Shown here one piece after another: positions 1 to 32,325 of a stretch of DNA of 32,325 nt. Origin of the DNA: Acidobacteriota bacterium (GTDB taxonomy: Bacteria > Acidobacteriota > Terriglobia > Bryobacterales > Bryobacteraceae). Within the stretch, counting starts at the first letter, position 1, and each line of letters starts with the position of its first letter. The notes beneath the pieces are model-generated. The model had not been told where the DNA came from. It made no database searches and saw only the letters and a list, made by a program, of their open reading frames with translations. The DNA is taken from the NCBI GenBank assembly GCA_016178155.1, contig JACOTZ010000464.1:1-32325 (forward strand), read 5' to 3'. The translations under genes were made by a program, and so were the position numbers.

Positions 1-195
1 ATCCAAAGAACAGAACTTTGCATTATAAAGCGATGCGGAGGCCCACCCACTCGGGGGAGGGGGGCGCATCAGCAAAACCGTGGCTGGACGCCGGATGGAG
101 CGCTTATTGCCGGTTGCCGCTCAATTTTTCACACCTTCTGAGGGAGCGGATGGATCTCAAGGAACAGCTTATCCTTTCGCGGCCCCTTAGTACGT

Positions 196-227
196 AAGCC
201 TCGCTGGCGGCGGCCGGCGGCTTTTTT
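196..227 (+). terminator. Rho-independent terminator of an upstream gene
   Basis: A stem-loop followed by six T residues. AAGCC (196-200) pairs with GGCTT (219-223), and GCTGGC (203-208) pairs with GCCGGC (213-218) with one G-U pair. There is a TC bulge and a GGCG loop, and the T-run ends at 227. It would end a plus-strand transcript entering from the left edge, just before the promoter of the next gene. The energy was not calculated. Confidence 0.6.
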
Positions 228-233
228 GTCCAG

Positions 234-239
234 TATCCT
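234..239 (+). promoter_or_regulatory. -10 box (TATCCT) close to the start codon
   Basis: TATCCT lies six bases before the ATG at 246, and no Shine-Dalgarno sequence is visible. Transcription would begin at or next to the start codon, suggesting a leaderless mRNA. No clear -35 box is seen. Confidence 0.35.
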
Positions 240-245
240 GTTCTC

Positions 246-1124
246 ATGCACCGCCGCACGTTTCTGTCCTCCGCCTTGGCCGCGCCTGCGATGGCTGGGG
301 CTGCGCCTCCTCCGCCGCACGATTACCATCTCCGCTATGCTCCCCGCGTCGGCCTCGCCCAAGGTCCCATCCCTCGCCAACTCGAGATTTACGCTGAATG
401 GGGCTTCCGCGCCTTCGAGTACAACGGGCTCCCGCGGCACTCATTCGAGGAGATCGCGTCCTTCCGCAAAAAGATGGACGAGCTCAAGATGGCCATGGGC
501 GTGTTCGTCGTCAACCGCGGCGGCTGGCGCCCGGTGGCGATGGCCGACAAGGGAGGGCACGGCCGGTTCCTCGAAGACGTGCGCAAGGCCGTCGAGATCC
601 ACAAGATCATCGGCAATGAATGCGCGACCGTCACGTCGGGCCTGCGCGTCGAGCACCTCACCTTCGCCCAGCAGACCCAGAGCGCCATCGATGTGCTCAA
701 GCGCGCCTCGGACATCGTGGAGAAGACCAGGCTCATGCTCGTTCTCGAGCCGCTCAACGAAAAGGTCGACCACGCCGGCTACTTCGTGGTGTATTCCGAG
801 CATGCGGCCGAAATCATCGGCGCCGTCAATCACCCGCAGGTGAAAATTCTCTTCGACATGTACCACCAGCAGATCTCGGAAGGGAACATCATCAACAACA
901 TCGCTCACTACTGGGACCTGATCGGCTACTTCCAGGTCGGCGATGTGCCCGGGCGCCGCGAGCCTTACACCGGTGAGATGAATTACCAGAACATCTTCAA
1001 GTCGATTCACGCCAAGGGCTACAAAGGCATCCTCGGCATGGAGCACGGCCTCTCGATTTCGGGCGAAGCCGGCCTGCGCAAGTGCTTCGAGGCCTACCGT
1101 AAGGCGGATCGCTGGGAATCATGA
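246..1124 (+). CDS. Hydroxypyruvate-isomerase-like TIM-barrel protein with a twin-arginine signal
   Basis: A 292-residue sugar-phosphate isomerase/epimerase-family TIM barrel (AP endonuclease 2-like fold). The N-terminus (HRRTFLSS, then a hydrophobic Ala-rich stretch) looks like a Tat signal, so the protein probably acts outside the cytoplasm. E168 (LVLEPLN), D204 (LFDMYH), Q230 (YFQVGDVPGRREP) and E266 (GMEHG) line up with the metal and catalytic residues known for hydroxypyruvate isomerase (Hyi). The segment GDVPGRREPYTGEMNY resembles the Hyi signature. Family members interconvert hydroxypyruvate and tartronate semialdehyde, but exported acidobacterial paralogs may act on other sugars, so I call the family rather than the substrate. 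It stands alone, facing the minus-strand TPR gene. Confidence 0.8.
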   Translation: MHRRTFLSSALAAPAMAGAAPPPPHDYHLRYAPRVGLAQGPIPRQLEIYAEWGFRAFEYNGLPRHSFEEIASFRKKMDELKMAMGVFVVNRGGWRPVAMADKGGHGRFLEDVRKAVEIHKIIGNECATVTSGLRVEHLTFAQQTQSAIDVLKRASDIVEKTRLMLVLEPLNEKVDHAGYFVVYSEHAAEIIGAVNHPQVKILFDMYHQQISEGNIINNIAHYWDLIGYFQVGDVPGRREPYTGEMNYQNIFKSIHAKGYKGILGMEHGLSISGEAGLRKCFEAYRKADRWES

Positions 1125-1263
1125 CCCCATGCGGCGCGTCTTCACCGGCGTCGCCGGCGTCCGGGCCTCCGCACCAGGAGCGACGTCGTAGAACGCCCGG
1201 GCTCATGGTCTCTATTGACCCGTTCCTGCGGCGCCGGTGACGCAGTCCTGTCGGCTGCGCGCC

Positions 1264-1689
1264 TCAGCCCTTGCCGGGATTCTCGAGTTTCTTCCTTACT
1301 TCGGCCGCCTGCTTACCCTGCGGCTCCAGTTCGAGGAATTTCCTGTATGCGTCACGCGCACCCTTGTCGTCGTGGAGCTTGACACGCGTTTCGGCGATCC
1401 GCAGCCAGGCCTCCGCCAGGCTCGGGTTCCACTTCGTCGCCTCTTCAAAGCGGCGCAGCGCGGCCTTGTAGCTGGTCTTCTTGTAGTAGAATTTGCCGAT
1501 CTTCAGTTCTTTCTCGGCTTGCAGCGGGTTAAAGGCGTACTCCTGGGGTTTGAGCGATTCGTCCTCTTCTGGCGGCTCCTGGACGGCGGGCCCCTCGCGG
1601 GGCTCCGCACGCTCCTCCCGCGGCTTCTCGCCAGCAAATAGAGCCGTTGAAAACAGGACACTTAGCGCGATGAGCGCGACCCGTGCCAC
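1264..1689 (-). CDS. Small exported tetratricopeptide-repeat protein
   Basis: A 141-residue protein with a GTG start at 1689-1687. Residues 1-19 form a signal peptide ending near LFAGEK. Next comes a Glu/Pro-rich linker (about 20-50). From about 58 there are two TPR helix pairs, with motifs such as GKFYYKKTSYKAALRRFEEA, then NPSLAEAWLRIAETRVKLHD and GARDAYRKFLELEP. TPRs mediate protein-protein contacts; the partner is unknown. TATAAT on the minus strand (1696-1701) lies six bases upstream of the GTG, suggesting a leaderless message. It is divergent from uvrC and convergent with the isomerase gene. Confidence 0.75.
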   Translation of the reverse strand: MARVALIALSVLFSTALFAGEKPREERAEPREGPAVQEPPEEDESLKPQEYAFNPLQAEKELKIGKFYYKKTSYKAALRRFEEATKWNPSLAEAWLRIAETRVKLHDDKGARDAYRKFLELEPQGKQAAEVRKKLENPGKG

Positions 1690-1695
1690 ACTAGG

Positions 1696-1701
1696 ATTAT
1701 A
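1696..1701 (-). promoter_or_regulatory. -10 box (TATAAT) for the TPR gene
   Basis: A perfect TATAAT on the minus strand, six bases before the GTG start codon at 1689. No convincing -35 box is seen at 16-18 bp. The spacing leaves no room for a ribosome-binding site, which supports a leaderless transcript. Confidence 0.5.
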
Positions 1702-1724
1702 CGCCCTTCAGAAACTGGCCGTCT

Positions 1725-1780
1725 GCTCAATGCGCGGCTCGGAAACGTCCAAGTTTGTGGATCGCTGGACCTCCGCTGGC
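1725..1780. repeat. Dispersed ~55-bp repeat, copy A
   Basis: This stretch closely matches the reverse complement of 18890-18947. Shared blocks include TGCGCGGCTCG and GGATCGCTGGACC, with a few substitutions and small gaps between. It lies in the gap between the TPR gene and uvrC. Neither copy sits in a convincing gene, so it is an intergenic repeat of unknown type. Confidence 0.55.
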
Positions 1781-1806
1781 GGCTGAAATCCGCCAGGCTG
1801 TAGACT
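1776..1806 (+). promoter_or_regulatory. uvrC upstream region: inverted repeat plus -10-like box
   Basis: CTGGCGG (1776-1782) and CCGCCAG (1790-1796) form a perfect 7-bp inverted repeat with a 7-base spacer. Four bases later comes TAGACT (1801-1806), a -10-like box nine bases before the uvrC ATG. The dyad occupies the spacer/-35 region, where a repressor could bind. No regulator is identified; a LexA site of known type is not recognised. Confidence 0.35.
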
Positions 1807-1815
1807 TCATATCTC

Positions 1816-3647
1816 ATGGATCTTCGCCAAAAGCTCTCACGCCTGCCGCACCTGCCCGGCGTGTACCTGTACAAGGACGCTGCCGGCAAAGTGATCTACG
1901 TCGGCAAGGCCAGGGACCTGCGCGCGCGCGTCCGCAGCTACTTCAACGACGACCGCCTCGCCGACGTCAAGACCGGCACCCTCATCGCCGAGGCCCGCGA
2001 CATCGACTTCATCCAGGTGGACAACAACAAGGAAGCCCTTGCCCTGGAGAACAACCTCATCAAGCAGTGGAAGCCGCGCTTCAACGTCCTGCTGCGCGAT
2101 GACAAGACGTACCCCTACCTCAAGCTCACGGCCGAGAAGTACCCGCGCGTGTACGTCACCCGCCGTCTCAGGAAAGACGGCTCCACCTACTACGGCCCCT
2201 ATTTTCCGGCCAACCTCGCGCACCGCCTGGTGCACTTCATCAACCGGCGCTTCCTGATCCCTTCATGCAAGTGCGATCTCACCCGCTACCACTCGCATCC
2301 TTGCCTGCAGTACCACATCCACCGCTGCCTCGGGCCGTGCGTCGAAGGGCTGACCACCGATGACGCATACGCCTCCGCCGTGCGCAACGTCCGGCTCTTC
2401 CTCGAAGGCCGCCACCGCGACCTCGCCGGCCAGCTCCGCGCGCGCATGCAGCAGGCCGCCGAGGACACGCGCTTCGAAGAGGCCGCCGCCCTCCGTAATC
2501 TGCTCGCCACGGTCGCGGAGATGGAAGAGAAGCAGAAGATGGCCGCCGCCGAATCCGACGACGTCGACATCTTTGCCTATTACGCCGAGCCGCCCCTGGT
2601 CGCCGTCAACCTCTTCCATCTGCGCCGCGGCCATATTGTCGACCGGCGCGAGTTCTTCTGGGAGGACCAGGTCGACTTCGACCCGCCTGAGTTCTTCTCC
2701 GCCCTGCTCAAGCAGGTTTATCTGAACCAGGATTACATTCCGCACTGCATCCACGTACCCACCGGCTTCGAAGACCTGGACGACCTGGAAGAGCTGCTTT
2801 CCGATAAGCGCGGCCGCAAAGTCGAGATCCATACGCCCCAGCGCGGCCAGAAGAAGGCGATGCTGGCGCTGGTGGAGACCAACGCCAAACACAGTTTCGA
2901 CTCCCGCTTCCGCGTGCTGAAACCGTCCTCGACGGCCATCCAGGAGGCCATGCAGGATGCGCTCAACCTGTCCGATCCGCCCCGCCGTATCGAGTGCTTC
3001 GACGTCTCGCATATCCAGGGAACCGACAAGGTCGCGAGCATGGTCGTCTGGGAAGACGGCCGCATGAAGAAGTCGGACTACCGCAAGTTCATCATCCGCG
3101 GCGTCGCCGGCAATGACGACTTCGCCTCCATGCGCGAGGTGATCACGCGCCGCTACTCGCGCCTGCAGGCCGAGTCGAAACCGCTTCCCAGCCTGGTCCT
3201 GGTCGATGGCGGCCTCGGACAGTTGCACGCGGCCGCGGCGGCGCTCGAGGAAATCGGCGTCATCAACCAGCCGCTCGCTTCCATTGCCAAGCGCGAGGAG
3301 ATCATCTACGTGCTCGGGCAGGAGGATGAACCGGTCGTGCTCGACCGCTTCTCACCGGTGCTGCACCTGGTCCAGTCGGTGCGCGACGAGGCGCACCGTT
3401 TCGCGGTGACGTTCCACCGCAGCCGCCGCGCCACTGTCCGCCTCACCTCCGAGCTGCACCGGATCCCCGGGGTCGGCGAGAAGACCACCGCCAAGCTCCT
3501 CCGCAGCTTCGGCAGCCTGGAACGCGTCCGCGCCGCCTCGGACCAGGAGCTGGCGGCGGTGGTCGGCCCGGCTGCCGTCCGCAAGCTCCGCGCGCACTTT
3601 GCCGCGCAAACCCAGCCGCCCGAACCCCCGCTTGTTACGCTCGAAGT

Positions 3648-3651
<4 letters not shown>
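1816..3651 (+). CDS. uvrC: UvrABC excinuclease subunit C
   Basis: A 611-residue UvrC, close to the usual ~610. It makes the dual incisions around DNA lesions in nucleotide excision repair after UvrA and UvrB load it. The N-terminal GIY-YIG nuclease is visible at residues 13-47 (LPGVYLYKDAAGKVIYVGKA). A UvrB-binding UVR motif follows at about 195-232 (QLRARMQQAAEDTRFEEAAA). The RNase H-like nuclease has DVSH (D396), the NDDFASM segment near 434 and LVDGG (D464). A helix-hairpin-helix pair lies at about 550-600 (RIPGVGEKTTAKLLRSFG). It heads a six-gene run: its stop overlaps the tldD start as ATGA. There is no good Shine-Dalgarno, and TAGACT sits nine bases upstream. Confidence 0.97.
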
Positions 3652-5077
<1,426 letters not shown>

Positions 5078-5081
<4 letters not shown>

Positions 5082-6430
5082 GCGCCCGCGGCCTCCAGGA
5101 CCTCGCCGCGCAGGTCGTCGAGCTCGCGCTCGCGGCGGGCGCGAATGATGCCGAGTGCACCGTCTCCGAGGGCGACGAGTTCTCGGTCAACGTACGCATG
5201 GGGGAAGTGGAAACTCTCACCGAGGCGGGAGCGCGCGGCGCGGGGGTGCGCGTGCTCGTCGGCCGCCACACCGGCTCTTCCTATACTTCCGATCTGACCG
5301 GCGACGGCCTACGCACCATGGTTCGCTCCGCCTTGGACCTGGCCAGGATTACAACCGAGGATCCCCACGCCGGACTGCCCGATCCCGACGAACTGGGCAA
5401 ACTCGATCTCGACCTCCAACTCTACTCGGACTCGGTCGCCCAACTCGAGCCGGAGTTCAAGATCGAGCAGGCGCGCCGGGCCGAGAAGGCCGCGCTCGAC
5501 TTCGACCCCCGCATCGCCAACTCCGAGGGCGCTTCCTTCAACACCGACATCGGCCAGCACGCCTTCGCCAACTCGCGCGGCTTCGTGGGCTCTTACCGCA
5601 CCAGCAGTTGCTCGATGGCCGCCGTTCCGGTCGCGAAAAACGGCGGTGCGATGGAGCGCGACTTCTGGTTCACGCTGGCGCGCCGCGCCGACCGGCTGGA
5701 ATCGCCCGAGGCTGTGGGCCGCCGCGCCGCCGAGCGCGCTCTGCGCCGCCTCGGCCCGCGCAAGATCGCCACCCAGCGCGTGCCCGTCGTCTTCGAGCCC
5801 CGCATCGCGCAGAGCCTTCTCGCCAACATCTTCGAGGCCGTCAGCGGGGACTCGATCTACCGCCACGAGTCGTTCCTGGCCGGCAAGCTTGGCGAGAAGA
5901 TCGCATCTGAAGCGCTCACGGTTGTCGATGACGGCACCATTCCCGGCCTCTTCGGCTCGTCCCCGTTCGACGACGAGGGCGTGCCCGTGCGCCGCACGGT
6001 CGTGATCGAGCGGGGCGTGCTCAAGAGCTATCTGCTGAACACCTACACGGCCCGCAAGCTCGGCATGAACACCACCGGCAACGCCTCCCGCGGACTTACC
6101 GGCAATGCCGGCATCGGCCACAATAACCTGTTCCTCGAGCCGGGCCGGGGAGCCCCGGAGCAGATCATCGCCTCGGTCAAGAGCGGCTTTTACGTGACCG
6201 AGCTGATGGGATTCGGTGTTAATATCGTCACGGGTGACTACTCCCGCGGGGCGGTCGGATTGTGGATCGAGAACGGAGAGCTGGCCTATCCCGTATCCGA
6301 AGTGACGATCGCGAGCACGCTGCCGGCGATGCTCGCGGGCCTGGAGAAGGTCGGTTCGGATCTGGAGTTCCGCGGGTCGGTGGCAGCCCCGACCATATTG
6401 ATTGCGGAGATGACTGTCAGTGGCCAATGA
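5078..6430 (+). CDS. pmbA: TldE/PmbA metalloprotease partner subunit
   Basis: A 450-residue PmbA/TldE, the usual family length. It is the partner of TldD and lacks the HExxxH motif, as expected for this subunit, which completes the substrate chamber. The start at 5078 gives ATGA overlap with tldD and a ribosome-binding site (GGGAGG, six bases upstream). Reading further upstream would only translate tldD in another frame. Family segments are clear: NVRMGEVETLTEAGARGAGVRV near the N-terminus, VSGDSIYRHESFLAGKLGEK in the middle, and GFGVNIVTGDYSRGAVGLWI near the C-terminus. Adjacent tldD and pmbA genes support assembly of one complex. Confidence 0.95.
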
Positions 6431-7031
6431 GCCGGATCAGGACCGGTCCAACCTGGTTATTCCGATCGCGGTCATTGCCGCGCTGCTCGGCTTGGCCGCG
6501 GGCGCGTGGTGGTTCTTCGGGCGCAACCAGACGCAGCCCGCGCCGCCGCCCCTGACGCCGGAAGCTAGGACGTACGTCCGCAACCTGAAGCTCAGCGGCG
6601 TCGACATGAAGGCGAAGCTGAACTTCGCCGGCGCCGCGCTGGTCGAGATTACCGGCAAGATCAGCAATGGGGGCGGGCGCCCGCTCGAGCGCGTCGAGCT
6701 CAACTGCGTCTTCTACGATACTGCTGGTATGGTCGTTCTGCGCGAGCGGGTGCCGATCGTACGCACGCTGCTCAAGCCTGGCGACACGCGCGATTTCCGG
6801 CTGCCCTTCGAGGGCATCCCGCAGAGCTGGAACCAGGCCATGCCGCAACTGGTGATCGCGCATATCAAGTTCGCCGGCGGCAGTCAGACGCGAGGCAGCC
6901 GGCGCGGACCTTCGGCGAGCCGCGTCACATCAATGGTGAGAAACGCGGGCCGGCCCGCAATGTCCAGCACGGTCCCGTGGCGGCGAGGACGAGCTTTCGT
7001 CAAAAGGGAGTCCGCCCCTGCAGCCGCATGA
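6420..7031 (+). CDS. Membrane-anchored protein with FxLYD/DUF2393-like domain
   Basis: A 203-residue protein with a GTG start overlapping the pmbA end by 11 bases. A GGAG lies ten bases upstream. Residues 12-34 form one hydrophobic helix (LVIPIAVIAALLGLAAGAWW), an uncleaved anchor or signal. Residues about 50-150 resemble FxLYD/DUF2393 beta-sandwich domains: VEITGKISNGGGRPLERVEL, a VFYDTAGMVV segment, then LLKPGDTRDFRLPFEGIP and a WNQAMPQL segment. The domain would lie outside the membrane; its role is unknown. The last ~48 residues (from GGSQTRGSRRG) are Arg/Ser/Ala-rich, unlike the rest, and may result from a frameshift or lost stop. Its stop overlaps the next start as ATGA. Confidence 0.7.
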   Translation: MANEPDQDRSNLVIPIAVIAALLGLAAGAWWFFGRNQTQPAPPPLTPEARTYVRNLKLSGVDMKAKLNFAGAALVEITGKISNGGGRPLERVELNCVFYDTAGMVVLRERVPIVRTLLKPGDTRDFRLPFEGIPQSWNQAMPQLVIAHIKFAGGSQTRGSRRGPSASRVTSMVRNAGRPAMSSTVPWRRGRAFVKRESAPAAA

Positions 7032-8314
7032 CACGCGACCTGATGCGGCTCGCTGTTCTGCTGCCCGCGAGCGTTGCGGCCGAGACGCTGCACTTCTCCA
7101 CCTCGCAGCCTGCCGAAGTGGTTGCCGAGCTGCGGATGAGGTCGCCCGGCGCCGATTGGGCGGTGCGCGGGCGCGAAGCCGCGGTCGCGCGGGTGCAGGT
7201 CGACGGCAGGGCGGAGCAGCACGTGGTGCTCTTCGCCGGCCCGGCGCAGTACACCTATCGCGTGTTCCTCGGCCCGGTCAGCCCTGGCGAGCATGAGCTG
7301 ACGGTCGAGCGCGACGACGGGCAATCGGCCCGCGATACCGGGCTCGTGGTGCACGGCGTGAAGTTCCTCGAGTTCGCGGCGGGCGCCCCGCATCAAGCCG
7401 CGCTGGCTCACTCGCCGGTGCTGCTCGCGCGCGCCAATACCATCGGCAGGTTTTCCGACGTGCCGCTGCTCGTCTACTGCGAGCGGCTGAACGACGAAGG
7501 ACGCCACGTGCTGCAGTACACCGTCATCTTCTCGAACGAGGATGGTGGCACTTCGACGCGGGCGCTGATGGCCCGCTGGGGGCGCACGACCGACATCGAA
7601 TACGTCTACCGCTCCTACCTTGACAGCTCGGGCAAGGTGGAAAAGGCGACGGTACAGGGCCGCGGCCACAAGGAACTGCCGTTTGAGGGCGAATACCTGG
7701 GCGCGCATCCGGTGCTGATGCCGGTGACCGACAACAACATGGTGGAGGGCAATGGCCGTTCATCGATGCGTTATCAGCCCGCGCCGCTCGAGATCGATCT
7801 CGCGGACGCCGCGCGCGAGAAGGTCATGGACGAGGCGCCGGTGCTCTACGAGGTAATGGCCAAGGAGCTGGCGCGGGAAGGCAAAATCCGGGCCTGGGAC
7901 ATCGCGGCAGGGGAGAGTATCTCGGACCCGCGCAACTACCTGTACCTTGAGTACAACCTGCGCAACGTCAACGCGGCCGCGGCGGTCGAGGTGCGGCTGA
8001 AGGGCGGCCATAAGGCGTACAGCTCGACGCTGGGCCGCCTCGATTACGCGATCTCGCGCGACGGCTGGGTGCGAACCGCCGTCGAACTGCCGCCCGGTAC
8101 GTCGGCCGGCCAGCTTGCCGAGATCGGATTTCAGTGCCTGGTGGCGCCTCCCGGCCGGGACGAACCGCCGGCGCACTCGGGGAGATGCGGCCTGAACGGC
8201 GTGCGCAGGATGTTCTTCCTCGGGAAGGACTATCGGCCAGGACCGAACCTGTGGAGCGCGCCCGTCAAGATCGAGGTGCGCAGCGGCGAGACCGCGGTGT
8301 TCCCGTCATGGTGA
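7028..8314 (+). CDS. Secreted protein of unknown function in the uvrC-tldD-pmbA run
   Basis: A 428-residue protein. I start it at the ATG at 7028, which overlaps the previous stop as ATGA and gives a short signal peptide (LMRLAVLLPASVAAETLHF, cleavage after about residue 17). An upstream in-frame start at 6977 would only add an Arg-rich shadow of the previous gene. The mature protein looks beta-rich: TYRVFLGPVSPGEHELTVER near residue 80, LLVYCERLNDEGRHVLQYTV near 150, MPVTDNNMVEG near 235. The C-terminal half (from about 300) has YLYLEYNLRNVN and a GGHKAYSSTLGRLDYAIS segment. I recognise no family or catalytic motif. Its end overlaps the next gene by seven bases. Confidence 0.7.
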   Translation: MTRDLMRLAVLLPASVAAETLHFSTSQPAEVVAELRMRSPGADWAVRGREAAVARVQVDGRAEQHVVLFAGPAQYTYRVFLGPVSPGEHELTVERDDGQSARDTGLVVHGVKFLEFAAGAPHQAALAHSPVLLARANTIGRFSDVPLLVYCERLNDEGRHVLQYTVIFSNEDGGTSTRALMARWGRTTDIEYVYRSYLDSSGKVEKATVQGRGHKELPFEGEYLGAHPVLMPVTDNNMVEGNGRSSMRYQPAPLEIDLADAAREKVMDEAPVLYEVMAKELAREGKIRAWDIAAGESISDPRNYLYLEYNLRNVNAAAAVEVRLKGGHKAYSSTLGRLDYAISRDGWVRTAVELPPGTSAGQLAEIGFQCLVAPPGRDEPPAHSGRCGLNGVRRMFFLGKDYRPGPNLWSAPVKIEVRSGETAVFPSW

Positions 8315-8586
8315 GCCCGCACCTGGCGGCCTTTGCGGAAGCCTTGCGCCGGGACGGCCGGGTCGCCTTCGCCGTCAAGGTGACCCCCAAGGCAGCGAAG
8401 AACGAGGTCGCGGGCGTGCTGCCCGGCGGCGCCGTGAAGCTCAAGGTCGCCGCCGTCCCGGAGAAGGGCAAAGCGAACGCGGCCATCTGTGAGTTCCTGG
8501 GCCGGCAGTTCGGTGTGCCGAAGTCGAAAGTCGAGATCACCCGGGGGCATGCATCGCCGTTGAAGCAGGTGCTGATCTCGATTTGA
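8308..8586 (+). CDS. DUF167 / YggU-family protein
   Basis: A 92-residue protein of the YggU/DUF167 family, small alpha/beta proteins of unknown biochemical role. Diagnostic segments are VKVTPKAAKNEVAG, LKVAAVPEKGKANAAICEFL and VPKSKVEITRGHASPLKQV. The ATG at 8308 overlaps the preceding stop (ATGGTGA); an earlier in-frame start would translate a shadow of that gene. It is the last gene of the six-gene run, and its last 50 bases overlap the convergent minus-strand gene ending at 8537. Confidence 0.88.
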   Translation: MVSPHLAAFAEALRRDGRVAFAVKVTPKAAKNEVAGVLPGGAVKLKVAAVPEKGKANAAICEFLGRQFGVPKSKVEITRGHASPLKQVLISI

Positions 8587-9127
8587 CCGCCGTGTTGTAG
8601 TCCTGCGCGAGCTGCTTCGCCACCTTTTCAGCCACATCGGCGGCGGCCCCGCGAAACTTGCCGCCCGTGCTCTCCTGCGTGGTGGACCAGATCACGTCGC
8701 CGTTCTTCGCGACCAGCCGGACCGAAGCGATGGCCTCGTGCTTGCGCTCGGCGACGCGGCTGCTTTCCGATTCTCCGATCCCGGCGCTTATCCCGCGGCT
8801 GCTGCGCGACGAGCTGCCGACGGAAGCGCGCGCGCTGACGCTCTCGCCCGACGAGTAGGTGTCGGTGAAAATGAGGTCCTCGCCCGATCCGCGGAGCACG
8901 GCATCGGCGCGCTCTAGATTCTCGGTGATGATGAATACCCTGGTCGCCTGCAGCGCGCTCATGATCATGTCCCGGATCTGTGCGGCGGTCTCGCCGCCGT
9001 TCAGCCGGTCTACATAGATCCGGCGGACCGCCGGCAGAGCTTCATCCCCGGAGGGCTCGCGCGCCGGCGGAGTCTCGGCCGCGCCCGCGAACGCCAGGAC
9101 CGCAAACGAGCAAGCGAGGGACTTCAT
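8537..9127 (-). CDS. Exported Ser-rich protein, CsgG/curli-assembly-like fold suspected
   Basis: A 196-residue protein with a signal peptide (KSLACSFAVLAFAGAAE) starting at 9127, preceded by GAAAGG/GGGAAAGGG on the minus strand. After a short linker come YVDRLNGGETAAQIRDMI, an ADAVLRGSGEDLIF segment, a Ser-rich loop (GSSSRSSRGISAGIGESESS) and then HEAIASVRLVAKNGDVIWST followed by VAEKVAKQLAQDY. The order of a small-molecule/nucleotide-like alpha/beta unit, 'ADAVLRG', 'ASVRLV...GDVIW' and a final amphipathic helix recalls CsgG-type exported proteins, but this is a loose resemblance. Its ATG overlaps the upstream gene's stop (ATGA), so the two are co-translated. Confidence 0.6.
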   Translation of the reverse strand: MKSLACSFAVLAFAGAAETPPAREPSGDEALPAVRRIYVDRLNGGETAAQIRDMIMSALQATRVFIITENLERADAVLRGSGEDLIFTDTYSSGESVSARASVGSSSRSSRGISAGIGESESSRVAERKHEAIASVRLVAKNGDVIWSTTQESTGGKFRGAAADVAEKVAKQLAQDYNTAVKSRSAPASTAMHAPG

Positions 9128-9621
9128 CCCTTTCCCGCCTTTCGTGCTTCCCCGTCCTGATACTGGACCTTGAGGCCGGTGCGGGCCTCGAGCCCGACCA
9201 GCACGGGCCGGATGTGCTTCTTGTCCACCCGGAAGACCATCGCCTGGCGGTGTCCCTCCGCATCCGTATAGCCGATCGTGAGATAGTGCCGGCGCGACTT
9301 GCTCAACAGGAACATGGGCGAGATCAGCACCGCGATGGCGTAGCGTCGGCTGACCTTCTGCCCGTATTCGAGCATGTGGATGCGCTCGTACGGGACTTCC
9401 AGGCGCGCTTTGCCGGCCGTGAATTCGAACACGTCCGGGCGCGTCACGCGGATGCTTCCGGAGCGGTTCGCGGGCACCGAGCCGATCGTGCCGCCGGCGT
9501 ATTCGGCTTTTGCGGAGGGTTCCGCCCCGCTGCCACTGGTCAATGCATACATGAGCAGGCACGCGCCAGCCAACCACTGGTTGGCCAGCAGGGGCACCCG
9601 GCCGGGGACGGAGTGTGACAT
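9124..9621 (-). CDS. Exported or membrane protein of unknown function
   Basis: A 165-residue protein taken from the ATG at 9621. A further 33 residues are open upstream, with a possible start at residue 14 of the longer frame. Residues about 12-32 (ANQWLAGACLLMYALTSGSG) form a signal peptide or anchor. The rest looks like one beta-rich domain (SGSIRVTRPDVFEFTAGKAR, LEVPYERIHMLEYGQKVSR) with a hydrophobic hairpin (YAIAVLISPMFLLSKSRRHY), then VFRVDKKHIRPVLVGLEART. No family was recognised. It is first of a two-gene minus-strand unit with the Ser-rich protein and divergent from the oxidoreductase fusion. Confidence 0.6.
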   Translation of the reverse strand: MSHSVPGRVPLLANQWLAGACLLMYALTSGSGAEPSAKAEYAGGTIGSVPANRSGSIRVTRPDVFEFTAGKARLEVPYERIHMLEYGQKVSRRYAIAVLISPMFLLSKSRRHYLTIGYTDAEGHRQAMVFRVDKKHIRPVLVGLEARTGLKVQYQDGEARKAGKG

Positions 9622-9687
9622 TGGTATGGCGCGCCGAGGACGCTCATCTAGATAGTTCGCACGCGGGCAAGTTCCTCTCATGAATTT

Positions 9688-9717
9688 TCGGGGCGGACGC
9701 CCCGAGACCGGTAGAAT
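9688..9717. promoter_or_regulatory. Divergent intergenic dyad and -10-like box
   Basis: TCGGGGC-GGAC-GCCCCGA (9688-9705) is a perfect 7-bp inverted repeat. TAGAAT (9712-9717), in the same context as other -10 boxes in this window (GGTAGAATC), follows on the plus strand. It lies between the divergent genes starting at 9621 and 9789. It could be an operator or the start of a leader hairpin; no T-run follows, so a terminator is unlikely. Confidence 0.35.
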
Positions 9718-9788
9718 CAAGTTATAGATCCGATTTGCCAGTACGGTACTCCTCCGCCGCTCGTAACATTCCGCATGGACACAGCGAA

Positions 9789-11891
9789 ATGAAAGTCGTG
9801 AAGGCCATCTTTGAGAGCCCGAACATGCCGGCGCGGCGGCCGGTGCTCAATGACAACCTCGAGAGCAACGTTCCGGGCTTGTACGTGGCCGGCGACCTGG
9901 CCGGCGCGCCGGTGGTGAAGCTGGCGATGGAGCAGGGCTACCGGGCGGCGCGCCACGTGCTGTCGCGGCCGGACGGCGGCTCTGGCGAAACCGGCTACGA
10001 CGTGGTGGTGATCGGGGCGGGCGCGGCGGGGTTGAACGCGGCGCTCGAGCTGCACGCCGCGGGCAAGCGCGTGCTCATCGTGGAGAAGGGCCGCGTGGGC
10101 GCGGGCATCGAGGAACTGCCCGAGGGCAAGTGGATCTACGGCGAGCCGGCGGGTCATCCGGCGCCCGGTAGGCTCTGGTTCGAGGAGTGTGACAAGGACG
10201 AGCTGGCGCGGCGATGGCGCGAGCAGGTGCGCGCCGCTGGCATCGATGTCCGGGAGGACGAAGAGGTGCGCGGCATTGCGCGCCGGAACGGCTCGTTTTC
10301 GGTTTCCACGAGCCTCGGAACCTACTCGGCCCGGCGGGTGCTGCTGGCGAGCGGCAAAGCCGGAACCGTGCGGCGGCTGGGCGTCACGGGCGAGGACGGG
10401 CCGAAGGTCGAGCACCGGCTGTACAGCCCGCGTGGATACAGCGGCGAGCAGATCGTCGTGGTGGGCGGCGGAAACAGCGCCGCCGAAGCGGCCCTGGCGC
10501 TCGCCGAGCAGAACGCGGTCACGCTGATCTACCGCGGCAGGGAGCTTTTCCGGCTGACCGGGACGAACCGCCGGCGCATCGAGGAAGCCGTCGCGCGCGG
10601 GGCCTTGCGTCTGATGCTGGGCGCTGAAGTGCAAAGCTTCGGGGGCCATGGCTGCGAGGTTGCACAGAACGGCCAGAGCCGGAGGGTCGCGTTCGACCAT
10701 GCTTTCGTGCTCGTCGGCGCGGAGCCGCCGGCCGAGTTCTTGCGCGCCGCCGGCTTGAAGCTCGAGAACGAATGGAACGTGAAGCGTCTGGCGCTGCTCG
10801 TCGCCATGTTCGTCATCGCCTATACAATCTACGGCGTCAAGCAGGCGCCCGGACACGAGTTTTGGCCGTTCCGCGGTTGGGGCGCTCAGGCGTTTGCGTT
10901 CTTCGACCGGCCGTGGTCGTTCTGGTACACGGTGTTGTACACGGCGGTAATGACTGTCTTCGGCCTGCAGGCGCTGAAGCGCTGGGGCCTGGCCCGGAGG
11001 GACCGCTTCCAGATCTGGCGATACGTCAGCCTGCTTGGGTTCCAGTGGGTGTTCTTCTTTCTCATCCCCGAGTTCCTGTTCCAGTGGGCCGTGAAGTACC
11101 AGTGGGTGGGCGAACGGCTGGCGGGCGATCCGTCGTTCGCGCAGAATGCCTGGCGGTCCTACGGGCTGGTGTACGCCTGGCCGCTGTTCTTCTACACCTT
11201 CTTCGGCGCTCCGCACCAGGTCTGGGTGGTCTGGGGCGTTCTGTTGAGCTTCGTGCTGGTGCCGCTGCTGGTTCTGTGGCACGGGAAACGTTACTGCTCG
11301 TGGATCTGCGGCTGTGGCGGGTTGGCCGAGACGCTAGGCGACCGCTGGCGGCACCTCGCGCCCAAGGGGGAGGCGAGCATTCGTTGGGAGCGGATGAACG
11401 CGTGGGTGCTCGCGGCGGCGGTGCTGGTGACGGTGTTCATCATCGGCAAGGACGCGCTGACCATACTCCGCCGCCCGGGGGAAGCTGGCCTCGAGGTGTA
11501 CCACCTCCTCGCCGACGTCTGGCTGGTGGGCATTATCCCGATCACGCTCTATCCGTTCTTCGGCGGTAAGATCTGGTGCCGCTACTGGTGCCCGCTCGCC
11601 AAGATGATGGAGCTGTTCAGCGCCGTCTTCACCCGTTTCGGCGTGAGCCGTTTCGGGATCGCGTCGAACGAGAAGTGCATCGCCTGCGGCGAGTGCTCGC
11701 GCCACTGCCAGGTGGGCATCGACGTGATGCGGTTCGCGCTGAAACAGGAAGAGATCACGAACCTGAACAGCTCGTGCATCGGCTGCGGCATCTGCGTGAC
11801 GGTATGCCCGATGAACGTGCTCTCGTTCGCGCGCCCGGCAGCGCGCTCCGACCTGGTGCAAATCCAGGCAGCCGCGGGCGCACGGCGTTGA
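9789..11891 (+). CDS. Thioredoxin-reductase-like FAD/NAD(P) module fused to NosR/NapH-type membrane iron-sulfur module
   Basis: A 700-residue fusion. Residues 1-57 resemble the C-terminal end of a FAD-dependent oxidoreductase (VPGLYVAGDLAGAPVVKLAM), here placed first. Residues 69-100 hold the FAD Rossmann motif (VVVIGAGAAGLNAALEL), and a second GGGNSAAEAA near 226 binds NAD(P)H. No CxxC redox pair is seen between them. From about 335 come roughly six or seven membrane helices with Cys motifs CSWICGC (503-509) and WCRYWCP (597-602), as in NosR/NapH/YccM/CcoG. Two [4Fe-4S] ferredoxin sites follow: CIACGECSRHC (630-640) and CIGCGICVTVC (663-673). It likely moves electrons between NAD(P)H and a membrane or thiol/quinone partner. 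The ATG at 9789 is chosen; an in-frame TTG at 9735 adds 18 unlikely residues. Confidence 0.8.
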   Translation: MKVVKAIFESPNMPARRPVLNDNLESNVPGLYVAGDLAGAPVVKLAMEQGYRAARHVLSRPDGGSGETGYDVVVIGAGAAGLNAALELHAAGKRVLIVEKGRVGAGIEELPEGKWIYGEPAGHPAPGRLWFEECDKDELARRWREQVRAAGIDVREDEEVRGIARRNGSFSVSTSLGTYSARRVLLASGKAGTVRRLGVTGEDGPKVEHRLYSPRGYSGEQIVVVGGGNSAAEAALALAEQNAVTLIYRGRELFRLTGTNRRRIEEAVARGALRLMLGAEVQSFGGHGCEVAQNGQSRRVAFDHAFVLVGAEPPAEFLRAAGLKLENEWNVKRLALLVAMFVIAYTIYGVKQAPGHEFWPFRGWGAQAFAFFDRPWSFWYTVLYTAVMTVFGLQALKRWGLARRDRFQIWRYVSLLGFQWVFFFLIPEFLFQWAVKYQWVGERLAGDPSFAQNAWRSYGLVYAWPLFFYTFFGAPHQVWVVWGVLLSFVLVPLLVLWHGKRYCSWICGCGGLAETLGDRWRHLAPKGEASIRWERMNAWVLAAAVLVTVFIIGKDALTILRRPGEAGLEVYHLLADVWLVGIIPITLYPFFGGKIWCRYWCPLAKMMELFSAVFTRFGVSRFGIASNEKCIACGECSRHCQVGIDVMRFALKQEEITNLNSSCIGCGICVTVCPMNVLSFARPAARSDLVQIQAAAGARR

Positions 11892-12002
11892 TGTAACCGG
11901 CGCTTCGCACCAGCGCTCCGCCGCGGTTTGCGAAAGCGGCTGCGTCGTTGCCCCGCGATCCCGGGGTGCCGTTCGAGCACGGTTCCGGGCGGCGATCTTC
12001 GT

Positions 12003-12026
12003 GGGGCCTTGGATCTGGGGCCTTGG
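12003..12026. repeat. Short tandem direct repeat
   Basis: GGGGCCTTGG occurs twice (12003-12012 and 12017-12026) with four bases (ATCT) between. It lies in the 219-bp gap between two convergent genes. No gene or terminator is recognised in that gap. Confidence 0.5.
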
Positions 12027-12110
12027 CGCTGCGCCTGGCCCGAAAGCAGGTGAGCCTGCGTTCTTCACAACTATCGATTCCGGGCCAGCGGCGCAAGGCC
12101 GGGGTGGAAG

Positions 12111-13190
12111 TTACTTTTCGCTTCCCAACGTGCCCCTGGTGCGCAGACGCTCGAGTTCGCCGTCAATCAGGCTTTCAAATGCGGAAGCCGGTTGAGCGCC
12201 GTTGAGGAACACGCCGTTGATGAAAAAGGCCGGAGTGCCATTTATGCCCACACGGGACCCGGCCTGCCTGCCCTCTTCGACCTTGGCCTTGAACCTGTCC
12301 GTCTCCAGGCAGGAGTCGAACTGCTTGTCATTCAGTTCGAGTGTCCGCGCATGCTCGGTCAAGCCAGCCGGATCCAGCCTGGCGGCAGCGAACAACAAGT
12401 CGTGATACTCCCAGAACTTCCCTTGCTCGCCCGCACACCTCGCGGCTTCAGCGGCCTTCGAGGCCTGCGGGTGCAGATTGGATAGGGGGTAGTCGCGAAA
12501 CGACAGCTTCACTCGACCTTCATACTTGGAGAGCAACTGCTTGAGGACAGGCTGGACCTTTCTACAATATGGGCATTCGAAGTCTGAGAACTCCACGATC
12601 GTGATCGGGGCAGCGGGATCGCCCAGCACGCGGTCCGGATCGTGGGCTACTTCTACCCTTGGAGGTTCAAGTGACCAGGTAATTTTGGCGCCCTTGCGCA
12701 AGCCCTCGAAAAACTCCTCCCGGACCTTCGCCGTCTTCGCGCCCTTCAGTGCGGCCGCTACCTCGGGCCGAACTTCGGCAAGCGGCCGGCCCAACTGGTC
12801 TTTCCTGGTCAGGTAGAAGGCCTCGATCTCCGCCTCCGCCGGCTCAGCGACTTGCGCGTCGACTTCGCGTTTGAGCAGCTCGTCGGGGGAGATCCCGAGC
12901 TTTGCGGCCGCGCCGGCCAGCAGCTTTCTGCGGATGAGCTCTTCGACTGCTCTGCGCTTTAATTGATACTCCTGAGTGCGCAAGCGCAGGATCTGTGCCC
13001 CGACGAGAGGAACCAGATCTTCCTCCCGGATCGGCTGGCCATTCAGAGTTGCGAGTGTCCGCTGCGGAATCGCCGGCTCGCGATTGTCTGCCGGGTGGGC
13101 CTTCCGCCACGGTCCGAACCCAAGCAAAAGCGTGGCCAACAGGGTCGCTCTCGTTCCTGTTCCTATCAGCCCAATGTGATGGCTTCGCAT
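12111..13190 (-). CDS. Exported SurA-N/DsbA-like thioredoxin-fold fusion protein
   Basis: A 359-residue exported protein. Residues about 10-33 form a signal or anchor (LLATLLLGFGPW). Residues 45-150 resemble the SurA N-terminal chaperone domain (LATLNGQPIREEDLVPLVG, then AVEELIRRKLLAGAAAKLG). Residues about 165-350 are a DsbA/thioredoxin domain with the active site FSDFECPYCRKVQPVLKQ (CPYC). Later come FRDYPLSNLHPQASKAAEAA and the cis-Pro segment VGINGTPAFFING. It probably oxidises or shuffles disulfides of exported proteins and holds unfolded clients. It is the last of five minus-strand exported proteins, one of which has ten cysteines. The gap to the upstream gene is 38 bases. Confidence 0.9.
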   Translation of the reverse strand: MRSHHIGLIGTGTRATLLATLLLGFGPWRKAHPADNREPAIPQRTLATLNGQPIREEDLVPLVGAQILRLRTQEYQLKRRAVEELIRRKLLAGAAAKLGISPDELLKREVDAQVAEPAEAEIEAFYLTRKDQLGRPLAEVRPEVAAALKGAKTAKVREEFFEGLRKGAKITWSLEPPRVEVAHDPDRVLGDPAAPITIVEFSDFECPYCRKVQPVLKQLLSKYEGRVKLSFRDYPLSNLHPQASKAAEAARCAGEQGKFWEYHDLLFAAARLDPAGLTEHARTLELNDKQFDSCLETDRFKAKVEEGRQAGSRVGINGTPAFFINGVFLNGAQPASAFESLIDGELERLRTRGTLGSEK

Positions 13191-13228
13191 TCTCTGTTTC
13201 TATCCCCCTCTGGCCGGGGTGGAACCCA

Positions 13229-14809
13229 CTACCTGCCTTGCGAGGCCAAGGCAACCTCAAGATCCACAGTTGCCTTCGGGTCCAAGCGAACGTTGGTTGC
13301 ATCTCTGGCCAGCACTGCCTGAACCGCAGGATCGAAGATCTGAAGCGAGGCGCCAGCCGGGAGCGCATACAGGGTGTAGCTGCCCGGAGCCGCAGACACG
13401 AGGCTGAAGGATCCGTCCAGGGTCGTTTCCGCGGTTTGGGGAAGCTGGAAGCCGCTCGGACCCTGCTGGGGCACCAGGAAAACTTGTGCGTGGACCGACT
13501 GTTCCTTTCCCGCGGAACCGGCCGGCCGTACCTTTCCGCGAAGCGTCGCGCCATCGAAGGCGATCACGAGCTGCAGACCGGTTATTCCTGACTCGCCAGG
13601 AACGGTAATGTCGGGGGATGGCAGCGGCTGCCCCCCGGCGAGGATTGTCTTGAGATAAGCGCCGGGAGGAAGGCCGCGTACTTCGAACCGGTATCGTGCC
13701 GGGGACACGCCGGCGATCGTGAACTGCCGGTTCGCACCGACTTTCCCCTCGGCGCGCGGCCACCACTCGGGAAGCGCAACCGGGGAGAGGCTGGGAACCA
13801 AGTCGGCGGGGTCGGTGCCCTCGGGCGCATTTTCGAGAACCATCTGTCCCGTGACCGACTGTTGCAACCCGGTGACCAGGCGCGCTCCCTGCAGGTGCTG
13901 GTCGCGAATGCTGGCGTGGACCTGAGCTACCGCACTGCCTTGCCGGGCGACGAGGATGTAGTCTCCTGGAGAAAGGCCGCGGAGAACGAAGGCGCCGTTG
14001 GCAGAAACACTGGCGGGGCGGGAGAGAGTCGCACGGTAGAGGCTGTCATCCTGAACGGCCTGCACCAGGCAACGCCTGCATGGACCTTCGGTCAAGCCAT
14101 CCCATACGGCCCCGGCGATGGCATAACCGGGACGGCGCGCGACGGTCACGTCCGCGCGTGTGACTTCCTGTCCCGGGTTCAGCGCGATCGGCGACGCCTG
14201 AGCCGGCGCCAGGGCTGAGGGATAATACGAAACTGGAGTATCGATGTAGAACTGCCCCGATGGGGTCCCGGTGCGCGGCGGTGAAGCCTCGACCACATAC
14301 TTGCCTGCGGGCAAGTCAAAAACCCGGTACTCCCCCAAGTCATTGGTTTCCGCTCTGGCAACCAGTCGTAACGACACCCCTGTGGCCGAGTAGACGACCG
14401 CGTAGGCGTGGACCTGCGCTTGCGCCACCGGCTCGCCCTCCCAGTCGATGACACGCCCGCTGAGGACAGCATGAGGCCAGAGACTCAGCGCCAGGCGTGT
14501 TCCTTCCGTACCCTCGCGGAGGTTAACGGCGGCATCCCCCTGAAACGTTTCGTAACCGGATTTTGAAATCGTCAGTTGATAGCGGCCGGGTGGCAGCCCG
14601 GAAAAACCGAAGCCGCCGCTGGCGCTGGTGGTAGACCTAAAGACTTTCGCCTCAACGTCGCGCGACCTCAGGACGACCGGGGCGTTGTGGAGCGCTTCTC
14701 CTGTGGTGGCGGAGCGCACAATGCCAGCCACTGCAGCGGCGGGCTCCTCGGCGAAAGCGGCGGTAGCCCAGCACATGATGGCGAGGATGAATGAGGTAAA
14801 TCGGTTCAT
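13229..14809 (-). CDS. Exported carboxypeptidase-regulatory-like multi-domain protein (second of pair)
   Basis: A 526-residue exported protein starting at 14809, whose ATG overlaps the upstream gene's stop (ATGA). The start gives a signal peptide (FTSFILAIMCWATAAFAEEP). Several carboxypeptidase regulatory-like (prealbumin-like beta) domains can be seen. The first has GIVRSATTGEALHNAPVVLR and GFGFSGLPPGRYQLTISKSG. Later ones have SGRVIDWEGEPVAQAQVHAY, an EYRVFDLPAGKYVVEASPP segment, VLRGLSPGDYILVARQGS, and finally DGSFSLVSAAPGSYTLYALP. Such domains are common in acidobacterial surface and outer-membrane proteins. No catalytic site is seen, so a structural or binding role is inferred. Confidence 0.85.
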   Translation of the reverse strand: MNRFTSFILAIMCWATAAFAEEPAAAVAGIVRSATTGEALHNAPVVLRSRDVEAKVFRSTTSASGGFGFSGLPPGRYQLTISKSGYETFQGDAAVNLREGTEGTRLALSLWPHAVLSGRVIDWEGEPVAQAQVHAYAVVYSATGVSLRLVARAETNDLGEYRVFDLPAGKYVVEASPPRTGTPSGQFYIDTPVSYYPSALAPAQASPIALNPGQEVTRADVTVARRPGYAIAGAVWDGLTEGPCRRCLVQAVQDDSLYRATLSRPASVSANGAFVLRGLSPGDYILVARQGSAVAQVHASIRDQHLQGARLVTGLQQSVTGQMVLENAPEGTDPADLVPSLSPVALPEWWPRAEGKVGANRQFTIAGVSPARYRFEVRGLPPGAYLKTILAGGQPLPSPDITVPGESGITGLQLVIAFDGATLRGKVRPAGSAGKEQSVHAQVFLVPQQGPSGFQLPQTAETTLDGSFSLVSAAPGSYTLYALPAGASLQIFDPAVQAVLARDATNVRLDPKATVDLEVALASQGR

Positions 14810-16302
14810 GGCGTGGCCGGCACATCGATCGCGAACCGGCTGAACGGGTCGATGGAAACGGTCCTGGACTGACACCCCGGTCGTTCCCATATTGTGTTGT
14901 CTTCCACGTTCGGGAGCGCGAGGTTGGCCCAGGCGCAGATGCGATACTCCCCAGGAATGACCTTACCGAACAGGAACCGTCCCGCTTGATCGGTTTCTGC
15001 CGAGTATTCGGCGAGATCTCCCTTGAGCCCGATCCGCGCATGAGGCAGAGGGCTACCCGCCTTGGGTTCCTGGACCGTCCCGAAGACCACCGCCTGATCC
15101 GCTGCAGCGACGACCGCAAGCCGATTCCGACCCGGTGAAAGAATCACGGCACTGGGGCGTTCGATCCCTTCAGAGTTCTTGACGCCTTTCACATAGAACG
15201 CGGTCGAATCCGCCTCGATACGATAGGCCCCCGGCCGCAGGCCAGTCAGTTCGAAGTGCCGGTCGGCCGCGCGGACTCTGGTCCAGCGGTATCCAAATCC
15301 GTCGCCGGAAGTGAACTGAATGACAGCGCCGGGTGGCAGTGCTCCGGCCGCAACTTCGACGGTTCCCTCCACCGCCGCCGGCTCGACGGGCTGGAAGACG
15401 ATTCCGTCGGTGTCGCGGACTACTTCCAGGACGTCCAGCATGTAGACGTTCCTTTTCACCTGCCCCAGGCCGACGGCTACCGCACTTGCGACGTAGCGGC
15501 CCGCGATAACGGAATCGAAGTGGAACCGCCCATTCGCCCCAACCGCCGCCACGGGAGCCGGTGCCGAACCACCCACGGGCCGCATCTCGACCCAGGTTCG
15601 ATAGCCCTCCCCGAATGGAATGCCCGATAGGCTGCCTGTCAGGCGGAACGACTCCTGGCTGCCGAGGGTCAATGCAAGATCAACCAGCCGTTCTCCTTCA
15701 GCGAGCGTAAGAGCTTTTGTAAGGACCGCGTCATGGCCGCTGGCCGCGCGGCGCTGGACCGTTAGAATGTACTTGCCAGCCCTGAGACCCGCGATGCGGA
15801 ACCCGCCCAGATCGTCGGTTGCATGGCTTGAACGTTCCTCTTTGGATGCCGGGACGTCCACCCGGCGGAGGGAAACAACCGCACGGCTGACCGGCTCACC
15901 CGAGGCGTTCAACACGACACCAGCCACCAATGCGCCCTGGAATAACTCGAAATCCATCCCGGATTGGCGGCAGCCTGACGAGCATTCCACGACGATGCGC
16001 GACCCGGCGCGTCTGGCTGCTGGCCGCGTGAGGTAACCGGGTTTCGAAGCTTCCAGCACGAAGCGGCCCTGAGGAAGATTCACGAACTGATAGCGGCCGT
16101 TGGCATCGGTGCGGGTGGTAGCGAGAAGGTCCCCGCCGGGGGACGAGATAGAGACGAAAACCCGGGGAAGAGCCCGTAGGACCTCACCGGTTTTCTCGTA
16201 AGCCGCTCCCTGAACCCAGGAGCCGCCCGCCCCGGGCTGGGCATTCATCGCCGGCAATACCACCGTGGCAAACCCGGCGACGGCTATGAGCATTTGTTTC
16301 AT
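14806..16302 (-). CDS. Exported carboxypeptidase-regulatory-like multi-domain protein (first of pair)
   Basis: A 498-residue exported protein with signal peptide (KQMLIAVAGFATVVLPAMNA). It has repeated prealbumin-like carboxypeptidase-regulatory units: SSPGGDLLATTRTDANGRYQ with VNLPQGRFVLEASKPGYLTR, GVVLNASGEPVSRAVVSLRR with GGFRIAGLRAGKYILTVQRR, then FELTGLRPGAYRIEADST, and last GRFLFGKVIPGEYRICAWAN. A conserved pair of cysteines in VECSSGCRQSG (about 105-110) could form a disulfide. It is similar in design to its downstream neighbour, with which it overlaps by four bases, suggesting a duplicated or paired product. It is 55 bases downstream of the DUF1573-like gene. Confidence 0.85.
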   Translation of the reverse strand: MKQMLIAVAGFATVVLPAMNAQPGAGGSWVQGAAYEKTGEVLRALPRVFVSISSPGGDLLATTRTDANGRYQFVNLPQGRFVLEASKPGYLTRPAARRAGSRIVVECSSGCRQSGMDFELFQGALVAGVVLNASGEPVSRAVVSLRRVDVPASKEERSSHATDDLGGFRIAGLRAGKYILTVQRRAASGHDAVLTKALTLAEGERLVDLALTLGSQESFRLTGSLSGIPFGEGYRTWVEMRPVGGSAPAPVAAVGANGRFHFDSVIAGRYVASAVAVGLGQVKRNVYMLDVLEVVRDTDGIVFQPVEPAAVEGTVEVAAGALPPGAVIQFTSGDGFGYRWTRVRAADRHFELTGLRPGAYRIEADSTAFYVKGVKNSEGIERPSAVILSPGRNRLAVVAAADQAVVFGTVQEPKAGSPLPHARIGLKGDLAEYSAETDQAGRFLFGKVIPGEYRICAWANLALPNVEDNTIWERPGCQSRTVSIDPFSRFAIDVPATP

Positions 16303-16357
16303 GGACGGAACTTCAGGTCACCGCTATCGCGGAATCGATGGCAGTCCAACAGCCTGT

Positions 16358-17104
16358 CTACTTTGGCAGCAGACTGCCCGCCACCGGCACGGATAGCTTG
16401 GGGATGTCCGGGTCGTTGGTTTCGATGAAAATGGTGCCCTTGATTTCACCGGGCTTGATCCGATCCGGATCCAGCCAAACCCAGTTTTCCCACTGGTCGC
16501 CCCGGGGCCCCCGCTGGGAGTCGATCTTCAAAAAAGGCAAGTCCGATGTGACTTTAATCTCGAACCCCGGCAGGCCCTTGCGGTAGACCATGAGAATCTG
16601 GGCCATCTTCCGGGCTGCTTGAGCATTTCCTCTCACCTCGCTGATCCCGAAACGTCCCAGAAAGACCGAGTCCGGGAACGTATATATTTTCTCCTGCACA
16701 TAGGTGTTGACCGGGATGCGGAGAACCGGGGCGCTCTGCAAATTAGTCTTGAGCAGCACGATATCGCGCTGCTTACCGGCAGGCCCTTCTCCCTTCAAGG
16801 TGACCGTCAGACGGTAGCGGCGTCCTGACTCGAGAGGTTCGATGCGGGCGGCGAACCGCTTGCTCGGGTTCTCCAGTCCCGCGATTTCTAGTGGCTCAGG
16901 CTTGCGATTGCGAAGCTCGATGGAGGCTTCCTTGATCGTGCCCCGCGGAGCGGCGACGAAAACGGCCGGCATCGGCACATAATCGATCCCTTCCACCGGA
17001 TACGCCGCAATCTTGATCTGGGCTTGGAGCGGGCGGCTGACTGCCCCTGACAAAAGGACAATGACAGCGGAGACACGAAGAATAAGATAGATCGTGAACA
17101 TCAT
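16358..17104 (-). CDS. Exported DUF1573-like immunoglobulin-fold protein
   Basis: A 248-residue protein from 17104; a second Met lies at 17101, and 38 more open residues upstream look non-coding. Residues about 2-29 form a signal peptide (FTIYLILRVSAVIVLLSGAV). Two beta domains follow. The first (about 40-120) has VPMPAVFVAAPRGTIKEASI and FAARIEPLESGRRYRLTVTL. The second (about 130-245) has PVNTYVQEKIYTFPDSVFLG, then GTIFIETNDPDIPKLSVPV, the ending typical of DUF1573 and related Ig-like domains. It is probably an exported binding or structural protein. No strong ribosome-binding site is seen. It lies between the 10-cysteine protein and the carboxypeptidase-regulatory-like pair. Confidence 0.7.
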   Translation of the reverse strand: MMFTIYLILRVSAVIVLLSGAVSRPLQAQIKIAAYPVEGIDYVPMPAVFVAAPRGTIKEASIELRNRKPEPLEIAGLENPSKRFAARIEPLESGRRYRLTVTLKGEGPAGKQRDIVLLKTNLQSAPVLRIPVNTYVQEKIYTFPDSVFLGRFGISEVRGNAQAARKMAQILMVYRKGLPGFEIKVTSDLPFLKIDSQRGPRGDQWENWVWLDPDRIKPGEIKGTIFIETNDPDIPKLSVPVAGSLLPK

Positions 17105-17171
17105 GATGAAAACGGGGGCCCGTTCCAACCGGGCCCCGGCCTCAGAGAGACCCTCGCTGGGGGACTGATTC

Positions 17172-17903
17172 CTAGGCTCCCGGTACCACGCCGAAAGAAC
17201 CGCAGTCCGTGCCTTCACAGAAGCGGATCATCGACACCCGCAAGCCCTGATTGTCGTACTCCCAGAAATACGACTGAAGGGCCTCCAGATTGAAAATCCA
17301 GACGTTGTTGAACGTCTTCTCGCCCGGGTCGCAAGTGCCGCTCAAGTCCGTATCGAAGCAACCCGACGCTCTCATGAAGTTCGTGATGTCCTTCTGCACG
17401 GGCTTGCCGGCATTGCGCACGAGCTCGAAATCGAAACTTCCTAGTGGCACGTTCTCGCAGCTACCTTCCACCAGGTCCCCGACCACGGTGCTGTCGAACG
17501 TGCACACGACATCCACCTGGGCTTTTCCACCAGGCGTGCCAAGGGGAGTTGCCCACACATCGAAACAAATACCGGTCGATGTGCTGTCCACGTTCACGTT
17601 TGTGCAGGGAACAACCAAGGTGGCGCTGCCGTCCGTTCCATTGGCGTCAGTCACTTGGAAGCTGTTCCCGCACTGGAGACCGGCCGTGGCCGAGTCCGTA
17701 TCCCCCGTCATGTAGATGTTGGTCTGCCCGGTCAACGGCACGAAGATCCGGTGACCGCTTGTGTTGGTCATATCAGGGTTCTTGCTCTTCGGCACCCCGA
17801 TGATGTTGACCTGGTACTCTTTCTCACCAGGACATGGATTGTTGTTCTGCGCGAGAGCGGTTCCGGCGACCGCCAGCGCCAACACGATGCGTGACATTTT
17901 CAT
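17172..17903 (-). CDS. Exported 10-cysteine protein of unknown function
   Basis: A 243-residue protein with signal peptide (KMSRIVLALAVAGTALAQNN, cleavage near residue 19). The mature part has ten cysteines, an even number typical of exported disulfide-bonded proteins. A segment DTDLSGTCDPGEKTF (about 184-198) looks like a dockerin/EF-hand-type calcium loop. No known family was recognised. The start is supported by GGAGG nine bases before the ATG. It is the first gene of a five-gene minus-strand cluster that ends with a DsbA-like protein able to form disulfides, so it is a plausible client. Confidence 0.75.
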   Translation of the reverse strand: MKMSRIVLALAVAGTALAQNNNPCPGEKEYQVNIIGVPKSKNPDMTNTSGHRIFVPLTGQTNIYMTGDTDSATAGLQCGNSFQVTDANGTDGSATLVVPCTNVNVDSTSTGICFDVWATPLGTPGGKAQVDVVCTFDSTVVGDLVEGSCENVPLGSFDFELVRNAGKPVQKDITNFMRASGCFDTDLSGTCDPGEKTFNNVWIFNLEALQSYFWEYDNQGLRVSMIRFCEGTDCGSFGVVPGA

Positions 17904-18053
17904 CGTCTCGTTCCTCCAGAACCAGATTTTTGATGATTCACGGCTATCTACCGTGAAGCGCCATGCTATCAGCGGCCTGTGGTGCTGTCAACACAAAAGA
18001 GGGCCATAGGAGAAAAAAGTGGGGGTATTAGGGGATAGTACGTACTGGGACCT

Positions 18054-18182
18054 TAGCCGAAGTTCGTCACCGACAGGATTTCGAACCGCTTGCTTACGCG
18101 CGCGGCTCAGTAAGTGCCGTCAAATCAGCGGAAGCCTTCTGAGCCACGACCGTCAGGGAGTGGTGGTGACGAACCTCGGTTA
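18054..18182 (+). repeat. 129-bp MITE-like element with terminal inverted repeats, copy 1
   Basis: The ends are 18-bp inverted repeats: TAGCCGAAGTTCGTCACC on the left and, read from the other side, TAACCGAGGTTCGTCACC on the right (two mismatches). The element starts and ends at TA, as for IS630/Tc1-type targets. It matches the reverse complement of 31370-31498 over its full length with about four differences. It has no transposase, so it would depend on one elsewhere. One frame of it spells LA[Y/D]ARGSV, a peptide I recall as recurrent in acidobacterial annotations. Confidence 0.8.
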
Positions 18183-18189
18183 GCTTCGC

Positions 18190-18350
18190 CAGTTTGCGCT
18201 GCCCGGGCATGAACCCACGCGCTGGAAGCGGTTGGAGGTCGGATCGGCGGGCGAAAGCAGGAGCACCTCGCCTTTGCCGACCACGATTTCCATGCCGGAG
18301 TGCCGGCAATTGGTCTTCAGCTCCCTGGCCGGCGGCTAACCGCTGAGCTG
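18190..18350 (-). pseudogene. Possible gene fragment (minus strand)
   Basis: A minus-strand frame with protein-like composition reads RELKTNCRHSGMEIVVGKGE then VLLLSPADPTSNRFQRVG, and stops just before the MITE-like element. An in-frame stop lies upstream, after LRVLQLSG. No family was recognised. It may be a gene remnant interrupted by the element or a chance frame. Confidence 0.25.
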
Positions 18351-18683
18351 CAGCACCCGCAGATGCGGGTGTCCCGAGTGTTCACCGCCGGAAAGGCCAC
18401 GCTGCTCCCGGCTCGCGCCCGAGCAACTCCGCCGAAAAGCGTACAGGTAAGCCGAACGTCCGATAGGAACGCCGGTCATTCAACCGCGTCAGGTGCCCAC
18501 CCATGGCGGTCCAACTGTCTCGCTTCGTTGCGGCAGCCCGAGAATTCCATCAAGCATTTTCGCCGAGGAGATGAGTTTGCGCTGCGCTGCGGCAAATGCA
18601 CGCGCCATTCCACGCCCGAAAAATATGTCCCGCTTTTTTCCAAAAAGCAATGCAGCGTGAGCTGCATTTCGAGGTGCGGTTGG

Positions 18684-18833
18684 TCACACAACATCACACC
18701 CGATGGGCCCGTACGCATCGCGCGGACCCCTCGGCGTCTCGTATTCGCTCCCCTGGTCTTGAAGCGGGCGTATCAGTCGAATATCATGGAATAGTCCGGC
18801 ACGATCATCGAACATACCTCGTTCCTCCAGAAC
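18684..18833 (-). other. Small ORF behind a duplicated ribosome-binding-site block
   Basis: GTTCTGGAGGAACGAG, the block containing the ribosome-binding site of the gene starting at 17903, recurs here (plus-strand positions 18818-18833). It is followed by an ATG at 18815. The resulting 43-residue frame ends at 18684 (begins MFDDRAGLFHDIRL). It could be a relic of a duplicated gene start or a small real peptide. No family is recognised. Confidence 0.35.
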
Positions 18834-18889
18834 ATTGGATGTTGGGTCGTGCCGGGCAAATTTTTTCAGCGATCAGCCGCTGACCGCGG

Positions 18890-18947
18890 GGCACGCGGCG
18901 GTCCAGCGATCCAAGACACTTCGACCTTTTCGAGCCGCGCATCGAGC
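18890..18947 (-). repeat. Dispersed ~55-bp repeat, copy B
   Basis: Inverted relative to copy A at 1725-1780. Shared blocks are TGCGCGGCTCG and GGATCGCTGGACC, with few changes between. It lies in the gene-poor interval upstream of the PadR gene. Confidence 0.55.
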
Positions 18948-19040
18948 GGATCGCCAGTTTCCGAGAGCGGCTAACCGCCCGGCAGGCCGCGTCGCCCGAG
19001 CCGGAAACTCGTGCCGCGGCTCCGGGCTAACCGATATCTT

Positions 19041-19081
19041 GGTAGTTCGTCTACCCGGTATGGCCGAGTTTCGGGTAGAAT
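19041..19081 (+). promoter_or_regulatory. PadR gene promoter with overlapping dyads
   Basis: GGTAG-TTCGT-CTACC (19041-19055) and CTACCCG (19051-19057) with CGGGTAG (19072-19078) form two overlapping inverted repeats that share one arm. The -10-like TAGAAT (19076-19081) overlaps the last arm and lies 11 bases before the PadR ATG. This fits autorepression by the PadR protein, although the dyads differ from the ATGT-N8-ACAT type described for some PadR regulators. Confidence 0.4.
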
Positions 19082-19092
19082 GTCTTCCACCT

Positions 19093-19449
19093 ATGTCGAA
19101 TGAATCCGCCGGCCGAATCCAGTTGTTGCAGGGGACGCTCGACATGCTGATCCTGCGCACGCTGCTGTTTGGACCCGCTCACGGACACCAGATCGCCAGG
19201 CATATCCAGCGGACCACCGACGACTTGCTGCAAGTTGAGCATGGATCGCTCTACCCCGCGCTCCACCGCCTGGAACGCAGGGGCTGGGTTGCGGCCAAAT
19301 GGGAGCGCGCCGGGAAGGACCTGAAGCGGGAATTCAAGTACTACCGGCTCACACCGGCCGGAAGGAAGCAGCTCGTTGCGGAGGAGTCCAGGTGGAAGAA
19401 ACTCACCGGTGCAGTCGCGCGGATCATGTGGCCTGCCGAGGAGAGCTGA
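19093..19449 (+). CDS. PadR-family transcriptional regulator (ADOP-associated)
   Basis: A 118-residue winged-helix regulator. Family segments are LLQGTLDMLILRTLLFGPAH, GHQIARHIQRTTDDLLQVEH, then GSLYPALHRLERRGWVAAKW and YYRLTPAGRKQL. This short PadR type is typically paired with ADOP permeases in Acidobacteria. The ATG at 19093 was chosen because the longer frame upstream lacks protein-like sequence and crosses the promoter dyads. It has no Shine-Dalgarno. Its stop is one base before the permease ATG, so the two are one operon; it probably represses that operon in response to an unknown ligand. Confidence 0.92.
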   Translation: MSNESAGRIQLLQGTLDMLILRTLLFGPAHGHQIARHIQRTTDDLLQVEHGSLYPALHRLERRGWVAAKWERAGKDLKREFKYYRLTPAGRKQLVAEESRWKKLTGAVARIMWPAEES

Positions 19450-19450
19450 G

Positions 19451-22090
19451 ATGCGCCCGCGGCGTGCCTCTCGCGAGCAGGAGCTCGACCGCGAGTTGCG
19501 CGCCCACCTCGAGCTCGAAGCCGAAGCGCAGCAGGATGCCGGCCTGCCCCCCGAGCAGGCCCGCTACGCTGCCCTCCGCGCCTTCGGCAACCTTACTTTG
19601 ACGAAAGAGGAAGTACGCCGTATGTGGGGCTGGACCATCTGGGACATATTCATTCAGGACTTCCGTTATGCCTGGCGGATTCTGCGTAAGAGCCCCGGCT
19701 TCGCCGCGACCGCGATTCTGACGCTCGCTCTCGGAATCGGAGCGAGCACGGCCGTCTTCACCGTGGTCGATTCTGTTGTGCTCAGGCCGCTCGCCTATCA
19801 CGATAGCGGCAGCCTCGTGGTCGCCTGGGAGCGCGTTCGGTTCCTCGGGGATGAGCCTGTCGGGCCCAATCCCCGCCATGTCGATGTCTGGCGGAAGCGC
19901 GCCACGGCCTTCACCGCATTAACGGTCGTGCGCAATATGGCCATGGGCCTGAGCGTCGGCGGCGGCCATCCACGCCTGGTCGGGACGGTCTTGTGCCTCC
20001 CCAACCTGTTCGAGATCCTGCGGGTGAAGCCGCTCCTCGGCCGCGGTTTTCTCCCCGAAGACGGCGTGAAAGGCCACGACAAAGTCGCCATCCTGACTTA
20101 TCCCTTATGGCAAAGCCTGTTCTATGGCGACCCCGGCGCCATCGGAAAGACCATTCGCATCGACGATACGCCGCTCGAAGTGATCGGGGTGCTGCCCGCC
20201 GGCTTCCATTTTCCCAACGCCAATGCCTTGCGATCATTCCCCTCCAGGCAGCCTAAAACCGGCCTGCCCGAGCCGGCTGTGTTCTTCCCGGTTGTCCTCG
20301 ATGTCAGCCAAATCGAGTGGAATGGCAATTACGGCAACTGGATCGCGCTGGGTCGTCTCAAGCCGGGCGTCGGCATCCGGCAGGCTGAGGCGCAGCTCAC
20401 CGCGATCCAGGCGCAGGTGCTGCGGGAAATGCCAACAAGGCGAGACCCCGGCGCTCTGCGCGCTTCCCTCGAGCCTATGCAGGAAGCCGTGGTGGGCGAT
20501 TCCACGACCGGCTTGTGGCTCCTGATGGCCGCCGTAATGGGGTTGATGCTCATCGCCTGCCTGAATCTCGCCAATGCTCAGCTCGGGCGCGCGCTCGCCC
20601 GGCGTCGCGACGCTGCCGTGCGTACCGCGCTCGGCGCTGCGCGAGGGCGGCTCCTTTGGAATGCTCTGGCGGAAAACCTGGTATTGGCCGCCGTGGGTGG
20701 CACGGCCGGCGTTCTGGTTGCGGTGATCGGCGTAACACTGTTCCGCCGCTACTCTCCGGTCGACCTTCCACGTCTCGCCGAGGTTCATGTCAACGTGACG
20801 GTTCTGCTCTTCGCGCTGGGGCTCACCTTGGCCGCAAGCCTGCTATCGGGTATCTGGCCCGCCCTGAGACTCCTCTCCACCGATCCTCAGCCCTTGCTTC
20901 AACAGAACAGCAGCCGCGCGCTCGGCAGCAAGCCCGGCCATCGGCTCCGCACCTGGCTGGTCGGAGTTCAGGTCTTCGGATGCACCGTGCTCCTGCTCGT
21001 CACCGGCCTGTTCGCGAAGAGCCTACTGCATCTGCTTCATCAGGACAAAGGATTTGAGACGGAGCACGTCGCGGTAGCCGAGGTCAAGCTTCCGCCTAAG
21101 CTCTACGGCGCGGAGCAGAAGCGCATCGCTTTCATCGATGCCGTCCTTGAAAACTTGCGGGCCATCCCCGGCGTCCAGGCGGCCGGCCTGGTGAGCGCCA
21201 TGCCGCTCGAGGGAGAGTCGTGGATCGAGTTCGTGCAGCGCGTTGACCGGCCAAACCAGGAAGGGCCGCTGGTGAATGCGCGCTGGGTGAGTCCTGGGTA
21301 TTTCGAAGCCACACGCCAAAAGCTGGTCGCGGGCAGGTTCTTTGAAGAACGTGACCGCAACCTGAATAGCGTTGTTCTGTCGGAAGGCGAAGCCAAAGCC
21401 CTGTGGGGAAGCGGGAATCCGATCGGCCACCAGGTCCGCGTTCTGGGGCGAACGCACACCGTCATCGGAGTTGTCGCCGATTCCCGTGGCACTTCACTCA
21501 AATCGGCGCCCGCCAGAATGGCCTATGTGCATTACCACTACCGGCCGCCCTACACTACGTTCTTTCTGGTGCGGGGCACGCCAGGCGCGGAAGCATTTGT
21601 TTCAGGCATGCGCCAGGCGGTCTGGAAGCACGCGCCGGACGTCACCATCGCACGCGTCAAGACGCTCGACGCCCAGTTGAGCGATTCCCTTGCCCCTGAG
21701 CGCTTTCAAACCTGGGTCCTGACGGCCTTCGGCATTGCCGCTCTCCTGCTCGCCATGCTCGGCATTTACGGCGTGTTGAGCTATTCCGTGGCCGCCCGGA
21801 AGCAGGAAATCGGCGTGCGCATCGCCCTTGGCGCCACCCGAGGCCGGGTCTATGCGCTCACATTCACCGAGGCAGGCGTCCCGGTCTTGATCGGCCTCGC
21901 GGCCGGTCTGATCGCCAGCCTCCTTGCCGGGCGCGCCATCCGGAGCTCGCTCTATGGAACTGACGTTGTCGATGCCGCGGTCATGTTGATCGTCACCGGT
22001 CTCTTTCTGGTGTCCGCCGCGGCCGCCGCCTTCGTGCCTGCCCGTCGTGCCTCTTGCGTCAACCCCATGGACGCCCTGCGGTCGGAATAG
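19451..22090 (+). CDS. ADOP-type ABC transporter permease
   Basis: An 879-residue MacB/FtsX-type permease of the acidobacterial duplicated orphan permease (ADOP) kind. The short N-terminal helical segment (REQELDRELRAHLELEAEAQ) is typical. The first permease unit begins with a helix at about 75-97 (SPGFAATAILTLALGIGAST) and a MacB_PCD periplasmic domain, then FtsX helices near 350-470. A second periplasmic domain (about 510-730) and final FtsX helices (750-870, FGIAALLLAMLGIYGVLSYS, then ARKQEIGVRIALGATRGRVY) follow. No ATPase gene is adjacent, as usual for orphan permeases. The ATG follows GAGGAG with good spacing. Substrate unknown; the family is linked to lipoprotein or macrolide/peptide-type transport. 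Confidence 0.93.
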   Translation: MRPRRASREQELDRELRAHLELEAEAQQDAGLPPEQARYAALRAFGNLTLTKEEVRRMWGWTIWDIFIQDFRYAWRILRKSPGFAATAILTLALGIGASTAVFTVVDSVVLRPLAYHDSGSLVVAWERVRFLGDEPVGPNPRHVDVWRKRATAFTALTVVRNMAMGLSVGGGHPRLVGTVLCLPNLFEILRVKPLLGRGFLPEDGVKGHDKVAILTYPLWQSLFYGDPGAIGKTIRIDDTPLEVIGVLPAGFHFPNANALRSFPSRQPKTGLPEPAVFFPVVLDVSQIEWNGNYGNWIALGRLKPGVGIRQAEAQLTAIQAQVLREMPTRRDPGALRASLEPMQEAVVGDSTTGLWLLMAAVMGLMLIACLNLANAQLGRALARRRDAAVRTALGAARGRLLWNALAENLVLAAVGGTAGVLVAVIGVTLFRRYSPVDLPRLAEVHVNVTVLLFALGLTLAASLLSGIWPALRLLSTDPQPLLQQNSSRALGSKPGHRLRTWLVGVQVFGCTVLLLVTGLFAKSLLHLLHQDKGFETEHVAVAEVKLPPKLYGAEQKRIAFIDAVLENLRAIPGVQAAGLVSAMPLEGESWIEFVQRVDRPNQEGPLVNARWVSPGYFEATRQKLVAGRFFEERDRNLNSVVLSEGEAKALWGSGNPIGHQVRVLGRTHTVIGVVADSRGTSLKSAPARMAYVHYHYRPPYTTFFLVRGTPGAEAFVSGMRQAVWKHAPDVTIARVKTLDAQLSDSLAPERFQTWVLTAFGIAALLLAMLGIYGVLSYSVAARKQEIGVRIALGATRGRVYALTFTEAGVPVLIGLAAGLIASLLAGRAIRSSLYGTDVVDAAVMLIVTGLFLVSAAAAAFVPARRASCVNPMDALRSE

Positions 22091-22225
22091 GAGCCGTCGT
22101 CCAGCGGCGCCGCGGTTCGGAGCCCGCCCTCGCGTCACAGCCGGCGAAAACTCCCCTTCTTCGCTTCGAGTCCGTCCCCCGAGGAGCTTCATCGCCGTCC
22201 GGCCCTTGATCCTCCACGTATGACT

Positions 22226-22552
22226 TCAGCCGGGACAACCCCGATCCCACTGCTCGGAGACAAGATCGAGATATTCCTTGATTCCTTTAATCGGCCGAAG
22301 GTTGAGTTCGAACAGGCTCTGGCGGCCGGCACGGGCGCTGTGCACCATGCCTACGCTCTCCAGCACTCGCAGGTGCTTGGTGATTGCCTGCCTGCTCAGC
22401 TTGGAGCCCTCGGTCAGCTCGGATATCGAGCACGGCCGCCCCTCCGAAAGCCTGGCAAGCAGGGAAAGCCGCGTCTCGTCGCCTAGTGCGGCAAACACAG
22501 GCGCATGAGCCCGCAGCTTGGCAGCCGTCCTGCTACGGCCTTTGTGCGACAT
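22226..22552 (-). CDS. ArsR-family winged-helix regulator
   Basis: A 108-residue ArsR/SmtB-type regulator: FAALGDETRLSLLARLSEGR, then SISELTEGSKLSRQAITKHL with RVLESVGMVHSARAGRQSLF. No metal-binding ELCVCDL-type motif is present, so it belongs to the metal-independent group that is often paired with SRPBCC (AHSA1/START) genes. It overlaps the end of the SRPBCC gene by 20 bases and is translated after it. It is expected to repress its own operon at the two dyads upstream of the SRPBCC gene. Confidence 0.92.
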   Translation of the reverse strand: MSHKGRSRTAAKLRAHAPVFAALGDETRLSLLARLSEGRPCSISELTEGSKLSRQAITKHLRVLESVGMVHSARAGRQSLFELNLRPIKGIKEYLDLVSEQWDRGCPG

Positions 22553-22988
22553 GGCTCTCGATGTTCTTCATCTGCTCTGTCCAGCCGCGGTCATTCATGC
22601 GGAATGCTTCCATGCGGCGATCGCCAGGGATCTTGTCGAAACCGGATTCCGTCACAATGAGCAGCGTGCCGTTCGGCGTCTTCTCCAGCCTGAATTCGAC
22701 CACCGTGGGCGTCTCCTTTGAGTAGTCTGTTTTGGCATCGATCGCATAAGGATGCCAGGTGAACGAAAATAGCCGTTCGGGCTCCATTTTCTGCACCACC
22801 GCTTCCCATTTGACGTGCTCATAGCCCGGATAGGTAATGTGGCCGCGCGAGACCTGGCCGGGGACGAATGGGCCATCCAGTTTCACACGAAACCATTCGC
22901 CAAACTCACGGTAATCCGTCAGCGCGCGCCAGACCCGCGAAACCGGCGCCTTGAGTTCAATCCGCTTCTCGATATGATTGGTGTCCAC
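22533..22988 (-). CDS. SRPBCC (AHSA1/START-like) domain protein
   Basis: A 151-residue AHSA1-type SRPBCC protein, a hydrophobic-pocket fold for small ligands. It shows KRIELKAPVSRVWRALTDYR, FGEWFRVKLDGPFVPGQVSR, then ERLFSFTWHPYAIDAKTD and TLLIVTESGFDKIPGDRRME. A GTG start at 22988 is chosen because GGAGG lies nine bases upstream and the protein then begins DTNHIEKRIEL. The longer frame would cross the promoter and operators. It is the first gene of the operon with the ArsR regulator. Ligand unknown. Confidence 0.9.
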   Translation of the reverse strand: MDTNHIEKRIELKAPVSRVWRALTDYREFGEWFRVKLDGPFVPGQVSRGHITYPGYEHVKWEAVVQKMEPERLFSFTWHPYAIDAKTDYSKETPTVVEFRLEKTPNGTLLIVTESGFDKIPGDRRMEAFRMNDRGWTEQMKNIESHVAQRP

Positions 22989-22993
22989 GTTGC

Positions 22994-23050
22994 GCAACCT
23001 CCAGGTTGCATAGTAGCGGAACTGGACGCGAATCGCAACCGGCTGGTTGC
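22994..23050 (-). promoter_or_regulatory. SRPBCC-ArsR promoter with two operator dyads
   Basis: On the minus strand, -35 TTGCGA (23033-23038) and -10 TACTAT (23010-23015) are 17 bases apart. Two dyads with the same pattern, GCAACC-N4-GGTTGC, lie at 23035-23050 and 22994-23009, with centres 41 bp apart. The upstream dyad overlaps the -35, and the downstream one covers the expected transcription start and the ribosome-binding site. This is a textbook arrangement for repression by the adjacent ArsR protein, inferred from sequence. Confidence 0.7.
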
Positions 23051-23175
23051 ACTTGTGTCCGCGGCACGCCGCCGCGCGGCGCAAGATTGCGCCTGAAACG
23101 AGTCTGGACGCGCTAAGATCGCCCGTCGCTGCCCCCCGAAAGTTGAGCGGCGCGATGCCGACTTCAGGGGAGTAA

Positions 23176-23822
<647 letters not shown>

Positions 23823-23929
23823 ATCCTCAGGATCCTGGCCGACTTCTCGGTCCTAATCCTATGCAGGGCACTTCGGTGGTTTGGCGACAACCCGTCCAAG
23901 TGGTATGCGGAAGTGGGTCGCCGGTGGTA

Positions 23930-24202
23930 TATTCGATGCCAAATCCAACTTTGAAAGACGCGCGTGCCGAAGCCCAGTCAGATTCAGAAAGCCTTCCGGT
24001 CAGGCGGGCGTCCCTCTGCAGCAGCGTGACGGGGAACAACCTGAAGAAGGAAGGGTGATGAAGCCCCGCGTGCCGCCAATCGCGCAAATCGCAATCGGTA
24101 GGAGCCAATTCTCTCGGGGGTTGTGTCGTGATCAGACCAAACGATCACGTCAGGACGATGGCGATGATAGAGTTCTGTGGAAAGCACCACGGCGGGTCGC
24201 AC
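23930..24202 (-). pseudogene. Broken MazF/PemK-like toxin
   Basis: Two minus-strand frames together give a MazF-like protein. One frame reads RPAVVLSTELYHRHRPDVIV, the conserved early MazF segment. The other reads TDCDLRDWRHAGLHHPSFFR, then QRDARLTGRLSESDWASARA, the conserved C-terminal part. A frameshift lies between them (near 24095). The N-terminal 15-20 residues expected before RPAVV are missing and a TAA lies just upstream. It is therefore a truncated, frameshifted remnant of an mRNA-interferase toxin. No antitoxin of the MazE/AbrB type is seen next to it. Confidence 0.6.
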
Positions 24203-24289
24203 CGCCGTTAATTAACTCGTGGCCAGCCAGCACCCTACCCGTCCCCCCGCACTGCAGTTTGCGGAATCGCTGAACTAAGTCAAATAAGG

Positions 24290-24670
24290 TCATAAACGCG
24301 CCTCGATCCGGTGATCGGTCCGCGCTCTCTCAGCCTGCCGGTTCACCCTGATCACCTGATTCTTCAGTTCGAACGCGGCCGCAACAGCCTGGTGAATTCG
24401 CCACGCCTGGCCGCCGAAGTCCGGTCGAAGGTGCAAAGGATGATTCCTGCATGATCTTCGGTGCGACGCTGATGAAGTCGAAGAAAGTGGCGGCGGTTAT
24501 TTCACGGCAGAATCCGGCCTTCGGCCACCGCGAACGCCAGGACCTCAGTGTCTGGCACGGCAGCATTGGCTTTCCCTGCTTCCAATGAACTCAGCACATC
24601 GTGCCCGAAGCGCCGCAGCTCCGTGACAACCTGTGCCGCCGACATTCTCGTTTGAATAGAACCGGGCCAC
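24290..24670 (-). pseudogene. Broken DUF5615 PIN-like toxin
   Basis: Partner of the DUF433 gene just upstream: its GTG (24670) overlaps the DUF433 stop by one base (TAGTG). It begins ARFYSNENV. A frameshift near 24640 follows, then AAQVVTELRRFGHDVLSSLE and EVLAFAVAEGRIL. A TGA stop interrupts the next part, NRRHFLRLHQRRTEDHAGII. After LCTFD a second frameshift leads to DFGGQAWRIHQAVAAAFELK and QVIRVNRQAER. Thus at least two frameshifts and one stop destroy it. Every block matches the DUF5615 pattern, so the family call is firm even though the gene is dead. Confidence 0.75.
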
Positions 24671-24999
24671 TAAGCGGCCTCATTCTCACGAATCTGCGCC
24701 TCTATTTCCGCGGCGTGAGAACGCGCGTATGCCCAGGCGTTCACCAAGTCCTCTGCGCGAAGGGATGGATACGCCGCCGGCAACTCCTGTTCGCTGACGC
24801 CGAGGCGTCGTGCCTGTTCCAGGAGCCGAACGGGAATCCGGGTTCGGACCATGCACGGTTCGCCGCCGCATACCTCAGCACGAGAGTCGATCCCCGGGAA
24901 AAGCGCCGCCAAGTTCTTGCACCACCCACTTAAGGATCTGGCCGTCTCGCCGGGCGACAGCGTCGGCAGCAGTTTCTCAAAATCGCTCAGAGTGGCCAT
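24670..24999 (-). CDS. DUF433 antitoxin with N-terminal extension
   Basis: A 109-residue protein of the longer DUF433 subgroup. An N-terminal helical part (TLSPGETARSLSGWCKNLAA) precedes the DUF433 core: CGGEPCMVRTRIPVRLLEQA, RRLGVSEQELPAAYPSLRAE, then LVNAWAYARSHAAEIEAQIR. The ATG at 24999 is preferred; other in-frame starts lie upstream to 25029. The reading frame is intact although the toxin behind it is broken, so it may survive as an orphan antitoxin able to counter related toxins. Confidence 0.82.
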   Translation of the reverse strand: MATLSDFEKLLPTLSPGETARSLSGWCKNLAALFPGIDSRAEVCGGEPCMVRTRIPVRLLEQARRLGVSEQELPAAYPSLRAEDLVNAWAYARSHAAEIEAQIRENEAA

Positions 25000-25331
25000 G
25001 GCATGCACTTCAATTGTCGCCGAAGCCAATCGGCTTTGCTACGCCGCGATGGGGTCGTCACCTCCGAGACGCTCTCGTGCCTGCGCGCCCGGCAGGAATT
25101 GCCGGATTAATCGCTGAACTCAAGATAGCTCCGCTCCAGCCCGGTTTCATTGTCCCTTGTGGGGACACCAATGGACGATCACCACTGACGTAAAAAAATC
25201 GACATGGCGAATAACTCGATTATCACCACAGACTTGCACCGCTGACATCCGTCTCCGCGACACCCGCAACGCGCGATTTTCAACCCCCGCACCCGTATAA
25301 TGAGGGCCCCGAGAGAGGAACATTTTCAGAA
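25000..25331. other. Intergenic stretch with a candidate promoter
   Basis: No gene is supported here. TATAAT at 25296-25301 on the plus strand lies 30 bases before the ATG of the next gene, with a purine-rich ribosome-binding site (GAGAGAGGA) in between. No clear -35 box was seen. The rest shows no recognisable structure. Confidence 0.4.
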
Positions 25332-26294
25332 ATGCTATTGCCGAACCGAAATAGGTGGGACGAGCCGCCGCAGCCGCACCCATCCCAACCCGGCAGCCCC
25401 TGGCCGGATGCCATCCACGACGCCCTTACGTTCCGGCATGTCCGGCTCACCACCCCCGCGGAACTTGAGCCGCTGCTCGCATTCTACGGCTTGGATGCCG
25501 GTCCCGCCGCCGCCCGGCCGGAGACCCTGCTCGCCGAGGTGTCTCTCCAGCTCGATCCGGCCGCGCTTGCGGCCTGGTCGCTTGCCCCCGCCGAGCGCAC
25601 CGCGCGGCACTTCGAGGCTTTCCGTAACCTCTCGCAGGAAATCCAGGTCGCGCTTCGCCGCTGGGTCGGCTACGACTGGCTTCGCGACCCTGCACAGTAC
25701 GGTGACCCGCAGCTTTGCCATGCCATCCTTGTCTATTCCTCGAGCCTTCGCCGCCGGGCCAAAGCGCGCTCGGAGTTGACTTACGACGTGCTGTCGCCCC
25801 ACACGCCCCGGCTTGCGTGCCGGTCCTCGCTCCCCCGGTTTCGCACCGAGCTGGAACGGATTCATGGCCTCTTGCTGAGTTCGGCGCACCCGGCGGCGCT
25901 CAACTTCGAACCGCACCGCGCCTCGAAGTATCTCCACGGCCTGCGGCGCCATCCGCGGGACCTGCTGTCCATGCTGTTCGCCGACTCCGAGCTCGTCGAA
26001 CGCTGCGTGCGGTTGAGCGGCCTCGCCCGTTCCGCGGCCGGCGAGGACTCCGCGCGCCCGCTCGCGCGCCTGTTCCTGGACTTCCTCGATGCCGCCACCG
26101 TGCGGCTGCGCCACTTCTACCGTGGTAGCGGCGACTTCGCTCATCTCGCGCCCATGGTGCTGATCCACGCCACCGCCGTCCTCAATCGTGAGTGGCAGAC
26201 CGATAACGCCGCTCGTGTCCGGGTTCGGCTGACAGCCGCCTCGGGAAAACAGCAGGTACTCGCCGGCTTTATTCCGTGCCTGGAAAATTGTTGA
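25332..26294 (+). CDS. Protein of unknown function (320 aa)
   Basis: A 320-residue protein I do not recognise. It has no signal peptide or membrane segment. The composition is Leu/Ala/Arg-rich and probably helical. Visible segments are EPLLAFYGLDAGPAAARPET near 46, HFEAFRNLSQEIQVALRRWV near 92, LPRFRTELERIHGLLLS near 165, and RLFLDFLDAATVRLRHFYRG near 245. The codon use matches its neighbours. GAGAGAGGA upstream and a TATAAT box support expression. It is followed ten bases later by a BON-domain gene, so they may be co-transcribed. Confidence 0.65.
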   Translation: MLLPNRNRWDEPPQPHPSQPGSPWPDAIHDALTFRHVRLTTPAELEPLLAFYGLDAGPAAARPETLLAEVSLQLDPAALAAWSLAPAERTARHFEAFRNLSQEIQVALRRWVGYDWLRDPAQYGDPQLCHAILVYSSSLRRRAKARSELTYDVLSPHTPRLACRSSLPRFRTELERIHGLLLSSAHPAALNFEPHRASKYLHGLRRHPRDLLSMLFADSELVERCVRLSGLARSAAGEDSARPLARLFLDFLDAATVRLRHFYRGSGDFAHLAPMVLIHATAVLNREWQTDNAARVRVRLTAASGKQQVLAGFIPCLENC

Positions 26295-26304
26295 GAAAAA
26301 GCCG

Positions 26305-26715
26305 GTGCTCGGCGCACACACTTGTGTGTGGAGACATGCATTCGCAATCTGGATCGTCGTCACCGGCATGGCTGTCGCCGCCGGGCCCAAAGCCGCGCCG
26401 CCGGCCGGTAAACCCGCCGCGGCCAAGCCTGTCGACGACGCCTCGCTCGAACGCGCCATCCGCGCGCGCTTTGCACGTTCGAAGATCGCCGCCAACAACT
26501 TTCAGGTTCGGGTCCAGGTTGGGATCGCCACCATCGAGGGCCGGACGGCCGTGATTCAGCACAAAGGAACGGCCACCCGGCTGGCCCGCGCCGCCGGCGC
26601 CCGCCAGGTGGTCAATAAAGTCGTTATCACCGATGAGGCCCGGGAGAAAGCGGCCGGCAACCTGTCGAAGGGCCGCCGCCGTGCCCAGGTCGTGCGCAGC
26701 GAGCCGCGCCGCTGA
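26305..26715 (+). CDS. Exported BON-domain protein
   Basis: A protein of up to 136 residues with a GTG start at 26305; a GTG at 26326 would give a tidier signal peptide (WRHAFAIWIVVTGMAVAAGP). After an Ala/Pro/Lys linker, residues about 45-112 are a BON domain: LERAIRARFARSKIAANNFQ, VRVQVGIATIEGRTAV and ARQVVNKVVITDEAR. BON domains bind phospholipid membranes or support secretin and OsmY-type envelope proteins. The C-terminus is short and basic. It lies close behind the 320-residue unknown protein. Confidence 0.8.
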   Translation: MLGAHTCVWRHAFAIWIVVTGMAVAAGPKAAPPAGKPAAAKPVDDASLERAIRARFARSKIAANNFQVRVQVGIATIEGRTAVIQHKGTATRLARAAGARQVVNKVVITDEAREKAAGNLSKGRRRAQVVRSEPRR

Positions 26716-26792
26716 TCGCCCCGCTGTGGAGCGGCTGACCCTGGGCCGCGCTGCACGGCGCTCCGGAATGACCCGCGGCCGTACTTGCGAAA

Positions 26793-26926
26793 CCAGGTAC
26801 TTAGGATTGAAATTGGGTTCGTTCGGTAATTCCGGCCCGCCGGCGCTGCTGAACGGCCCCCCGGCCGGCTTCGCTCTCCCGAAACTCACGTCGCCCGCCG
26901 GCGGGCGACACAACCTGAGTACCTGG
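26793..26926. repeat. 134-bp palindrome-ended repeat element
   Basis: CCAGGTACTTAGG at the left (26793) and, read from the other side, CCAGGTACTCAGG at the right (ending 26926) form imperfect inverted ends. Inside is a perfect 18-bp palindrome, TCGCCCGCC-GGCGGGCGA (26891-26908). A second partial copy of the left end follows at 26942: AGGTACTTAG, then six changed bases in the next stretch, then AAATTGG and TTCGTT. It has no coding capacity and looks like a small non-autonomous element. Confidence 0.5.
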
Positions 26927-26941
26927 AACTACAAATAAACA

Positions 26942-26975
26942 AGGTACTTAGACGATAAATTGGCTTCGTTTCGCA
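26942..26975. repeat. Partial second copy of the 134-bp element end
   Basis: AGGTACTTAG followed by AAATTGG-C-TTCGTT repeats the left end of the element at 26793 in the same direction. It lies directly upstream of the parvulin gene promoter. Confidence 0.45.
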
Positions 26976-27029
26976 GCCCAGCGGCCGCCTCCCCAGGTGC
27001 GGACCGGCAGGGGCCTGGCGGGTGCATGC

Positions 27030-27035
27030 TACACT
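27030..27035 (+). promoter_or_regulatory. Extended -10 box for the parvulin gene
   Basis: TGC precedes TACACT (27027-27035), an extended -10 pattern 12 bases before the ATG at 27048. No -35 box is seen, as is common when an extended -10 is present. Confidence 0.35.
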
Positions 27036-27047
27036 CCCAGTATTCCC

Positions 27048-27953
27048 ATGAGAAGTTGCTGTGTTTTGTTGCTCTTCTCCGCCCTGGCGCTGTTCGCGCA
27101 GGCCCCCGCTGCATCCCCCGGCGTCGCCAGGCGCGATCCCGTAGTCGCCACCGTGAATGGCAAGCCCATGACGGCCGCCGATATCGAGCGGATGATTCAG
27201 AGTTATCCCACTTCCCAGCGTCCGGCGCTGATGCGGCAGAAACGCGAATTCCTGCAGGGCTTTGCCCTGATGGAATTGCTGGCCGACATCGCCGAGAAAG
27301 AGAAGCTCGAGCAAAAGAGCCCTTACAAGGAGCAGTTCGAGGACCTCCGCCGCCAGGTCGAGCACTACCGGCGTCAACTGCTCATGAATGCCGTCATGAG
27401 TGACAAGCCGCGTGACTTCACGGTCACCCCGGAAGAACAGAAACAGTATTACCAGTCGCATAGCGCCGACTTCCACGAAAGCAAGGTGAAACTGATCTAC
27501 ATTCCGTTCAGCGCCGTGCAGGTCGCGCCGGCCGATTCCAAGGCCCGAAAAACGCTCACCGAAGCCGAGGCCCGCACGAAGGCCGATTCCGTGGTCCGGC
27601 AGGGGCGGGCTGGCGCCGATTTCGTCAAGCTCGTGAAGGAATATTCCGAAGATCCCGGTTCGGTCGCCAAGGACGGCGACTTCGGGCTCGCGATCCGCAA
27701 AAACACCGACAAGATTCCGCCGAACCTCAAGGCCGCTATCCTCGCCGCGAAGCAGGGGGAAATCACCGACGCGATCCGTGGCGACAACGGCTTCTATATC
27801 TTCCGCATCGAGTCGAGCCGTCAGCTCGCTTACGAAGAGGTGCGCAACGAGATCTACCAGGAGATCCAGAACCAGCGGTTCCTCGCCTGGCTGGAAGGGG
27901 TCAAGAAGAAGGCCACTGTCAAAATCGAAGACGAGAGCTATTTCCGGAACTGA
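27048..27953 (+). CDS. Exported parvulin-type peptidyl-prolyl isomerase (SurA/PpiC-like)
   Basis: A 301-residue exported protein with signal peptide (RSCCVLLLFSALALFAQAPA). The N-terminal SurA-like helical domain (about 30-140) has VVATVNGKPMTAADIERMIQ and FLQGFALMELLADIAEKEKL. The parvulin domain (about 145-265) has VKLIYIPFSAVQVAPAD, FVKLVKEYSEDPGSVAKDGD and AILAAKQGEITDAIRGDNGF, followed by YIFRIESSR. It is expected to fold exported or outer-membrane proteins. The ATG at 27048 is chosen; the longer frame has no signal sequence. It heads a forward run of exported-protein and envelope genes. Confidence 0.93.
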   Translation: MRSCCVLLLFSALALFAQAPAASPGVARRDPVVATVNGKPMTAADIERMIQSYPTSQRPALMRQKREFLQGFALMELLADIAEKEKLEQKSPYKEQFEDLRRQVEHYRRQLLMNAVMSDKPRDFTVTPEEQKQYYQSHSADFHESKVKLIYIPFSAVQVAPADSKARKTLTEAEARTKADSVVRQGRAGADFVKLVKEYSEDPGSVAKDGDFGLAIRKNTDKIPPNLKAAILAAKQGEITDAIRGDNGFYIFRIESSRQLAYEEVRNEIYQEIQNQRFLAWLEGVKKKATVKIEDESYFRN

Positions 27954-28521
27954 CCGGCCGCTATTACGGCTGCCGCGCGGCCTTCCCGCGCGCGCCCTGG
28001 AGAGGCTCCCGGCGCTCAGCGGCCGCCAGATTCAAGTCCGCCTCCTGCCGGAGCTGCGCTCCCTCGATGGCCGGCTATTGTCCGGATCCCGGCGGGGAAC
28101 CGAGGTGCACGCGGGTTCGTTCCTGCTGAAACGGCGTATCGTTCTCGAAAGCAGGCTGCTCTCGACGCCGAGGCGGCTCGCGCGCATCCTCATCCACGAG
28201 GTCGCGCATTTTATCTGGTGGCGGCTGGGTAACCCCAAACGCCGCGCCTACGAAGAACTCCTCGGGACCGAACTGGAGGGCGGCGCGCGCGGCGAGCTCG
28301 GCTGGTCCTCGGACCGCCTCAAGCGCAAGCTGTCTCCGGCCGACCGCCGCCGGCGCAGCCGCCGCTGGCGCGAGTACGTCTGCGAAAGCTTCTGCGATAC
28401 GGTCGCCTGGAGGTACTCGCGCACCGGGAGTTACGCCGAGATGACGCTCAGCCGCCGCTACCGCGACCGGCGCCGGCGCTGGGTCGAGATGAAACTCGGG
28501 GCAGGGCCCCTGGCCGTCTGA
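27940..28521 (+). CDS. HExxH zinc metalloprotease-like protein
   Basis: About 190 residues with a zinc-protease core: IHEVAHFIWW (HExxH at 28195-28209) and the downstream YVCESFCDTVAWRYS, whose Glu would be the third ligand. The protein is very Arg-rich. The start is unresolved: no ATG, GTG or TTG lies in this frame between the end of the isomerase gene and the conserved part. ATT (27940, used here) or CTG (27970) are possible; an in-frame GTG at 27778 would translate mostly a shadow of the upstream gene. It resembles small ImmA/SprT-type peptidases, but the exact family is not certain. It ends six bases before the TlpA promoter box. Confidence 0.6.
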   Translation: MSGTDRPLLRLPRGLPARALERLPALSGRQIQVRLLPELRSLDGRLLSGSRRGTEVHAGSFLLKRRIVLESRLLSTPRRLARILIHEVAHFIWWRLGNPKRRAYEELLGTELEGGARGELGWSSDRLKRKLSPADRRRRSRRWREYVCESFCDTVAWRYSRTGSYAEMTLSRRYRDRRRRWVEMKLGAGPLAV

Positions 28522-28526
28522 CCCCT

Positions 28527-28542
28527 TATAATTGGAAAGGAG
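28527..28542 (+). promoter_or_regulatory. -10 box and ribosome-binding site deciding a TTG start
   Basis: TATAAT (28527-28532) is followed by AAGGAG (28537-28542), seven bases before a TTG at 28550. The ribosome-binding site fixes this TTG as the start rather than the in-frame TTG at 28532. No -35 box is evident, so the promoter part is less certain than the ribosome-binding site. Confidence 0.5.
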
Positions 28543-28549
28543 ATCTCCT

Positions 28550-29131
28550 TTGTCTTTACTCGGTTTGCGCCCGGCCCTTTTGGTCGCCGGAATCATCGTT
28601 GCGGCCTTGGCCGCCTGCTCGAGCGTTTCCGAGGAGCGCGTCCGTGCCGCCGTCAAAGGCGAGAAGGAGCGCAAGCCGGCGCCCGAGTTTGCCTTGAAGG
28701 ATGCCGACGGCCGCGCCGCCAGCCTCAGGGATTATCGCGGCAAGGTCGTTCTGCTGAATTTCTGGGCCACCTGGTGCGGTCCCTGCAAAATCGAGATCCC
28801 CTGGTTCGCCGAGTTCGAGCAGAAGTACAAGGACCGCGGTTTCGCCGTCATCGGCATCTCCCTCGATGAGGAAGGCTGGAGCGTCGTCAAGCCCTACATT
28901 ACTGAAATGAAGGTGAACTACCGCATGCTCGTGGGCAACGACAGCGTCAGCGAGCTCTATGGCGGAGTGGAGTCCCTGCCGACCACCTTCGTAATCGATC
29001 GCCAGGGCAAGATCGCCTCGGCGCACGTGGGACTCGTCAGCAAATCGGTGTATGAAAACGAGATCAGGCACTTGTTGGATAGCGTCGGTGGCCGCACTGG
29101 CGCTGGCGAGCGCAGTCGCCGCGCAGATTAG
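28550..29131 (+). CDS. TlpA/ResA-like thioredoxin lipoprotein
   Basis: A 193-residue TlpA-like thiol-disulfide protein. From the TTG start the N-terminus is a lipoprotein signal (LVAGIIVAALAACSS, lipobox LAAC), so it is anchored in the membrane facing the periplasm. The thioredoxin domain has VVLLNFWATWCGPCKIEIPW (CGPC) and the cis-Pro segment VESLPTTFVIDRQGK. Such proteins reduce disulfides of exported proteins or apo-cytochromes. The last ~15 residues (GGRTGAGERSRRAD) overlap the next gene by 80 bases. The downstream DsbD-type protein suggests a shared thiol pathway. Confidence 0.92.
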   Translation: MSLLGLRPALLVAGIIVAALAACSSVSEERVRAAVKGEKERKPAPEFALKDADGRAASLRDYRGKVVLLNFWATWCGPCKIEIPWFAEFEQKYKDRGFAVIGISLDEEGWSVVKPYITEMKVNYRMLVGNDSVSELYGGVESLPTTFVIDRQGKIASAHVGLVSKSVYENEIRHLLDSVGGRTGAGERSRRAD

Positions 29132-29543
29132 CTCTTACGGCTCCGTCCTCACCGTCACCGCACCCGCTAAGGTATTTGGCAAGCGCAATCGGACTGTGAC
29201 GGTCGACTTGCAGATCGGGCTGCGCGATGGCTTCCACGTCAACAGCCACAAGCCGAATGACCCCTACTTGGTCCCGCTGAAGTTCACCTGGGATGAGACT
29301 GTCGCCAAGCCGCTCGAGCTGCTGTTGCCCGAGCCCCGGCTCGAGCGCTACCCCTTCTCGCCCCAACCGGTGTCGGTCTTCACGGGCGACTTCAAGGCCC
29401 GCCTGAAGTTCCGGATCCTGCCGGGCGCTCCCAAGGGGATGGCGAAGCTGACCGGTAAACTGCGCTACCAGGCCTGCAACGAGAAGATGTGCCTGCCGCC
29501 GCGCACCATCGAAGTCGCTGTCCCGCTGGAAATCGCCAACTGA
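29052..29543 (+). CDS. DsbD N-terminal-domain-like exported protein
   Basis: A 163-residue exported protein with signal peptide (IASVAALALASAVAAQISSY). The rest matches the N-terminal immunoglobulin-like domain of DsbD: GFHVNSHKPNDPYLVPLKFT and LRYQACNEKMCLPPRTIEVA, with the two redox cysteines in CNEKMC. The membrane and C-terminal DsbD parts are absent, so it is a stand-alone reductant-relay domain. It probably passes electrons to or from the neighbouring TlpA-like lipoprotein. The start overlaps that gene by 80 bases; a later GTG at 29088 would give too short a signal. Confidence 0.85.
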   Translation: MKTRSGTCWIASVAALALASAVAAQISSYGSVLTVTAPAKVFGKRNRTVTVDLQIGLRDGFHVNSHKPNDPYLVPLKFTWDETVAKPLELLLPEPRLERYPFSPQPVSVFTGDFKARLKFRILPGAPKGMAKLTGKLRYQACNEKMCLPPRTIEVAVPLEIAN

Positions 29544-30319
29544 AACGCCTGCTGATCCGGCCCGGCGCGATCGGCGACTGCATCGTCTCGCTGCCCGCGC
29601 TCGAGTACCTGAAAGCGGATGATACGGAGATCTGGGTCCCGGCGCCTAACGTGCCCTTGATCCGCTTCGGCGGCCGCGTGCGCGCCATCGCGTCCACGGG
29701 GCTCAACCTGGTCGGGGTTGTCGATTACGACCTGCCCGTGCTCGCCACCCTGGCTGCGTTCGACTCGATCGTCTCCTGGTATGGGACGAATCGCGAGGAC
29801 TTTCGCCGCGCCGTCGCGCATCTGCCGTTTACCTTCCACGCGGCGCTGCCGGACCCCGCCATGCATGCCGTGGACTTTTACATGCGTCAGGCCGGCGGCC
29901 CTCCCGGAGCCGTACCGCGCCTCGGCTGCCCGCGAAATGGGGAGCCCGGCGGCTACATCGCGCTCCACCCGTTCTCCGGCAGCCCGGGCAAGAACTGGCC
30001 GCTCGCCAACTACCTCGAACTGGCGCGCCGGCTCGGCGGGGATGTCCGCTTTCTGGCGGGACCGGACGATGCGCTCGCCGACGCCGTGCGGATCGCGAAC
30101 CTGTACCAGGTCGCCTGCTGGCTCGCCCGCGCTCGCCTCTACATCGGCAACGATTCGGGCATCACCCACTTGGCTGCCGCCGTCGGCACTCCCGTGGTCG
30201 CCCTGTTCGGGCCGACCGATCCGCGCGTCTGGGCGCCCCGCGGCGAGCGCGTCCGCGTCCTGCGCCGCCAGCCCATCGAGGCGATCACCGTGGACCACGT
30301 GCTGCATGTGATAGCCTGA
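29540..30319 (+). CDS. GT9 (heptosyltransferase-like) glycosyltransferase, probable CTG start
   Basis: About 259 residues of glycosyltransferase family 9. The N-terminus KRLLIRPGAIGDCIVSLPAL is typical and begins right after a CTG that overlaps the previous stop (CTGA). Upstream ATG 29489 would add residues that are a shadow of the DsbD-like gene, so CTG is the likely start. HPFSGSPGKNWPLANYLELA and ARLYIGNDSGITHLAAAVGT are the nucleotide-sugar binding segments, then VALFGPTDPRVWAPRG. It is shorter than most GT9 enzymes. It probably adds a sugar to lipopolysaccharide or another surface glycan. Confidence 0.85.
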   Translation: MKRLLIRPGAIGDCIVSLPALEYLKADDTEIWVPAPNVPLIRFGGRVRAIASTGLNLVGVVDYDLPVLATLAAFDSIVSWYGTNREDFRRAVAHLPFTFHAALPDPAMHAVDFYMRQAGGPPGAVPRLGCPRNGEPGGYIALHPFSGSPGKNWPLANYLELARRLGGDVRFLAGPDDALADAVRIANLYQVACWLARARLYIGNDSGITHLAAAVGTPVVALFGPTDPRVWAPRGERVRVLRRQPIEAITVDHVLHVIA

Positions 30320-30325
30320 TCCTCC

Positions 30326-31372
30326 ATGAGGATCGGACTCATCGCCGCGCTCGCCGTGGCAGCGCTCGCGGCCGCGGACCGCCGCATTACCACCATCGCC
30401 GGAAACGGAACTCCGGGCTACTCGGAGAGCCAGGTCAACAACCCCTACGGCCTGGTCGTCGGACCCGATGGCGCCCTCTACCTCTGCGAGGTCAACAACC
30501 ACGTCATTCGCCGGCTTGACCTCAAGACGAAGAAGCTGACCACCGTCGCCGGCACCGGCGAAAAAGGCTATGCGGGCGACGGCGGCCCCGCCGTCAAAGC
30601 CCAGTTGAACGAGCCGTACGAGATCCGCTTCGACCGCGCCGGGAACATGTACTTCGTCGAGATGCGCAATAACGTCATCCGCAAGGTGGACAGGAAGGGC
30701 ATGATCTCGACGCTCGCCGGCAATGGCCAGCCAGGATTCGCGGGCGACGGCGGCCCGGCCGCCAAGGCGCAGTTCCGGCAGCCGCACAGCATCGCCTTCG
30801 ACAAGAACGGCGATATGCTTATCTGCGACATCGGCAACCACCGTATCCGCCGCATCCATATGAAGAGCGGCGTGATCGATACCTACGCCGGCACCGGTGA
30901 GCGCCTGCCGACGCCCGAGGGCGCGCCCATCGCGGGTACGCCGCTCAATGGTCCACGCGCCATCGCGGTCGCGGCCGACGGCGCCCTGTACCTCGCGCTG
31001 CGCGAGGGCAACGCCGTGTACAAGCTCGATCCGGCGAAGAACCGGATCACGCACATCGCCGGCACCGGCGAGAAGGGATATGAGGGCGACGGTGGTCCCG
31101 CGGTGAAGGCGAAGCTCTCGGGACCCAAAGGCATCTCGCTTTCGCCCGACGGCGGCGCCTACATCGCCGATACCGAGAGCCACACCATCCGCCGTATCGA
31201 CCTGAAGAGCGGCGTCATCACCACGGTTGCCGGCACGGGCGAGCGCGGCGACGGTCCCGACGGCGACCCGCTGAAGTGCAGGATGTCGCGCCCGCACGGG
31301 ATCTTCGTCGACAAGAACGGCGTCATCTACATCGGCGACAGTGAGTCCCATCGCATCCGGGTGCTGCGCTAG
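30326..31372 (+). CDS. Exported NHL-repeat beta-propeller protein
   Basis: A 348-residue protein with signal peptide (RIGLIAALAVAALAAADRRI) and about six NHL repeats of ~55 residues. Examples are NNPYGLVVGPDGALYLCEVN, QPHSIAFDKNGDMLICDIGN and GPKGISLSPDGGAYIADTES. Recurrent linkers read AGTGEKGYAGDGGPAVKAQL. These repeats form a beta-propeller used for protein or carbohydrate binding; the family is abundant in Acidobacteria. Its TAG stop (31370-31372) is part of the left end of a 129-bp repeat element, so the element borders the gene exactly at its stop. Confidence 0.93.
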   Translation: MRIGLIAALAVAALAAADRRITTIAGNGTPGYSESQVNNPYGLVVGPDGALYLCEVNNHVIRRLDLKTKKLTTVAGTGEKGYAGDGGPAVKAQLNEPYEIRFDRAGNMYFVEMRNNVIRKVDRKGMISTLAGNGQPGFAGDGGPAAKAQFRQPHSIAFDKNGDMLICDIGNHRIRRIHMKSGVIDTYAGTGERLPTPEGAPIAGTPLNGPRAIAVAADGALYLALREGNAVYKLDPAKNRITHIAGTGEKGYEGDGGPAVKAKLSGPKGISLSPDGGAYIADTESHTIRRIDLKSGVITTVAGTGERGDGPDGDPLKCRMSRPHGIFVDKNGVIYIGDSESHRIRVLR

Positions 31373-31498
31373 CCGAGGTTTGTCACCACCACTCCCTGAC
31401 GGTCGTGGCTCAGAACGCTTCCGCTGATTTGACGGCACTTACTGAGCCGCGCGCGTCAGCAAGCGGTTCGAAATCCTGTCGGTGACGAACTTCGGCTA
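31370..31498 (-). repeat. 129-bp MITE-like element, copy 2
   Basis: Same element as at 18054-18182 in opposite direction, about four differences in 129 bp. The ends are TAGCCGAGGTTTGTCACC on the left and, read from the right, TAGCCGAAGTTCGTCACC. The left TAG is the stop of the NHL gene and the right TAG (CTA on plus, 31496-31498) is the stop of the convergent membrane protein. One minus-strand frame reads PLADARGSVSAVKSAEAF. Confidence 0.85.
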
Positions 31499-32325
31499 GC
31501 CGCGATCGCGCGCAACTCCGGCCATGCCGCGGCGGGGAAGCGCCTGCGAGAGAACTTCGTTGCCGTCCAGCAGCACTCGAACGGTTCGAGCCCGTGCGGC
31601 CTCGGGAAGGAACAGATCGATGTGCAGCGGCGCAGGCGTCCGCGGCGGCTTCAGCAGAATGACGGCGCGGTCCGCCATCCAACGCCAGCGGCCGTCTTCG
31701 AGCTCGTGAACTCCGCCGGCGATCTGCTCGGCGGCTTCGGGAACGCTCATCGGAAGATACGACAGCCCGGGCGGGCGTGCAACCACAACTTCCGCGCGCA
31801 CGCGATCGATCGGGCCGGCCGCAAGGTCAAAAGGCCGCAGCCCGTGCGAGGCGGTCGAATAGCCTGACTTGCTGCCGAGCGCGATCAGCCGGAAGGGGAG
31901 CGGCGAAGTGATCTCGCGGGCCGCGAACAGCGTCAGCCGCCCACCGCCGGTGGTGAGCGGGATCGGGTAAGCCAGCTCGCTCGAGACCACCATCTCCCCG
32001 GGCGCGACCGCCTGGGCGCGCGCCGGCGGCAGCGCGCCGTCGGCCTCCATGTAGTAGCGCAGACCCAGCTCGCTGTTGATCCAGACCCGCTTTGTCCGGA
32101 CCTCGGCGGCGAGGCTTCGCGCGAACTGCCGGTAGCCGTCCCAGTGATGGTAGTTCACGATCGCCAGGCATAGGCTGATCGCCGCTTGCGCGGCGGCGGC
32201 CGGAAAGACGAGCCGCTTCTCCCGGGCGGCGAGCAGCGCGACCGGCGCGGCGATCGGCAGCAGGTAGCGCGCCGAGCCGGCGAAGAAGAGCACGAGCGCC
32301 GCGGCGAAGAAGACCAGCACCCAGG
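31496..32325 (-). CDS. Membrane protein, C-terminal part (GT39/ArnT-like suspected), cut by window edge
   Basis: At least 274 residues; the 5' end lies beyond the right edge. The first visible part has two or three membrane helices (VFFAAALVLFFAGSARYLLP, then LVFPAAAAQAAISLCLAIVN), followed by a large non-membrane C-terminal domain: RVWINSELGLRYYMEADGAL, GEMVVSSELAYPIPLTTGGG and VRVLLDGNEVLSQALP. This layout fits the end of a multi-pass glycosyltransferase family 39 protein, which moves sugars from lipid carriers, but the catalytic N-terminus is not in view. Its TAG stop lies in the end of the 129-bp element. Confidence 0.65.
   Translation of the reverse strand, partial: WVLVFFAAALVLFFAGSARYLLPIAAPVALLAAREKRLVFPAAAAQAAISLCLAIVNYHHWDGYRQFARSLAAEVRTKRVWINSELGLRYYMEADGALPPARAQAVAPGEMVVSSELAYPIPLTTGGGRLTLFAAREITSPLPFRLIALGSKSGYSTASHGLRPFDLAAGPIDRVRAEVVVARPPGLSYLPMSVPEAAEQIAGGVHELEDGRWRWMADRAVILLKPPRTPAPLHIDLFLPEAARARTVRVLLDGNEVLSQALPRRGMAGVARDRG

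Follow-up and report, generated by a model that had tools for sequence, protein, structure and literature searches.

A MITE with IS1634-type ends in the probable CTAG overlap of two convergent acidobacterial genes

Near the end of the window (the whole 32,325-nt stretch of DNA analysed here), two convergent genes are separated by a palindromic element that appears to supply the stop codons of both. The question raised by this locus is how a single element could come to hold the ends of two reading frames, and whether the stop codons belong to it at all.

The gene pair and the element between its stop codons

The host genome is a 5.6-Mb draft of 477 contigs, estimated at 87% complete. On the plus strand, an NHL-repeat gene (30326..31372, ScyF/teneurin-NHL-like), assigned by profile matches and orthologs, ends with a TAG stop at 31370-31372. 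Facing it on the minus strand is a gene apparently encoding a membrane protein (31496..32325), which is cut by the contig end, has its TAG stop at complement(31496-31498) and gave zero matches in Pfam and NCBIfam searches. The interval 31370-31498 starts with TAG, ends with CTA and has inverted ends of 20 nt that are 90% complementary. An earlier note on this sequence had described these TAG-starting inverted ends, the two stops and a gap with no spare base, all of which were confirmed, the positions between the stops (31373-31495) being entirely element. The 129-bp element that it proposed was correctly located, but its size needs correction, as the element proper (CCGAGG...CTTCGG) spans 123 bp and the outer TAG and CTA are part of the duplication that flanks it.

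RNA folding of the element gave z = -7.2 relative to shuffles and the 62-bp core was matched 103 times in the genome at ≤3 mismatches, so the element is not a chance palindrome. Most of these 103 places were retrieved with their flanks and aligned by their ends, yielding 81 complete copies with a common sequence running from CCGA to TCGG, which is 123 bp long in 67 copies. The copy at 31373..31495 (plus strand) is one base off the genome consensus, and a second copy lies within the window on the minus strand (18057..18179) with a CTAA duplication. The left terminal inverted repeat, CCGAGGTTTGTCACC (31373..31387, plus strand), matches the ends of IS1634-type insertion sequences and its counterpart on the right (CCGAAGTTCGTCACC read inward) occupies 31481..31495 on the minus strand. 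Between them are a left REP unit (31388..31411, minus strand), forming a hairpin with a TGAC loop, and a right REP unit (31444..31467, plus strand), forming a hairpin with a GTCA loop, which together make up an inverted pair, or REPIN.

The element is short, lacks a transposase gene, has 15-bp terminal inverted repeats, is flanked by duplications of constant length, occurs as dispersed near-identical copies and shares its ends with autonomous elements. It is thus a non-coding MITE present in about 100 copies in a Bryobacterales-like genome, the placement in Bryobacterales (Acidobacteriota) being indicated by matches to the NHL protein; an exact 48-bp pattern had no occurrence in a collection of named genomes. 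The description of the element as mobile-like was therefore apt, given these copies and their 4-bp target duplications, and the remark that no named class has its features no longer holds, as the element can be classed as a MITE whose ends are of the IS1634 type. An Rfam search of the element returned no meaningful match, with one hit at E = 9.5, far under the gathering score.

Origin of the two stop codons

Identical 4-bp flanks were found at 59 of the 81 complete copies, against a mean of 13.5 identical pairs when right ends were permuted (5000 trials, maximum 25), while the fifth outside base was identical in just 22 of 81. The flanking tetramers were CTAA (17), CTAG (15), TTAG (12), TTAA (3) and a few others, describing a YTAR target, with GTAG and CTGG also among the matching pairs; no wider target motif was significant in 47 clean sites. 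At the present locus the duplicated target is CTAG, the left copy of which (31369..31372) holds the NHL stop and the right copy (31496..31499) the TAG stop of the minus-strand gene. The two TAGs are direct repeats of the target and lie outside the element proper. Their resemblance to inverted TAG ends comes from the palindromic nature of CTAG.

When the flanks are joined (...CTGCG CTAG CCGCG...), the NHL TAG and the opposing CTA fall within one tetramer, giving a reconstructed gene overlap of four bases. We infer from this that the pre-insertion site consisted of convergent genes overlapping on CTAG and that the empty site would read ...GCGCTAGCCGC... Orthologs of the NHL gene are present in 33 of the 61 genomes searched (host included), the best relatives compared being approximately 70% identical in the NHL protein, for which reason the exact empty site is a reconstruction. 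Among 95 ortholog loci with a readable stop (drawn from two partly overlapping sets, so that some genomes are perhaps counted twice), nine have the NHL protein ending at the same residue with TAG, the element being absent. The convergent neighbour is kept in five syntenic loci, where stops abut or genes overlap: TAA is followed directly by CTA in L166 (gap 0), and the overlap is 14 bp in L252, L254 and L256 and 175 bp in L188. The agreement of these element-free loci lends support to the proposed 4-bp overlap, and their arrangement indicates that no spacer of this kind was ancestral and gives no sign of stop replacement.

It had been proposed in the earlier note that an element bearing TAG at both ends inserted and replaced the original stops of both genes, and the ends of this copy can indeed be read as TAG...CTA. 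However, CTAA, TTAG, TTAA, GTAG and CTGG pairs occupy the same place in other copies, and the nine orthologs share the end residue and the TAG without the element, which is one of the two observations that the note had named as counting against its reading. With the TAGs being target-site copies, replacement of the stops is hardly credible.

The locus is instead very probably the product of a MITE with IS1634-type ends entering the CTAG overlap of two convergent genes and duplicating it, with both stops kept. A non-autonomous element of this kind would be directed to YTAR targets, here the CTAG within the 4-bp overlap, and insertion would duplicate this tetramer, as is shown statistically across many copies. 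One CTAG copy would then retain the NHL stop and the other the opposing stop, leaving both proteins unchanged, as the reconstructed site and the orthologs indicate. Each gene retained its own stop because the insertion copies CTAG, its own reverse complement. Both scenarios put forward previously, replacement of the stops and selection for TAG-ended elements as two-way gene ends, are unnecessary, the ordinary target preference of the element being sufficient.

One other copy, L002 (G000:C161), is followed at approximately 1626-1656 by CTAG and about 24 bp identical to the right flank of the 31373-31495 copy (CCGCGATCGCGCGCAACTCCGGCC), after which the sequences diverge. This perhaps reflects transposition via a cryptic end, AACTCCGG, with the 31373-31495 copy as donor.

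Copies at stop codons and between convergent genes

The position of copies relative to genes was assessed with a home-made gene caller trained on the host genome, for which 65 reconstructed sites were testable, using 188 other YTAR sites from the same flanks as the control. Of the 65 copies, 18 lay on one stop, one on two stops, seven in coding sequence and 39 elsewhere; the corresponding control numbers were 16, 1, 87 and 84. The absence of any preference for stop codons, which the earlier note would have taken as evidence against it, was not observed, as pre-existing stops were found at 19 of 65 copies and at 17 of 188 control sites (p = 0.0002). When non-coding sites alone are considered the excess is mild (19/58 against 17/101, p = 0.03), becoming 18/59 against 12/115 (p = 0.001) with a stricter gene cut-off. 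Convergent contexts were likewise over-represented among non-coding sites (19/58 copies, 12/101 controls, p = 0.003), divergent gaps were depleted (3/58 and 26/101, p = 0.001) and 13 of the 19 stop-codon copies sit between convergent genes, with most copies overall located in tandem intergenic gaps or elsewhere.

These distributions bear on the proposal that the hairpin has been kept by positive selection between convergent genes as a two-way 3' end device, either terminator or mRNA stabiliser. The convergent excess, the share of stop-codon copies that is convergent and the strong hairpin would fit such a role, but a scan for intrinsic terminators found no U-tract or T-run after the hairpin and no terminator match, the depletion of divergent gaps is explained by the loss of promoter-damaging insertions, and most copies are not in convergent positions. 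Retention as a two-way device is accordingly unlikely. The related claim that TAG-ended elements are selected as two-way gene ends fares no better, with the TAG outside the element and the copy at 31373-31495 being the only one of the 65 to lie on two stops. The hairpin may affect the 3' ends of both mRNAs.

The enrichment at stops might also be taken to mean that the transposase has a preference for stop codons as such, over and above YTAR, as both the mild and the stricter comparisons of non-coding sites would allow. Against this, the 47 clean sites show no significant consensus past YTAR, and the enrichment coincides in part with the bias toward convergent genes and depends on home-made gene calls, making a preference of this type quite improbable. 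Target choice together with selection against insertions in genes and promoters can account for the excess: a YTAR ending in a stop codon is a frequent and harmless target, while insertions in promoters and genes are presumably lost. The preference for stops needs neither TAG ends nor a special class of element.

With insertion at an ordinary YTAR target, the puzzling coincidence gives way to a simple rule: a stop-like target lets a transposon enter gene ends with the protein unchanged. It is conceivable, although we hold this as a tentative extension, that the YTAR target makes the family systematically stop-preserving, leaving gene ends at YTAA and YTAG intact and splitting CTAG overlaps with proteins unaltered, and so provides a route to new intergenic regions. 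If true, overlapping convergent genes would become spaced over time, with a structured 3' element between them. A search for transposons at shared stop codons found no earlier report in the literature library consulted.

Element ends, REPIN interior and comparison with known systems

IS1634-type elements of 2024-2026 bp in genomes G006, G020 and G029 and in the host (contig C427) have ends of the form CC[CGT]A[AG]GTTCGT (CC[CGT]A[AG]GTTCGTCAC) beside YTAR. Those of G006 and G020 are intact, with 605-aa transposase ORFs (L229 and L231). The host copy is bounded by ends of this kind, and its frameshifted transposase is the sole IS1634 transposase found in the 87% complete draft. The model NF033559 matched the end-bearing elements (G006, E = 7.9e-91; host fragment, 4.4e-59), and the right end of the MITE is identical to the ends of the G006 element over 14 bases. 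From the matching ends and YTAR flanks, we infer that the MITE was mobilised by an IS1634-type transposase. Direct repeats of 6 bp have been given for the IS1634-family members ISPfe2 and ISGka5 (PMC3281130, PMC8024623), whereas those of the MITE are 4 bp, and the four full-length IS copies had YTAR at both ends with an identical 4-bp pair in none of the four; for these reasons the ends are described as IS1634-type and the MITE is not called a member of IS1634.

At the other IS1634 copies, a de novo search for terminal inverted repeats yielded ends that were weak or unrelated. Another transposase, C18, one of two from a DDE_Tnp_1 scan, was rejected as it had no matching end pair. The IS1634-type elements L225 (G026) and L250 (G001) have related but distinct CCGAAGTTCCA ends and other flanks, which suggests several end types within the group carrying them.

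The interior of the MITE has a different distribution. In relatives, the sequence shared with the query is confined to about positions 19-98, or to half of this stretch, and comprises the inverted REP palindromes ACCRCTCCCTGACGGTCGYGGCTC and GAGCCGCGCGCGTCAGCAAGCGGT; the core was matched in whole or part in 23 of the 61 genomes searched (host included), in relatives without the MITE ends. At each of six stem positions 28-29 of 29 distinct units pair, with CG/GC/AT swaps, the search pattern itself leaning toward pairing. Matching REPs flank both sides of the RAYT-type genes L200, L209 and L220 and one side of the host RAYT L190, which is at a contig start. The inverted palindromes with conserved pairing and the RAYT genes flanked by the same REP are those of a REPIN, the 5' tag being (C)TGAG rather than the GTAG of the GTAG super-family. 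The host has 184 REP matches in all, some outside the MITE. Judging from these comparisons, the interior predates the MITE: the standalone REPINs of relatives and the host REPs outside the MITE therefore point to a REPIN that was enclosed in DDE-type ends and then spread, recently so, since the mean pairwise divergence among MITE copies is 2.1%.

About a dozen MITE copies (211-270 bp) carry in one REP loop a palindromic insert of 97-99 bp, GAAGGTGTGAAA...TTTCACACCTTC, which is itself a MITE with at least 34 copies in the host genome (those with GAAGGTGTGAAA ends include G000 loci L037, L056, L072 and L321-L347, among others). Flanks could be read for 28 distinct copies: a REP palindrome is recognisable around 24 of them, and REP halves adjoin the other four; a 3-bp TGA or TCA duplication was present in 24 of 28, the retrieval pattern itself having required TGA on both sides. 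Half of such an element (TTTTTCACACCTTC TGA GGGAGCGG) with a REP remnant is found at positions 121-150 of the window, near the contig start, and L350 (G000:C247:11081-11445) is a 365-bp version with approximately 265 bp extra inside, bounded by inverted repeats (CTGGATATCCCCTTGACTCAGC). This shows a REPIN, of the RAYT-linked class, placed inside a second type of transposon end, subsequently amplified to about 100 copies and entered in turn by a third element that targets REP loops.

Compared with IS1634-family insertion sequences, the MITE shares its ends (CCGAAGTTCGTCAC) with the intact elements of relatives, themselves beside YTAR, but it has no transposase gene and makes a 4-bp rather than a 6-bp duplication. 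Like REPINs and BIMEs with their RAYTs, the interior consists of inverted imperfect palindromes with compensatory changes, found family-wide and beside RAYT genes; it differs in that one lineage in the host genome appears to have acquired DDE-type ends on both sides and spread together with these, and in its 5' tag, GAG instead of GTAG. The 97-99-bp MITE enters REP palindromes as do IS1397, ISKpn1 and other REP-targeting insertion sequences (PMC1525189), but is non-autonomous, with no transposase found for it. In its length class (~100-200 bp), terminal inverted repeats, target duplication, copy number of about 100 and long hairpin fold, the 123-bp MITE is similar to RUP, Correia/NEMIS and ERIC (PMC2229807), whose termini are 5'-TA-3', whereas the element described here duplicates a 4-bp YTAR target and combines IS1634-type ends with a REPIN interior.
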